A DNA stretch of 55,462 nucleotides from Deltaproteobacteria bacterium (GTDB taxonomy: Bacteria; Desulfobacterota; Desulfobacteria; Desulfobacterales; Desulfosarcinaceae), in NCBI GenBank assembly GCA_020444075.1, contig JAHLLR010000032.1, forward strand, positions 1-55,462, written 5' to 3'. Numbering within the stretch: the first letter of the stretch is position 1; each line of letters begins with the position of its first letter. Below, piece after piece: positions 1 to 55,462 of the stretch. The notes under the pieces are model-generated. The model saw only the letters and a program-made list of their open reading frames with translations. It was not told where the DNA came from and made no database searches. Position numbers and translations under genes: made by a program.

Positions 1-74
1 TGGAGGGATCGGCCAACATCTGCAAGTGGATCATCGCCCTGGACCAGCTGGGGTATCGCAAGGCCAACCGTTAA
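1..74 (+). CDS. Acyl-CoA dehydrogenase family protein, C-terminal fragment
   Basis: Only the last 23 codons are in the window, read in the frame that ends with TAA at 72-74. The peptide begins EGSANICKWIIALDQLGYRK. Acyl-CoA dehydrogenases typically end with a YEGT-x-x-I-x-x-x-IIAR-x-LLG pattern in their last helices, and this peptide fits it (EGSANI followed by IIALDQLG). The gene lies upstream of a glutaconyl-CoA decarboxylase subunit, so a glutaryl-CoA dehydrogenase is the natural suggestion. That is inference from context, because no catalytic residue is visible in the fragment. Confidence 0.5.
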   Translation, partial: EGSANICKWIIALDQLGYRKANR

Positions 75-130
75 TCCGTTTCATCCACAAATACCATCTT
101 GCGGCCCGGCTCTGCGTTCTCACGTTATTG

Positions 131-191
131 ATATCCTCGACATAGCGATGCTACGCCTGCGGTTTCAATAACGTTGCGGCCTTGATCCGAC
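131..191 (+). repeat. Dispersed intergenic repeat, copy 1
   Basis: This intergenic stretch shares a core (GCTACGCCTGCGGTT, with TCCTC upstream and CCTTGAT downstream) with the reverse complement of 55400-55462 at the other end of the window. The two copies are diverged and differ by at least one indel. The conserved core with degenerate flanks suggests a short dispersed non-coding repeat family. The full length of the unit cannot be fixed from two partial copies. Confidence 0.5.
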
Positions 192-237
192 CCCCAATCT
201 GCCACTTCTGAATAAAACGTCGAAAGGAGTTCATGCT

Positions 238-633
238 TTGAGTGACGATATCGTTGAAAAGACAAAAAAGACCGGGGCGCTTTATTTCAGCGGGATCGAA
301 GGGGAAAAACCCTTCGAATTGTGGCGGGCTTTTGATAAGGATATGGGAAAGGATCTATCCCTTTTTATAACCGGCAAGCTGTACGCCCGGGAAAAGATTC
401 CTCATCCCACACGGCAGCTGGTTGCGGTGGCAGTGCTGACCGTGCTGTCGCGGCCGGAGGAACTCAAGCTGCACATTCAGGCCGCATTGAATGTGGGCTG
501 CACACCGCAGGAGATAGCCGAGGTTGTTTTCCAGACCTTTACCTACGGCGGCATCCCCACGGTGAACACCGCGCTGAAGGTGCTCAAAGAGGTTTTGAAA
601 GAAAAAGGCCAATGGCCTATCGCTGAAAAATAG
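238..633 (+). CDS. Carboxymuconolactone decarboxylase (CMD) family protein
   Basis: A 131-residue all-helical protein of the CMD/AhpD fold. The central segment (HIQAALNVGCTPQEIAEVV, about residues 78-96) and the following QTFTYGGIPTVNTALKV match the decarboxylase branch. There is no CxxC pair, so it is not an AhpD-type peroxidase. Translation probably starts at TTG 238, since AAAGGAG at 223-229 lies 8 nt upstream and the nearby ATG at 233 meets a stop after two codons. It sits between the acyl-CoA dehydrogenase fragment and gcdA, with 32 nt to the latter, so an accessory role in the same acyl-CoA pathway is likely. The exact reaction is unknown. Confidence 0.75.
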   Translation: MSDDIVEKTKKTGALYFSGIEGEKPFELWRAFDKDMGKDLSLFITGKLYAREKIPHPTRQLVAVAVLTVLSRPEELKLHIQAALNVGCTPQEIAEVVFQTFTYGGIPTVNTALKVLKEVLKEKGQWPIAEK

Positions 634-665
634 ATTAACTTTTTAACCGATTCGGGAGTGAAACC

Positions 666-2399
666 ATGAGACCGTATTTTGAGAAAATGCCGGTTTTCGG
701 CCGAGAGATGAATGCCGGACAGATCAAGAGCGCCGAAGAGAATGTCAAACAGATCAGGGAAGTAGAGGCTCAGCTGAAAAAGGAAGCGGAGAAAGTTAAA
801 CAGGCCGGCTTTTCGGAAGAAAAAATCAATGCCCGCGGGCAGATGACGGTGTGGCAGCGGCTGAACTATCTGGTTGACCCCGGTACCTGGTGCCCCCTGC
901 ACACCCTTTTCAACCCGGAGGACAATGAAGAGGGTACCACCAACGTTGTGGACGGTCTCGGTAAAATTTCCGGAAAATGGGCCGTGATCATCGGCTTTGA
1001 CAACAAGGTGCTTGCCGGTGCCTGGCTGCCCGGACAATCCGAAAATATTCTAAAGGTGACCAATCTTTCCAAACGCTTGAACATTCCCTTGGTCTGGCTG
1101 GTCCACTGCAGCGGGGTGAAGTTGACGGAGCAGGAAAAATTCTATGCAGGTCGCCGCGGTGGCGGCACCCCTTTTTTCCGGCACGCCGAACTGAACCAGG
1201 CGGGCATTCCTATCCTGGCCGCCATATACGGAACCAACCCGGCCGGTGGCGGATACCAGGGCATCAGCCCGACGGTCCTGTTCGCCCACAAGGACTGCAA
1301 TATTGCCGTGGGCGGCGGCGGCATCCTCAGCGGCATGTCCCCCAAGGGTTTTTTCGACGAAGAGGGGGCCGAGGCACTGATCAACTCAGCCAAGCAGTAT
1401 AAGGCCAAACCGCCGGGGTCCGTGGACGTCCACTACGACGGCACAGGTTTTTTCCGGTATGTCTACGATGAAGAGACCCAGGTGCTCGACGGCCTAAAGG
1501 ATTTCATGAAAGACATCCCGGCCTACAACCCCAAGTTTTTCCGAGTGGCTGAACCCAAAGCACCCCTTTTCCCGGTCGACGACATCTACAGCCTGGTTCC
1601 TTTCAACCAGAAGCAGATTTACGACTTCGACCAGGTGCTGGCCCGCATCGTCGATGGCAGTGAACATATGGAGTTTAAACCCGGCTATGGTCCTGAGATT
1701 TACACTGGTCTGGTTAAAATCGACGGATATCTGATGGGGATCATTGGCAACCGCCAGGGATGGCTGGGAGATGGCTACCCTGAATACGCCGATTACCCAG
1801 GAATTGGCGGTAAACTCTACCGCCAGGGGTTGATCAAAATGAATGAGTTTGTCACCCTGTGCGGCCGCGACCGGGTGCCCATCATCTGGTTCCAGGACAC
1901 CTCCGGCATCGACGTGGGTGACATTGCCGAAAAGGCCGAATTGCTCGGACTGGGACAGTCGCTGATCTACTCGATTCAGTCCACCGACGTTCCCCAACTT
2001 TTAGTGGTGCTGCGCAAAGGCACTGCCGCGGCCCATTATGTGATGGGCGGGCCCACGGCCAACCGGCACAACGCACTTACTTTAGGGGTGCCGACGACGG
2101 AAATCTACGTGATGCACGGGGAGACCGCCGCTGCCGCCAGCTTCTCACGACGGCTGGTCAAGGAGAAAAGCGCCGGAAAGCCCCTGCAACCGGTCATAGA
2201 TAAGATGAACCAGATGGCTCAGGAATATTACGACAATTCCCGGCCGAGCTACTGTGCCCGCAAGGGGTTTGTGGATGAGGTGATCAAAATGTCGGAAATC
2301 AGGCGTTACCTGTCTGCCTTTGCCGGTTGTGTCTACCAGAATCCGAAATCCATCTGTCCCCAGCACCAGATGCTGACACCCCGCGTGATCAAAGGGTAG
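666..2399 (+). CDS. gcdA: Glutaconyl-CoA decarboxylase alpha subunit (carboxyltransferase)
   Basis: A 577-residue carboxyltransferase, close to the length of Acidaminococcus GcdA. It transfers the carboxyl group of glutaconyl-CoA to protein-bound biotin, giving crotonyl-CoA. In the complete enzyme the membrane subunit then couples decarboxylation to sodium export. Resemblance to GcdA is near collinear: RRGGGTPFFRHAELNQ, YGTNPAGGGY and GGKLYRQGLIKMNEFVTLC are all recognisable, with two crotonase-like halves. The biotin carrier and membrane subunits are not in the window. GGGAGTGAAACC precedes the ATG. The neighbouring acyl-CoA dehydrogenase end suggests glutaryl-CoA oxidation through free glutaconyl-CoA, as described for Desulfococcus multivorans. 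Confidence 0.9.
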   Translation: MRPYFEKMPVFGREMNAGQIKSAEENVKQIREVEAQLKKEAEKVKQAGFSEEKINARGQMTVWQRLNYLVDPGTWCPLHTLFNPEDNEEGTTNVVDGLGKISGKWAVIIGFDNKVLAGAWLPGQSENILKVTNLSKRLNIPLVWLVHCSGVKLTEQEKFYAGRRGGGTPFFRHAELNQAGIPILAAIYGTNPAGGGYQGISPTVLFAHKDCNIAVGGGGILSGMSPKGFFDEEGAEALINSAKQYKAKPPGSVDVHYDGTGFFRYVYDEETQVLDGLKDFMKDIPAYNPKFFRVAEPKAPLFPVDDIYSLVPFNQKQIYDFDQVLARIVDGSEHMEFKPGYGPEIYTGLVKIDGYLMGIIGNRQGWLGDGYPEYADYPGIGGKLYRQGLIKMNEFVTLCGRDRVPIIWFQDTSGIDVGDIAEKAELLGLGQSLIYSIQSTDVPQLLVVLRKGTAAAHYVMGGPTANRHNALTLGVPTTEIYVMHGETAAAASFSRRLVKEKSAGKPLQPVIDKMNQMAQEYYDNSRPSYCARKGFVDEVIKMSEIRRYLSAFAGCVYQNPKSICPQHQMLTPRVIKG

Positions 2400-2408
2400 C
2401 GGGCATTC

Positions 2409-2455
2409 AATAACCAAGCGGACGCGAGCATCTTTGCCGCGTCCGTTTGGTTATT
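2409..2455 (+). terminator. Long hairpin terminator after gcdA
   Basis: The arms 2409-2426 and 2438-2455 pair over 18 positions with one G-T wobble around an 11-nt loop. The hairpin starts 10 nt after the gcdA stop and lies before the convergent sigma-54 regulator. The T-rich 3' arm ends in TTATT without a long U-run. It may act on both strands. Confidence 0.7.
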
Positions 2456-2515
2456 GGTGCGTGGCTATCCTGCCTCGAACCCCATGATATCCCTGAAGCA
2501 TTTTCAAACGACACT

Positions 2516-4006
2516 TCATCCGTCGTCCGTTGCAAAGAGGCGGTTGCCCTCCCCGATGTGCTTTTTCGCTGTTCGCCTGTCCAGACCGGTGATGCGTGCC
2601 ACCGCTTCAATGGTCTTATGCTGCCGGTGAAGCATGAAGCAATAACCGCCGACAAGGGCCTTGGCATCGAGGGACTGCGCTTCAATACCCTTCTGCAACT
2701 CGGAAATCACACCCGATGGTGAACCTGGCGCTAACGGTTCGTATGCCCGTTTCAGCAGAATTCGTCGCACGCACTGTTCCAATTCCCGCACATTTCCCGG
2801 CCATGCATAGGTGATTCCCGGGGTATGGCAGATCTGCCCTTTGACCAGCGCCACCAGTTCAGCCGACGGCGTGCCGACGATGCGTTCGACGACAACCTGG
2901 AGCAGCTCTTCCAATTCGTTGGGGTTTTCATGAATCCGTTGGGCCAGGGGCGGAACCACGATCAGATCCGAGCACAGTCGGTAGAAAAAATCCTTTCTCA
3001 TGGCCCGGCCGTCAATCAACCGCTCGGCCGGAAGGTTGGTGGCCGCAATGAGCCGACCCCGAAACGGCCTCGGGTGGTGGTCTCCCACCCGATTGAAAAT
3101 GCGCTCCTGGATCACCTGGAGCAGTTTGATCTGCACGGGTTCGCCGACTTCCCCGATTTCGTCCAGAAAAATGGCGCCAAATGGGCTGCATCGGTCGAAG
3201 ACGCCTGCGTAATCCTCCACCGCTCCGGTGAAGGCGCCCTTGCGGTGACCGAACAGTTCCGATTCGATGAGTGTCTCTGGATATTGTGACAGATTGAGGG
3301 CAATGAAAGAACGGGCAAAGCTTTCCTCGAAGCGTCCTTTTTTTTCATCAAAGGGGATATAGCCTGACCGGCCGATAGCCATGGCGGCGGTGCCTTTGCC
3401 ACTGCCCGTTTCGCCGAGGAGCATGGTGGAAAAATCTTCCATGCGGTTCCACAGGTAGCGGTGGTAAAGATCCATGTCGTGGGTGAATACGTTGTTCCAC
3501 AGACTTTCCCGGAGCCGGCGCATGCTGTCGCTGCGCCCCTTTAGGTTCTTGTCGATGAAAAAAAAGGCTCGCCGGAGTTGATAGCACATGGCCAGATAAC
3601 GGTGGGCCATCTTCCGGTCAATCCCCCAGCCGGTCAACAGGTCGATGGCCGCCTCGGCAAAGGGAACCGGCAGGGACCGCTCTCCGGCCTGCAACTGATC
3701 CAGTATGAGCCGGTCGAACCGGTCGGTAAAGCGGTGAAACAGGTCGAACAGGAAAGAACTGATCAATAATTCCCTGTCTTTATTGCCGTAGCGGCTTATG
3801 GTTCCCCGGCCTTCGTTCTCGAGCCTGTCGATATGGCGGCGGACTTGTGCAATCGTTTCGTCGAACCCCTGTTCATCGGTTGTTTCTGGAAAAAGCCCGG
3901 CAATTTCAAGATCCACGCGGTTGCGCTGATCACTGAACGGATTGGCGTAAACCGCCTGATGAACCAGAGAAAAGAATTGGCGTTCCGATGACGTAAGCTG
4001 TTCCAT
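2516..4006 (-). CDS. Sigma-54-dependent transcriptional activator
   Basis: A bacterial enhancer-binding protein of about 496 residues. The AAA+ module carries Walker A (GETGSGKG, near residue 198), the sigma-54 contact loop ELFGHRKGAFTGA and Walker B (GAIFLDEIGE). A short Fis-like helix-turn-helix lies at the C-terminus (IEAVARITGLDRRTAKKHIG). The roughly 190 N-terminal residues are not a receiver, GAF or PAS domain that I recognise, so the signal is unknown. The frame extends upstream to a TTG at 4081, but ATG 4004-4006 gives the more ordinary N-terminus. Neither start has a strong ribosome site. It is divergent from the LplT-PlsC fusion, a possible target. Confidence 0.85.
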   Translation of the reverse strand: MEQLTSSERQFFSLVHQAVYANPFSDQRNRVDLEIAGLFPETTDEQGFDETIAQVRRHIDRLENEGRGTISRYGNKDRELLISSFLFDLFHRFTDRFDRLILDQLQAGERSLPVPFAEAAIDLLTGWGIDRKMAHRYLAMCYQLRRAFFFIDKNLKGRSDSMRRLRESLWNNVFTHDMDLYHRYLWNRMEDFSTMLLGETGSGKGTAAMAIGRSGYIPFDEKKGRFEESFARSFIALNLSQYPETLIESELFGHRKGAFTGAVEDYAGVFDRCSPFGAIFLDEIGEVGEPVQIKLLQVIQERIFNRVGDHHPRPFRGRLIAATNLPAERLIDGRAMRKDFFYRLCSDLIVVPPLAQRIHENPNELEELLQVVVERIVGTPSAELVALVKGQICHTPGITYAWPGNVRELEQCVRRILLKRAYEPLAPGSPSGVISELQKGIEAQSLDAKALVGGYCFMLHRQHKTIEAVARITGLDRRTAKKHIGEGNRLFATDDG

Positions 4007-4110
4007 TGGCAATTCCGGGACCTTCAAATGGGGTGGTGATTGTAGAAGCTTATATTCAAATTTTGCATAACATATAAACAAAAATTGAACAATAATTTGC
4101 TGGCGAAATA

Positions 4111-4126
4111 ACCATTTAAAAATGGT
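4111..4126. promoter_or_regulatory. Palindrome in the divergent promoter region
   Basis: ACCATTT-AA-AAATGGT, a perfect 7-bp inverted repeat with a 2-nt centre, lies between the divergent sigma-54 activator and the LplT-PlsC gene. It is a candidate operator. A TTGACA at 4240-4245 is nearer the downstream gene, but no well-spaced -10 follows it. Confidence 0.35.
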
Positions 4127-4292
4127 GGACCTGTCAAAAAACCCCTGTGATTACATAGAATAAACTAAATGCTACGATTACGGCATGGAATTTGATTCAT
4201 GAGGAATAAACGGACCAAACGGTTTTTTTCTCAATTCCATTGACATACTTTGACCGATAATCTGTCCAATAATCAATGTAAGGAAACGCGAG

Positions 4293-6260
4293 ATGGAAAA
4301 ACGAAAAAAGAGACTGGGTCATCATCCTCAACAAATGCCGTCCGATATGATGCAATCAACTGCCACGCCTGTCCCTGAGCATGAAAGCGGGTTGCTGCGG
4401 TTGCTGTCCACACGGCGGTTTGCACCCTTTTTCTGGACCCAGTTTTTCGGGGCCTTTAACGATAATGTGTTTAAAAATGCATTAATGCTGATGATTGCAT
4501 TCCAGGCGGGCCAGCGCCTGTCGATGGCATCAGACGTGGTCATCAACCTGGCTGCCGGGCTGTTTATCCTTCCCTTTTTTCTTTTTTCGGCCACAGCCGG
4601 TCAGATTGCCGACAAGATGGAAAAGTCGCTGCTGATCCGCCGGATCAAGATCATGGAGATCGCCATCATGGCCTTCGCGGGATGTGCTTTCTGGACTGGC
4701 AGCCTGGTGGCCCTGCTGGGGCTTTTGTTTCTCATGGGCGCCCAGTCCGCTTTTTTTGGCCCGGTTAAATACAGCATCATGCCTGAGCACCTGAAACCGG
4801 AGGAAATTGTAGGCGGCAACGCCCTGGTGGAAATGGGGACATTCATTTCCATCCTGTTGGGAACCCTTTGCGGCGGGGTGCTGATTCAGATGAAAGATGG
4901 TTCGGCGGTCACCGGGGTGGTACTGGTGGGCGTAGCCCTGGCGGGATGGCTGGCCAGTCGGATGATTCCGGCCACCACAATCCATGTGCCCCATCTGACC
5001 GTGCGCTGGAACCTGTTTCGCGAGACCCTGAGAACCATCGGCTATGCCCGCCGTGAACGTCCCGTTTTTCTGTCCATCCTGGGGATATCCTGGTTCTGGC
5101 TGCTGGGGGCCGCCTACCTGACCCAGCTTCCCAATTTTACCAGAACCGTGCTCGCCGGCGGTGAAAGTGTGGTAACCCTGCTGCTGACCCTGTTTTCCAT
5201 TGGTGTCGGGGTGGGGTCTTTGTTATGCGAGCGCCTGTCGGACAAAAAAGTGGAACTGGGATTGGTGCCTCTGGGATCAATCGGACTGAGCCTGTTCGGC
5301 ATCGATTTGTTCTGGGCCTGCCGGTTTCCCGGATCTGAGGACCTTTTGTCGTTGACCCAGTTTCTTGTCGTATCGGGCAGCATCCGGCTCATGATTGACT
5401 TCGTGATGATCGGTGTTTTCGGCGGGCTCTATATCGTACCCCTGTTCGCTATGGTCCAGATGCGAACCCGGCCGGAGGAGCGGGCCCGGGTGATCGCCGC
5501 CAACAATATCATCAACGCCCTGTTCATGGTGCTTTCTTCATTGGCCGGCGCGGTTATTATCGGCGTTGCCGGTGTTTCCATCCCGGTTTTTTTCCTGCTG
5601 CTTGCCCTGGCCAATGTTGCCGTGGCCGTCTACATTTACTCCCTGGTGCCCGAGTTTGCCATGCGTTTTCTGGTGTGGATGATCACCCACACCATGTACC
5701 GCTTCCATCACCGGGATCTGGACCGAATCCCTGATAAGGGCCCTGCCGTGCTGGTGTGCAACCATGTCAGCTACATGGATGCACTGCTGATCATCGGCGC
5801 CTGCCGTCGGCCGGTGCGCTTCGTGATTTATGAACCCATTTACCGGATTTTTTTGCTGAACTTTATCTTCCGGGCGGCCCGGGCCATTCCCATCGCCTCC
5901 CAACGCACCAACCCGGCGGGGTTGAAGGTCGCCTTCGACGAGATTTCCAAAGCCCTGGAGGCCGGAGAGGTGGTCTGCATCTTCCCCGAAGGGCAGTTGA
6001 CCCAGGACGGCCATGTGGCTGGTTTCAAGCCCGGTATAGAGCGGATTATAAGGAGGAATCCCGTTCCGGTGGTGCCGATGGCATTGAAAGGGCTCTGGGG
6101 AAGCTTTTTCAGCCACAAGAACGGCCATGCCATGACCCGGCTGCCCCAGCGCTTCTGGTCCCGTGTCGAACTGGTTGCCGGCCCCCCGGTCGCACCGGCA
6201 TATGTGGCGGCGGATGACCTGCGGGAAAAGGTCATGGCGCTGCGGCAGGATAAACGTTAA
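4293..6260 (+). CDS. LplT-like MFS lysophospholipid transporter fused to PlsC acyltransferase
   Basis: A 655-residue fusion. Residues about 35-430 form an MFS transporter with many hydrophobic segments, including the start FFWTQFFGAFNDNVFKNALM typical of LplT. Residues about 440-655 are a PlsC-type glycerophospholipid acyltransferase with the catalytic box NHVSYMD and the later FPEGQLT. The family flips lysophospholipids inward and re-acylates them. In many bacteria a third acyl-ACP synthetase domain follows (Aas), and it is missing here, so the acyl donor must be made elsewhere. AAGGAAAC precedes the ATG. The next gene follows after 3 nt. Confidence 0.88.
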   Translation: MEKRKKRLGHHPQQMPSDMMQSTATPVPEHESGLLRLLSTRRFAPFFWTQFFGAFNDNVFKNALMLMIAFQAGQRLSMASDVVINLAAGLFILPFFLFSATAGQIADKMEKSLLIRRIKIMEIAIMAFAGCAFWTGSLVALLGLLFLMGAQSAFFGPVKYSIMPEHLKPEEIVGGNALVEMGTFISILLGTLCGGVLIQMKDGSAVTGVVLVGVALAGWLASRMIPATTIHVPHLTVRWNLFRETLRTIGYARRERPVFLSILGISWFWLLGAAYLTQLPNFTRTVLAGGESVVTLLLTLFSIGVGVGSLLCERLSDKKVELGLVPLGSIGLSLFGIDLFWACRFPGSEDLLSLTQFLVVSGSIRLMIDFVMIGVFGGLYIVPLFAMVQMRTRPEERARVIAANNIINALFMVLSSLAGAVIIGVAGVSIPVFFLLLALANVAVAVYIYSLVPEFAMRFLVWMITHTMYRFHHRDLDRIPDKGPAVLVCNHVSYMDALLIIGACRRPVRFVIYEPIYRIFLLNFIFRAARAIPIASQRTNPAGLKVAFDEISKALEAGEVVCIFPEGQLTQDGHVAGFKPGIERIIRRNPVPVVPMALKGLWGSFFSHKNGHAMTRLPQRFWSRVELVAGPPVAPAYVAADDLREKVMALRQDKR

Positions 6261-6263
6261 CCC

Positions 6264-7235
6264 ATGAGGACGTTTGAAATGGTTACCCGGATCCTGTTAT
6301 TTCTGATTTCATTGGGGCTTTTGTCGGGATGTGCCCAGACGGCTAATCGTTACAACAGTTCTGCAGTAGATTACCTCTATCCCGATAGGAACCCGGTTGT
6401 TGAAACGGCTGAGATTTCGCATCTTCAACTTCCGATCAAAGTGGGTGTTGCCTTCGCGCCCTCCAATCAAGGCATGGCCGACCGACGGTCCGGCGGATGG
6501 ATCACCGGATACATTTCCGGAGAAACCGATCGCCAAGAGGTGCTGACTGAAAGTGACAAGATAAAACTGTTGGAAAAGGTCAGCCGGCGTTTTGAGGCAC
6601 TCGAATTCGTTCATGCCATCGAAATTATCCCTTCTGCCTATCTCGTGCCGCGGGGAAGCTTTCCCAACCTGGATCAAATTCGCACCATGTTCGGCATTGA
6701 TGTCATCGCCCTGGTTTCTTACGATCAGGCGCAATTCACCGACGAAGGCTTCGCTTCCATCACCTATTGGACCCTCGTCAGGGCATACGTCATACCCGGC
6801 GAGAAGAACGCGACGCACACCATGGTCGACGCCGCTGTATACGATATCAAGAGTCGGGTCCGGCTGTTCCGGGCGCCGGGTGTCAGCTATGTAAAAAGCA
6901 CGGCGACACCCGTCAACCTGTACACCCGTGACGCACTGTGGGTTGACTGGAATGGCCAGGGATTTGTTGTCATGCCGTTGAGTCATGTTGCGGGATGCCT
7001 GTCAGCGCCCTTGTGCCTTCTGGTTCAATCGATTGCTGCAAGTGATCTCAAAAAGGCCTTTTGGCCCATTCTGTGCGTTGGATCTCCGTTAACCGTGAAG
7101 CCAAGATATAATTTTAAGACCGCCGGTAGATCCGACAGCATTAAAAGAGCGACTAAGGCTTCTGTCTCCTGGATGACTTTATCTGGTCATCGTCCGATGA
7201 ACGGACCGATTCAAAGATCCCGGAGCGTGAATTGA
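6264..7235 (+). CDS. Rhombotarget-type lipoprotein with abnormal C-terminus
   Basis: A 323-residue lipoprotein with signal peptide and lipobox (LLSGC, about residues 18-22). Residues about 30-217 resemble the rhombotarget lipoprotein family: SSAVDYLYPD near the N-terminus, LPIKVGVAFAPS, IIPSAYL and FGIDVIALVSYDQAQ, then STATPVNL. After about residue 217 (nt 6915) the family pattern stops. The last third is basic, low in helix signal and encoded by more AT-rich DNA. No single alternative frame gives a clean continuation, so a frameshift followed by decay, or a sequencing indel, is possible. The expected rhombosortase is not adjacent. The stop overlaps the next start. Confidence 0.6.
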   Translation: MRTFEMVTRILLFLISLGLLSGCAQTANRYNSSAVDYLYPDRNPVVETAEISHLQLPIKVGVAFAPSNQGMADRRSGGWITGYISGETDRQEVLTESDKIKLLEKVSRRFEALEFVHAIEIIPSAYLVPRGSFPNLDQIRTMFGIDVIALVSYDQAQFTDEGFASITYWTLVRAYVIPGEKNATHTMVDAAVYDIKSRVRLFRAPGVSYVKSTATPVNLYTRDALWVDWNGQGFVVMPLSHVAGCLSAPLCLLVQSIAASDLKKAFWPILCVGSPLTVKPRYNFKTAGRSDSIKRATKASVSWMTLSGHRPMNGPIQRSRSVN

Positions 7236-7987
7236 TGGAAAGATGTTTCGTTATCCTATCGGCCCTGATAACCGTGGCCATGTTAATGAATGAGCCGGTT
7301 GTGGCTGATGCCATGGAAGGGAAAAGGAAAGATATGGAGGCTTGTGTCATCCTCCTTCACGGCATGGGGCGCACACACCGGTCCATGGCAACGATGGCCG
7401 CACATCTGGCGGATAAGGGCTATCGGGTGGTCAACCTGGATTATCCGTCCACCCAGGCCAGCATCGAAACGCTGAGCCAGGGTGTCGTCGCTGAAACGGT
7501 CCGGCACTGCCGACTGGAACACCCGTCGGTGCCCATACATTTCGTCACGCATTCATTGGGCGGGATTCTGGTCCGGCAATACCTGCAAGCGCATCGCCTG
7601 CCGCCGGGAAGCCGGGTGGTGATGCTCAGTCCTCCCAACCAAGGCAGCGAAATCGCCGATCTGCTGAAGGATAATTTCCTATATCGCTGGATCATGGGGC
7701 CGGCGGGCCAGCAGTTGGGAACGACGGCCGCTTCCGTTCCCAATCGCCTGGGGCCGGTAGATGTGCCGGTGGGGATCATCGCTGGAGACAGCACGCTGGA
7801 ACCCTGGTTTTCCTCCCGGGTACCGGGGCCGGACGACGGCAAGGTTTCCGTCCAACGCGCCCGTTTGGCGGAGATGTCTGATTTTTTAGTGGTTCATAAG
7901 AGCCACGGCTTTATCATGAACGATCCGGAGGTGATTGCCCAGACGGCCCATTTTCTCGAACACGGCCGATTCAAGAGGGGAGAGTAG
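7235..7987 (+). CDS. Secreted alpha/beta hydrolase (lipase/esterase-like)
   Basis: About 250 residues with an N-terminal hydrophobic signal (VILSALITVAMLMNEPVVA) followed by an alpha/beta hydrolase. The oxyanion region is VILLHGMG, the nucleophile elbow THSLGG (Ser about 107), and the final histidine lies in HKSHGFIMND. The substrate is unknown. A lipid or ester is plausible given the preceding acyltransferase and lipoprotein. ATG 7235 overlaps the upstream TGA (TTGATG), pointing to translational coupling; a TTG directly before it is an alternative start. Confidence 0.8.
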   Translation: MERCFVILSALITVAMLMNEPVVADAMEGKRKDMEACVILLHGMGRTHRSMATMAAHLADKGYRVVNLDYPSTQASIETLSQGVVAETVRHCRLEHPSVPIHFVTHSLGGILVRQYLQAHRLPPGSRVVMLSPPNQGSEIADLLKDNFLYRWIMGPAGQQLGTTAASVPNRLGPVDVPVGIIAGDSTLEPWFSSRVPGPDDGKVSVQRARLAEMSDFLVVHKSHGFIMNDPEVIAQTAHFLEHGRFKRGE

Positions 7988-8045
7988 TGCGATTCATCAG
8001 TTATTCAGGTTAATGGTTTTATTGAGTTCCTTGAGTTGAGAGAAA

Positions 8046-9080
8046 TTATTCCCAGTCCATAATCACTTTACCCGACTGGCCGGAGCGCATGACGTCGAAA
8101 GCCTGACGGAAGTCGTCCACACCGAACCGGTGGGTGATCACCGGCGATATATCCAAGTGACTCTGGAGCATACTGGTCATTTTATACCAGGTTTCGAACA
8201 TTTCGCGGCCGTATATACCTTTGATCTTAAGTCCCTTGAGGATGATCTGCGTCAAGTCTAAAGACACCTCGCCGGCAGGGATGCCGAGGATGGCGATTTG
8301 TCCGCCATAATTCATGGCCATGAGCATGTCCCGAAAGGCCTGTACGTTGCCGGACATCTCCAGACCTACATCAAACCCCTCCTTCATGCCCAATTGCTTT
8401 ATCGTGTCGGCAATGGTCGTTCGGGTCACATTGATGGCCGCCGTAGCTCCCATGAGGCCGGCAATCTTCAGCCGATAGTCATTGACGTCGGTGATCACGA
8501 TATGTCGGGCTCCCACATGCCTGGCTATAGCCACGGCCATGATGCCGATGGGGCCGGCACCGGTGATCAGTACATCTTCGCCTACCAGATCGAAGGAGAG
8601 GGCGGTGTGGGCGGCATTGCCGAACGGGTCCATGATGGCGGCGATATCGTCGTCGATGGAGTCCGGTACTTTAAAGACATTGGATGCCGGTACGCTGATG
8701 TACTCGCCGAAACATCCGGGCCGGTTGACCCCCACGCCGATGGTGTTGCGGCACAGGTGGCGCTTGCCGGCCCGGCAGTTGCGGCAGTGACCGCAGGTGA
8801 CATGCCCTTCGGCCGACACCCGGTCCCCCTCTTTCAGTCCCCTGACTTCGCTGCCGATCTCGGTAAGGACGCCCACAAATTCATGCCCGATGGTCATAGG
8901 GATGGGGATGGTTTTTTGGGACCAGGAATCCCAGTTGTAAATATGAATGTCCGTTCCGCAGATGGCGGTCTTGAGCACTTTGATCAGTACGTCGTTGTGG
9001 CTGATACTCGGAAAAGGCACCTGGTCCATCCAGATGCCGGTTTCGGGTTTCAGCTTGACAATGGCCTTCATGGTTTCCAT
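8046..9080 (-). CDS. tdh: L-threonine 3-dehydrogenase
   Basis: A zinc-dependent medium-chain dehydrogenase of 344 residues that oxidises L-threonine to 2-amino-3-ketobutyrate with NAD+. It is nearly collinear with E. coli Tdh: [15 protein letters not shown] carries the catalytic zinc cysteine, GHEFVG follows, a structural zinc site has four cysteines ([15 protein letters not shown]), and the Rossmann motif is GAGPIG. AGGAAGG lies upstream of the ATG. kbl is upstream on the same strand with a 21-nt gap, so product transfer to Kbl is expected. Confidence 0.95.
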
Positions 9081-9101
9081 GCGATTACCTGCCTTCCTCT
9101 C

Positions 9102-10292
9102 TTAAGGGATGATGTCAAGCGTCTTGCCCACCTTGATAAAGGCCTCGATTGCCCGGTCCAGGTGTTCACGGGTGTGGGCGGCGGACATCTGGGTGCGGAT
9201 GCGGGCCTGACCCTTGGGCACCACCGGGAAACTGAAGCCCACCACATAAATGCCCTCCTCCAGCATCCGGGCCGCTAATTTCTGGGCCAGCACGGCGTCC
9301 CCCAGCATCACCGGGATGATGGGATGCCGGCCGGGCACCAGGGTGAATCCCGCCGCCTGCATGTTCTGCCTGAAATAGCGGCTGTTTTCCTTGAGCCGAA
9401 CCAGCAGGTCCGAACTCTCCTCGAGCAGGTCCAGCACGGCGATAGACGTGGCGGTGATGACCGGTGCCAGGGAATTGGAGAACAGGTAGGGCCGGGAGCG
9501 TTGCCTCAGCCAGGCGACGATCTCCTTTCTGCCGGCGGTATATCCCCCCGAAGCGCCGCCCAGTGCCTTGCCCAGGGTGCCGGTGACGATGTCGACCCGA
9601 TCGGCCACCCCGCAGTATTCCGGCGTTCCCCGCCCGCGGTCACCGATAAATCCCACGGCATGGGAGTCGTCCACCATCACCAGGGCATCGTAGCGATCCG
9701 CCAGATCGCAGATACTTTTCAGATCGGCGATGATGCCGTCCATGGAAAAGACACCATCGGTGGCGATGAGGCGGAATCGGCAGCCCGCGGCCGCCTTGAG
9801 CTGTTCTTCCAAGTCGTCCATGTCGTTGTTCCGGTAGCGGAAGCGCTGGGCCTTGCATAGCCGGATCCCGTCGATGATGCTCGCATGGTTCAGGGCGTCG
9901 CTGATCACCGCGTCGTTTTCTTCCAGCAAGGTTTCGAAAAGGCCGCCGTTGGCGTCAAAGCAGGAACTGTATAAAATGGTGTCTTCGGTGCCCAGAAAAC
10001 TGCTGATTCTGGCTTCCAGGGTTTTGTGGATGTCTTGTGTGCCGCAGATGAAACGAACCGAGGACATGCCGAAGCCATAGGCGGCAAGAGCGGCCTGCGC
10101 TTTTTCCACCAGCCGCGGATGGTTGGAAAGTCCCAGATAGTTGTTGGCGCAAAAGTTGAGAACGGTTTTTCCACTGTCGACCGTAATGGCGGCCTGCTGG
10201 GCGGAAGTGATCACCCGCTCATCTTTGTAGAGCCCGTTTTTTTTCAATATGTCGATTTCACCGGACAGATGGTCCAACAGACGTGTGTGCAT
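9102..10292 (-). CDS. kbl: Glycine C-acetyltransferase (2-amino-3-ketobutyrate CoA ligase)
   Basis: A PLP-dependent alpha-oxoamine synthase of 396 residues that cleaves 2-amino-3-ketobutyrate with CoA to glycine and acetyl-CoA. It matches E. coli Kbl almost throughout: [35 protein letters not shown] and the PLP-lysine segment [14 protein letters not shown]. The frame runs 12 codons further upstream, but GGAGGT directly before ATG 10290-10292 fixes this start. With tdh it forms the standard threonine degradation operon. Confidence 0.95.
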
Positions 10293-10333
10293 GGGGTTGA
10301 CCTCCATTTCAGACTGGTTTTCATTCATGCTTG

Positions 10334-10366
10334 AAAAAACAGATAGGGTAACGTGTTATCTATCTC
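10334..10366 (-). terminator. Intrinsic terminator after the diguanylate cyclase gene
   Basis: On the minus strand an AGATAG...CTATCT stem with a small internal loop is followed by GTTTTTT. It lies between the GGDEF gene and kbl and implies that kbl-tdh has its own promoter. Confidence 0.55.
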
Positions 10367-10449
10367 TTGGCGATCCGCACGCGGATGAAGATGGGGATCC
10401 GGGCCGGCAATGGTCTGCGCTGGTGGTTCCAGCCTCGATCGGGAAGCCG

Positions 10450-11469
10450 TTAAATGCCGGTTACCTTGTTCCTGCCGGTATTTTTGGACCGGTACAGGGC
10501 CTCATCCGCACGGTGTACGAAGGCTTCGGCGGCTTCATCTTTTTTGTAGGCAGCCACGCCAAAGGAGAGGGTGATCGTTCCCAGGTTCTCCCCGGTATTC
10601 TTTTTTTTCAAGTCGAGCCGTTCAAAGGTGAGGCGTATATTTTCAGCCAGTTTCATGGCCCCGTCAAAGGGCGTGTCAGGAAGCAGGATGGCAAACTCCT
10701 CACCACCTATGCGGGCGACCAGATCCTTCCCCTTGATCGAATCCTTGATGGTGACGGCGACCATCCGCAGTACATTATCTCCCACCAGATGACCGTGGGT
10801 GTCGTTGACTTTCTTAAAGTGATCGATATCGGCAATGATCAGACAGAGGGGCGTTTCGGCGGCGTTGACGCCAGCGACGGCATCGCTCAGCTTTTTCTCA
10901 AACCCCCGGCGATTGTCAATTCGAGTCAACGGGTCCTTGAGCGCTTCACTCCGGTAATGCGCCATCTTGATTTTCAGTTGATCGATTTCACGGGTCGCCT
11001 GCTGGAGCTGTTTCTTGAAGGATGTGCTGGAGGACTCCAAATTTTTAATTTCATCTTTGATCTGACTCACGATCTTTTCCACATCCGCTTCAGAAAGGCT
11101 GGGAGCCAGCGATTCATGGATGGTCTCCAGATTGTTCTCGGACGCTGAAAAATTCCGGTTCGTGGTTTTGATCGCAAGGATGATTTCGGTGAAGACCTTT
11201 TTCAGTTCTTCTCGAACCAGGGTGGTTACCGTTTCCTTGCCACCGGCGATGTGCTGGTTGAAAAGTTGTCTACTGATCTCTTCTGAGAAATCACCGTTGC
11301 CTTTCAGATGCCTGTCTATGGCTTCGTTAAGCGCCTCATTTTTTCCGGAGGCATACTCGTACCAGATGCAGTAGTTCAGCGGGTCGGTAGGAAGGCCATG
11401 TTTGCCGATCAATTCCAGGGTCAGGCGCAGATACTGGCGGGATTCATCAATGGTATCAGCATATCGCAT
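10450..11469 (-). CDS. Diguanylate cyclase (GGDEF domain)
   Basis: About 339 residues. The N-terminal region (YLRLTLELIGKHGLPTDPLN and the following helices) resembles the helical input region of cytoplasmic GGDEF proteins, followed by a coiled coil and a C-terminal GGDEF domain. The active-site loop is intact (GGEEF), as is DPLTRIDNRRGF. The product is cyclic di-GMP. Five residues before GGEEF the inhibitory-site position reads KGKD instead of RxxD, so classical product inhibition may be weak. The frame allows in-frame ATGs further upstream (to 11505); ATG 11467-11469 was chosen because related proteins begin this way. No clear ribosome site supports any of them. Confidence 0.85.
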   Translation of the reverse strand: MRYADTIDESRQYLRLTLELIGKHGLPTDPLNYCIWYEYASGKNEALNEAIDRHLKGNGDFSEEISRQLFNQHIAGGKETVTTLVREELKKVFTEIILAIKTTNRNFSASENNLETIHESLAPSLSEADVEKIVSQIKDEIKNLESSSTSFKKQLQQATREIDQLKIKMAHYRSEALKDPLTRIDNRRGFEKKLSDAVAGVNAAETPLCLIIADIDHFKKVNDTHGHLVGDNVLRMVAVTIKDSIKGKDLVARIGGEEFAILLPDTPFDGAMKLAENIRLTFERLDLKKKNTGENLGTITLSFGVAAYKKDEAAEAFVHRADEALYRSKNTGRNKVTGI

Positions 11470-11666
11470 AAAATGATTTTCTTTCTGCATAGGAATCGGT
11501 TGCATTTTTTGAGGGGATGCGTGCCAGTGGGCAAACCCGTCTATAAAGATGCGAACAGGCCGACCATGGTTTCCGTTTTAGAGGTATGGTCCTTATTAGA
11601 AGGACAGAGAAAAACTGTCAATTAAAAACCGGTGCCGGCAACGGTTTCGCCATGGCGATAATTTTC

Positions 11667-11695
11667 TTGACCGCCACAGGCCGCCTGTGCATAAT
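11667..11695 (+). promoter_or_regulatory. Promoter with palindrome in the spacer
   Basis: TTGACC (11667-11672), a 17-nt spacer and CATAAT (11690-11695) form a good sigma-70 type promoter about 130 nt before the hybrid kinase gene at 11825. The palindrome CACAGGC-C-GCCTGTG (11675-11689) fills almost the whole spacer and is a candidate binding site. The rest of the 11506-11824 gap holds no gene I can support. Confidence 0.5.
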
Positions 11696-11824
11696 CGATT
11701 GGCCTGAAAGAATCTTATCCATCAAGCTGTCCCGGTATGCTGCTGTCAACGGGGTTGCCGATTCCGGTCCCATCGTCGCATTGCTAATCATGCTCCCGGC
11801 GGCCCACATAGAGGATTCAAATCC

Positions 11825-13786
11825 ATGAAAAAGAAAATACTGGTGGTCGACGACAACCGAATGATTTTGAAATTCCTGTCCAATCTGCTGGATGGTGAGG
11901 GCCATGAGGTGAAAACCTGTGAAGACGGTTTGAGTGCGTTGAGCCTGTTGACCACCTTCGAACCGGATATCGTTTTCGTGGACTTGATTATTCCCAAGAT
12001 CGGCGGAGACAAGTTGTGCCAGATTATCAGGACCATGGAGCATATGAAGAGCTGCTACCTGGTGATCATTTCCGCCGCCGTAGCTGAAATGGACCTGGAC
12101 TTCAGGAAGATCGGTGTGAATGCCTGCATCGCCAAGGGTCCTTTCGGTCAGATGGGCAAGCATGTGCTGGCGGCCATTAAGGATTCCAGCGATCCGTCAA
12201 AGTTGATCTCAGATCATGAAATTCTCGGCATTGCTTCCGTCAGCGGCATTCCGGTTTATGCGCGGCGCATGACCAAGGAACTGCTGGGGCGTAACCGCCA
12301 TCTGGAGACCATTTTGGAGAGCATGAACGAGGGCATCGTCGAGGTGTATACGGGACGTGTGGTATACGCCAACTCCGCAGCGGTGAAGCTTTTTGCCGTT
12401 CCTTTGGAAAATCTCCTGTCCGCCAAGCCCCAGGAACTGTTTGACGATGCCTTCAAAAGCCGTATCGACGTCCTGATGAATCGGGGCGCGCAATCAATGC
12501 CGGTGGTTGGGCTGACCCGTCCCCTTGAACTCAACGGACGGCAGATTGTCATTCGCAGCTTCCCGGTGAAGGCGGAGGCGGACACGACCATCTTGCTGAT
12601 TACCGATGTCACTGATCAACGGGACCTGGAGTACCAGTTGCAGCATGTCCGGCGCATGGATGCCATCGGCAATCTGGCTGGAGGGATTGCCCACAATTTC
12701 AACAATCTGTTGATGGGGATCCAGGGGAATGTTTCCATTTTAATCCAGGATAAAAAAATGGGTGACCCCGGGTACGATGAACTGGCGGGCATCGAACGGT
12801 GCATCGACAGCGGTGCCAAACTGACCCGTCAACTGCTGAGCTTTGCCAAGGGCGGCCGTTATTCCCTGGGTCTGGAGGATATCAACGATATCGTTGAAAA
12901 GTCTTCAAGCATGTTTGCCCGGACCCGCAAAGAAATTCATGTGGAGCGACGCCTGGATCAGGACCTGGCCATGGCGGAAGCCGATGCCGCCCAGATCGAA
13001 CTGGCCTTGATGGATCTTTATGTCAACGCCTGGCATGCCATGTCCAATGGGGGCACGTTGACGGTTTCTACAGCCAATACCATTCTGGCGGATTCCTTTG
13101 TTAAACCCTACAACCTGACCCCGGGAAGCTACCTGAGAATCGACGTGGCCGATACCGGAGCGGGGATAGACGAAAAAATCGTTGAGCGGATATTCGAACC
13201 TTTCTACACCACTCGCCCCATGGGGCAGGGCACCGGTCTGGGGCTGGCGTCCGTATTCGGCATTATTAAAAAACACAAGGGCATCATCACGGTGGACAGC
13301 CAGGTGGGCCGGGGAACTACGTTCTCCATCTACCTTCCTGCAGCCCGAATTCTTCAAATACCCAAAGAGAAGGACAAACTTCGGGTCATCTCTTCTGGCA
13401 GACTTCCTGAAAAAGGGTCGGGAACCATTCTCGTGGTGGATGATGAAGAATACATCCTCAATGCCGACAAGGCCATGCTCAATGAACTCGGCTATGAAGT
13501 ACTGCTCGCCAATGGGGGAAAAGAAGCCCTTCGCGTATTCGATGAAAACAAGGATCGCATTGACCTGCTAATCCTGGATCTGATTATGCCGGATATGGGC
13601 GGCGAGGTTGTCTATGACCGCATCAAATCCTCACGGCCTGACGTCCGTGTGATCCTCTCCTCAGGATACAGCATTGAGGGGCAGGCCGCATCCATCCTGA
13701 AGAAAGGGTGCGACGGGTTTATTCAAAAACCATACAACCTGAATCAGCTGGCCCAGAAGATCAAGGAAATCCTTGTGCGCGGCTAA
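11825..13786 (+). CDS. Hybrid histidine kinase: REC-PAS-HisKA-HATPase-REC
   Basis: A 653-residue soluble protein. The first receiver (residues 1-125) has the acidic pair D9/D10 and phospho-acceptor D53. A PAS-like domain covers about 170-270. The dimerisation box is AHNFNNL with H290, followed by an ATPase with DTGAGIDEKI and the FEPFYTT box. A second receiver has D585 in LLILDLIMPD. The H-box without HExxxP (HNFNN) is typical of NtrB-like kinases. AGAGGA precedes the ATG. The next kinase gene follows after 59 nt, so the two may act in one phosphorelay. No DNA-binding domain is present. Confidence 0.9.
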   Translation: MKKKILVVDDNRMILKFLSNLLDGEGHEVKTCEDGLSALSLLTTFEPDIVFVDLIIPKIGGDKLCQIIRTMEHMKSCYLVIISAAVAEMDLDFRKIGVNACIAKGPFGQMGKHVLAAIKDSSDPSKLISDHEILGIASVSGIPVYARRMTKELLGRNRHLETILESMNEGIVEVYTGRVVYANSAAVKLFAVPLENLLSAKPQELFDDAFKSRIDVLMNRGAQSMPVVGLTRPLELNGRQIVIRSFPVKAEADTTILLITDVTDQRDLEYQLQHVRRMDAIGNLAGGIAHNFNNLLMGIQGNVSILIQDKKMGDPGYDELAGIERCIDSGAKLTRQLLSFAKGGRYSLGLEDINDIVEKSSSMFARTRKEIHVERRLDQDLAMAEADAAQIELALMDLYVNAWHAMSNGGTLTVSTANTILADSFVKPYNLTPGSYLRIDVADTGAGIDEKIVERIFEPFYTTRPMGQGTGLGLASVFGIIKKHKGIITVDSQVGRGTTFSIYLPAARILQIPKEKDKLRVISSGRLPEKGSGTILVVDDEEYILNADKAMLNELGYEVLLANGGKEALRVFDENKDRIDLLILDLIMPDMGGEVVYDRIKSSRPDVRVILSSGYSIEGQAASILKKGCDGFIQKPYNLNQLAQKIKEILVRG

Positions 13787-13845
13787 ACCACAAAGAAGAC
13801 CTTTATTCCCCGTGGTTTGCCGCGTGGGTGACGAACGAAACGCTA

Positions 13846-16521
13846 ATGGCTGCTATCCATGAGGACAGAAATCCCAGTGAAGTGACACGGGGATTTCTCG
13901 ATCCAAAGAAAAGAACCAGTACGGCACGGCTTGCGGACAGCATGCTCCTTTTGGGGTTGGGGGTGGCCTTTGTCTACTGGGTGGTTGCTTCCCTGATTTT
14001 TGCATTGACCTCTGAAAAAGGTACCTTTATCCATCTGTTTTTCAATCCTGGATTAAACGAGGTATTGAGCCGGCTGCTGGTCCTGTGTTTTTTCATGATC
14101 TTCGGCTCCCATGTGGGGTACACCATCCGCCAGCGTCAAAAGGCGGATGAAGCACTGGCCGGGAGCGAAGAAAAGCACCGCACCATCATCGAAAACATCG
14201 AAGACGGCTATTACGAAATGGATCGCAACGGCCAGTTTACGATTTTCAATGAATCTTTCCGAAAGATTACCGGGTACGAGGCAAAACAGCTGCATCAACT
14301 GGATTATCGACGGCTCCTGACCCCGGCGGAAACGGAAAAGGTGCTTGGCTCATTTGACAAGGTGGCTCGAACGGGGCGGGCTATAAAGGACCTGGGGTTC
14401 GTCATCGTGCGGAAAGACGGTGCCAGGCGATGGGTCGAAACCTCTGTGTCTCCCATGGCCGGCACTCACGGGCAGCCGGATGGATATCGTGGCATTCTGC
14501 GGGATGTGACGCGCCGGCGCCAGGCTGATGCATTGAAGCAGGAAAAGATGGCTGCCGAGGCGGCCAGCCGCTCGAAAAGCGAGTTTCTTGCCAATATGAG
14601 TCACGAGATCAGAACGCCGCTGAATGCCATCATCGGCTTGGTGGAACTGCTGCTCGGGTCGTCCCTGTCCCGAGAACAGCAGGAGGACCTCAAGGTCGTT
14701 CAATCTGCCGCCTATGCCCTGCTGTCGGTCATTAACGATATTCTTGATTTCTCCAAAATCGAAGCGGGCAAGCTGGAACTGGAACGATCCCCTTTCAACC
14801 TGAGGGATTTTTTAGGAGAGGCGCTCAAAATTCTGGCTGTCAAGGCCCATGAGAAAAATCTGGAGTTGGCCTACCGGGTGGCCCCCGACGTGCCGGATCG
14901 GCTGGTGGGTGACCCTCACCGGTTCCGTCAGGTGCTCCTCAACCTGATCGGCAACGCACTCAAATTCACCGATTCCGGTGAAATAATTGTCTTTGCCCAA
15001 TGCCAGTCCCTGGAAGGCAATCGGCTGATGCTGCATGTGGCGGTCAGAGACACCGGGGTGGGAATCGCCGCCGGCAAACAGGTATTGATTTTTGAGGCAT
15101 TCCGGCAAGCCGACGGCAGCACCACTCGAAAATACGGCGGAACGGGTCTCGGGCTGGCTGTATCCGCCCAACTGGTCAACCTGATGGGCGGGCAGATTGG
15201 TGTCAAGAGCGTACTGGGAAAGGGCAGCATTTTCCATTTCACGGTTGCCTTCGATGTGGAATCCAAGGGAGCGGCCGGCACCGAGATACCGGATGAGATC
15301 GATCTGAGCGGCTTGCGAATCCTGGTGGTTGACGACAATGCCACCAACCTGAAAATACTGTGTGAGATGCTCACCAGCTGGAAAATGGCTCCGAAACCGG
15401 CGGCATCGGCAGAGGAGGGCAGCGCGCTGCTCAAAAAAATGGAAAAAGGGGATGTTGGTTTCGATATGGCGTTGATCGATTCCGGTCTTCCCCAATCGGG
15501 TGCCCGGTCATTGGTTCGACAAATCAAGGAAGATGCCGGAAATGCCACTCGGATTATTTTGATGCTTACCACCACCACCGCCGCCCAAGAGACGGCCCGG
15601 TTCAATGACGCGGCCATCGGGGTGGTCGTAACCAAACCCATCCGCCCGTCGGACCTGCTGGATGCCATCATCAAAGTCCTCTCCATGGAGAAGGTGTCTC
15701 CTGAAAAGCGGCTGGACAGCAACGGTTCCGACCAGAAGCCATCACTGCCGCCGCTCAATATTCTTGTCGCCGAAGATACGCCCTTCAACCAGAAGTATAT
15801 CCGGCGTTTGTTGGACAGCTGGCAGTGCCGGTCAACCATTGTTGACAATGGCCGGCTGGCTATCGACACCCTGGCCGGGCAAGATTTTGATCTCGTGCTG
15901 ATGGATGTTCAAATGCCTGAGATGGACGGCCTCACCGCCACGACACGCATCCGCGATCAGGAAAGGCACACCAGCCGGCATGTGCCTATAATTGCCATGA
16001 CGGCTCATGCCATGCGAGGCGACCGGGAGCGGTGCATTGAAGCCGGCATGGACGATTATGTATCCAAGCCCATCTCTTCTTCCACGCTCATGGAAGCCAT
16101 CTGCCGGGTGGTGCCGCTATCGGTGCGCGAAGCGGGACCGGCCTCAGCGGCCGAACCCCTGGAACCGGTGGATGATGCCGGTGAACTGGTCGCACTCCTC
16201 GAGGCATTCAACAACGATGGCGCATTCTTTAAAGATGTCGCCGACATGTTCATCGCCGACTATCCGCCCATGGTAGAGACGGTGAAAAAAGCCATCGCGG
16301 ACGAAGATGGTGCCTTGTTAAGCCGGACGGCCCACGCCCTGAAGGGCATGGCCCGCAATTTTCAGATCGATGGTGCGGCGGATGCGGCCCGACAGCTGGA
16401 ATTGCTGGCTGATCAGGAGCAGTTTGAAACAGCCCATGACCTGAGCCGGAGGCTGGCCGATGAACTGGCGAGGTTTGAGCGGCGGCTCAAACAGATGGTT
16501 GCCCGCGTATCGGGACACTGA
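13846..16521 (+). CDS. Membrane hybrid histidine kinase, BarA-like: TM-PAS-HisKA-HATPase-REC-REC-HPt
   Basis: About 891 residues. Two transmembrane segments near the N-terminus (LGLGVAFVYWVVASLIFAL and LLVLCFFMIFG) flank a short loop. A PAS domain (ENIEDGYYEMDRNGQF), a HisKA box NMSHEIRTPL with H253, an ATPase, two receivers (D545 and D687) and an HPt domain (AHALKGM, H830) follow. All phosphotransfer residues are present, although the first receiver reads IDSGLP rather than the usual D-x-x-MP and may be less active. The start is uncertain: the frame is open back to 13708 inside the preceding gene. ATG 13846 was chosen, without a strong ribosome site. Confidence 0.88.
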   Translation: MAAIHEDRNPSEVTRGFLDPKKRTSTARLADSMLLLGLGVAFVYWVVASLIFALTSEKGTFIHLFFNPGLNEVLSRLLVLCFFMIFGSHVGYTIRQRQKADEALAGSEEKHRTIIENIEDGYYEMDRNGQFTIFNESFRKITGYEAKQLHQLDYRRLLTPAETEKVLGSFDKVARTGRAIKDLGFVIVRKDGARRWVETSVSPMAGTHGQPDGYRGILRDVTRRRQADALKQEKMAAEAASRSKSEFLANMSHEIRTPLNAIIGLVELLLGSSLSREQQEDLKVVQSAAYALLSVINDILDFSKIEAGKLELERSPFNLRDFLGEALKILAVKAHEKNLELAYRVAPDVPDRLVGDPHRFRQVLLNLIGNALKFTDSGEIIVFAQCQSLEGNRLMLHVAVRDTGVGIAAGKQVLIFEAFRQADGSTTRKYGGTGLGLAVSAQLVNLMGGQIGVKSVLGKGSIFHFTVAFDVESKGAAGTEIPDEIDLSGLRILVVDDNATNLKILCEMLTSWKMAPKPAASAEEGSALLKKMEKGDVGFDMALIDSGLPQSGARSLVRQIKEDAGNATRIILMLTTTTAAQETARFNDAAIGVVVTKPIRPSDLLDAIIKVLSMEKVSPEKRLDSNGSDQKPSLPPLNILVAEDTPFNQKYIRRLLDSWQCRSTIVDNGRLAIDTLAGQDFDLVLMDVQMPEMDGLTATTRIRDQERHTSRHVPIIAMTAHAMRGDRERCIEAGMDDYVSKPISSSTLMEAICRVVPLSVREAGPASAAEPLEPVDDAGELVALLEAFNNDGAFFKDVADMFIADYPPMVETVKKAIADEDGALLSRTAHALKGMARNFQIDGAADAARQLELLADQEQFETAHDLSRRLADELARFERRLKQMVARVSGH

Positions 16522-16606
16522 GGACTGAGGTCCGAAGACGGAGGTCAGAGGTCGGATGTCCGATGACGGTGGGCTGAAGACGGAATAATGACAAACACGT
16601 ACACCT
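16522..16606. repeat. Degenerate GAGGTC-rich repeat tract
   Basis: The gap between two convergent genes is made of imperfect units around GAGGTCxGA / GGTCCGA, repeated several times in about 60 nt. Similar units, in both orientations, occur at 21421-21480. It looks like a dispersed simple repeat that can fold into hairpins between convergent genes. Confidence 0.45.
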
Positions 16607-16978
16607 TCAGTCCACGGACCTTCGACTTCTGTCTTTTGTTTGTCGCGTGTCGACGATGACCTGCCGCAGCATTTCCCATGCCTGTTCCTCCTTCAGGCGG
16701 TTGTCTGCGTCGCGGGCGTCCTGGCCGCCGCTTCCGGTGGAATAGACAATGGCCGACTGGCCACCCGGGCGCGTGATGGTTTTAATGCCCATGGTTTCCC
16801 CTTCAGGGGATCCCTTTTGGGACTGGGCCTGTATTTCGCTTTGCAGCATCATCTGAATGGTCTCCTCGGAGACCCCGTTCCGTTTGAGCTGCAGGATTTC
16901 ATTGGCGGTCAGTGCTTCCGAGGCAGCGGGTAAGGCCCACCACAGGCAGCAGAGGATCGGCACGAGCCTGATTTTCAT
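16607..16978 (-). CDS. Small secreted protein of unknown function
   Basis: A 123-residue protein with a signal peptide (MKIRLVPILCCLWWALPAAS) and a short helical motif, NEILQLKRNGVSEETIQMML. That motif resembles a helical element often seen in exported desulfobacterial proteins and SHOCT-like segments. The rest is hydrophilic and charged. AGGTGA before ATG 16976-16978 fixes the start; an upstream in-frame ATG lacks such a site. It is convergent with the BarA-like kinase and divergent from the ACT gene. Function unknown. Confidence 0.6.
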   Translation of the reverse strand: MKIRLVPILCCLWWALPAASEALTANEILQLKRNGVSEETIQMMLQSEIQAQSQKGSPEGETMGIKTITRPGGQSAIVYSTGSGGQDARDADNRLKEEQAWEMLRQVIVDTRQTKDRSRRSVD

Positions 16979-17131
16979 GGATTCACCTATTGATAAGTCT
17001 TGACAGAATAGACGCATTATTCTTAATAATGCCTTGATAAAAATAGCAATATTCATGGCTTGGTGTCAAACTGCTTTCCCGATACCCCCGATGGCGGCCG
17101 ACACCAGTTAATACACGTAAGGGAGGAGGCC

Positions 17132-17578
17132 ATGCTAAAACTCAAACAGATCGTGGTGTCCATCGAAAATTCACCGGGTCGTCTTTACGAAGTCACCCAT
17201 GCGCTGGGAAACGCGGGGATCAATCTCAGAGCCTTGAACCTGGTAGACACCGGTGCCTTCGGGCAACTGAGACTGCTGGTTTCCGACGTGGCCAAGGCTC
17301 GTCAACTGCTCATGGAGATGCATATCCCTGCCATGGTGAACGATGTGGTGGCCGCTGAAATCGCGGACCGGCCGGGTCAGTTGGCCAGTGTCCTGAAACC
17401 GATTCTGGATGCCAACATTCAGGTGGTGTTCATGTATGCCTTTTTGCGGCAGAGCCGGGAGCAGGCTGTCATGATTTTCCGTTTTTCGGATAATGACAAG
17501 GCTATCGCCGTTATGCAGGAAAACGGCGTAAACCTGCTGGACGCCAAGCAGTTCGGCATATTGGAAAACTCGGACTAA
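17132..17578 (+). CDS. Tandem ACT-domain protein
   Basis: A 148-residue protein made of two ACT domains: residues 1-70 (QIVVSIENSPGRLYEVTHAL) and 72-140 (EIADRPGQLASVLKPILDAN). No catalytic domain is attached, so it is probably an amino-acid-binding sensor. GGGAGGAGG directly before ATG 17132 gives a very strong ribosome site. The kinase gene begins 28 nt after its stop, and the ACT-kinase-kinase-regulator set reads as one operon. The ligand is unknown. Confidence 0.85.
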   Translation: MLKLKQIVVSIENSPGRLYEVTHALGNAGINLRALNLVDTGAFGQLRLLVSDVAKARQLLMEMHIPAMVNDVVAAEIADRPGQLASVLKPILDANIQVVFMYAFLRQSREQAVMIFRFSDNDKAIAVMQENGVNLLDAKQFGILENSD

Positions 17579-17606
17579 TCTTACCGTATCCGCGATACTT
17601 ACACCC

Positions 17607-19946
17607 ATGGCCGACGTCCCCCCGAATTCCGATCCTCCGGGTAATGCCGACGACATCTTCAGGGACCGGTTCCGGGTCTTTCTGGAAGATGTGGCGGACG
17701 GGTTTTATGAGACCGATCTGAAGGGCAATTTCCGCTTTTTCAACAACGCCCTGTGCCGTATTTTCGGTTATACGGCTGCCGAGATCCAGGGACGGAACTT
17801 CAGCGAATTCATGGACGCCGAGAATGCCCTGTACGCCTTCACCCTCTTCAACCGGCTCTACGAGGCCGGTGAGATCCCGTCGGAAATCATCTGGAAAATC
17901 ATCCGAAAGGACGGCCAGGAGCGGATTCTCGAAATATCGGTCAGCCTCATTGTGGACCGGTCCGGCAAAAAGACCGGTTTTCAGGGCGTCGCCCGGGATG
18001 TCACCCAGAAAATAGCCGATCAGCAGGAGCTGGAAGCCTCCCAGCGACGCTCCCAGGAGCTTTTCCAGTCCAGCTACCGGGCTGAACAACGATACCGGGC
18101 CTTCCTGGAATTTTTACCCGATCCGGTTTTTGTTTTCAACATGGACAGTACGGTGTCCTACCTCAATCCTGCCTTCGAAAAAGTTTTCGGCTGGACCTTG
18201 AGCGAACTCGAAGGCAAGCGTATCCCCTTTGTCCCCGACAGCGAAAAGGACCGTACACGGGCTGGAATTAAAAAACTGTTCAGGGAGAAAGTGCTCCACG
18301 GTTTCGAAACCCGCCGGTTCACCAAGGACGGCCGGGTTCTGGACATCGTGGTCGACGGGGCCATCTTTTACGATGCCGAAGACAACCCGGCGGGCCAGGT
18401 CATCACCCTGCGCGACGTGACCGCCCGGAAACGGGCCGAGCAGATCAATCAGGCCCTTTTTCGCATTGCCCAGGCACTGTACCGCTTTCCCGGGCTGGAC
18501 CGCATGCTGGAGTATATCACCCGCCAGGTCCAGGAGCTGATCCGGGTTGCCGGGGCAATGGTCATCCTCATCGATGAGCAGGAACAGGAGTTCTACATCC
18601 CTGTGGCGGCTTATGAGGACGGCAAGACCGGCAGCAAGATGAAGGAGATCCGGTTCCCCATGGACAAGGGGGTGGCCGGGCACGTCTACCGGACCGGCGA
18701 GCCCCTGATCGTTTCCGATACGGCCAAGAGTCCGTATTTTTACGACCAGGTGGACAAACAGGCTCAATTCCACACGAAAAACATGCTGGACGTGCCCCTC
18801 CGCATACAGGAGCGGATGATCGGCGTCCTGTGTGCGGTGAACAAGACTGAAGGATCCTTTGACAGCGGCGACGTGGATCTTCTGGGAGCCGTGGCCAACC
18901 TGGTCGCCCTGCCCATTGAAAATGCCCGCATCAACGAGGCGCTTCAGCGGGCTTACGAAAATGTGCGCGGGCTCAACCGTGCCAAGGAGCAGGTGATCCA
19001 CCATCTTTCCCACGAACTGAAAACACCGCTGTCGGTGCTTTCCGCTTCACTGGGACTGCTGGAAAAGCGGTTTCCCGGAGGACCGGACAAGGCTCTGGAA
19101 AAGATCATGGCGCGGGCGCGGAGGAACCTCCAGCGGCTGCTGGACATGCAGTACGAAATCGGAGACATGCTCAGGGAGCAGGACTACCGGGCCCATGGCA
19201 TGCTCTCCTTTCTCCTGGAGGCCTGTCGTGACATGCTGGTTACCCTGGCCGAAGCCCAACCGGGCAGCACCCGGGCGCCGGAGGTGATCCAGCAGGCCAT
19301 TGACCGCGAGTTTGGTCGTGCCGAGATTCCCTGCACGGATATCGCCCTGGACCAGCTGGTGAAAAAACATCTGGAATTCCTGAAGCCACGATTTGCCCAC
19401 CGTCACATTCAGATGGAAGTCCGTCTGGAACCGGTGGCTCCGGTGCTGGTTCCTGCGGAAGTGATGGAAAAAATTGTGGAAGGACTGGTAAAAAATGCCA
19501 TCGAGAACACCCCGGACCAGGGATGCGTGACGGTGGTGGTGCGCACCGGGGAAAAAGGGCCTGTTTTCGAAGTGCGGGATACCGGGGTGGGGGTGACGGC
19601 GGAAAAACAGCAGATGATCTTCAACCACTATTTCGCCACCGGTGATGCCATGAATTATGCCTCCAAAGCGCCGTATGACTTCAATGCCGGCGGAAAGGGG
19701 TTCGATCTGCTGCGAATTTCCATTTTCTCCGAACGATACCGGTTTGATACGAAAATGATATCCCAGCGGTGTCGATATATCCCGTCCGACAGGGACCTGT
19801 GTCCGGGCGCCATTGATCGATGCGGCCATTGCAGCGACCAGGCGGACTGTGAGGCTTCGGGGGGTACCACCATGCAGATCCAATTTTTGCCTTCAAATCA
19901 GGTCGATCTGGCGTGTCGCTTGGGGGATGACCCAAAAAACAAATAA
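17607..19946 (+). CDS. PAS-PAS-GAF histidine kinase with C-terminal cysteine cluster
   Basis: A 779-residue soluble kinase. PAS 1 covers about residues 20-135 and PAS 2 about 155-275. A GAF domain (about 285-445) contains FPMDKGVAGHVYRTGEPLI. HisKA has H469 in HLSHELKTPL, and the ATPase has N-box VKNAIEN and G1 DTGVGV. After the G2 region (GGKGFDLLR, about 690) a cysteine-rich insertion follows: C722, C732, C739, C742 and C748, spaced C-x9-C-x6-C-x2-C-x5-C, with CGHCSDQADC at its core. Such a cluster is unusual in a kinase ATPase domain and suggests a metal or Fe-S site, or thiol redox sensing. It has no receiver of its own. Confidence 0.88.
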   Translation: MADVPPNSDPPGNADDIFRDRFRVFLEDVADGFYETDLKGNFRFFNNALCRIFGYTAAEIQGRNFSEFMDAENALYAFTLFNRLYEAGEIPSEIIWKIIRKDGQERILEISVSLIVDRSGKKTGFQGVARDVTQKIADQQELEASQRRSQELFQSSYRAEQRYRAFLEFLPDPVFVFNMDSTVSYLNPAFEKVFGWTLSELEGKRIPFVPDSEKDRTRAGIKKLFREKVLHGFETRRFTKDGRVLDIVVDGAIFYDAEDNPAGQVITLRDVTARKRAEQINQALFRIAQALYRFPGLDRMLEYITRQVQELIRVAGAMVILIDEQEQEFYIPVAAYEDGKTGSKMKEIRFPMDKGVAGHVYRTGEPLIVSDTAKSPYFYDQVDKQAQFHTKNMLDVPLRIQERMIGVLCAVNKTEGSFDSGDVDLLGAVANLVALPIENARINEALQRAYENVRGLNRAKEQVIHHLSHELKTPLSVLSASLGLLEKRFPGGPDKALEKIMARARRNLQRLLDMQYEIGDMLREQDYRAHGMLSFLLEACRDMLVTLAEAQPGSTRAPEVIQQAIDREFGRAEIPCTDIALDQLVKKHLEFLKPRFAHRHIQMEVRLEPVAPVLVPAEVMEKIVEGLVKNAIENTPDQGCVTVVVRTGEKGPVFEVRDTGVGVTAEKQQMIFNHYFATGDAMNYASKAPYDFNAGGKGFDLLRISIFSERYRFDTKMISQRCRYIPSDRDLCPGAIDRCGHCSDQADCEASGGTTMQIQFLPSNQVDLACRLGDDPKNK

Positions 19947-19981
19947 TTGAGATAACGCTGCAATTATCACAACCGTGAATT

Positions 19982-20794
19982 ATGACTGAAGAATCAATTG
20001 AAAAAGAGAGCCGTATGGGAGGGGCCGCCGACGGGGAGTTTTTTCGCGACATCAATGTGGAATTCCTCATCCACGAACTCAAGGACCCCCTATCGGTCAT
20101 CGAAACCGCCGTTCGCATGCTGCTGGAAAAGCCCGATAAATACGGTCTGCTGACGAATCGTCAGGAGAAGACCCTGAAACGGGCCCTGCGCAATTCAAAA
20201 AAAGCGCGCAGCCTGCTCGCCGATCTTCTGGAGGTGGGCCGGTCCGATGCCGGATGCTTTCAATGCGGCCGGTTCGATCCGGTTTCAGCGGTCGACGAGG
20301 TGCTCATGGAAGCGCTGGAAGCATCCGATGCCGGCCTTTGGGAAACGCTTCAGGAACTCGGGCCAGGTGCGGATCGGACGGCTGTTTTGGGACAACAGGG
20401 TATCTGTTTCACCTGTTCCGATAACGCCCGCTGTGTGCCGCTGTGCCAGGATGAGGCCAAATTCAGGCAGATCGTGGGCAATCTCATCAAAAACGGTCTC
20501 CAGCACCGGCGCCAACGGTTGGAAGTCAAAATGGACTGCCGGAAAGACCAGTTGGTTATCGACGTGCTCGACGACGGTCCAGGGGTCGAAAAAGAGAACC
20601 GGGAGTTGATCTTCAAGCGATATACCCGACTCCAGGCATGCGTGATGTTATCCCGGACCGGTCACGGTCTGGGCCTGGCCGGTGCACGGATTCTGGCCCG
20701 CCACCTGGGCGGGGACATCACCGTGAGAAGCCATCCGGGCGCTGGCGCCGCCTTTTGTCTCACGCTCCCCCTGAAGCTTGATAGGACCTTTTAA
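19982..20794 (+). CDS. Short histidine kinase with cysteine motifs
   Basis: A 270-residue kinase core without a sensor domain. H31 lies in FLIHELKDPLSVI, and an ATPase occupies the C-terminal half (NLIKNGLQHR, DDGPGVEKENRELIF, GHGLGLAGARI). Between the helices lie two cysteine groups: C92-x2-C95 and C142-x2-C145-x5-C151-x3-C155. The second contains CFTCSDNARC, which matches CGHCSDQADC of the preceding kinase as CxxCSDxAxC. The cysteines in both proteins suggest a shared cofactor or heterodimer. It begins 35 nt after the larger kinase. Confidence 0.85.
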   Translation: MTEESIEKESRMGGAADGEFFRDINVEFLIHELKDPLSVIETAVRMLLEKPDKYGLLTNRQEKTLKRALRNSKKARSLLADLLEVGRSDAGCFQCGRFDPVSAVDEVLMEALEASDAGLWETLQELGPGADRTAVLGQQGICFTCSDNARCVPLCQDEAKFRQIVGNLIKNGLQHRRQRLEVKMDCRKDQLVIDVLDDGPGVEKENRELIFKRYTRLQACVMLSRTGHGLGLAGARILARHLGGDITVRSHPGAGAAFCLTLPLKLDRTF

Positions 20795-20862
20795 ATCCTT
20801 TACCTTGAATCCAGCATTGGGTTATAAACCGTATCAACCGTTAGGAAAAGAAAGGAACCCCC

Positions 20863-21420
20863 ATGGCGGAGAATAAAGCCCATCTGAAGGGCAAACGTAT
20901 TCTGGCGGTGGATGACGAAGCGGACATTCTGGAAACCATCGAAGATATTCTGGATATGGCGGACGTGGAGGTCGCCCGGGATTATGCAACGGCATCGGAG
21001 AAGATTCGAACCGCCCGGTACGACCTGGCCATTTTAGATATTATGGGAGTCAACGGTCTGGCACTATTGGATGAGACGGTGGCCAGGGGAATCCCCACGG
21101 TGATGCTTACCGCCCATGCCGTCAACCCGGAAACGCTCATGTCGTCCATCCGCAAGGGGGCGATCTCTTACCTGCCCAAAGAGACCCTTGCCGAACTGGA
21201 TGACCTTTTAGAGGATCTGCTGGCCGCGCAAGCCGCGGGCAAGCCGCCCTGGAAGCTGCTTTTCGACCGGCTGGGGACTTATTTCGATGAGCGTTTCGGA
21301 ACGGACTGGAAGGCGAAAGACAAAACCTTCTGGTCCGATTTTTCCCGCAACTGGGAGGTGGGCAGGGGAATTCAGGAACGCCTGAAGCACGACAAGCGGC
21401 TTTTGGATAAGGGGATATGA
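20863..21420 (+). CDS. Single-receiver response regulator with helical tail
   Basis: A 185-residue protein. The receiver occupies residues 11-125 with D17/D18, phospho-acceptor D59 (AILDIMGVNG), T83 and K106 (YLPKE). The remaining 60 residues are charged and probably helical (WKLLFDRLGTYFDERFG) and show no DNA-binding or enzymatic motif. It is likely the output partner of the two cysteine-motif kinases, acting by protein contact. AAAGGAACCCCC precedes the ATG; the gap to the upstream kinase is 68 nt. Confidence 0.87.
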   Translation: MAENKAHLKGKRILAVDDEADILETIEDILDMADVEVARDYATASEKIRTARYDLAILDIMGVNGLALLDETVARGIPTVMLTAHAVNPETLMSSIRKGAISYLPKETLAELDDLLEDLLAAQAAGKPPWKLLFDRLGTYFDERFGTDWKAKDKTFWSDFSRNWEVGRGIQERLKHDKRLLDKGI

Positions 21421-21430
21421 GGACAACCGC

Positions 21431-21476
21431 CGGAGGTCGGAGGACCGATTTTTGACGACCCGGTTTCTGACCTCCG
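21431..21476. terminator. Convergent hairpin made of GGAGGTC units
   Basis: CGGAGGTC (21431-21438) pairs perfectly with GACCTCCG (21469-21476), and the stem extends inward with wobble pairs. It lies between the response regulator and the convergent ureohydrolase, where a bidirectional terminator is expected. Its arms use the same GGAGGTC word as the tract at 16522-16606. Confidence 0.45.
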
Positions 21477-21509
21477 TCTCTTATCCTTTTGGTAAATTAT
21501 ATCCGTTCA

Positions 21510-22352
21510 TCACCCTTGCTTCAGCATCATTCCGGCAATTTCTTTCAAGAACTTGGCGGCCACCGCCGCGGTCATGCCGTTCACATCCCGATCCGGATTA
21601 ACTTCCACGATATCCGCTCCCACGATGGGGCACTGAATGGATTGAATCAGCCGGAGGACCTTGCGCGTGGACATTCCGCCGGGTTCATGGTGGGATACGC
21701 CCGGCGCGTAGGCCGGGTCCAGGACATCCATGTCCAGCGAGAGGTAGAGCGGCCCTTCCAACGCGATGGGGTTTTTGGACCGGTAATCTTTCATCTCGAT
21801 GCAGGTTACCCCGAATCTATTCACCTGCCTGCGCTGTTCATCGTTCATGCCGCGGACGCCAACCTGGACGAGCCGTTTCACGCGTCCGGTTTCCATGATT
21901 CGGGCAAAAGGACAGGCGTGGGAAAATCGGCTGCCATTGTAACTGTCGTAGATATCCGGATGGGCATCCAGATGCAACAGGGTCAGATCGTCATAGGTGT
22001 CGGTCAACGCGTGCACCACCGGATAGGAAATGGCGTGGTCCCCGCCCAGAACCAGGATTCGGGCTTTTTGCGCGGTCAGCCGCCCGATTGCGCTCTTGAT
22101 GGCGGCAATGGCATCCTCCCCACCGGGAAGCCGCAAATCTCCCAGGTCACGAAACTTCGGGTGCGTTTCCAGATTGACCCCGTTTTCGGCAAACAGGTTG
22201 GAGGCACCGTTATGTAGCGTCTGGCGGATTACCGAAGGGGCTTTGGCAGGCCCTCGCAAAAAGCTGGAGTACTCGTCAAAGGGGATACCGATCAGGGCCA
22301 CCGTATCCGTCATCAGTTCAGTGTTGAGAAGGTTCTCCGGGTTGTCGATCAT
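21510..22352 (-). CDS. Ureohydrolase (agmatinase/arginase family)
   Basis: A 280-residue binuclear manganese hydrolase. The metal ligands are visible in GGDHAIS, HLDAHPD and SLDMDVLDPAYAPG, followed by HEPGGMS. The family hydrolyses guanidino compounds such as agmatine, arginine or guanidinobutyrate to urea. Substrate cannot be decided from the motifs, though the length and HEPGGMS fit the agmatinase branch. The frame continues to a TTG at 22406, but ATG 22350-22352 has AAAGGA upstream. It is the last gene of a minus-strand operon. Confidence 0.88.
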   Translation of the reverse strand: MIDNPENLLNTELMTDTVALIGIPFDEYSSFLRGPAKAPSVIRQTLHNGASNLFAENGVNLETHPKFRDLGDLRLPGGEDAIAAIKSAIGRLTAQKARILVLGGDHAISYPVVHALTDTYDDLTLLHLDAHPDIYDSYNGSRFSHACPFARIMETGRVKRLVQVGVRGMNDEQRRQVNRFGVTCIEMKDYRSKNPIALEGPLYLSLDMDVLDPAYAPGVSHHEPGGMSTRKVLRLIQSIQCPIVGADIVEVNPDRDVNGMTAAVAAKFLKEIAGMMLKQG

Positions 22353-22402
22353 AAAAAGGATATCCTTTGTGGGTTGATGTGTTTTTGATGAATCCGTCAA
22401 TT

Positions 22403-22891
22403 TCAATCACGGGCCGGCACATCCATTACCGTGGCCGGGTGACCGGTGGCGTCGAGAAACTTGCGGACATTGTCCAGGGAAATTACCAGGGTGGCCGTGT
22501 TGACCAACGGGTGACATTGGAGGGCGTCAGCCTCCCAAATGGATTTGTCCACAATGACACGGACCTGACGGGTGCCGTCGTTCATCACGCCGAGTAGGGT
22601 CACCGCGCCGGGCTCGAGTTCCAAGTGCTTTTGCAGGCGGTCCGCCGAGGCAAACCTGAGCTTTTTGACCGCCAGGGCCTCCCCGAATGACTTCAGGTCC
22701 ACCGATTTCTCATCGGGAACAGTCACGAGAAAGTGCTGTTTGCCCTTGTTGTCGCAGATGAACAGGTTTTTGGTCTTCCGGCCGGGGAGTTTCGGAACCA
22801 GACGGTTCACATCTTCGCAGGTGAAGACCGGGGGATGGTCGTACCGTTCGTATTCGATGCCGTGGGTGTCAAGAAAATGGTAGATTTCCAT
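22403..22891 (-). CDS. YbaK/ProX-type aminoacyl-tRNA deacylase
   Basis: A 162-residue single-domain protein of the prolyl-tRNA editing superfamily. It shows IEYERYDHPPVFTCEDV near the N-terminus, KNLFICDNKGKQHFLVTV with the conserved lysine, and LELEPGAVTLLGVMND, all typical of the ProXp-ala (PrdX) branch that clears Ala-tRNA(Pro). It is a trans-acting editing factor because no synthetase domain is present. AAGGAAAGGAATCC precedes the ATG. The HAD gene lies 13 nt upstream on the same strand. Confidence 0.88.
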   Translation of the reverse strand: MEIYHFLDTHGIEYERYDHPPVFTCEDVNRLVPKLPGRKTKNLFICDNKGKQHFLVTVPDEKSVDLKSFGEALAVKKLRFASADRLQKHLELEPGAVTLLGVMNDGTRQVRVIVDKSIWEADALQCHPLVNTATLVISLDNVRKFLDATGHPATVMDVPARD

Positions 22892-22904
22892 GGATTCCTT
22901 TCCT

Positions 22905-23603
22905 TCAGGGTTTATTTTTCGTCCACCTCAATATCGTGACGCGGTCATCGAGGGCCGCTTTTGTCCGTAAAATCGTATTTTTGCCGGGATTGATCAGAAA
23001 CCGGTGGCGGCAGTGGGCCAGCAGGGGGATGTCGGTTGCACTGTCCGAATAGCCATAAGCCCAGTTGTCGTTCAGCACCCCCAGTTCCTTGGCCCGCTTG
23101 ATTTTGGCGGACCCCATGCAGTAGCTGCGGTAAATGAGTCCACCCAGAAAGGGGACCATCGGTGAACCGATGATTTCGATATCTCTCTCTAAAACGGGTT
23201 GGGCAACCTGTCTGACCAGTTCCTGCGGAGAGCCGGAAATGATCAGCAGCCGGTGGCCTAACCGGCGGTGAGCCGCCAGGGCGTGCAACCCTTCATCGTA
23301 GAACCGGGCGTTTATGGGGGGCGACCCTACACGGGGCGCAAAGGAGCCGAAAACATTCCGCGGTGTTTTGCCGTGAAGGGGGAAGGTCGCGATCCACATC
23401 ATCATGCTCATGGCGATGATTCGGGTTTGTCGAATCAGGAAAAACGGCAGCAGTAACGGCGTGAGCATGCCGGCCACCATTTGCCTGACCTTGCTGGCTT
23501 TGATGGCGATGCTGAGAAAATGATAAGCCACATCGCGGTCGATGAGGGTTTTGTCGAAATCGAAAACGGCTGTGGAACGGCTGTGGGCGGTGATGTCGCT
23601 CAC
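22905..23603 (-). CDS. HAD superfamily IB phosphatase (SerB-like)
   Basis: A 232-residue HAD hydrolase. Motif I is VFDFDKTLIDRD, motif II ISGSPQE, motif III has a lysine near GSAKIKRAKEL, and motif IV is GYSDSATDIPLL. A helical cap lies between motifs I and II. These features fit subfamily IB, which includes phosphoserine and lipid head-group phosphatases. A hydrophobic stretch (MLTPLLLPFFLI) suggests a membrane-near substrate. It starts with GTG at 23601-23603, whose GTGA overlaps the stop of the upstream hydrolase gene. Confidence 0.85.
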   Translation of the reverse strand: MSDITAHSRSTAVFDFDKTLIDRDVAYHFLSIAIKASKVRQMVAGMLTPLLLPFFLIRQTRIIAMSMMMWIATFPLHGKTPRNVFGSFAPRVGSPPINARFYDEGLHALAAHRRLGHRLLIISGSPQELVRQVAQPVLERDIEIIGSPMVPFLGGLIYRSYCMGSAKIKRAKELGVLNDNWAYGYSDSATDIPLLAHCRHRFLINPGKNTILRTKAALDDRVTILRWTKNKP

Positions 23604-24373
23604 CGGTCCAAGGTCTCCAGAAAACGCGAAATGGCGGCGTTGACTGCCTCGGGCTGTTCAATGGGCGACATGTGACCGGAGCTGTCGATGCTGTCGTGCC
23701 TCGCACCATCGATGTTTGCCGTCATCCAGTTGGCGTATTTGACCGGGGTCAATGTGTCGTGGACGGCACTGAGAACGAGCACCGGCACGTTGATATGCGA
23801 CACCTGGTCAGTCACGTCGAAGGCGTCGCAGGCGCGGAAATCATTGGCCGTGACCACCGGACCGGCGGTCGTGCAGGCCAGCACTTTCCGGCAGACCTCT
23901 TCGTTGGCTTGATTGACCCTGGCCACTGCAAAGTCGATCAGGGACTTCTGGTGGGCGTCGAAGTTTCGTTCGATGGTTTCGATAATGACCGGCAGCACCT
24001 TGAGCCGGGCGCCGGTATTGGCCAGGATGCCTGCCTTGAGACGATCACTGTGATTAATCAACAGGTCAAGGGCGATGGCGCCCCCCAGACTCAACCCGCA
24101 GGGAATGGGGGCGGGGGCGTTGACGGCATCGATGAAGTCCATGACCGAGCGGGCATAGTCCGGCACCGTCCGGAATCCATCTCCGCCGCTGTTGCCGTGT
24201 CCTGGCAGATCCACGGCAATGGTGTTGGCGACATCGGTCAGGCCGTCGACCTGGGCCTGCCAGAAACTGCCCTGCTGGCCGGAGCCGTGGATGAACACCA
24301 GTGTCGGCCGATCCGGGACAAGGGGCCAGTGACCGGCAAGAAAAGCAATTCCGTTTTGTCTGCGTGCAATCAT
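23600..24373 (-). CDS. Alpha/beta hydrolase
   Basis: A 257-residue cytoplasmic alpha/beta hydrolase. It has LVFIHGSGQQGSFW at the oxyanion strand, DLPGHGNS, the nucleophile elbow GLSLGG, an acid in SAVHDTLTP and a final histidine in SSGHMSPIEQP. It resembles esterases and C-C hydrolases of aromatic degradation, but the substrate cannot be named. It is first in the operon leading through the HAD phosphatase and deacylase to the ureohydrolase. Confidence 0.83.
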   Translation of the reverse strand: MIARRQNGIAFLAGHWPLVPDRPTLVFIHGSGQQGSFWQAQVDGLTDVANTIAVDLPGHGNSGGDGFRTVPDYARSVMDFIDAVNAPAPIPCGLSLGGAIALDLLINHSDRLKAGILANTGARLKVLPVIIETIERNFDAHQKSLIDFAVARVNQANEEVCRKVLACTTAGPVVTANDFRACDAFDVTDQVSHINVPVLVLSAVHDTLTPVKYANWMTANIDGARHDSIDSSGHMSPIEQPEAVNAAISRFLETLDR

Positions 24374-24927
24374 GTTTCCCGCTTTCCTGTAAGGTGTAGA
24401 AAAACTGTTGGGCCTGCCTTCACAGCGTTTTTCGCTGGATCAACAAGCATATCGATTAAATTGGAGACGGCGCCTTCACTCCGAACGTTGGCCTCATCTT
24501 GCCTGCGCTCAGGACGTTTGCGGTCAACCCTGCTGAACCGCGATAGCGAGCGCATTCCCGTCTTTTTGCCGCGGGGAGGATTCAATCCTTTTGCATGTGG
24601 GGCAAATGGGCCGAACCCCTCTTTTACCCCCAAACCGGCAAACGGTTCAATGATTTTTCTGAACCGATATATTTAAACTGCCTTGCTGAACGGGGGCCGA
24701 TCATCGCCATTCGATCGTAGGTTCCGGTTTACGGAACCGATACTGTCCATGGACCTGCCGGCAAACCATGTTTGCCGCCAATCGATCCGGCAAGGTTGGA
24801 TAATTCGAAAATTTTTGTTGACCGGGTCTCGTAATTAGATTAGTGATCAAATATCGAACGGTGCTCGACATGCAGCTTGATTCTGCTTTCAACCATCTAT
24901 GCATCATTCCAACGATCAGGAGGGAAC
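24374..24927. other. 554-base intergenic region
   Basis: This gap separates divergent genes. An 87-codon minus-strand frame (24633-24370) overlaps the hydrolase start by ATGA, but its product is very basic, resembles no family and lacks a ribosome site, so I do not call it. Its sequence ends in a TTTTTCTACACC motif similar to TTTTTCGACACC at 36190-36210, hinting at a diverged dispersed repeat. A TTGACC at 24818-24823 has no well-spaced -10. The last bases hold the AGGAGGG ribosome site of the next gene. Confidence 0.4.
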
Positions 24928-25764
24928 ATGGAAAACATGCTTACCGGGAAAACCGCTGTGGTGACCGGCTCCGGCAAACGTTCCGGTATCGGTTATGCCG
25001 TTGCACGTAAACTGGCTGCCGAAGGGGCCAATGTGGTGATCGCCGACCTGGGGGTGAGTGCGGATCCGGATTTGATGATTAAGACCGGGGATGAAAGTGA
25101 AATGGCTGATATTGCAAGTGAAATCGCTCAAACCCACCGTGTCGACACCATGGCCGTCAATCTGGACGTCACCAGCCCGGAAAGTATCTCCCGGATGGTG
25201 AAAGCCATCGCCGAGCGGTTCGGAAAAATCCATATTCTGGTGAACAACGCAGGCGCCTCCTTTGGCGTGCCCAATGCCGTGCATACCTATGATGAAACCG
25301 CCTGGATGAAGACCATTGACGTGAACCTTCACGGCGTTTTCCGAGTCAGCCGGGGATTGCTTCCACTGATGATCCTGGAGGGGGGCGTCATCATTAACAC
25401 GGCCTCCCGCGCCGGCAAGGTGCCGGCCCTGTTCAACGGTGCTTACGCCGTGGCCAAAGCCGGCGTGATCATGCTCACCAAAGTCATGGCCGCTGAATTG
25501 GCCGGCAACGGTGTGCGGGTTAACGCCATCTGTCCCGGACAGATTGCCACGGACCTGGAAAAATGGCGCTTTGGCTTGGAGGCCCAGTTCTTCGGTTCAA
25601 CTATAGAAGAAAGGGAGAAAGAGATGTGCAAGACCATTCCCCTGGGCCGCATCGGCAAACCCGATGAGGTGGCGGACCTGGTCGTCTTTCTGGCTTCGGA
25701 CCGGGCTTCCTATATGACCGGGCAGGCCATCAATATTACCGGCGGGCAGTTGATGGAGTTGTAG
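24928..25764 (+). CDS. Short-chain dehydrogenase/reductase, FabG-like
   Basis: A 278-residue NAD(P)-dependent SDR. The cofactor motif TGSGKRSGIG, NNAG in ILVNNAGASFG, a serine in NTASRAG and the active-site YAVAK are present, and the C-terminus ends as in FabG proteins (SYMTGQAINITGGQ). The hydroxy or oxo substrate is unknown. AGGAGGG before ATG 24928 fixes the start; the open frame begins 17 codons earlier. It heads a row of four genes that looks like a catabolic operon. Confidence 0.88.
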   Translation: MENMLTGKTAVVTGSGKRSGIGYAVARKLAAEGANVVIADLGVSADPDLMIKTGDESEMADIASEIAQTHRVDTMAVNLDVTSPESISRMVKAIAERFGKIHILVNNAGASFGVPNAVHTYDETAWMKTIDVNLHGVFRVSRGLLPLMILEGGVIINTASRAGKVPALFNGAYAVAKAGVIMLTKVMAAELAGNGVRVNAICPGQIATDLEKWRFGLEAQFFGSTIEEREKEMCKTIPLGRIGKPDEVADLVVFLASDRASYMTGQAINITGGQLMEL

Positions 25765-25845
25765 GCGGGCTGCCGGATACCGGTCGAACGCATCGACATC
25801 CACCATCGTCAATCGATCACCTAATCATTGCAAGGAGAATCCCAT

Positions 25846-27540
25846 ATGGCAACCGTTACCGGCGGACAACTTGTCGCAGAGGCCCTCATCGAAAAACAGG
25901 TGCAATACATCTTTACCTTGAGCGGGGGGCACATCACCCCCATCTATCAGTTCCTTGAAACTGCGGATGTAAAGCTGTTCGATACCCGGCATGAACAGGC
26001 GGCCCTGTTCATGGCCGAGGCCTGGGGAAAGATGACCCGCAAGCCGGCGGTGGCCATGGTAACCGCCGGACCGGGGTTTACCAACGCACTTACCGGTGTG
26101 GCCAGCGCCTATTTCTCCAATACGCCCCTGGTGCTGATTTCAGGATGTGTGGGCCTGGAGCACAAGGAAAAACTGGACCTTCAGGACATGTCTCAAGAGC
26201 CGGTCATTGCGCCCATGGTCAAAAAGACCTTAGTCTGTCAGAAAGCCGAACGGATTCCCGAATATGTGGATATGGCTTTTCGCACCGCCGGCAGCGGACG
26301 GCCGGGTCCGGTGTACCTCGAATTTCCGGTAGACGTGCTCAATACAAAGATCGAACGCGAGGCCGTCAAGAAAATCGAAACGGTGGTAGACTCAAAACCC
26401 GTGGATCTGGCCGGTGTCGAACGGATGCTGCAGATGATCGGAGAGGCGCAAAAACCGGTGGTGATCGCGGGCACCGGCGTCTGGCAGGCCGGGGCCGAGA
26501 CGGAACTGGTGCAGTTTGCCGAAAAGACCGGCATGCCCGTGTTCACGACGCTTTCCGGACGCGGCACCATTTCCGACACTCATCCCCTGTGCTTCGAGGG
26601 CGCCCTTGCCATTCGTCCCGGCGGTGCTTTTGCCGCGTATCTGGAAACCGACCTGGTAGTCATTCTCGGCACGCGGATATCCCTTTATTATATGTTCGGC
26701 GACATCTTCAACCCTGCCGCCCGAATGGTGCAGGTGGACATCAAGGCCGAAGAGATCGGCCGCAACCGCCGCATCGATTTGCCGGTGGTCAGCGACCTTA
26801 AAGCCTTTCTGGATGGCTGCAACCGGATGATTGCCCAAAAGGGGCTATCGGATGATTTGACCCATCGCTTTGCCGGCTGGATTAAAACCCTTCAACAGGC
26901 CGATGCCGACGGTAAGGCGCCCAACCTTGCTGCCTGGGAAAGCAAAAACTCACCCATCCATCCGATGCGTCTGGCCAGGGAAGTGGACCGGTTCATGGAT
27001 CGTGAAGACGATATTGTGGTAGCCGATGGCGGCGACACCACGACCTGGATGGGAATGACCCGAACGGTGAGAACTCCCGGCCACTACCTGGATTACGGCA
27101 TTTTCGGAAGCCTGGCCGTAGGACTGCCTTACGCCAATGCCGCCAAACTCAAATACCCGGACAAGCGGGTGCTGCTGATTTCCGGAGACGGCAGCATCGG
27201 GTTCAATTTCATGGAGTTTGAAAATTCTATCCGCAAGGGGCTGCCTATCGTGGTCGTGATTGCCAACGACCTGGGGTGGGGGATGATTCGCCACAGCCAG
27301 GAGATCCGCATCGGCCACGCCATCGAGGCCGGCACCTTCATCGGCCGCGTCGATTACCACAAAATGGTTGAAGCCATCGGCGGTAAAGGCTTTTTAGTGG
27401 AGACGCCCGATGGGATCCGGCCTGCCCTCGAAGCCGCTTTTGCATCGGGCAAGACCTGTTGCATCAACGTCATGACTGACCCTACCACGGTGAGTCCGGG
27501 AAGCATGGCGTTGGCCAATGTAGGGGCCTACAAAGCTTAG
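25846..27540 (+). CDS. Thiamine diphosphate-dependent enzyme, acetolactate synthase/2-hydroxyacyl-CoA lyase-like
   Basis: A 564-residue ThDP enzyme with pyrimidine, middle and PP domains. The glutamate that activates ThDP is in DTRHEQAALFMAEAW. The PP domain has the GDGS...ND motif (SGDGSIGFNFMEFEN, VVVIANDLGWGM). Family members are acetolactate synthase, 2-hydroxyacyl-CoA lyase and related carboligases. The missing small subunit and the company of SDRs and a transporter argue against a biosynthetic IlvB. AAGGAG lies before ATG 25846, six codons into the open frame. Confidence 0.85.
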   Translation: MATVTGGQLVAEALIEKQVQYIFTLSGGHITPIYQFLETADVKLFDTRHEQAALFMAEAWGKMTRKPAVAMVTAGPGFTNALTGVASAYFSNTPLVLISGCVGLEHKEKLDLQDMSQEPVIAPMVKKTLVCQKAERIPEYVDMAFRTAGSGRPGPVYLEFPVDVLNTKIEREAVKKIETVVDSKPVDLAGVERMLQMIGEAQKPVVIAGTGVWQAGAETELVQFAEKTGMPVFTTLSGRGTISDTHPLCFEGALAIRPGGAFAAYLETDLVVILGTRISLYYMFGDIFNPAARMVQVDIKAEEIGRNRRIDLPVVSDLKAFLDGCNRMIAQKGLSDDLTHRFAGWIKTLQQADADGKAPNLAAWESKNSPIHPMRLAREVDRFMDREDDIVVADGGDTTTWMGMTRTVRTPGHYLDYGIFGSLAVGLPYANAAKLKYPDKRVLLISGDGSIGFNFMEFENSIRKGLPIVVVIANDLGWGMIRHSQEIRIGHAIEAGTFIGRVDYHKMVEAIGGKGFLVETPDGIRPALEAAFASGKTCCINVMTDPTTVSPGSMALANVGAYKA

Positions 27541-27652
27541 TATTTATGTTTTAGCTAGAAGCGTCTTCCAGTCGCGATCCGGTTTTAGGATCCACGCTTC
27601 CGACCTCAGTCATCCGGCAGTGTCCGAACAACCCTAAACAAGGAGAGACACC

Positions 27653-28594
27653 GTGGAACCGCTTGCCATCGATCAGGTCAGGCTCAACTTCAACCCCCAG
27701 GGGATAATGGTGATCAATGCGGCCATCGGCCTGATGATGCTGGGTGTCTCCCTGGATTTGAAGATCGAGGACTTTAGACGTATCGTGGTGTCTCCCAAAG
27801 CGCCAGGGATAGGCTTGCTGGCCCAGTTCATTCTGCTGCCGGCATTTACTTTCCTGTTGACCCTGATTTTAAGACCCCATCCCTCCATGGCTCTGGGAAT
27901 GATCCTGGTGGCCGCCTGCCCGGGGGGCAACCTGTCCAATATCATGACCTATCTGGCCAAGGGCAACTGCGCGGTATCCATCAGCATGACGGCCATTTCC
28001 ACCATCGCGGCGATTTTCATGACACCGCTGAACCTCTCCATCTGGGGCAGCCTCAACCCGGCCACCGCCGAAATTTTACGCAAAGTCAGCCTCAGCCCCG
28101 TGGACGTTTTTGTTACCGTATTTGTCATCCTCGGCATCCCGCTGATCATCGGACAGATTCTGGCCCGGTTTTTCCCTACCCTGGCCGACCGGGTGCGTCG
28201 CCCCTTCAAGATCTTCTCCCTGATATTTTTCATCCTGATTGTCGGCGGCGCGTTGGCGGCCAACTGGAAAAACTTTCTCAGCTATGTGGGCATCGTTATG
28301 TTTGCGGTATTTGTCCACAATGCACTGGCGTTGAACCTGGGCTACTGGTCCGGGCGATTGGCCAGACTGGAGGAGCGGGATTCCCGCGCCACCTGCCTCG
28401 AGGTAGGCATTCAGAATTCGGCCCTGGGGTTGGTGCTGGTTTTCAATTTCTTCGATGGTCTGGGCGGCATGGCCATTCTCGTGGCCTGGTGGGGGGTCTG
28501 GCACATCATCGCCGGCCTGGCCACGGCGTTTATCTTCACCCGCCGGCCGTTGCCTGCCGGAGAGCAGGCGGATGATGCCGCCTGCCGCCTGTGA
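27653..28594 (+). CDS. Bile acid:sodium symporter family (BASS) transporter
   Basis: A 313-residue membrane protein with about nine to ten hydrophobic helices. The discontinuous-helix motif around ACPGGNLSNIMTYLAKGN and the later LEVGIQNSALG are typical of the BASS/NTCP-like family. These transporters usually import organic anions with sodium. Start is GTG 27653 with AAGGAGA upstream. Its position between the ThDP enzyme and a second SDR suggests that it imports the substrate of this pathway. Confidence 0.87.
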   Translation: MEPLAIDQVRLNFNPQGIMVINAAIGLMMLGVSLDLKIEDFRRIVVSPKAPGIGLLAQFILLPAFTFLLTLILRPHPSMALGMILVAACPGGNLSNIMTYLAKGNCAVSISMTAISTIAAIFMTPLNLSIWGSLNPATAEILRKVSLSPVDVFVTVFVILGIPLIIGQILARFFPTLADRVRRPFKIFSLIFFILIVGGALAANWKNFLSYVGIVMFAVFVHNALALNLGYWSGRLARLEERDSRATCLEVGIQNSALGLVLVFNFFDGLGGMAILVAWWGVWHIIAGLATAFIFTRRPLPAGEQADDAACRL

Positions 28595-28640
28595 TCAATT
28601 TCATCGGCGCATCCGCGGTTATTTATATAAGGAGATAAGC

Positions 28641-29462
28641 GTGGCCAGACGGAATTTTTCCAATAAAGTCGTTGTGGTGACCGGAGCGGCCAGTGGAATC
28701 GGCCTGGCCGCCGCCAGACGCTTTGCCAGGGCCGGAGCGACCTGCGCCCTGCTGGATATGGACGAAGCACGCTTGAAACGATGCCAGCAGGAGTTTCGGG
28801 ATGCCGGGCACCGGGTCATGGGCCTGTGCTGCGACGTTACCCGACGGGCTGACTGCGAAGGGGCTATGCAGGCTGTCATCGACGGGTTCGGCGGCATCGA
28901 TGTACTGTTCAACAACGCCGGCATCACCCAGCGCAGCGCTTTCGTGGAAACCCGCATCGAGGTTTATGAACGGGTAATGGCGGTCAATTTTTTCGGCGCC
29001 CTTTACTGCACCAAGGCAGCTATCCACAGCCTGATCCAGCGGCGTGGGCTGATCATCTCCAATGAAAGCATCGCCGGCCTGGCGCCGCTGTTGGGGCGCA
29101 CGGGTTATGCAGCCAGCAAACACGCCATGCACGGCCTGTTCACCTCTCTGCGCAGCGAAGTCCGGAGCCAGGGCGTTCACGTCATGGTGGTCTGTCCAGG
29201 CTTTGTCAGGACCAATTTGCAGGATCGGGCGCTGGGGGGGGATGGGTCCGTCACCCATCACCCTCAATCCCGGATCGGCAGGCAGGCTACTCCGGAGCGT
29301 GCTGCCGAGGCCATTTTCCGCGGGGCTGAGAAAGAAAAAGACCTGCTGGTGCTCACCGGCATGGGAAAAATCGCTTACTGGATCAGTCGACTGGCGCCGT
29401 CCTTTTACGAACGGCGCATGGCCAGCCGGTTCAAGGCGGAACTGGAGCGCTCAAATCCGTGA
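28641..29462 (+). CDS. Short-chain dehydrogenase/reductase
   Basis: A 273-residue SDR with TGAASGIG, NNAGI in LFNNAGITQRS and YAASK in the active site. The long C-terminal tail (ISRLAPSFYERRMASRF) resembles the membrane-near ends of SDRs that act on lipids or hydrophobic alcohols. GTG 28641 has AAGGAGATAAGC upstream. An upstream extension of the frame overlaps the BASS gene and is unlikely. Confidence 0.85.
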   Translation: MARRNFSNKVVVVTGAASGIGLAAARRFARAGATCALLDMDEARLKRCQQEFRDAGHRVMGLCCDVTRRADCEGAMQAVIDGFGGIDVLFNNAGITQRSAFVETRIEVYERVMAVNFFGALYCTKAAIHSLIQRRGLIISNESIAGLAPLLGRTGYAASKHAMHGLFTSLRSEVRSQGVHVMVVCPGFVRTNLQDRALGGDGSVTHHPQSRIGRQATPERAAEAIFRGAEKEKDLLVLTGMGKIAYWISRLAPSFYERRMASRFKAELERSNP

Positions 29463-29725
29463 AAGAACGATACGAATTGATTTATGGATTCCTGCATTGT
29501 GTCGGCCGAACCCAGTATCATGCCGGTTATGCGGATTCTGAATTGGCGGCTGACCAATGGGTCCAAACGCATGGATGCAGGACTTCAGAAATAATTAAAG
29601 TTCCCGAAACAGATCCGGTACGATGGTGTCCGGTCCGCCACTGTCACATGAAGCGTCAAAAACCCTGGTTCGGCTACCGGTCGATGGATGGCGCGATGAC
29701 TATCCGGCGGACAGTCGATGGGTAA
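29459..29725 (+). CDS. Possible small protein overlapping the SDR stop
   Basis: An 88-codon frame whose GTG overlaps the SDR stop as GTGA, a layout seen in coupled genes. The product (VKERYELIYGFLHCVGRTQY at the start) has several histidines and cysteines and no family I recognise. Codon use becomes less regular after the middle. It could be chance, and I give it only because of the overlap. The rest of the gap to the TetR gene holds TATTA-N12-TAATA at 29740-29761, a weak inverted repeat. Confidence 0.25.
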   Translation: MKERYELIYGFLHCVGRTQYHAGYADSELAADQWVQTHGCRTSEIIKVPETDPVRWCPVRHCHMKRQKPWFGYRSMDGAMTIRRTVDG

Positions 29726-29795
29726 ACAGCCGGGCATCTTATTAATGGGATTGGGATAATAGCTAATTTCAAGATGGCGTCTAATCTCGATCGGG

Positions 29796-30434
29796 ATGGA
29801 AATGGGACTCAAAGAGAGAAGGGAACGGGAAAAAGAAGCGCGCAAGCGGCAGATTCTTGCGGCTGCCAGAAAACTGTTGTTTAAAAAAGGGATTCAATCC
29901 ACCAGTATCAACCAGATAGCCCGGACGGCCGAGCTGGGTGTCGGAACGATTTATTTCTACTATCAGAGCAAAGAGGAAATATTTTACTCGCTTCAGGAGG
30001 AGGGCCTGGATATCTTTTTCCGCGAAATCGATGCCATCGGACGGGCCAAAACGGCACCCGACGCGAAACTCCGTGAAACCGGCCGGGCTTATCTGCGCTT
30101 CAGCAGCGAGCAAAAGGACTATTTCGATATCATCAACTACTTCCTGGCCACGCCGACGGTGATTCTCGGAAGCGAACTGAAGCAGCAGATCGACCGTAAA
30201 GGCAGCCACATCCTCGAGCTGATTGGCGGGTTTATCCGTGCGGGTGTCTCCGAAGGCATGTTCAGGGAGGTTGATCCAAAAAAATATGCCATCATGTTCT
30301 GGGGGGCCCTGCACGGGCTGACCCAGTTCAAAAAGCTGGAAGACACGGTTTTAGAGGGAGAAAATCATCAGCACATTTTCAATTACGCTGTCGATCAATT
30401 GATCGACGGACTGAAGCGCCCAAAGGAACATTAA
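29796..30434 (+). CDS. TetR family transcriptional regulator
   Basis: A 212-residue repressor. The N-terminal helix-turn-helix is KRQILAAARKLLFKKGIQST followed by SINQIARTAELGVGTIYFYYQSKEEI, and the C-terminal helices form an uncharacterised ligand pocket. ATGs at 29796 and 29802 are both possible; neither has a strong ribosome site. It follows the SDR-ThDP-BASS-SDR row and directly precedes the xsc remnant, so it may have controlled either. Confidence 0.88.
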   Translation: MEMGLKERREREKEARKRQILAAARKLLFKKGIQSTSINQIARTAELGVGTIYFYYQSKEEIFYSLQEEGLDIFFREIDAIGRAKTAPDAKLRETGRAYLRFSSEQKDYFDIINYFLATPTVILGSELKQQIDRKGSHILELIGGFIRAGVSEGMFREVDPKKYAIMFWGALHGLTQFKKLEDTVLEGENHQHIFNYAVDQLIDGLKRPKEH

Positions 30435-30436
30435 AA

Positions 30437-30601
30437 ATGGCTAAGCAGAAAATGGCACCCCGTGAGGCGCTGGTGCAAATCCTGATGGCCGATAGCATGA
30501 AGACCGGGTTCGGCATCGTCGGCCCTGCATATCGAGATACCTCCAACCTGTTTCTCGCCGCCGTTATCCGTTTCATCCCCGTTGCTCACCAGAATTCATA
30601 A
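30437..30601 (+). pseudogene. Remnant of a sulfoacetaldehyde acetyltransferase-like gene
   Basis: A 54-codon frame starting 2 nt after the TetR stop, with AAAGGAAC in front. Its product matches the N-terminus of Xsc-type ThDP enzymes: APREALVQILMADSMKTGFG, GIVGPAYRDTSNLF and IRFIPVAHQ (Xsc proteins read GIVGSAYMDALDIF and IRFIPVAHEQGAAHMADGY). After VAHQNS a stop occurs, and no continuation of the roughly 580-residue enzyme is found before the next gene. I therefore read it as the start of an xsc-like gene whose body was deleted. Confidence 0.65.
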
Positions 30602-30730
30602 GCCAGCAATGCTGCAATCCTCTCGGACGACCCCTTGACAGCGGGAATCATTCGGGTTAGTTGTTTGTGCGCATTTACCCATTAAATATTTCATCAACCA
30701 GCAGGTTCACCGAAGGGAAAAGGGGGGAAG

Positions 30731-31690
30731 ATGAGCGAGTCGATAAACCTAAAGGCCGTTGACCGGGTTGAAATTTTAACCCTTCAAGACAATATTATCG
30801 ACATGGTCGCACAGGACAACAGCGCGTTGGTTCAACGTGCCATGCCGTTAGTGGGACTTGAGGTGAAAAAAAGCATCCTGGCCGAGCATGGCTTTTCCTC
30901 GCTGATCACGGTCACCGCCGGTGACACGTCCCGGAGCATGCTTTTCGACTTCGGCTTTTCCGAACATGGGGCGGCGTTTAACGCCGATGCCCTGGGTGCG
31001 GATCTGACCCGGGTCGAGGAGATGGCCCTGTCGCATGGCCATCTGGATCACGTGGGCGGGATGCGCGCCCTGGTCGAAAAAACAGGCAAAAAGGATATCC
31101 CGCTGGTGCTTCACCCGAAGGCTTTCAGAAGTCCTCGGTTTTTGAAAATATCCGATGAATTCAAAGTGTTTTTTCCCGCCTTTACGCGGAGCAAGGCCGC
31201 CGCCGCCGGCGCGGCTGTGGTCGATACCGACAAACCCTATGCCATGCTCGATCATGCAGTGGCCTTTTTGGGTCAGATTCCCCGGATCACCGATTTTGAA
31301 CAGGGGGCTCCCAATCTGTTCTGTGAGATCGACGGGAAAGAACAACCGGATCCCTTTGATGACGATTCGGCAATCATTTTCAACGTCCGGGACAAAGGCC
31401 TGGTGGTGGTTTCCGGCTGCGCCCATTCGGGAATCGTGAATACGGTCGCCCATGCCCGGAAAATTTCCGGTGTCCAAAAGGTGATGGCCATTATGGGTGG
31501 TTTTCACCTGGCCGGCCTCGATGAGGAAAAAGTTGTCAAACCGACCATCGACGCATTGAAGGCCTTCAAACCGACCTATATCATTCCTACCCACTGCACC
31601 GGCAGGATGGCCGTGCAGCGCATCGAAAAAGAGATGCCGGCCAATTTCCTGCTGAACATGTCCGGAACCCGGCTGACCTTCAGCGCGTGA
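30731..31690 (+). CDS. MBL-fold metallohydrolase
   Basis: A 319-residue metallo-beta-lactamase fold protein with the metal motif SHGHLDHVGG, a second ligand region in VVSGCAHSGI and a final IIPTHCTG. The arrangement resembles the archaeal/bacterial group annotated as 7,8-dihydropterin-6-methyl-4-(beta-D-ribofuranosyl)-aminobenzene-5'-phosphate synthase, but activity cannot be assigned. AAAAGGGGGGAAG precedes the ATG. TTGACA at 30635-30640 may be a weak -35. A terminator follows. Confidence 0.85.
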   Translation: MSESINLKAVDRVEILTLQDNIIDMVAQDNSALVQRAMPLVGLEVKKSILAEHGFSSLITVTAGDTSRSMLFDFGFSEHGAAFNADALGADLTRVEEMALSHGHLDHVGGMRALVEKTGKKDIPLVLHPKAFRSPRFLKISDEFKVFFPAFTRSKAAAAGAAVVDTDKPYAMLDHAVAFLGQIPRITDFEQGAPNLFCEIDGKEQPDPFDDDSAIIFNVRDKGLVVVSGCAHSGIVNTVAHARKISGVQKVMAIMGGFHLAGLDEEKVVKPTIDALKAFKPTYIIPTHCTGRMAVQRIEKEMPANFLLNMSGTRLTFSA

Positions 31691-31726
31691 TTGTCGTCGC
31701 GGGGTGATCTGAAATAGGAACAAACG

Positions 31727-31764
31727 AAAAAGCGGACGGCGTGTCTTGCGCCGGACCGCTTTTT
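31727..31764 (+). terminator. Intrinsic terminator after the MBL-fold gene
   Basis: AAAAAGCGG (31727-31735) pairs with CCGCTTTTT (31756-31764), with a further GC-rich inner stem. It ends in a T-run and can act in both directions. Confidence 0.8.
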
Positions 31765-31878
31765 CATTGTATTCTGAAAATGATCCATCCCGGTCCGCCG
31801 ATGTGCGTTGCTGACCGGACAATCGGAAGGGTAAATGTTCTGAGGCGCATCTTTCACACCATTCAAAGGATTAGCATC

Positions 31879-32700
31879 GTGAGAAACCTTAAATTGGTAA
31901 TTGTTTTAATGGTTCTCCTTATTCCGGCTGCGCTGCACGCCGCCTTCGAGGTGGAAGGCGTCCTCAAGGCGGACATCGGTTCTCCCATTCTGGATGTAAC
32001 CACCAACCCGGCCGAGGACATGGTCTTTATCCTTACCCCGGGGGCGGTGCTGATCTATTCGGCAGATGATCAAGCTGTTTTGGACAGTATTCCGGTTGAA
32101 AAACAATTCGACCATATCGCCTATCAGGACCCCGACCGGCTGGTTTTGACCGCCGTCAAACCGTCCCGCATCAGCATCATCCGTTTCAGCCGCATTTTTG
32201 ACATCGATCTGTCCGGCAGGGCGGTTAAGGGGCCCCGGGATGCGAAGGTGACCCTCGTGGTGTTTGACGACTACCAGTGACCGTACTGTGCTCGTTTAGA
32301 GCAATTTATCCAGCAGGTGCTGGAAAAATTCCCCAACGACGTCAGTTATGCGATCAAAAACTTTCCGCTTTCCAGCCACCCATTTGCCCATTCAAGCGCC
32401 ATGGCGGCCCTGGCTGCGGGCAACCAGGGAAAATTCTGGGAGTTCCACAGCCGACTGCTTGAGAATCACAATCAGATCAATGAAGAGAAAATTCTGGAAA
32501 TCGCCGGTGGGATGGGGTTGAATATGGACCGGTTCAATCAGGACCGCCAGTCCGCATCCAGCCGCCTATTGATTCAGGAAGATGTTGAAAACGGTCGAAA
32601 AATAGGCGTTCGCGGAACCCCGTCGCTGTTTTTGAACGGAAAGCGAGTCAGCAACCCGGGGAAACTTCCCGAGTTGATCATGAGGGAACTCGGTAAATGA
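31879..32700 (+). CDS. DsbA-like thioredoxin-fold selenoprotein with in-frame UGA
   Basis: A 273-residue exported protein if UGA at 32278-32280 is read as selenocysteine (U134). The first part has a signal peptide (LVIVLMVLLIPAALHAAFE) and a beta-rich domain. The thioredoxin-fold part has the active site DDYQ-U-PYC, where DsbA-like proteins carry F-x-CPYC. The same frame continues after UGA with ARLEQFIQQVLE and IKNFPLSSHPFAHSSAMAAL, and reaches the cis-proline motif GVRGTPSLFLNG. Continuity of frame, homology on both sides and the position of UGA exactly at the active-site cysteine support decoding rather than a broken gene. GTG 31879 has AAAGGA 8 nt upstream. The next gene overlaps its stop (ATGA). 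Confidence 0.82.
32281..32303 (+). promoter_or_regulatory. SECIS-like hairpin after the UGA codon
   Basis: Eight nt after the UGA a stem TGCTC (32289-32293) pairs with GAGCA (32299-32303) around the loop GTTTA. Bacterial SECIS elements are small hairpins placed within the coding sequence shortly after UGA, with a G and U in the apical loop. Distance and loop fit that pattern. The stem is short and I could not compute its energy. Confidence 0.5.
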
Positions 32701-32975
32701 AAAATAAAATATTCAAATTTTTATTTCTGGTCGTGGCGATATCGATGATATCGATGTCATGCACCCACAAACCCTATCATCCGACCAAAAGCGAGCGGGA
32801 GTGGGCCATTGATCATGAAGCCTGTGAAGTGTGGGTCAGAGAGGGTATCCGTGATGAGCCCGACACCTATGACAACTTTGACGAGATGCGGCTGATCCAC
32901 CAATGCATGAAAGACAAGGGATGGCAGTGGGAGCGGACCGATCTTTTTAATTTCAAGAAAGCACCGGCGGAGTAA
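32697..32975 (+). CDS. Small lipoprotein of unknown function
   Basis: A 92-residue protein with a signal peptide and lipobox (SMISMSC, cysteine about residue 22). The remainder is acidic and contains two further cysteines in HEACEVWVREGI and HQCMKDKGWQWE, which may form a disulfide. Its start overlaps the stop of the selenoprotein (ATGA), so the two are translated together. The cysteine pair makes it a candidate substrate or partner of the DsbA-like protein; this is inference. Confidence 0.75.
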   Translation: MKNKIFKFLFLVVAISMISMSCTHKPYHPTKSEREWAIDHEACEVWVREGIRDEPDTYDNFDEMRLIHQCMKDKGWQWERTDLFNFKKAPAE

Positions 32976-33066
32976 AACCCCGGTTCGCTGTTCACCAAAG
33001 GCGTGCCGCTTGAACCATTCCGCTGCGGCTCTGCAATGATCACGCTTTTGCACCGTTGGGGCCTAT

Positions 33067-36000
33067 TCAACAATTCTGAATAGACGTTCCGGCGCTTCGT
33101 TTTAAAAGCCCGTCCATTACTTTGAGATAACCGGGGGCACACTGCAGGTAAAAGGAGAGTCCCTTTGAAAAGTTTATCCCCACCACGCCATCGATGAACA
33201 TCTGACTGATTTCCCGCTCTCGTTTCAAAATCGCCTGACATCCGGATAAAATTCGCTTCTCCTCGTCGGAAAGGGTTTTGGACAGGTACTTGAGTGCGGT
33301 GCGAGCCCGGGGCTGATACATCCAGAAATAGAGCAGGTCCAGCGCTCCGATGACGATGAGTTTTTCCAGGTCTCGGGTGTCGGCATTGGCGTCGGTGCGG
33401 TCTTTCCCAATGGTTTCAAGTGTTTCCCACACATTGAGTTCGGGCAGGAGAGCTTCCAGGCGACCATAGGTATCAAAAAGCTGAGACAGGGTGTCCGCAT
33501 AGTCTTGAAAGCGGGTCTGGATATTGGTGAAGCGGTCGGCCGCCCCCTCGATAACTCCGGCCACGGTATCCGAGGCTCCTTTTGAGATCACGGCGGCCCA
33601 TTTCTGCAGGTGGCCGTCAACACCTACCACCCCGAACACCCCCAGCAGGGTGCCGAGGAACATGTTGAGGGCGATGGCGATCGGAATGGAGAGGATGCTG
33701 CGGAAGAAGTTTCCGTATACGGCGCCCTTGGGGAGCCCCCGGAACAGGTTGTGGCTGGACAGGTAAATGCCGTTGGCCACGGCCATGACCGTGTAAAGGG
33801 CGGTCGGATTCGTCGCCGTCGTAATACCCATGAGCCGATCCAGCAGGAGGGTCTTGACCAGATAGTCCAGCAGCGGTACGGAAAATCCGGTAAAAAGCAG
33901 TGAGTCGGATATCCTTACCCAACTGACGTAATCGTTCCAGCGCAGCAGCGGTGAACGACTGATCCCGCCGCCACCCAGTACCGACTGGACGATGTTTCTC
34001 ACTCCCGTGATGCCGAACCAGATAAACGCCCCCAGGTAGGCCAGCACCCACCACGAGTTGGTCAGGTAGAAAGATAGGAAGGCCGGTATGAATCCCATGA
34101 GTATTTTCAGCCCATTTCTGACCGTACTGTTCAGGTAGAAGGGGGTAATCCGGGGCTTGGGCGTGATGCTCGGGCTGCGTTCCAGCCGCAGACCGTTATC
34201 CGAACGGTCGGCAATGCCTCCCAGAGTGACGATGTTCCCCTCCGGTTCCATGCGGGTAAGGTGGGTCTGGACCAGCCAGTCGACCTGGCGTATTTTACCG
34301 AGCACCTTGAGCATGGGTAGATGTTGAAGCAGGCGCTGGTGAAGTCCCTGGGAGCCTTTGGGACTTTCATAGGGAATATAGGTGACCCGCTTATAAACCG
34401 GTATCCTGAAGGGAATCACGCTGCGGATGGCCCGGGTTGGCGGTTCCGCCGGGTCGCCGATCGAACAGGGAATCTCTCCCGGAGCCACATGCTGGCGGTG
34501 CTTGCACAGCCGGCGGGCGCTGGGGGGCAGTGTATCCAGAATGGCCAGCCCCATGCCGTACATGCGTGAGGAGTGGCCGGTGGAGTCGCTGCCGATTCTC
34601 GGCTTGAGATGCATGGAGGTATACATGGCCGTGAAGGCCGAGATATCGTGAAGGATGATGCCCAGCTTTTCGATTCGTTCCGTCTTGCCGGGGAAGGGTT
34701 TGGCGGTGGCCAGCCGTCCGATGATTCGCCGGATGACCCGCTTCAGATTGATGGCGTTGCCCTCGTTGAGCGCCAGTTGCAGTTCGCTGATCTCCTCGAT
34801 GTAGCAGGTCTTTCCGGTCGTATAATCCTTGAGATTAAAGATCTCCAGCCGGCTGATGAGGCCTTCACAGTCGTAGAGGATTTCCACCACATCCTCGGGA
34901 AGCAGATCCGTCAGGTTCAAGGTGACCCGATAACCGGTGCGCATGCCTGTAACCCGGTCCAGCATCTGCCGGGGGGTAAGGTGGAGCAGTTCCGGGGTGT
35001 CCGGGTCGTCGTGTACCTGGTTGGGATCGGGGATGTCGGGATGGGCCGCCGGTCGCAGGAACTGACGCACAATGGTTTCCGAATCCAGGTCGTTCATTCG
35101 TTCCACCAGTGATATCATCTCCGCTTGGCGAGCTTCATCGGCGCTTTCATAGGCCATCCGCAGTTCATCCACCTTGCGTTTCATCAGGGGAAGCAGTTGG
35201 TGATGGATGTATTTGGCCAGGTGAAGAATGGACGGCTGGCCGGGCCGAACGAATACAAGAAACCTATCGGCGTCCAGCAGGGGCATGTCCAGCCCCATGG
35301 AGGCGTTGATGGCAGGACGGTGTACCCGGTTGAAGGCGTCAAGAACTTTCAGCACATATCGCTGCCGGTAGCGGGTGACCTCGCGACCCTGGTCCATTAA
35401 TTCCCTGACCGGTTCTTCGGCCAGGAAACAGAGGAACGATTGGGCATCGGAAAAGCCCCGGGGGACCCAGATCAGCTGGATATACTTGTCCCGGAAGCGG
35501 GCTGAGAATTCGATGCCGATGCGGATTTCTACCCCCATGATCTGGGCGGCTTCGATCAGTTCGGCGGCGGATGGAGGATCGATGAAGTTGTAGTAGATTA
35601 CCCGCAGTCTCCGAATGCCCTTGATCCAGGCATCCATGATCAGGTGGGAGGCGGATTTGCGACCCTTGGTGTTGATATCGTGCACATGATCGTCGAAGGA
35701 GAGCTGATTCCAGGCTTCAGGCATCTCCAGCAAGTGGTATCGCCGCAGCATTTTTCTGACGATGCTGGGCTTCCCGCTGGCTACGCGCCGGAAATCATGG
35801 GCCAGCTTGAGCTGTTCGATTTCGCTGCCATGGGCCCGTACCAGATCTTTCATGATCGAAAGAAGCACCCGGGCGGCGTTTTTAGGCATGGTGCCGGCCG
35901 AGGCATGCAGTACCTCGTCACGCAGGGAGCGAAGGGCGTTGAGACGGTCCTCCAGGTCCCCGGCCTCCAGCGACTCGAGGAGGTGGATGACGGCGTAGGC

Positions 36001-36159
36001 GATGCGAAGCCCCCGGGTCTCGGCCAGTTCTTTGATGCCGTGGGGATGAAACCAGGGAAACAGGCCTTTCTTGCCAATGATGTCAGGGGTGGATCTGCTC
36101 AGCACGCCATTGACGATTTTCAGAAGGTCACGGTCGCGCTTGTCGAAGAATAGGCTCAA
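33067..36159 (-). CDS. Large membrane protein of unknown function with PHP-like region
   Basis: A 1030-residue protein. Residues about 155-235 resemble a PHP-type phosphoesterase/hydrolase fragment (DDHVHDINTKGRKS, PPSAAELIEAAQIMGVEIR, IGIEFSA), although few metal-binding histidines are recognisable. Residues 240-680 are soluble and unassigned. Hydrophobic segments begin near 686 (GFIPAFLSFYL, WVLAYLGAFIWFGITGV) and continue to about 860 (SILSIPIAIALNMFLGTLLG). A soluble C-terminal domain follows. I recognise no overall family. It is a single long frame and convergent with the small lipoprotein. Confidence 0.75.
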   Translation of the reverse strand: MSLFFDKRDRDLLKIVNGVLSRSTPDIIGKKGLFPWFHPHGIKELAETRGLRIAYAVIHLLESLEAGDLEDRLNALRSLRDEVLHASAGTMPKNAARVLLSIMKDLVRAHGSEIEQLKLAHDFRRVASGKPSIVRKMLRRYHLLEMPEAWNQLSFDDHVHDINTKGRKSASHLIMDAWIKGIRRLRVIYYNFIDPPSAAELIEAAQIMGVEIRIGIEFSARFRDKYIQLIWVPRGFSDAQSFLCFLAEEPVRELMDQGREVTRYRQRYVLKVLDAFNRVHRPAINASMGLDMPLLDADRFLVFVRPGQPSILHLAKYIHHQLLPLMKRKVDELRMAYESADEARQAEMISLVERMNDLDSETIVRQFLRPAAHPDIPDPNQVHDDPDTPELLHLTPRQMLDRVTGMRTGYRVTLNLTDLLPEDVVEILYDCEGLISRLEIFNLKDYTTGKTCYIEEISELQLALNEGNAINLKRVIRRIIGRLATAKPFPGKTERIEKLGIILHDISAFTAMYTSMHLKPRIGSDSTGHSSRMYGMGLAILDTLPPSARRLCKHRQHVAPGEIPCSIGDPAEPPTRAIRSVIPFRIPVYKRVTYIPYESPKGSQGLHQRLLQHLPMLKVLGKIRQVDWLVQTHLTRMEPEGNIVTLGGIADRSDNGLRLERSPSITPKPRITPFYLNSTVRNGLKILMGFIPAFLSFYLTNSWWVLAYLGAFIWFGITGVRNIVQSVLGGGGISRSPLLRWNDYVSWVRISDSLLFTGFSVPLLDYLVKTLLLDRLMGITTATNPTALYTVMAVANGIYLSSHNLFRGLPKGAVYGNFFRSILSIPIAIALNMFLGTLLGVFGVVGVDGHLQKWAAVISKGASDTVAGVIEGAADRFTNIQTRFQDYADTLSQLFDTYGRLEALLPELNVWETLETIGKDRTDANADTRDLEKLIVIGALDLLYFWMYQPRARTALKYLSKTLSDEEKRILSGCQAILKREREISQMFIDGVVGINFSKGLSFYLQCAPGYLKVMDGLLKRSAGTSIQNC

Positions 36160-36421
36160 TGGTCCTCCATGGGGCGGATGAACTGGCGATATTTTTTAAC
36201 AGGGTGTCGAAAAACGCTTGCGCTTGGCTGGTGATCGTAAAAAATCGATCTGAAATGCGCATTGATCACCCATAAACGTCTCTTTTTTGCGTGATTTTGC
36301 ATAGTCCGGCCTGCGTTCATGACGCTTTTCAATACCCAGGTTTTTTGGCGATGGCCCATTTCCTTCATGCCTGTCACGGAAATGGGGAAAGCCTTTTTCT
36401 CCCCACGGGGAACGGTGACCA
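36160..36421. other. Intergenic region, possible dispersed repeat
   Basis: Two overlapping minus-strand frames cross this gap without ribosome sites, and I reject both. The sequence is made of purine- and pyrimidine-rich blocks. On the minus strand it contains AGCGTCATGAACGCAGGC, which resembles AACGTCCTGAGCGCAGGC in 24374-24927. The two gaps may carry diverged copies of one element. Confidence 0.35.
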
Positions 36422-36985
36422 TCAGGGTTTAGCAGGAGGAAATTGTGCCAGAATCTTCTCCACCAGCAGGTTGATGTCCCTGCTGGTTTTCTCCGGATCA
36501 TCGTATTCACGGAACTGCTGGGTCCCGGTGCCCCGCCAGAGGAGGGTTTGAGAAGCCGCATCGACAAAATCGATGATCAGGGAACCCTCATCATATGCAC
36601 GGACATTGTTGCCGGTACCGATGGCAATGCCGCCATGGCTGCCAAAGCTGCCGATGCCGAACCCGATGCCGCCGCCGGCGCCGTCCGATTCCATTTTTTG
36701 GCGCAGCACATATTGATAGCGGACCAGGAACGTCGGGGAGCCGTCAACTGATTTGATGAAGCCCTTCTCGGTCAACAGGCGGTCCACTGCCGTCCGGATG
36801 CGGGTATCCCGCAAGGGATTGTCGATGCGAAGATCACCGGTTTTTTCCTGGGTTTCGGCGGCCCAGCGGTATGTCTTCATGGATGAAAAGTCGGTGACCG
36901 GATCGTAGTCCTGATTGACCTGGACGCCCGAGCATCCACTGAAAACAAGGGTTGTCGCAATAACAGCGAACCAGAATTTTATCAT
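36422..36985 (-). CDS. DUF4136 family lipoprotein
   Basis: A lipoprotein of about 187 residues with lipobox FSGC. The DUF4136 pattern is visible: VNQDYDPVTDFSSMKTYRW near the N-terminus, a middle YQYVLRQK followed by a glycine-rich loop, and the C-terminal DFVDAASQTLLWRGTG. The family is exported to the outer membrane or periplasm and its function is unknown. GGAGGT upstream of ATG 36983-36985 fixes the start, five codons after the first possible one. Confidence 0.85.
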   Translation of the reverse strand: MIKFWFAVIATTLVFSGCSGVQVNQDYDPVTDFSSMKTYRWAAETQEKTGDLRIDNPLRDTRIRTAVDRLLTEKGFIKSVDGSPTFLVRYQYVLRQKMESDGAGGGIGFGIGSFGSHGGIAIGTGNNVRAYDEGSLIIDFVDAASQTLLWRGTGTQQFREYDDPEKTSRDINLLVEKILAQFPPAKP

Positions 36986-37373
36986 CTTAAAGACCTCCAC
37001 TGATGAAGTTCCTGAAATTGGAGGATGACTCCGAACTACTGCCTGTCATCCGCCGGGTCGACGCTGAGAATTCACTCGAACCAACTCTATCTGTCCATCA
37101 TAATTAGCATATTCGTGAAATAAGTCAAAACAAGACCGATTTTGGTGACGAAAAAATCATAGACGGTGTGGCCGATCTAGTCGACCACTGGTTGGCGGCA
37201 GCTGGACGAAAGGAAAAACTGGGGGCCGGCGTGATGGTTAAAAGGCTTCCCTGAGCTGGCAAAAAATTGGACAGAACCGAGCTGGCCGCGATCCCACCGG
37301 GTCGGATAGGAATAGCGTAAACATGGCGTCTCTTCTCGGGATCTTCCGGGTTCGGGTCCGCCCCGCCGGGTGG
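36986..37373. other. 388-base intergenic region
   Basis: I see no supported gene. A stop-bounded plus-strand stretch of about 45 codons ending at TGA 37252-37254 reads DEKIIDGVADLVDHWLAAAG and looks like the C-terminus of a membrane oxidoreductase subunit. It lacks a start codon and ribosome site, so it is at most a relic. The remainder is without repeats or hairpins that stand out. Confidence 0.35.
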
Positions 37374-38072
37374 TCAGGGAAAATAACGCCTGATCATTTC
37401 CGGGCTTCTCCACCAGTTGTCGGTCTGGATGGTGAGTTTTTTAATCTGTTTTTCAACATCCTGACGCAGGGTTTCGAAATCGTCGGCATTCAGTCGGCGA
37501 GGAACGAAGATGGGCTTTCCGAAACGGACGAACACCCGGGAGAAGGGTTTGGGTACCATGAACCGGTCCCAGCTGTTGAAGATCCAGCGCCGCTGGGCCG
37601 AGGTGATGACCGGCAGGATGGGTACGCCGGAGAACTGGGCGATGGTGAGCAGGCCGGGCTTGATTACCCCGAAGGGTCCTTGGGGGCCGTCGACGATGTG
37701 CCCGACCCGATATCCCTCGCGAGTCAGCGAGCGGAGTTCCTTCAGCGCACGGATGCCGCCCTTGGATGACGATCCCCGGACCGACCGCCATCCCAGAATG
37801 TCCACCACCCGGGCGATCATTTCACCGTCCCGGCTCTGGCTGATCATGATGGCGATGGGTTTTCGAGTGGCAAAGAAGGTGATGCCCGGGAAAAACCGCT
37901 GGTGCCAGGATGCGTAGACCGCGGCGCCGTTGTCTTTGAGTGCACGCTTTTCGTTTTCCGCATCCACCAGCCGGTACCGGTAGGTTCTGGAAATGAGCTT
38001 GACCAGCAGTAACCCGGCTCGCGGAAAGAGTTGCCGGTAACAGATATCTTTTATGGGATCTTTAATTCTCAT
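37374..38072 (-). CDS. Lysophospholipid acyltransferase family protein (DUF374)
   Basis: A protein of about 232 residues. DUF374 members show YASWHQRFFPGI (the H-x-x-x-x motif region), ISQSRDGEMIARVVDILGW, RGSSSKGG and IVDGPQGP, all present here. They are related to PlsC acyltransferases, act at the inner membrane and are thought to acylate lipids. The open frame extends into the tRNA-Trp gene, so ATG 38070-38072 (MRIKDPIKDICYRQL) is the likely start. No strong ribosome site is seen. Confidence 0.83.
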   Translation of the reverse strand: MRIKDPIKDICYRQLFPRAGLLLVKLISRTYRYRLVDAENEKRALKDNGAAVYASWHQRFFPGITFFATRKPIAIMISQSRDGEMIARVVDILGWRSVRGSSSKGGIRALKELRSLTREGYRVGHIVDGPQGPFGVIKPGLLTIAQFSGVPILPVITSAQRRWIFNSWDRFMVPKPFSRVFVRFGKPIFVPRRLNADDFETLRQDVEKQIKKLTIQTDNWWRSPEMIRRYFP

Positions 38073-38105
38073 GGAGCATGCGTTCAAAGAATAAGGATAA
38101 TAAAT

Positions 38106-38182
38106 TGGCAGGCCAGGAGGGATTCGAACCCCCAACACCCGGATTTGGAGTCCGGTGCTCTACCAATTCGAGCTACTGGCCT
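38106..38182 (-). tRNA. tRNA-Trp (anticodon CCA)
   Basis: Read on the minus strand, the acceptor stem AGGCCAG pairs with CTGGCCT, followed by the discriminator G and an encoded CCA. The D arm (AGCTCGAATTGGTAGAGC), anticodon stem-loop CCGGACTCCAAATCCGG with anticodon CCA, and T arm GGGGGTTCGAATCCCTC are all canonical. It is a single gene with no neighbouring tRNA or integrase. Confidence 0.96.
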
Positions 38183-38355
38183 GCAGCGTGATCGGAGGCG
38201 TTTTCTATACAACAGAAAAGCGAAAAAGTCTGCCTAAAAATGAAGTGGAGATTGCAGGTCCGTCAATCCCGTCGATCTGACATCGGGGTTGAAACCGGCG
38301 GGTTGGAAAAGACGCCGTGAGGGTGCATTGGATCCCCTGCCGGCGATGGTGAGTT

Positions 38356-38922
38356 CTAATTCAAAACAAACCGAAGGCTTTCAACTACCTGATTAAATGC
38401 AGGTAATTCTTTTTCAAAATAATGCCTCTGGGTAGCGGTGTAGCGCAAATTGAAGAACCGGTCGGGTAAAATAACGCCGCAATAAATGGTTTTAATCTCG
38501 ACTCCGGAGGGATCCTTATAGGTGTATGTCAACCGGAATCCGTCATGACCACCGACCATCGCCGGCTCGCTGGCCAGCAGGCGGAATTGCCGGATCAGCG
38601 GATCGGTACGCATATTGTCAGTGATTAACCGGGCGGCTTCATGGGGCAGCATGCCGGCGTTCAATTTTTGTTTCGTATGCCGAAATCTTTGTGCCAAAGG
38701 CCTGGATTGAAGGAGGATGTACTCCAGATAGGGCCCATCCTTGGAAAGCATCTCCGACTCTTGCGTGCTGAGATGCATCCAGCCTTCAGGCGGCGTGATG
38801 GACCATTGAGGTCCGCTGAGCCTATCCGGGGCTGTATTCCACGGTCCGGCACAGGCGGTCAGCATCAATGTCACCACAACCCAGACGAATATTACGGGTC
38901 TCTGAATAGTTAATTCTGACAT
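38356..38922 (-). CDS. Lipoprotein of unknown function
   Basis: A 188-residue lipoprotein with signal segment VIFVWVVVTLMLTAC. The mature part reads like a ligand-binding or lipid-binding domain (PPEGWMHLSTQESEMLSKDG, LTYTYKDPSGVEIKTIYCGV, ending in FNQVVESLRF), a pattern seen in exported proteins of unknown function. Its start lies inside the last codons of the M48 peptidase gene (13-nt overlap), so it is the third gene of that operon. Confidence 0.75.
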   Translation of the reverse strand: MSELTIQRPVIFVWVVVTLMLTACAGPWNTAPDRLSGPQWSITPPEGWMHLSTQESEMLSKDGPYLEYILLQSRPLAQRFRHTKQKLNAGMLPHEAARLITDNMRTDPLIRQFRLLASEPAMVGGHDGFRLTYTYKDPSGVEIKTIYCGVILPDRFFNLRYTATQRHYFEKELPAFNQVVESLRFVLN

Positions 38923-40025
38923 TGACGCAGATATCCTTTAATATATTCCCGGGCATCGTCTTGGGGAGCCAGGCTGAGAAACGCTTCGAAATACGGTTTG
39001 GCCGTCTGGAATCGGCCGGCTTTAAAATACAGTTCGCCAAGAGCCCGATGGGCCAACGGGAATTCAGGATCGATTTTCAGGGCCTTTTTATACGATTCCA
39101 TACACTGATTTTTACCATCGCCATTGTTTCGTCGGCGCAGGACCTCCCCTTGAAGATAATATGCGCGGGCATCCTCCGGGTTCAACACCAGATATTTAGA
39201 AATACTTCGATCCGCCTGATTCCAGTCACCGCAAGTGAGCGCGGACTGCGCATTGGCCAGCAAGGCAGGCGCAATGCGGTTAAGGAAAAAAACGTGGCTG
39301 CCAACAGGTGCCGATGTGCAGGAAACGCTGTCCCGGGCTTGGCCGATAAGCGACTTCATGGTTTTTATGCGGTTTTCCAGTTGTCCCACGGCTTCGCCCC
39401 CCCCCTGATCGAGCATGCTATTCAACAGGTTGGACATGAGGGATAGCACTTCTGTTTCGCAATAGCCGGCGGCCTTCAGGATTACCAGCCCTTCATCGTC
39501 GGCCTGGCGCTCTGCAGCATCGATTTTTAGTTTCATGGCCAGTCCCCCATCCCTCTGGCCCTGATCGGCGTAAGACAACCCGGTACTATGGATGGACATT
39601 TGAAAGTGGTCGTACAGGACTGCGGTGTGCTGGCGAACATAATGAACCATCTCGTGGGCGATGATCATGGCCAGCTGATCTTCGTTTTCTATCTGGTTGA
39701 GGATGCCGGTGGAAAGAAAAAAATATCCGTTGGGGTACGCATAAGCCTCCATCCGCGTATCCACGACGACATTAATGGCCGGTGCGTTTAAATCGGTGGA
39801 TACCTGCTCCCAGAGGCGTCCGGCTACGGTTTGCAGATAACTCGACAAAGACGCCTCGTGCAGGACGACGCCGCGCTGTTCAAGCATCGCCTGTTCCTGG
39901 GCGGCGAGCCGCCACAAGCGAGGTGTCTGGTTGGAAGCAGCCACCGCATCCAAGGCATATAGCGGCGCAGCCCATACCAGGGTCGCCATCATCCATGCCG
40001 CCACATACCGGTAAGGTGGTGTCAT
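38910..40025 (-). CDS. Periplasmic M48 family metalloprotease with TPR tail
   Basis: A 371-residue exported protein with a signal peptide (WMMATLVWAAPLYALDA). The zinc motif HEMVH lies in AMIIAHEMVHYVRQHT, and the third ligand is probably in RQADDEGLVI. The C-terminus has TPR-like repeats (NPEDARAYYLQGEVLRRRN, DPEFPLAHRALGELYFKAG). It resembles BepA/YfgC-type proteases that monitor outer membrane assembly. Start ATG 40023-40025 overlaps the stop of the upstream lipoprotein (ATGA). Confidence 0.87.
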   Translation of the reverse strand: MTPPYRYVAAWMMATLVWAAPLYALDAVAASNQTPRLWRLAAQEQAMLEQRGVVLHEASLSSYLQTVAGRLWEQVSTDLNAPAINVVVDTRMEAYAYPNGYFFLSTGILNQIENEDQLAMIIAHEMVHYVRQHTAVLYDHFQMSIHSTGLSYADQGQRDGGLAMKLKIDAAERQADDEGLVILKAAGYCETEVLSLMSNLLNSMLDQGGGEAVGQLENRIKTMKSLIGQARDSVSCTSAPVGSHVFFLNRIAPALLANAQSALTCGDWNQADRSISKYLVLNPEDARAYYLQGEVLRRRNNGDGKNQCMESYKKALKIDPEFPLAHRALGELYFKAGRFQTAKPYFEAFLSLAPQDDAREYIKGYLRQCQN

Positions 40026-40693
40026 GAACCCTGCTCCCCAAAGTCGGCCAGGGTAGCCGCCACCAGGGCTGTCATCCCTTCCGTGGTCTGAAGGTTGAAT
40101 TTTCGGTGGTCACCCTGCAGGCCGTACCAGATGATTCGGCCTTCCGGTTCGACAACGGCGATGCTGAGCCAGTTTTTAGAAGGCTGGTCGGAAGCGGTTT
40201 GATGTCCCAGGGCCAGAACCAGTCCGTCAGCCCCGTTGGCCTTCAGGATGTCGGCCACGGACCCCAGATCGTATTCAAAGGCGCTTAATTTGGCCGGAAA
40301 CAGCTGAGGGCCGAAAGTGTGCAGCTGGATCGAACGGTTCACGGATCTGAAAAGGGAAGTCACACTCAGGAGTTCGGGTGATTGCATCATCCGGGGGTCG
40401 GCTGTGTGTACCGTAAAATGGCGCTTCTGCAGTTCACGGACAATGGACTGCTGCGTGTTGCGTTGCGCTTCCTGGCTCTGGATATCCTGAAAGAGCCGGC
40501 TTCCATCGGGCATTTGCTCAAAAATGCCGATTTCAGGCATCAACACCAGCATCGAGCCCATGGACTGCCGATAGCTCGCAAACTGGGGGTGAAGCCGCTC
40601 CGAGGAATAGGTGCAGGCGGACAGGAAAAGGCCGATCAAAATTACCAACAGGATGGATCGGTCGGAAATTGTTATTTTTTTAAGGTGTTGCAT
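40022..40693 (-). CDS. Lipoprotein of unknown function
   Basis: A protein of about 223 residues with a signal and lipobox (LVILIGLFLSAC). The mature domain (FDIQSQEAQ-like helices, RELQKRHFTVHTADPRM, ADILKANGADGLVLALGHQ) resembles the nucleotide-binding-like fold of exported GNA1162-type proteins, without certainty. ATG 40691-40693 was chosen because the upstream extension of the frame is AT-rich and would put a hydrophobic segment before the signal. It is first in the lipoprotein-M48-lipoprotein operon. Confidence 0.72.
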   Translation of the reverse strand: MQHLKKITISDRSILLVILIGLFLSACTYSSERLHPQFASYRQSMGSMLVLMPEIGIFEQMPDGSRLFQDIQSQEAQRNTQQSIVRELQKRHFTVHTADPRMMQSPELLSVTSLFRSVNRSIQLHTFGPQLFPAKLSAFEYDLGSVADILKANGADGLVLALGHQTASDQPSKNWLSIAVVEPEGRIIWYGLQGDHRKFNLQTTEGMTALVAATLADFGEQGS

Positions 40694-40860
40694 CGGCGGA
40701 TCGCGGTTTCGCTCCTTTTTCAGGACATTGTAGCTATGGATAAAGCAAATTTCAGACCAACAAAAAAAAATTAAAATAACATATATATTCAACATGTTAA
40801 TTGATAATCTCGGAAAAATTGAAATCGTTTTGCCATTTCTGGGCACCTGGGGTGACAAAA

Positions 40861-40899
40861 AAATGTCAATCTTGACATTTCACCGAAACTACCTATTAT
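40861..40899 (+). promoter_or_regulatory. Sigma-70 promoter overlapped by a perfect palindrome
   Basis: TTGACA (40872-40877), a 16-nt spacer and TATTAT (40894-40899) form a near-consensus promoter about 60 nt before the small lipoprotein gene. The perfect palindrome AAATGTCAA-TC-TTGACATTT (40861-40880, 9-bp arms) covers the -35 box and is a strong operator candidate. Confidence 0.7.
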
Positions 40900-40961
40900 T
40901 TAGGCACTTAGGGGAGTTTTATTGTCCGATAAATATTTGAACCCAAAAGGAGGATGAGGGT

Positions 40962-41189
40962 ATGAAAAAAATGATTGTTTTGATCTTTATGGTTCTTTTC
41001 TTGGTGAGTTGCGGGCAATCATCGTTGATGAGCAGGTCAGAATTTTTGCAGCACGACACCATGTACAAAAACTGGGATCACATGAAATTCAGCTGGTTCG
41101 GCTCGGATAAGGCCGCGAGCCAAGATGTGGAGAAATCTATCGATCAACAATGGTGGGGAATCGAAGTGCCCTACGTTCCCGGTCAGTAG
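40962..41189 (+). CDS. Small lipoprotein of unknown function
   Basis: A 75-residue protein with signal peptide and lipobox (VLFLVSCGQ, cysteine about residue 17). The mature part is aromatic (MYKNWDHMKFSWFG, QQWWGIEVPYVPGQ). AAAGGAGGATGAGGGT before the ATG is a very strong ribosome site, and the gene has its own promoter and terminator. That suggests high, regulated expression. I recognise no family. Confidence 0.8.
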   Translation: MKKMIVLIFMVLFLVSCGQSSLMSRSEFLQHDTMYKNWDHMKFSWFGSDKAASQDVEKSIDQQWWGIEVPYVPGQ

Positions 41190-41238
41190 GTGCTGTCGAT
41201 GTTGTGATTGGACTGGTTCGTTGTTTATCTGAATATTT

Positions 41239-41279
41239 AAGCCGGTAGAGGTTTCATTCAAGCCTCTACCGGCTTTTTT
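41239..41279 (+). terminator. Intrinsic terminator after the small lipoprotein
   Basis: AAGCCGGTAGAGG (41239-41251) pairs perfectly with CCTCTACCGGCTT (41263-41275), an 11-nt loop between them, and a T-run to 41279 follows. It is one of the clearest terminators in the window. Confidence 0.92.
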
Positions 41280-41327
41280 ATGGGGCAAGATCAGGTCGAT
41301 TGGCCGTCTATTCCATGATCGCCCAAT

Positions 41328-41351
41328 GTCAACGCAATGGTCAACGCAATG
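41328..41351. repeat. Twelve-base tandem duplication
   Basis: GTCAACGCAATG occurs twice in direct succession at 41328-41339 and 41340-41351, upstream of the AI-2E family gene. It may be a duplicated regulator site or a slippage product. Confidence 0.6.
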
Positions 41352-41459
41352 GTTTGAAATCTCCTTCATTTTAGAGTAAACTTTCAATTTCCATCAATTT
41401 ATTCACCCATCAAAAGGGCCTGTCATCAGGCCGAAAAATCATAAGGGAGCAAGGCTATC

Positions 41460-42572
41460 ATGCGTGATGACAGATTGAATCAATTGGTGGTCGTTTTGCT
41501 GGTCGTATTCATTTCGGCCGTATTTCTCTCGATGATCCGATCCTTTTTGATGGCTATCTTTCTGGCCGGCATTTTTTCGGCACTTTCCCGTCCCATATAC
41601 CACTGGCTCGAGAAAAGACTTAAGGGACGGCGCAGCCTGGCGTCAATTTTGACGCTGCTGCTGATCATTATTGTGGTGGTGCTGCCCTTGGGTATACTTA
41701 CGGGAGTGGTAACCGGCCAGGCCATCAAGGTCAGCCAGACCGCCGTTCCCTGGGTAAAAAACCAGCTCAGCCAGCCGGGCGCCGTATCCGAGTTTCTGGA
41801 GACCATTCCGTACTACGATAAGATCGCCCCCCACAGCGAACTGATTCTGCGCAAGGCCGGTGAGACGGTCGGGCACATCAGCCAGTTCCTGATTAACAAT
41901 CTCTCGTCGGCGACCATGGGTGCGGTCAACTTTCTGTTTATGGTTTTCGTATGGCTGTACACCATGTACTTCTTCTTGATGGACGGGGATAAACTGCTTG
42001 AAAAAATACTCTATTACCTGCCGCTCCAAGACCATGACGAGCAGCAGATGCTTGATCGCTTCACATCGGTAACGCGTGCCACGCTGAAGGGGACGGCGGT
42101 TATCGGCATCCTCCAGGGGGGATTGGCCGGGGTGGCCTTCTGGGCGGTGGGCATCCCCAGTGCGACGTTCTGGGGCGTGATTATGGTGGTTTTGTCCATT
42201 ATCCCCAGTGTGGGAACTGCCATCGTCTGGGTGCCGGTGGCCCTCATCCTGGGATTTGGCGGCGCCGTCGGCAAGGCGATCGGTCTGTTTGCGTTCTGCG
42301 GGCTCGTGGTCGGCAGCCTGGACAACCTGCTCAGACCGATCCTGGTTGGCAAGGATACGCAGATGCACGAACTGATGATCTTTTTCGGCACCATGGGGGG
42401 CATTTTCATGTTCGGCATGGTGGGGGTCATCATCGGTCCCATTATTGCCGCGCTTTTTGTGACCATCTGGGAAATTTACGGGCAGGCATTCCAGGATATT
42501 CTGCCGGACACCGGGTATGTGTTAAGGAAGAAACAGGTGCAGGCTGAATCGGACGGCCTTGGCGGTGAGTGA
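41460..42572 (+). CDS. AI-2E family transporter
   Basis: A 370-residue membrane protein of the PerM/AI-2E exporter family. It has an N-terminal pair of helices (VVVLLVVFISAVFLSM), a soluble middle region with helices (QFLINNLSSATMGAVNFL), and C-terminal helices including the conserved GIPSATFWGVIMVVLSIIPS, DNLLRPILVG and FGMVGVIIGPIIAAL. Substrates vary widely among members, so transport of a signal molecule is not implied. AAGGGAGC precedes the ATG. Confidence 0.9.
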   Translation: MRDDRLNQLVVVLLVVFISAVFLSMIRSFLMAIFLAGIFSALSRPIYHWLEKRLKGRRSLASILTLLLIIIVVVLPLGILTGVVTGQAIKVSQTAVPWVKNQLSQPGAVSEFLETIPYYDKIAPHSELILRKAGETVGHISQFLINNLSSATMGAVNFLFMVFVWLYTMYFFLMDGDKLLEKILYYLPLQDHDEQQMLDRFTSVTRATLKGTAVIGILQGGLAGVAFWAVGIPSATFWGVIMVVLSIIPSVGTAIVWVPVALILGFGGAVGKAIGLFAFCGLVVGSLDNLLRPILVGKDTQMHELMIFFGTMGGIFMFGMVGVIIGPIIAALFVTIWEIYGQAFQDILPDTGYVLRKKQVQAESDGLGGE

Positions 42573-42791
42573 ATGAAAGGGCATTGGCGAAGATTAAAAG
42601 AGTCTCCGTTCGTGGCGGGGCTTTTGGTAATATAATTTTCTTTCCAAGCCAAGTGGCCATTCCGGTGAGACATGGAATTAAGTGTATGACATTCCGTTTT
42701 TTCCCGGATAACGCTGACTCCAGACGCTGTGCCCGGTTTTCGCCGGAATGACAACTTGAGCTTGTTCCGGTGTCGGTTTAATCGCTGAGCA

Positions 42792-43952
42792 TTACTTTAT
42801 CAGGGATTTCAGTTTCTTCAGCCGTTTGCCCGTTTCAGCGAGAATCGTTTCGGATCGTGAAAAATGGAGCCGGATCAGATGGTTGACCGGTTCGTGGAAA
42901 AAACTGGAGCCGGGCACGGCGGCTACGCCTACCTCCTTGGCCATCCACCGGCAGAATTCGTTGTCGTCGGTCACGCCGAATTCGGAGACGTCCACCATCA
43001 CGTAGTAGGCCCCCTGGGGCTTGGTATAGGATAGTCCGGCGTCGTCCAGATAGCCCAGGAACAGATCCTTTTTCCGGGTATAGTCCGCCGTCAACTGATC
43101 ATAGTAGCTCAAGGGCAGCTGAAGTGCAGTGACGGCGGCTTCCTGCAGGGGCGCTGCGGCCCCCACAGTGAGAAAGTCATGTACCTTGCGGGCGCCGGCG
43201 ATGACCGATTCCGGTCCAATGACATAGCCCAACCGCCACCCGGTCATGTTGTAAGTCTTGGACAGGGAACTGCAGGAGACGGTCCGGTCGAACATTTCCG
43301 GCAGGGATGCCATATAGTGGTGACGGTGGGGGCTGTAGACGATATGTTCATAGACTTCATCGGTAATGACGAAGGTGTCGAACTCTTTGGCAAAGTCGGC
43401 GATGATCTCAAGTTCCTCCAATGAGAAGACTTTTCCGGACGGATTGGACGGATTGCACAAAACGATGGCCTTGGGTTTTTGCATGAAGGCGGCACGGAGT
43501 TCATTCAGGTCGAAGTTGAAATCCGGGGGATGCAGGGGAACGTAAATGGGCCTGGCGCCGCTGAGGATCGTGTCTGCGCCGTAGTTTTCGTAATAGGGCG
43601 AAAAGATAATGACCTTTTCGCCGGGATTGCAGGCGGTCATCATGGCGCTCATCATGGCTTCGGTGCTTCCGCAGGTCACCACCACGTGGACCTCGGGATC
43701 CAGATCGAGACCCATCCAGTGGTGCTGTTTTTTCACCAGGGCTTGTCTGAAACGCGGCGCTCCCCAGGTAACCGCATACTGGTGGGGACCTTCGGCCATG
43801 GCCTTTTTCCCGGCGGCCAGGACTTCCGGCGGTGGATCGGCATCCGGGAAACCCTGGGAAAGGTTGATGGCGTTGTATTGATCGGCGACCCGGGTCATCT
43901 CGCGAATGACCGACTCGGTGAATAAGCTCAGGCGGTCTGCAGTGTTGGGCAT
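42792..43952 (-). CDS. PLP-dependent aminotransferase class I/II
   Basis: A 386-residue fold-type I aminotransferase. It has INLSQGFPDADPPPEV, CGSTEAMMSAMM, NPSNPSGK with the conserved asparagine, DEVYEH, and the PLP-lysine segment SLSKTYNMTGWRLGY. The pattern resembles kynurenine/methionine-type aminotransferases. AAGGAGAAACC before the ATG is a strong ribosome site. It is last of a set with an amidohydrolase and a proline racemase family enzyme. It may remove the amino group of the imported compound. Confidence 0.92.
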   Translation of the reverse strand: MPNTADRLSLFTESVIREMTRVADQYNAINLSQGFPDADPPPEVLAAGKKAMAEGPHQYAVTWGAPRFRQALVKKQHHWMGLDLDPEVHVVVTCGSTEAMMSAMMTACNPGEKVIIFSPYYENYGADTILSGARPIYVPLHPPDFNFDLNELRAAFMQKPKAIVLCNPSNPSGKVFSLEELEIIADFAKEFDTFVITDEVYEHIVYSPHRHHYMASLPEMFDRTVSCSSLSKTYNMTGWRLGYVIGPESVIAGARKVHDFLTVGAAAPLQEAAVTALQLPLSYYDQLTADYTRKKDLFLGYLDDAGLSYTKPQGAYYVMVDVSEFGVTDDNEFCRWMAKEVGVAAVPGSSFFHEPVNHLIRLHFSRSETILAETGKRLKKLKSLIK

Positions 43953-43970
43953 GGTTTCTCCTTAATATGG

Positions 43971-45599
43971 TTAAAATTGTCGGTGAACAATACCACCGTC
44001 GAACAGGGTCATGTCGACTTTCATCCGGGGCATCCGCGATGGCGGCGATGTCAACATATTCTCACTGACTACTGCCAGGTCCGCTCTCTTGCCGGGTGCG
44101 ATCACGCCCAGATCAAGGGCTTGATGGACAGCAGCCGGGGTGGCGGTATAGGCCCGAATGGCTTCGGGCACCGATATGCGGTTCTGCGCATGCCAGCCGT
44201 TCTCCGGCGTGCCGTTGGCCCGCTGGCGCGTTACCGCCGCATGAATGCCCAGCAGCGGATCGGGGTCGCACACCGGGCAGTCCGAGCTGAACATGACCGG
44301 CGCACCGGTGTCTATCAGCCGCCGAAAGGCATAGGTCCACCGGCCCTTTTCCCCCACCGCCGCGTCGATGAGGTTGATATCCAGGACCATGTTAGCCGGT
44401 GTCACGCACAGCGCCAGGTGAAGGTTGCCCAGCCGGTCGGCATCCTCGGGGCGGATCATCTGCACATGTTCGATGCGATGGGGGATGGCGGGTCGTGATT
44501 GGCCGGTCCGGACGCGGCGGGATTCGAGGGCTTCAAAAATAGTGACCAGTTCACGGTTGGCCCGATCACCCACCGCGTGAACCATCACCGACAAACCGGC
44601 TTCGTCCGCCCGGTGGATGTCTTCAGCCAACGCGTCCATCTCCATCAGCGGCATGCCGCAACCGGCATCCAAAAAAGGGTCGATCATCCAGGCGGTGCGT
44701 GCACCCATACCGCCGTCGGAGAAAAATTTGACATGACCGACCCTCAGCCGGTCGTTGCCGAACCCGGTGCGCAGACCCAGACCGATAATGTCGTCCAGGC
44801 GGTCTCCCGGCAGGGTTACCCATGATCGAAGCTTCAGACGGCCGTCCCGATCCAGTTTCTGGAATGTCTGAAACGCACTGGCACCATCCTTGTCCGCCAT
44901 CAAGCGAACGTCGTGAATGCCGGTGATGCCACGGCGATGCAAGGCGCTGGCGGCATCTTCAAAAGCCTCTACGATCTGATCGGTATCCGGTGGGGCTACG
45001 GCCTGACGCACGAGGTTGATGGCCAATTCCCTCAGGATTCCGGTAGGCTCTCCGGCGGCGCCGCGCTCGATTCTGCCTTCCGGCGGATCCGGGGTGCTGG
45101 CGTCGATTCCGGCCAGTTTCAGGGCGGCGGAGTTGGCCGCGGCCAGGTGCAGGTCGCAGCGCCACAGCAGAACCGGGTGGCTTGGGGCCGCCCGGTCCAG
45201 CGATTCGCGGGTGGGCATGCGCGGTTCGGTCCAGTCGGTTTCATTCCACCCCTGGCCCATGATCCATTGGCCCGGCGATCGGTCGTTGGCTGCCTGACGA
45301 ACGCGCGTCAGCAGTTGTTCGAGGCCTGTGAGATCATCCAGCTTCACTCCCTGACGCTTGAGGGCCCATTCATAGAAGTGGATATGGGTGTCGATAAATC
45401 CCGGCACCACCAGGCGACCGTCTATATCGATTTTCTCGGTACCTGCGCCGGCCAGATGCAATATGTCATCGTTTCCGCCGACGGCCAGGATGCGTCCTTG
45501 TCCGATGGCCACGGCCTGGGCGAATGGATTTTCTGGGTCCTGGGTGGCAATGGCGGCGTTAAACAGGATGATCTCGGGAAATGATGATGTTGTATTCAC
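43971..45599 (-). CDS. YtcJ-like amidohydrolase (amidohydrolase 3 family)
   Basis: A 542-residue metal-dependent amidohydrolase. The first metal motif is VVPGFIDTHIHFYEWAL. Later metal ligands lie in VMVHAVGDRANR and HRIEHVQMIRPEDA, and the catalytic acid in FSSDCPVCDPDP. The family hydrolyses N-acyl or N-formyl amines and related amides. Translation starts at GTG 45597-45599 with GGAGAAG 10 nt upstream. It is separated from the aminotransferase by 18 nt. The substrate is unknown; removal of an N-acyl group before transamination would fit. Confidence 0.88.
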   Translation of the reverse strand: MNTTSSFPEIILFNAAIATQDPENPFAQAVAIGQGRILAVGGNDDILHLAGAGTEKIDIDGRLVVPGFIDTHIHFYEWALKRQGVKLDDLTGLEQLLTRVRQAANDRSPGQWIMGQGWNETDWTEPRMPTRESLDRAAPSHPVLLWRCDLHLAAANSAALKLAGIDASTPDPPEGRIERGAAGEPTGILRELAINLVRQAVAPPDTDQIVEAFEDAASALHRRGITGIHDVRLMADKDGASAFQTFQKLDRDGRLKLRSWVTLPGDRLDDIIGLGLRTGFGNDRLRVGHVKFFSDGGMGARTAWMIDPFLDAGCGMPLMEMDALAEDIHRADEAGLSVMVHAVGDRANRELVTIFEALESRRVRTGQSRPAIPHRIEHVQMIRPEDADRLGNLHLALCVTPANMVLDINLIDAAVGEKGRWTYAFRRLIDTGAPVMFSSDCPVCDPDPLLGIHAAVTRQRANGTPENGWHAQNRISVPEAIRAYTATPAAVHQALDLGVIAPGKRADLAVVSENMLTSPPSRMPRMKVDMTLFDGGIVHRQF

Positions 45600-45629
45600 G
45601 ATAGGTACTTCTCCGGAAAAGGGTAAAAA

Positions 45630-45757
45630 AGGGTCCCAGGATTCGAGGATTCAAGGGCTCAAGAAGATGGAAAGTAATTTTATCGGCGTGTTGGGCATGA
45701 TTGTCGGGATCCTTTCACTAGAATCCTTGATCCTTCGGCCTCTTGGATCCTTTTAAA
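45630..45757. repeat. Imperfect inverted repeat of GGATTC/GGATCC words
   Basis: The gap between the amidohydrolase and racemase genes carries AAGGGTCCCAGGATTCGAGG and, about 80 nt on, its diverged inverse around CTTGATCCTTCGGCCTCTTG. Both arms use GGATTC/GGATCC and CAAGG words. This resembles a dispersed short repeat rather than a regulator site. Confidence 0.4.
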
Positions 45758-45774
45758 ACAACGCTTTCGGATTC

Positions 45775-46812
45775 TCACAACAAAAAGCCCTCAGGGAAGG
45801 GGTCATGGGCATCCACGACAAATTGATGATAACCCGTAATCTGGGCGTTTCCCCGGACCTGGCCCACGATGCCGTCAAATTTTCCGACGGACACGGTTTT
45901 GACGATATGCCCTTCGAACACCGTGCCCAGGGGGCTGGCATTTTTGTAGACCTGACCGGGACCGAGTTTGCCCTGGTGGTGGAGCAGCGTCATCTTGGCG
46001 GTGGTGCCGGTGCCGCATGGTGAGCGGTCCATGTGGGATTCGCCGTATACGACCACGCTTTTTCCGGTCCCCGCAGCCGGGTCTTCATCGTAGAATTCGG
46101 TTACGTCCACCGTCTTTACCTCCGGCCGTCCGGGATGAAAAACGTCAAATGCCTGATTGGCCGCCTCGATGACGGCCATTCCCAGGGGGATCAAGCGGTG
46201 GCTGTTTGCCGGAACCAGGTCGATGCCGACGGATCGGGCCGATACCATGGCGAAAAAGCCGCCCACGCAGACCAGGTCGACGGGTATTCTGCCGAATCCG
46301 GAAACCTCGATTTCACGGGCGGTATCAAAAACAAATGAGGGTACCATGTCAATGGCCACCGATTCCACACGGCCGCTTCGAATCCGGGTATGGGCATCCA
46401 GCGGCCCGGATGGGGTGTCCACGGTGATTACCGTCTCGCCGTCTCCGGCGACCAGGGCTCCGGCATCGATCAGGGAGGCTACGGCACCGATGGTGGCATG
46501 GCCGCACAGGTAGGGATAGCGCCGGGCGTCCATATAAAAAAGACCGAAAGCCCCTTCCGGGCTGACCGGTTCGGTCACCATGGCCGCCATGATGCCCCGG
46601 TGCCCCCTGGGTTCGCGAGTCAGCAGTTTGCGGATAGGGTCGTAATGGGCTTCGAAATGGTCCCTTTTGGCTTTCATCGTGCTGCCGGGGAGGCTGCCCA
46701 CCCCGCCGACCAGCAGTCGGGTGGGTTCCCCCTGGGTGTGGGAATCGATGGTGACGATTCGATTCGGATAGCGATGGAAAAAGCCGCTTTCGATCCGATT
46801 CAATTTGAGCAT
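45775..46812 (-). CDS. Proline racemase family protein
   Basis: A 345-residue member of the proline racemase/hydroxyproline epimerase family. Both catalytic cysteines are kept, in YPYLCGHATIG and DRSPCGTGTTA. The trans-3-hydroxyproline dehydratases have threonine in place of one, so racemase or 4-hydroxyproline 2-epimerase activity is more likely. The N-terminal RIVTIDSHTQGEPTRLLVGG is typical. CAGGAG lies before the ATG. It is between the importer and the amidohydrolase, so its substrate is probably an imported imino or amino acid. Confidence 0.9.
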   Translation of the reverse strand: MLKLNRIESGFFHRYPNRIVTIDSHTQGEPTRLLVGGVGSLPGSTMKAKRDHFEAHYDPIRKLLTREPRGHRGIMAAMVTEPVSPEGAFGLFYMDARRYPYLCGHATIGAVASLIDAGALVAGDGETVITVDTPSGPLDAHTRIRSGRVESVAIDMVPSFVFDTAREIEVSGFGRIPVDLVCVGGFFAMVSARSVGIDLVPANSHRLIPLGMAVIEAANQAFDVFHPGRPEVKTVDVTEFYDEDPAAGTGKSVVVYGESHMDRSPCGTGTTAKMTLLHHQGKLGPGQVYKNASPLGTVFEGHIVKTVSVGKFDGIVGQVRGNAQITGYHQFVVDAHDPFPEGFLL

Positions 46813-46892
46813 GCACTTACTCCTGTAAATCCTATGGCAAATTTGGAAAAATAATCATTATCCGGTCGACCGACAACGTTTAACCTAAATAA

Positions 46893-46925
46893 CAAAACCT
46901 GAAAACGATAGGAACTGCTTTCAGG
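46893..46925 (-). terminator. Weak terminator-like hairpin after the ABC ATPase
   Basis: On the minus strand CCTGAAA pairs with TTTCAGG and is followed by TTTTGTTATTT. It lies 40 nt after the ATPase stop and before the racemase gene, so some read-through may be expected. Confidence 0.4.
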
Positions 46926-46965
46926 CTTCGGCAAAAAAAGATTACGGCAAAAATGGTCGAATTGA

Positions 46966-48066
46966 TCATTCAAGGGGAATCAGGTGGCAGTGGTGGGGCG
47001 ATACCTGCACGCTGACCGATTCACCGTTGCTGTAGAGCCGTGTGCGCATCATGCTGATGATGTGAATTTCACGGCCGGTCGCCAGTTCAATGAAGTAGCT
47101 GACCTCGCCGCCCATGTAGCTGCGGTCTTTGATGCGGCCCTCAAAGTGGTTCATCCCCGCCACCGGTTTGAATTCATTCTTGGGAAAGGCATCGAAGCGC
47201 TGGGCACGGACGATCATTTCCACCGCGTCTCCGGTTGAGAATCCGCCCTTGTTCTCTGCAAAGAGGACGTCGCCGGTTTCAATCCTGACATTTACATGAT
47301 CCTTATCGACCCCCACGACTTCGCCCTTGATAAAATTGGAATGGCCCAGAAAATCAGCCACAAAATGGTTGGTCGGTTCATTGTAGACCGCTTCGGGGCT
47401 GCCCTCCTGCTGTTTGCGGCCCGCCTTCATCACCAGGATCTTGTCCGACATGCTCAGTGCTTCACGCTGGTCATGGGTGACAAAGATGGTGGTGACACCC
47501 AGCATCCGCTGGAGGTTGTCCACCTCCCGCCGCATCTCTTCTCTCAGGTTTTCGTCCAGGGCGGAAAGGGGCTCATCCATCAGCAGCACATCCGGTTCGA
47601 TCACAATGGCCCGCGCCATGGCGATACGCTGCTGCTGGCCGCCGGAGAGCTGGCTGGGCATGCGGTTTTCCACACCGGGCAGGCGAACCATTTCCAGGGC
47701 ACGGGTCACTTTCTTCTTGATGTCGGTCTTCGGCACGTCACGGTACTTCAAGCCGAAGGCCACGTTTTCAAATATGTTTTTGTGGGGAAACAGGGCATAG
47801 TTCTGAAAAATCATTCCCAGGTTGCGCTTGTGGATCGGCGTATCGTTGATCCGAACCCCTTTGATGAAAATATCACCCTCGGTGGGCTCCTCCAGCCCGG
47901 CCACCATGCGCAGCAGGGTGGTCTTGCCACATCCGGAAGGGCCCAGCAGCGTCACCAGGCTGCCCTCTTCGATGTCAAAATTCATTTTTTCGACAGCGAC
48001 AACGTCGCCGAATCGTTTTAAAATGCCTTTGAACTGCACGATGGGCTGTTTTTTGCCGGTCGTCAC
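46966..48066 (-). CDS. Pot-type ABC transporter ATP-binding protein
   Basis: A 366-residue ATPase of the spermidine/putrescine-like (PotA) class. It has Walker A GPSGCGKTT, a Q-loop in FQNYALFPH, signature LSGGQQQR, Walker B VLLMDEPLSALD and the switch histidine in FVTHDQ. A C-terminal TOBE-like domain follows (FIKGEVVGVDKDHVNVR). Translation starts at GTG 48064-48066 with GGGAGA upstream. It energises the permeases encoded next to it; the imported compound is inferred to be a polyamine-like or amino compound. Confidence 0.92.
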   Translation of the reverse strand: MTTGKKQPIVQFKGILKRFGDVVAVEKMNFDIEEGSLVTLLGPSGCGKTTLLRMVAGLEEPTEGDIFIKGVRINDTPIHKRNLGMIFQNYALFPHKNIFENVAFGLKYRDVPKTDIKKKVTRALEMVRLPGVENRMPSQLSGGQQQRIAMARAIVIEPDVLLMDEPLSALDENLREEMRREVDNLQRMLGVTTIFVTHDQREALSMSDKILVMKAGRKQQEGSPEAVYNEPTNHFVADFLGHSNFIKGEVVGVDKDHVNVRIETGDVLFAENKGGFSTGDAVEMIVRAQRFDAFPKNEFKPVAGMNHFEGRIKDRSYMGGEVSYFIELATGREIHIISMMRTRLYSNGESVSVQVSPHHCHLIPLE

Positions 48067-48164
48067 GTTATTCTGTCTCCCACGCTTTTAATTTTCTCAG
48101 CAAAGTAGGACCGCCACCGGAATGACGGCCCCACTTTGAGATTACCTTAAGTCAGCCGGTGATC

Positions 48165-49328
48165 CTAACTGCCCGCCTTGATCCTATCCCACTTCTCCGT
48201 CCATTCCACCTGGTGGGCATTCCAGTAGGAGGGGTTGGCAAACAGGTACCCGTCCAGTTTGCCGGTGGGGTCGAATGCCGGCATCTTTTTGATCTTCTCG
48301 GTCAATGTCACCTTGGTCGGATCCAGACTGGGTGGATAATTCTGCCCTTCGGACACCGCGATGGCCGCAGCCGGATCGAGCATGAAATTGAGCAGCTGCT
48401 GGGCGACGTCCAGATCGGTGCCTTTCAGGACAAAGAGATATTCCATCCAGGAGTAGGTGCCCTTGGGGGAGAGATAGCCGATGGGGTTGCCTTCCTGCTG
48501 AAGCGCAGCCACCCGTCCGGACCAGGCTACCGTAGCATAGATCTCCTCGTTGGCCAGCAGGCTCATCAATTCGGCGCCGGAGGCCCAGTATTTTTTCATC
48601 AGGCCGCGCTGTTCACGCAGGGCCGCCCAGATGGCCTTGAGGTCGGTCATATTATTGGGGCTCTGGCCGGTGTGCAGCGCCGCGTACCACATGTTGGTCC
48701 GAAAGTCTCCTTCCCAGCTGCCCAGCTTGCCCTTCAGGCTTTTGTCCCACAGCAGGGATGCCCCGAGCTTCTCGGCCTTCTCCTTGCTGATGTGCTTGGT
48801 GTTATAGGCGATGCCGGTCTGGCCCAGATCGTAGGGGACGGCCGAGAGTGTACCCTTGGTGATCTCCCGAAGCGGTTTGATCATGGATGCCATGACATTC
48901 TCGAGATTGGGGATTTTGGTTTCATCCAGCACCGACGCAAAACCCAGTTCGGCATAGCGGGCATAGTCGAACACAGCGCTCAGATGAGCGATGTTGAATT
49001 CTCCGCCCGGCGGATAAGAGGCCTTGACGCGCGTCAGGTATGAGTTCATATCACCGAACTCCCCGTCGATAACTTCAATTCCCGTGGCTTTGGTGAATGG
49101 CTTGAATGCGTATTCTCTAAATGCCTCGGAAACCGATCCGCCCCAACCATCGAAGCGAATGGACTTGGCTGCCCATGCGTCTTTGACGGCGTTTCCGAAG
49201 GGCGAGCCGACCAGTCCGATGGATGCGCCGGCAAGACCGAGGTATTTGAGAAAATGACGCCGGCTGAGCCTGCCGTTTTTATACGCGTCATAAACCCGAT
49301 CCAGTTTCTCTTTCGTTACGATGGCCAT
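48165..49328 (-). CDS. Extracellular solute-binding protein (PotD-like) with Tat-type signal
   Basis: A 387-residue binding protein. The N-terminus has a twin-arginine motif, RLSRRHFLKYLGLAGASIGL, suggesting Tat export. The mature part shows the periplasmic binding protein-2 pattern of the spermidine/putrescine group (IRFDGWGGSVSEAFREYAFK, YDLGQTGIAYNTKHIS, SWMEYLFVLKG). AAAGGAGTACCC precedes the ATG. It is third in the row permease-permease-binding protein-ATPase. Ligand unknown. Confidence 0.92.
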   Translation of the reverse strand: MAIVTKEKLDRVYDAYKNGRLSRRHFLKYLGLAGASIGLVGSPFGNAVKDAWAAKSIRFDGWGGSVSEAFREYAFKPFTKATGIEVIDGEFGDMNSYLTRVKASYPPGGEFNIAHLSAVFDYARYAELGFASVLDETKIPNLENVMASMIKPLREITKGTLSAVPYDLGQTGIAYNTKHISKEKAEKLGASLLWDKSLKGKLGSWEGDFRTNMWYAALHTGQSPNNMTDLKAIWAALREQRGLMKKYWASGAELMSLLANEEIYATVAWSGRVAALQQEGNPIGYLSPKGTYSWMEYLFVLKGTDLDVAQQLLNFMLDPAAAIAVSEGQNYPPSLDPTKVTLTEKIKKMPAFDPTGKLDGYLFANPSYWNAHQVEWTEKWDRIKAGS

Positions 49329-49366
49329 GGGTACTCCTTTCAGATGATGGTTGTCAGTTGCGGGCC

Positions 49367-50164
49367 CTAATCCTTTATTTTTGAGAACTTGCGGGACAGA
49401 TAGCCCGCAAGCAAGGGGGTGGTGACGGTCAGTACGATCATGACGGCCCCAAGGGCATTGATTTCCGGGCTGATCGAATTTCTCAGCATGCTGAAAATTT
49501 TGACCGGAACGGTCTGGTTTTGTGCCGTGGCCCAGAACAGTGTTGCCGTGATATCGTCAAAAGAGATGGTAAAGGCAAACAGGGCGCCGGCCAATATGGC
49601 CGGCAGCAGCAGCGGGAAGGTTATTTCCCTGAAGGTCTCAAAGGCGTTGGCACCCAATGATTTCGCCGCTTCTTCGTACTCTTTCTTAATGCCCACCAGA
49701 CGGGCCTGGACGATCAGCAGCACATAGGGCAGGGTCAAGACCACGTGTCCGATCAGCAGCAGCACGAAACTCTTGGGCTGTTGAAGAAACCGTAAAAACA
49801 GCAGCAGCGCCACACCCAGAACCACTTCCGGGATCATGATCGGCGACAGCAGCAGGGTGTTAAGGGTGTTTTTGCCGGGGAATTCGAAACGGATGAATGC
49901 CAGGGCGGCAAGGATGCCGATGCCGGTGGAGATCACTGCGGTCAGGGAGCCCAGGACAAGAGAATTTTTAAACGCATCGATGATCGATTCATTTTGGGCC
50001 AGTTTGATGAACCAGCGTAAACTGATGCCCTCCATGGGGAAAATGCCGAATTGTTTGGGGTTGAACGCCAGTACGATAACCACGACGATGGGGGCGAACA
50101 TGAACACGTAGACGAGAATCGTGTAGATCCGGATCAATGTCCATCCCGGTGAAAATTGTTTCAT
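49367..50164 (-). CDS. Pot-type ABC transporter permease (PotC-like)
   Basis: A 265-residue inner-membrane protein with about six helices. The EAA loop that contacts the ATPase is EYEEAAKSLGANAFETFREI. It starts 3 nt after the stop of the preceding permease, with AGGGAA near that stop. It resembles PotC, the second permease of the polyamine importer. A helix at the N-terminus (IYTILVYVFMFAPIVVVIVL) is characteristic. Confidence 0.92.
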   Translation of the reverse strand: MKQFSPGWTLIRIYTILVYVFMFAPIVVVIVLAFNPKQFGIFPMEGISLRWFIKLAQNESIIDAFKNSLVLGSLTAVISTGIGILAALAFIRFEFPGKNTLNTLLLSPIMIPEVVLGVALLLFLRFLQQPKSFVLLLIGHVVLTLPYVLLIVQARLVGIKKEYEEAAKSLGANAFETFREITFPLLLPAILAGALFAFTISFDDITATLFWATAQNQTVPVKIFSMLRNSISPEINALGAVMIVLTVTTPLLAGYLSRKFSKIKD

Positions 50165-50167
50165 CGT

Positions 50168-51034
50168 CTAATTTCCCTGAAGGCTCTTGAAGATCTGATT
50201 GATTCCCAGGTACCGGTTGTAGGTCCACACGATCACAAACAGCAGGGAGAGCAGGATCACGCTGATGGCCGAGCCGAAGGGCCAGTCCAGCGTGCCGATC
50301 ACCCGTTTGAAAATGAGATTGGCGATCATGTCGTTGCCGGGGCCACCCAGTATCATGGGCGGCAGATAAGTGCCGGCGGTGAGCACGAAGACCAGCAGAC
50401 AGCCGGCGCTGACACCTGGAAGGCTCAAGGGGAGCGTCACTTCCCGGAAAGCCTGCCATTCGGTGCAGCCCAGGCAACGGGCGGCCTCGAGAAGGCTCTT
50501 GTCGATGCCTTCGAGGCTGACATAGATGTTGAGCACCATGAACGGCAGCAGATACATGATCAATCCCATGAGCACGGTAAACTCATTGTACAGCATGGAT
50601 ATGGGCGATTCGATCAGCCCGATCTTCAACAGGAAGTGGTTGATCAGCCCGGAATCCCCCATGATATTGATCCAGCTCATGGTGCGGATAATGAAGCTGA
50701 CCCAAAATGGCAGCATAATGAGCAGGAGAAAGATTTTTTTATAACGGCTTTCGCTGCGGTAGAAAAAATAAGCGGGAATATAACCCATGACCACACAGAG
50801 AATGACGGTCTCAAAGGAGATACGAATCGTTCGGATGAGGATTTTCGGATAAAAGAAATCTTCGAAGAACTTGCCGTAATTGCCGAACTGGAAGGCAGGA
50901 ATGTCGGCTCCGCTGGGGGCGCGCAGCCAGAAGCTGTATACGACGATAAAGCAGACGGGGATGACCAGTAGTAAAAAAACGGCACTCATAGACGGCGCCA
51001 GCAGCGCCCACGGTTTCCAGCTGTCAGATTTCAT
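50168..51034 (-). CDS. Pot-type ABC transporter permease (PotB-like)
   Basis: A permease of about 288 residues with six predicted helices and EAA loop SLLEAARCLGCTEWQAFREV. The N-terminal segment (LLAPSMSAVFLLLVIPVCFI) is typical of PotB. The frame extends to TTG 51055, but ATG 51032-51034 is the more usual start. It is the first gene of the importer row. An AT-rich upstream region of about 230 nt separates it from iclR. Confidence 0.92.
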   Translation of the reverse strand: MKSDSWKPWALLAPSMSAVFLLLVIPVCFIVVYSFWLRAPSGADIPAFQFGNYGKFFEDFFYPKILIRTIRISFETVILCVVMGYIPAYFFYRSESRYKKIFLLLIMLPFWVSFIIRTMSWINIMGDSGLINHFLLKIGLIESPISMLYNEFTVLMGLIMYLLPFMVLNIYVSLEGIDKSLLEAARCLGCTEWQAFREVTLPLSLPGVSAGCLLVFVLTAGTYLPPMILGGPGNDMIANLIFKRVIGTLDWPFGSAISVILLSLLFVIVWTYNRYLGINQIFKSLQGN

Positions 51035-51218
51035 GGGTGTGTTGCCCTGATGCAAAATATAAGGAAAGAGAAGACATATAAAAACCTATCGAAATAATAG
51101 CAACATGTCAAGGAACCCACGTAATTTTCACTTAAGATAGAAGTAAAAGAGAACTATAATAAAGCCGAGCTGGTGATGATGAAAAATGATCTATTTGTAT
51201 TCTACCTTGTCATTTGCC

Positions 51219-51252
51219 AAAAGGACTGCGCATCAGTGCGCAGCAGCCTTTT
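51219..51252 (-). terminator. Hairpin terminator after the IclR regulator
   Basis: AAAAGG (51219-51224) and CCTTTT (51247-51252) form the outer stem, and CTGCGCA/TGCGCAG form the inner stem with a TCAG loop. Ending in CCTTTT on either strand, it can stop transcription from iclR toward the transporter genes. Confidence 0.6.
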
Positions 51253-51263
51253 CACGGGTGTGA

Positions 51264-52052
51264 TTACCTGTGGTTTTTGTCCAGCGGCATCAATTCGGAC
51301 AGCGTCCTGGCCGTCTTCTGGATCATGTCCCCAAACTTTTTCCTGATATCATCGGCGCCGTGCTCGAGCACCGAAAAGTCAAAGGAGACCGCACCGACGC
51401 CTTTCCCGCTGATGGGATCGAACAAGGGGGCGCCGATGGCGACCAAACCGGGCAGATACTCTTCTTCGGACATGGCATAGTGATTTGTTTTGGCTTTTTT
51501 CAACGATTCAAGCAGCACTTTTTTATCCACGATCGTCCGTTCAGTCTTGGGGAGAAGCGTCATCCTTTCCACCTTTTCAGTGATCGTCTCGTCAGGCAGG
51601 CTGGATAGGTACGCTTTGCCCAATGCCGTGTTGTGCAGGCAGTTTGTCGAATAATTCGGCAGGCTGTAGGTGAGGGTTTCCTCCGCCTCCCGATGGTAGA
51701 TGCGCACCAGGGTGTCGTCCACGGCAAAGACCACGTCGATGCTGATATTGTTTTCGCGGTGGATCCGGTCCACGACCTCCTTGATCAGCTTCAGATGATC
51801 GGTGGCCTGCATCAAATTGGTGCAAAACAGCAGGCACAGGATTGACGGGCGGATCTCCTTGGTCTTCGTGTTTTTTTCCAGGTACCCCAGTTCCACCAGT
51901 GTGTTGATGTAACGGTAGGTCGAGGTCATGTTCATACCCAGCGTCCTGGCGATTTCACTCTGGGTCAATACCGGAGTTTCCCTGGTGAACAGGCAAAGGA
52001 TCTTCAGCCCCTTTTCCAATGATTTCGAAAAATAGAATTTTCCTTTTGACAT
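51264..52052 (-). CDS. IclR family transcriptional regulator
   Basis: A 262-residue regulator. A winged helix-turn-helix occupies the N-terminus (LTQSEIARTLGMNMTSTYRY), followed by the IclR effector domain (STNCLHNTALGKAYLSSLPD, SEEEYLPGLVAIGAPLFDP). It is divergent from the radical SAM gene; the intervening 120 nt carry a strong inverted repeat, so it probably controls both directions. The effector ligand is unknown and may be the substrate of the neighbouring pathway. Confidence 0.9.
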   Translation of the reverse strand: MSKGKFYFSKSLEKGLKILCLFTRETPVLTQSEIARTLGMNMTSTYRYINTLVELGYLEKNTKTKEIRPSILCLLFCTNLMQATDHLKLIKEVVDRIHRENNISIDVVFAVDDTLVRIYHREAEETLTYSLPNYSTNCLHNTALGKAYLSSLPDETITEKVERMTLLPKTERTIVDKKVLLESLKKAKTNHYAMSEEEYLPGLVAIGAPLFDPISGKGVGAVSFDFSVLEHGADDIRKKFGDMIQKTARTLSELMPLDKNHR

Positions 52053-52109
52053 GCCGAGTATGCTTGATTTACTATCATACTATAATAGAAATGATATTAC
52101 TATTATAGT
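52046..52109. promoter_or_regulatory. Divergent promoter and IclR operator candidate
   Basis: A perfect inverted repeat, ACTATAATAG (52079-52088) and CTATTATAGT (52100-52109), has arm centres 21 bp apart, two helical turns. On the plus strand TTGACA (52046-52051), an 18-nt spacer and TACTAT (52070-52075) would place the start of transcription at the left arm. On the minus strand TTGACA (52139-52134) with an N17 spacer and TTTATT is a candidate iclR promoter. Overlap with the start site suggests repression. Confidence 0.6.
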
Positions 52110-52173
52110 TAATAAACCAAGAAATAAAATGAATGTCAATCACAAATTTGGATTCCGTGAAGGAGGGTGGGGT

Positions 52174-54636
52174 ATGTCACAGGATGACACGTTAATGAAA
52201 ATCGTTTTCGAAAATTCGGGTGAGGCCAACCAGATCACCCTCTCAAAACTGATTTCCGCCGCAACGGGTTGTCTTGACCATTTTGGCGTGAAGGCCCTCG
52301 TGGGTAAAACCTTTTTTGAAATCATCCAGACGGGTGACGGTCCAACCAAGATGGCCAGACTTCTCGATGCCTGCGGCTACAGCGAACATCCCGGCGGCTT
52401 CTTTGAAGAACTGCTCATGCTGCTGGGAAAAGCCGACGGTTCGGGCAGGATTCGCATCAACGGCGTCGAACTGCCCCAGTTGATGCTCATGGCGATTCTG
52501 GAAGTCGTCCTGCCCGGCAACAAATTTATTTCCATTAAAAACACCGATCAGCTGGAAAAGGTGGCCAACCTCCGTATCCCGGAGGCTGACCGGGCGGACA
52601 TCCAGTCGGTCATCGATACTTACCCCGTCAGGTTGTCCATGCACACGATCCGTCAGATGCGGGTGTCGGGCGACGTGGCCTATCAGTATCTGCCCTTTGT
52701 CCAGGAGTTGGACAACACCGGACACACCAACACCTGGATCGGCCAGTTCCATCAGGGGCTGCTTGAGCAGATGTACCAGAACCGAGTCATCTTCCTGCTT
52801 AACATGAGCTGCCCGGTCTACTGCCGATTCTGTTTCCGCAAACACAAAGATTCCCGCAACGAAGCCAATCCCACTCCGGCGGATGTCGAAAAGGCAGTCG
52901 CGCATGTGGCCGCGTCGCCATCCATCAAAGAAGTCGTGATCACCGGCGGTGACCCCTTCATGAACCGGGCAAACATGGCCTGCGCCATCGACGGACTCAT
53001 GGAAATCGACCATGTTCAGACGCTGCGTCTGGCCACCCGTTCCATCGCCTATTACCCGCATTTGTTTCTGTCTGACGATGCCGCCCTGCTGGGCTACCTG
53101 AAGCGGAAAAACCTTGACCTTCAGCAGCGCGGCAAGCGCATGGAAGTGGCCACGCATTTCATTCATCCGGATGAAATCTCCCCCCAGAGCCTGATGATCA
53201 TCTCCGATCTGGTCAAAAGCGGCATTGCCGTTTACGTCCAGACGCCGTTTTTGAACAACTGCAACGATGAAGGCCCCGAACTGGTTCGACTATTCAGTCT
53301 GCTGCGCGGGGCGGGTGCGGAACTTCATTACATCTACATCCCCTGTAGTCCCATCCATGGAAACAATGTTTACTGGGCGCCGATTTCAAAAGGGCTGGCC
53401 GTGGGCAATTACCTGCGGGCGCATCTGTCCGATCGGGTGATCCCGAGGATCTGCACGGCCACGCCCATCGGCAAGATGGACTGGCACTCCAGCGGCTGGG
53501 CCGTTGAGCCGGTGGCGGACAACGGGAACTTCATGTGGATTCGAACACCCTACACACCGGACTATTTCAAGCGCTTTGCGCCCATTGCCAACGATCTGGA
53601 TAATATCCGGGTCAATGCGGAGGGGACCATCGATATTCAATACATGGCCCAAATCGGGGATGAAGCGCTCTTTCTGGGGGCGCGACCGCCCAGGCGTGGA
53701 GCTGAAATGACTCCGCAGCCGGAAAGCACTGCGTCGATACTGCCGATGGTCCGTGGCGGTGAGAAAATTGGCCCATCCATTGTCGATACCGGATCTTCAA
53801 CGCTTTCACGTGTCCATGAGACACGGGTCGAAATCGATGCCGGCGCCGTCGAGGATGATTTTTTCTATATCCGCAGCGATGACCGGATTACCGATGTGGT
53901 GATCGTTTCGCCGGTGGATGCCGTTGACTCCCTGTTCCAGGTCCGCCGGATCGTTCGCGCACTCGAAGCGATCCCCCACGTCAATGCGGTGCGGCTGCGC
54001 AGCCTGAAATTCAACTATGAACCGGAAAGTTACACGCCGGTGGTGATCGACGAACTGGCTGGCCTGAACCGGCTGACCATGGTCTCTCCCCTGCGGCTGG
54101 AAATCGAGACCCAGTTTCTGGAGGCCGGAGAATTGCGGCCGGAACACAAGCGACTGGCCCGGCTGCTCAGCAACAGGGGCATAACGGTTTACGGCAACAT
54201 TCCCTTGCTGGGGCGAATCAACGACACGCCGGAAACCATCCAGAAGCTTGCCTTCGGCTGCCGCGAGGCCGGCATTGAATTCCACCATGTTTATGTGGCC
54301 GGGCTACCGGTTCAGAATCACTGGAACAGGGAAAACCCGGTTGACTTGTATGATGTAGTCGACATCGCCACGCGGGTCCGGCGGGAAGGCAGCGGCAGGG
54401 AGGTGCCCAGATACATTATCCGCACCGTGCTGGGAGAGGTGGATTTTGGCTTGTCATCCACATTCCTGGGCCAGAACGGGAATCTTTCAGTCAAACTGCT
54501 GCCTTACGATTTGTCCTATTTTTCCGCCATGCAGCCTGATTTCACCTGGCCGGCGGAGGTGTCCGAAGACGTCGACGGCAAACCCGTCGCGCCGGTTGTC
54601 GGCTTGCGGAAAACCACGGATTTTGCGTTGTCCTAG
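52174..54636 (+). CDS. KamA-like radical SAM protein with two barrels
   Basis: A protein of 820 residues. The first barrel has the Fe-S motif CPVYCRFC (C213, C217, C220), GGDPFMN and RLATRSIAYYP, all like lysine 2,3-aminomutase. The IYIPCSPIHGNN segment is also in this half. From about residue 555 a second domain repeats the barrel layout (DVVIVSPVDAVDSLF, GITVYGNIPLLGRIN, GIEFHHVYVAGLPVQNHW) without a cysteine triad. KamA enzymes are about 420 residues, so this is double length. A 41-codon extension upstream is open, but GGAGGGTGGGGT fixes ATG 52174. Catalysis, substrate and PLP use are not established. Confidence 0.85.
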   Translation: MSQDDTLMKIVFENSGEANQITLSKLISAATGCLDHFGVKALVGKTFFEIIQTGDGPTKMARLLDACGYSEHPGGFFEELLMLLGKADGSGRIRINGVELPQLMLMAILEVVLPGNKFISIKNTDQLEKVANLRIPEADRADIQSVIDTYPVRLSMHTIRQMRVSGDVAYQYLPFVQELDNTGHTNTWIGQFHQGLLEQMYQNRVIFLLNMSCPVYCRFCFRKHKDSRNEANPTPADVEKAVAHVAASPSIKEVVITGGDPFMNRANMACAIDGLMEIDHVQTLRLATRSIAYYPHLFLSDDAALLGYLKRKNLDLQQRGKRMEVATHFIHPDEISPQSLMIISDLVKSGIAVYVQTPFLNNCNDEGPELVRLFSLLRGAGAELHYIYIPCSPIHGNNVYWAPISKGLAVGNYLRAHLSDRVIPRICTATPIGKMDWHSSGWAVEPVADNGNFMWIRTPYTPDYFKRFAPIANDLDNIRVNAEGTIDIQYMAQIGDEALFLGARPPRRGAEMTPQPESTASILPMVRGGEKIGPSIVDTGSSTLSRVHETRVEIDAGAVEDDFFYIRSDDRITDVVIVSPVDAVDSLFQVRRIVRALEAIPHVNAVRLRSLKFNYEPESYTPVVIDELAGLNRLTMVSPLRLEIETQFLEAGELRPEHKRLARLLSNRGITVYGNIPLLGRINDTPETIQKLAFGCREAGIEFHHVYVAGLPVQNHWNRENPVDLYDVVDIATRVRREGSGREVPRYIIRTVLGEVDFGLSSTFLGQNGNLSVKLLPYDLSYFSAMQPDFTWPAEVSEDVDGKPVAPVVGLRKTTDFALS

Positions 54637-54648
54637 GCAGGAGATCTC

Positions 54649-55314
54649 ATGTACTACCCATTTTTGCTTTTCAACGAGAAAATCGACCACCGGCCGGTCT
54701 TCACCGGGTTGCAGGGCGATCCCTTCGTCGCTGATCTTTCGCCCGACAGCCCGCTTCTTAAAGGGGTGGAGGTCAGGGACCAGAAAAATTTCCAACGTAT
54801 CCTGGACCAGAAAATGGGTTCCCGATACCGGTGGGGGTTTTCTCCCTATCTGGAACGGCGCGACACCCTTCTCGGGGACTGCCCCCAGATGGTGGCCGAC
54901 CAGCGATTCATCCATCTGGGCCTGGATGTGATCGTCGGTCTGGGTACGCCGCTGCATGCGCCGCTGGACGCGACGGTTGCAGAGAGCGGCTACGAAAGCG
55001 GGGAGGGGAACTATGGCGGGTATGTCCTCCTCAGGCATGAGAATCCCTGTTTTGAGACCTTCTACAGCTTTTACGGGCACCTGTGCAAAGACCGCCTGCC
55101 GGGAGCCGGCAAAACGTTCCCGGCCGGTGCGGTTTTTGCCGAGATCGGTGATTTCCACGAAAACGGCAACTGGTTTTACCACACGCACATCCAGACCATC
55201 ACCCAAAAAGGCCTGGACCGGGGCTACGTGTCCAAGGGATATTGCGCTAAATCCGATTTGGCCGAGATGAACGATCTGTGCCCGTCGTCCATCCCCCTGT
55301 TCAAGCGGGATTGA
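54649..55314 (+). CDS. Stand-alone M23-like domain protein
   Basis: A 221-residue cytoplasmic protein, 12 nt after the radical SAM gene. The LytM/M23 metal motifs are present: H89-x3-D93 in FIHLGLDV, YGHL, and H178/H180 in YHTHIQ. No signal peptide is seen, so a cell wall role is unlikely. The sequence resembles the M23-like domain that sits between a kinase-like and a class III aminotransferase domain in large fused proteins (GDFHENGNW, then GYC...CPSS). It may be a free version that serves the neighbouring amine pathway. CAGGAGAT precedes the ATG. Confidence 0.8.
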   Translation: MYYPFLLFNEKIDHRPVFTGLQGDPFVADLSPDSPLLKGVEVRDQKNFQRILDQKMGSRYRWGFSPYLERRDTLLGDCPQMVADQRFIHLGLDVIVGLGTPLHAPLDATVAESGYESGEGNYGGYVLLRHENPCFETFYSFYGHLCKDRLPGAGKTFPAGAVFAEIGDFHENGNWFYHTHIQTITQKGLDRGYVSKGYCAKSDLAEMNDLCPSSIPLFKRD

Positions 55315-55399
55315 TTCCGCTTATGCGTCTCAGATGATTTGTTGGCGTGAAGATCTGAAAAAATTTATTCCTACGAGCCTGTTTCAAAGCGTCTTAGTT

Positions 55400-55462
55400 C
55401 GGTCAAAATCAAGGCGGGCGATCATTTCAACCGCAGGCGTAGCCGCGCTACGTTGAGGATTG
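55400..55462 (-). repeat. Dispersed intergenic repeat, copy 2
   Basis: On the minus strand this segment shares GCTACGCCTGCGGTT, TCCTC and CCTTGAT with copy 1 at 131-191. The copy runs to the window edge and may extend beyond it. Confidence 0.5.

Follow-up and report, generated by a model that had tools for sequence, protein, structure and literature searches.

A probable exported DsbA-family selenoprotein with a propeller-like N-terminal domain in a member of the Desulfosarcinaceae

The window analysed here is a stretch of 55,462 nucleotides that makes up contig C37 (JAHLLR010000032.1) of a 5.59 Mb draft assembly in 173 contigs (GCA_020444075.1) from a deltaproteobacterium of the family Desulfosarcinaceae. 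It carries a gene whose frame of 273 residues is interrupted once, by a UGA codon at residue 134 (context DDYQ-U-PYCARLEQ; Table 1), and this single frame, with DDYQ before the codon and PYC after it, agrees with what had been described in an initial interpretation of the letters (the sequence-only reading). Translation with table 11 yields two ORFs instead, one ending at 32280 and the other beginning at a GTG at 32317, which is the split that had been anticipated of annotation pipelines. The only redox residues of the 273-residue product are U134 and C137. Its N-terminus is hydrophobic, and the putative signal peptide contains a helix at residues 2-18 in an AlphaFold2 model. Elsewhere in the window, a tRNA-Trp (CCA) lies at 38106-38182 and a 1030-residue ORF with no Pfam match at E 0.001 at 33067-36159, both on the reverse strand, and an Rfam scan of the window returned nothing besides a tRNA.

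Table 1. Features of the candidate selenoprotein gene and its surroundings, in window positions.
Feature	Position	Strand	Details
Shine-Dalgarno-like AAAGGA (putative)	31865-31870	+	Found by eye, upstream of the GTG start
Whole gene	31879-32700	+	GTG start, 273 residues, stop TGA at 32698-32700; full-length homologues known
Putative signal peptide, residues 1-21, ending ALHA	31879-31941	+	Cleavage site placed by eye; lipobox Cys absent
N-terminal beta domain, residues 39-102, seven predicted strands, resembling two beta-propeller blades	31993-32184	+	AlphaFold2, profile match, Foldseek
DsbA/Thioredoxin_4 domain, residues 116-261	32224-32661	+	Pfam; structures 3gyk, BdbD, alpha-DsbA2, ScsC
UGA codon, probably read as Sec	32278-32280	+	Residue 134 of U-P-Y-C137
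Proximal hairpin TGCTC-GTTTA-GAGCA	32289-32303	+	nt 9-23 past UGA; region scores higher in UGA than in Cys genes
Distal hairpin TCCAGC-AGGT-GCTGGA, SECIS candidate	32309-32324	+	nt 29-44 past UGA, loop 32315-32318; pairing statistics, RNAalifold
cis-Proline motif G246-T247-P248	32614-32622	+	Sequence; GTP in 30 of 36 aligned family rows
Small downstream lipoprotein	32697-32975	+	ATG overlaps the selenoprotein stop (ATGA); carries two Cys in addition to that of the lipobox

The product was assigned to the DsbA family, as had been proposed. With C in place of U, the joined product matched Thioredoxin_4 at 80.2 bits (Pfam cut-off 23.2) and DSBA at 62.6 bits (cut-off 25.6), and it displays the thioredoxin fold with a helical insert and the cis-proline by which the family (PF01323/PF13462) is recognized, the cis-proline motif lying toward the end of the protein, where the sequence-only reading had placed it. 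The product is almost certainly a DsbA-type redox enzyme. The AlphaFold2 model (C for U) had a pLDDT of 93.7 and a pTM of 0.80, and in a Foldseek search with the whole model the best among the 50 matches listed were 3gyk, BdbD, alpha-DsbA2, and ScsC, the matches covering the DsbA part only, with TM-scores by query length of at most 0.55. The N-terminal domain of this sequence matched no Pfam family, and weak propeller matches were obtained in some of 40 family members; its profile matched the propeller proteins 1l0q and 2ymu (E 1e-16), mostly over repeated weak stretches. When this part was searched alone, Foldseek gave nothing at E 0.001 or better, the best match having an E of 1.2e-3 and the top rows comprising WD40-type propellers (judged by title) together with the designed Ika4 and Pizza2-SR. 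In the predicted model, the N-terminal part thus looks like two blades of a beta-propeller.

The active site was CPYC or UPYC in 28 of 36 aligned family rows, and the cis-proline motif was GTP, the isomerase type, in 30 of these rows as well as in the protein itself, the others having STP (3), GVP (2), or SVP (1). According to extracts of a comparative study, GTcP is common to all five disulfide isomerases compared, and the N-terminal regions of DsbC, ScsC, and alpha-DsbA2 give rise to oligomers that are required for isomerase activity (PMC6450060). The protein of the window has an extra N-terminal domain, which is a candidate oligomerization region. Two-blade pieces such as Pizza2 self-assemble into a closed ring. 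By analogy, the two-blade piece would probably join those of other subunits to close a propeller, and the closed propeller would bring several DsbA domains to face a common space, as with the N-terminal extensions of DsbC, ScsC, and alpha-DsbA2. The combination of a GTP cis-proline with a two-blade N-terminal part would point to an isomerase or reductase rather than to monomeric oxidation; on these analogies, oligomer formation is slightly favoured and an activity as disulfide isomerase or reductase is put at even chances. The strongest competitor, which is a tentative but serious one, is a Sec enzyme that works in the periplasm as a monomer, either oxidant or reductant, and whose N-terminal domain binds a partner instead of forming an oligomer. 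Propeller-like pieces often bind partner proteins, and BdbD, which is among the best structural relatives, is a monomer, but an oligomeric isomerase agrees better with the prevalence of GTP among the family rows and with the length of two blades.

The identity of residue 134 was addressed through the homologues, as the sequence-only reading had advised. A match to the joined product was found in 62 of 97 related genomes. The aligned site could be classified in 49 homologous genes, of which 21 had TGA and 28 had TGC or TGT, with no other residue; these genes are best matches, remote paralogues low in the list falling outside the count, and those left out were a fragment starting past the site (L021), a remote Cys-containing paralogue from the same genome (L002), the second frames of L014 and L047, and weaker match rows. 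A class-wide profile search of 291 genomes gave matches in 140, and the 56 full-length class loci among those fetched, which partly repeat the 49-gene set, comprised 34 with TGA, 14 with TGC, and 8 with TGT. A further 25 full-length loci from named genomes all have Cys by construction, since the search pattern demanded Cys at the site. The in-frame UGA therefore stands where homologues have Cys, and homologues with a different residue, which had been named as grounds for abandoning the selenoprotein proposal, were absent from both sets (UGA or Cys in 49/49 genes and 56/56 loci). Reading of the UGA as Trp was rejected, Trp being absent from the site in the 49 genes. Parsimony on a tree with 109 rows, 45 of them Sec and 64 Cys, requires at least 15 changes of label, seven of which are forced by starred (well-supported) branches; this is a quick tree in which long branches are joined, and Sec was entered as X while Cys rows keep C, so that the label itself occupies 1 of the 286 columns.

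The UGA and Cys forms also differ in the RNA downstream of the codon. All six pairs of the distal hairpin were present in 44 of 48 distinct UGA genes, the remaining four having five, versus 1 of 44 Cys genes (Fisher p 2e-20, a value that ignores relatedness). Across the six positions, standard pairing was seen in 98.4% of cells for the first 21 UGA genes, versus 26-45% with the partners slid and 52.4% for the same pairs in 28 Cys genes; further distinct genes had all six pairs in 25 of 27 cases for the UGA form and in 0 of 16 for the Cys form. Covariation was observed, with C-G, G-C, and A-U alternating at one distal pair and G-C and U-A at another, and RNAalifold recovered the identical six pairs unaided. 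Folding z-scores against synonymous shuffles averaged -1.76 for UGA genes and -0.16 for Cys genes (p 9e-6), and the mean score of the distal hairpin region was 16.5 versus 8.3 (p 3e-14) and that of the nearer region (nt 7-28) 13.0 versus 8.7 (p 7e-10; 48 versus 44 genes), both p values again ignoring relatedness. Among the first 21 UGA genes, 17 have AGGU as the distal loop and 4 have AGUU; the letters AGGT by themselves are likewise present in 13 of the 28 Cys genes because they encode a conserved Gln-Val, so that it is the stem, and not the loop, which separates the two groups. A stem-loop just past the UGA with a small apical loop containing G (here AGGU or AGUU) agrees with the common features of bacterial SECIS elements named in an extract of PMC1088965. 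The distal loop lies at nt 35-38 past the UGA, and that of the selD hairpin in the same genome is nearer, at about nt 20-24. The published bacterial SECIS model places the apical loop about 16-37 nt past the UGA, a range at whose outer edge the distal loop sits; the nearer hairpin (nt 9-23) may share the SECIS task with the distal one. One Cys gene, L161, groups on short branches with the Sec genes L172 and L174 and keeps five of the six hairpin pairs, and it looks like a recent loss of Sec that has left something like a fossil SECIS, the change presumably having run from Sec to Cys.

The machinery for selenocysteine insertion, the lack of which had been named as a further objection, was found in full in this genome, which contains selA, two selB, a selD that itself includes one in-frame TGA, and tRNA-Sec. 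A contig end truncates the usual tRNA-Sec: its last 23 nt lie at C40:1-23 (L237:1-23), are identical to the copy in the related genome G008, and are followed by the same GCCATTTTTT as in that copy, which indicates that the gene is present but split by the assembly. The tRNA-Sec search matched all 14 control genomes at E 0.001 (5 above the cut-off), so only matches above the cut-off were used; relatives mostly have a 94-nt tRNA-Sec of 70-77 bits, and the tRNA of this genome that lies above the Rfam cut-off (50.6 bits) is not the usual tRNA-Sec. Matches to selA exceeded the cut-off in 43 of the 45 UGA-form genomes and in all 35 Cys-form genomes (78/80), the two UGA-form genomes in which it was not found being 86% and 80% complete (G006 and G272, respectively). 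As selA occurs in nearly all carriers of either form, the machinery fails to discriminate UGA from Cys carriers here. In the proposed course of events, SelB would bind the hairpin on the ribosome and bring Sec-tRNA-Sec to the UGA, and after export and removal of the signal peptide U134 and C137 would form a reversible selenenylsulfide. Judged from the sequence comparisons, Sec at residue 134 is held to be very highly probable.

This genome appears to encode a second UGA-reading set. On contig C148, a tRNA (L198:2179-2270) shows, by eye, a UCA anticodon, A1:U72, U73, and a CCA that is part of the gene, and is directly followed by a second SelB (set L198:2179-4229) scoring above the selB cut-off, the usual selB being on C27; the second SelB shares 31% identity with the first and 82% with that of G009. 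A review of non-canonical tRNAs describes, in the extract considered, a selC* tRNA-Cys of Desulfobacterales that has A1:U72 and UCA and lies upstream of selB* and cysS* (PMC7609411), and the C148 tRNA and second SelB would fit this set by their base identities and gene order. In contrast to the described selC*/SelB*/CysRS* set, no CysRS was found adjoining the tRNA-selB pair in this genome, which has two CysRS above the cut-off, one ordinary and one within an 813-residue frame. That frame (L241:436-2877, on C74) appears by eye to combine a cysteine synthase with a CysRS (370 bits, TIGR00435). In G023, a CysRS (456 bits, TIGR00435, 419 aa) lies downstream of the pair, and a protein 57% identical to it occurs within the region fetched from G255. 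The second SelB type (above 415 bits, versus at most 382 for ordinary SelB) was searched in 80 family-carrying genomes, 45 of the UGA form and 35 of the Cys form according to the fetched loci, and clear matches were obtained in G000, G009, G255, G023, G039, G254, and G042, whereas G027 gave a fragment of 70% identity. Pairs resembling the tRNA-selB pair of C148 occur in G009, G023, G039, G042, G254, and G255. It was present in 4 of the 45 UGA-form genomes and not found in 41, including the single-contig genomes G001, G008, G082, G094, G248, and G284.

These findings raise the alternative that the UGA is read as Cys, wholly or partly, by the selC*-like tRNA(UCA) and its own SelB-like factor. 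Such a reading draws on the C148 pair and its described counterpart in the order, on the CysRS of G023 and its relative in G255, and on Cys being the alternative residue at the site, but the same UGA and hairpin are kept in the 41 UGA-form genomes without a match to the second SelB, so that in most carriers they would function independently of that set, and the set in this genome lacks an adjoining CysRS, its synthetases being the ordinary one and that in the 813-residue frame. Sec is thus the better reading and Cys an improbable one, although the second set may compete for the UGA in this genome. A composite scheme, in which two rival systems read the UGA to give a Sec or a Cys isomerase according to selenium supply, within an oligomer closed by the shared propeller, is similarly improbable.

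The Sec reading was further compared with readings in which the UGA is a stop or an error. Against five close UGA relatives (L007-L010 and L041), dN/dS was about 0.11-0.20 both before and after the UGA, many of the synonymous distances in this comparison being near saturation; with a sixth relative, L013, the first part was saturated synonymously and the second gave about 0.12. These codon substitutions indicate purifying selection before and after the UGA alike. Synonymous change was 0.21 per site in the hairpin codons versus 0.62-0.67 elsewhere (eight close UGA genes), and low values were also seen at other codons near the UGA site. A true stop, leaving either a pseudogene or two genes, the second of which would begin at GTG 32317, would account for the two ORFs of table 11, but the alignment of homologues 270-290 residues long continues through the site, the UGA is kept while synonymous sites vary, and a thioredoxin fold made from the second ORF would lack its first strand as well as the two active-site residues; this reading was rejected as highly improbable on the conservation and the purifying selection on both sides. 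That TGC or TGT was miscalled as TGA in sequencing or assembly would require a single substitution in a draft of 173 contigs, but the chance is negligible given that TGA recurs at the same site with the hairpin in 48 distinct genes from many independent assemblies, the close relatives L007-L010 and L041 among them. An exported DsbA-family Sec enzyme with a UPYC site is, with high confidence, the best explanation as a whole.

The sequence-only reading had regarded a DsbA-type selenoprotein as notable; the selenoprotein part of this claim is supported, and its notability was overstated, since DsbA-like UxxC selenoproteins have been known since 2005. According to extracts of the respective papers, nine were reported in the Sargasso Sea set in 2005 (PMC1088965), four in 2006, including those of the deltaproteobacteria Anaeromyxobacter and Desulfovibrio desulfuricans (PMC1794560), and 63 and 18 in the Global Ocean Sampling set (PMC2398784), and they are listed in reviews of 2022 and 2026 (PMC9312934, PMC13188914). 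The deep-Sep study assigned 15 to 38 selenoproteins to each of three Desulfosarcina genomes, DsbA being unnamed in the portion of its main text considered (PMC12013277). The protein shares with DsbA-like form 1 (PF01323) the Pfam DSBA fold, a Sec that replaces the first CxxC cysteine, and a hairpin past the UGA, whereas a two-blade N-terminal domain goes unmentioned in the extracts of published descriptions, with which it was compared by description only. Like the Rcas_1661 family (seleno)lipoprotein (NF041057, a DsbG-like selenoprotein), it has an exported UxxC thioredoxin fold (aligned residues 112-257), but it scored 49.7 bits against a cut-off of 190 and is by eye no lipoprotein, and membership of that family was rejected on the score. 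The trimeric isomerases ScsC and Wolbachia alpha-DsbA2 resemble it in the DsbA catalytic domain, the N-terminal extension, and the GTP cis-proline motif, and differ, as far as the extracts describe them, in having other N-terminal folds (helical in LpDsbA2) and Cys in place of two propeller blades and Sec. No selenocysteine DsbA with a beta-propeller was found described in the literature search; the kind of protein is already known, and its domain make-up, a Sec DsbA with a two-blade propeller, was not found described in the literature searched. The family is a periplasmic Dsb family alternating between Sec and Cys and common in one bacterial class, whose genes ordinary annotation would halve. 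Close Sec/Cys pairs (L161 versus L172 and L174) permit measurement of what selenium adds to a disulfide enzyme, and the selC*-like tRNA and second SelB in the same genome make the amino acid inserted at the UGA directly testable.

The small lipoprotein encoded immediately downstream matched no Pfam family, and no such gene adjoins L041, the second copy in G012. It lies beside the selenoprotein gene in 12 loci of the genus, and in all 12 the two Cys beyond the lipobox Cys are kept; the lipoprotein could be a substrate or partner of the selenoprotein.
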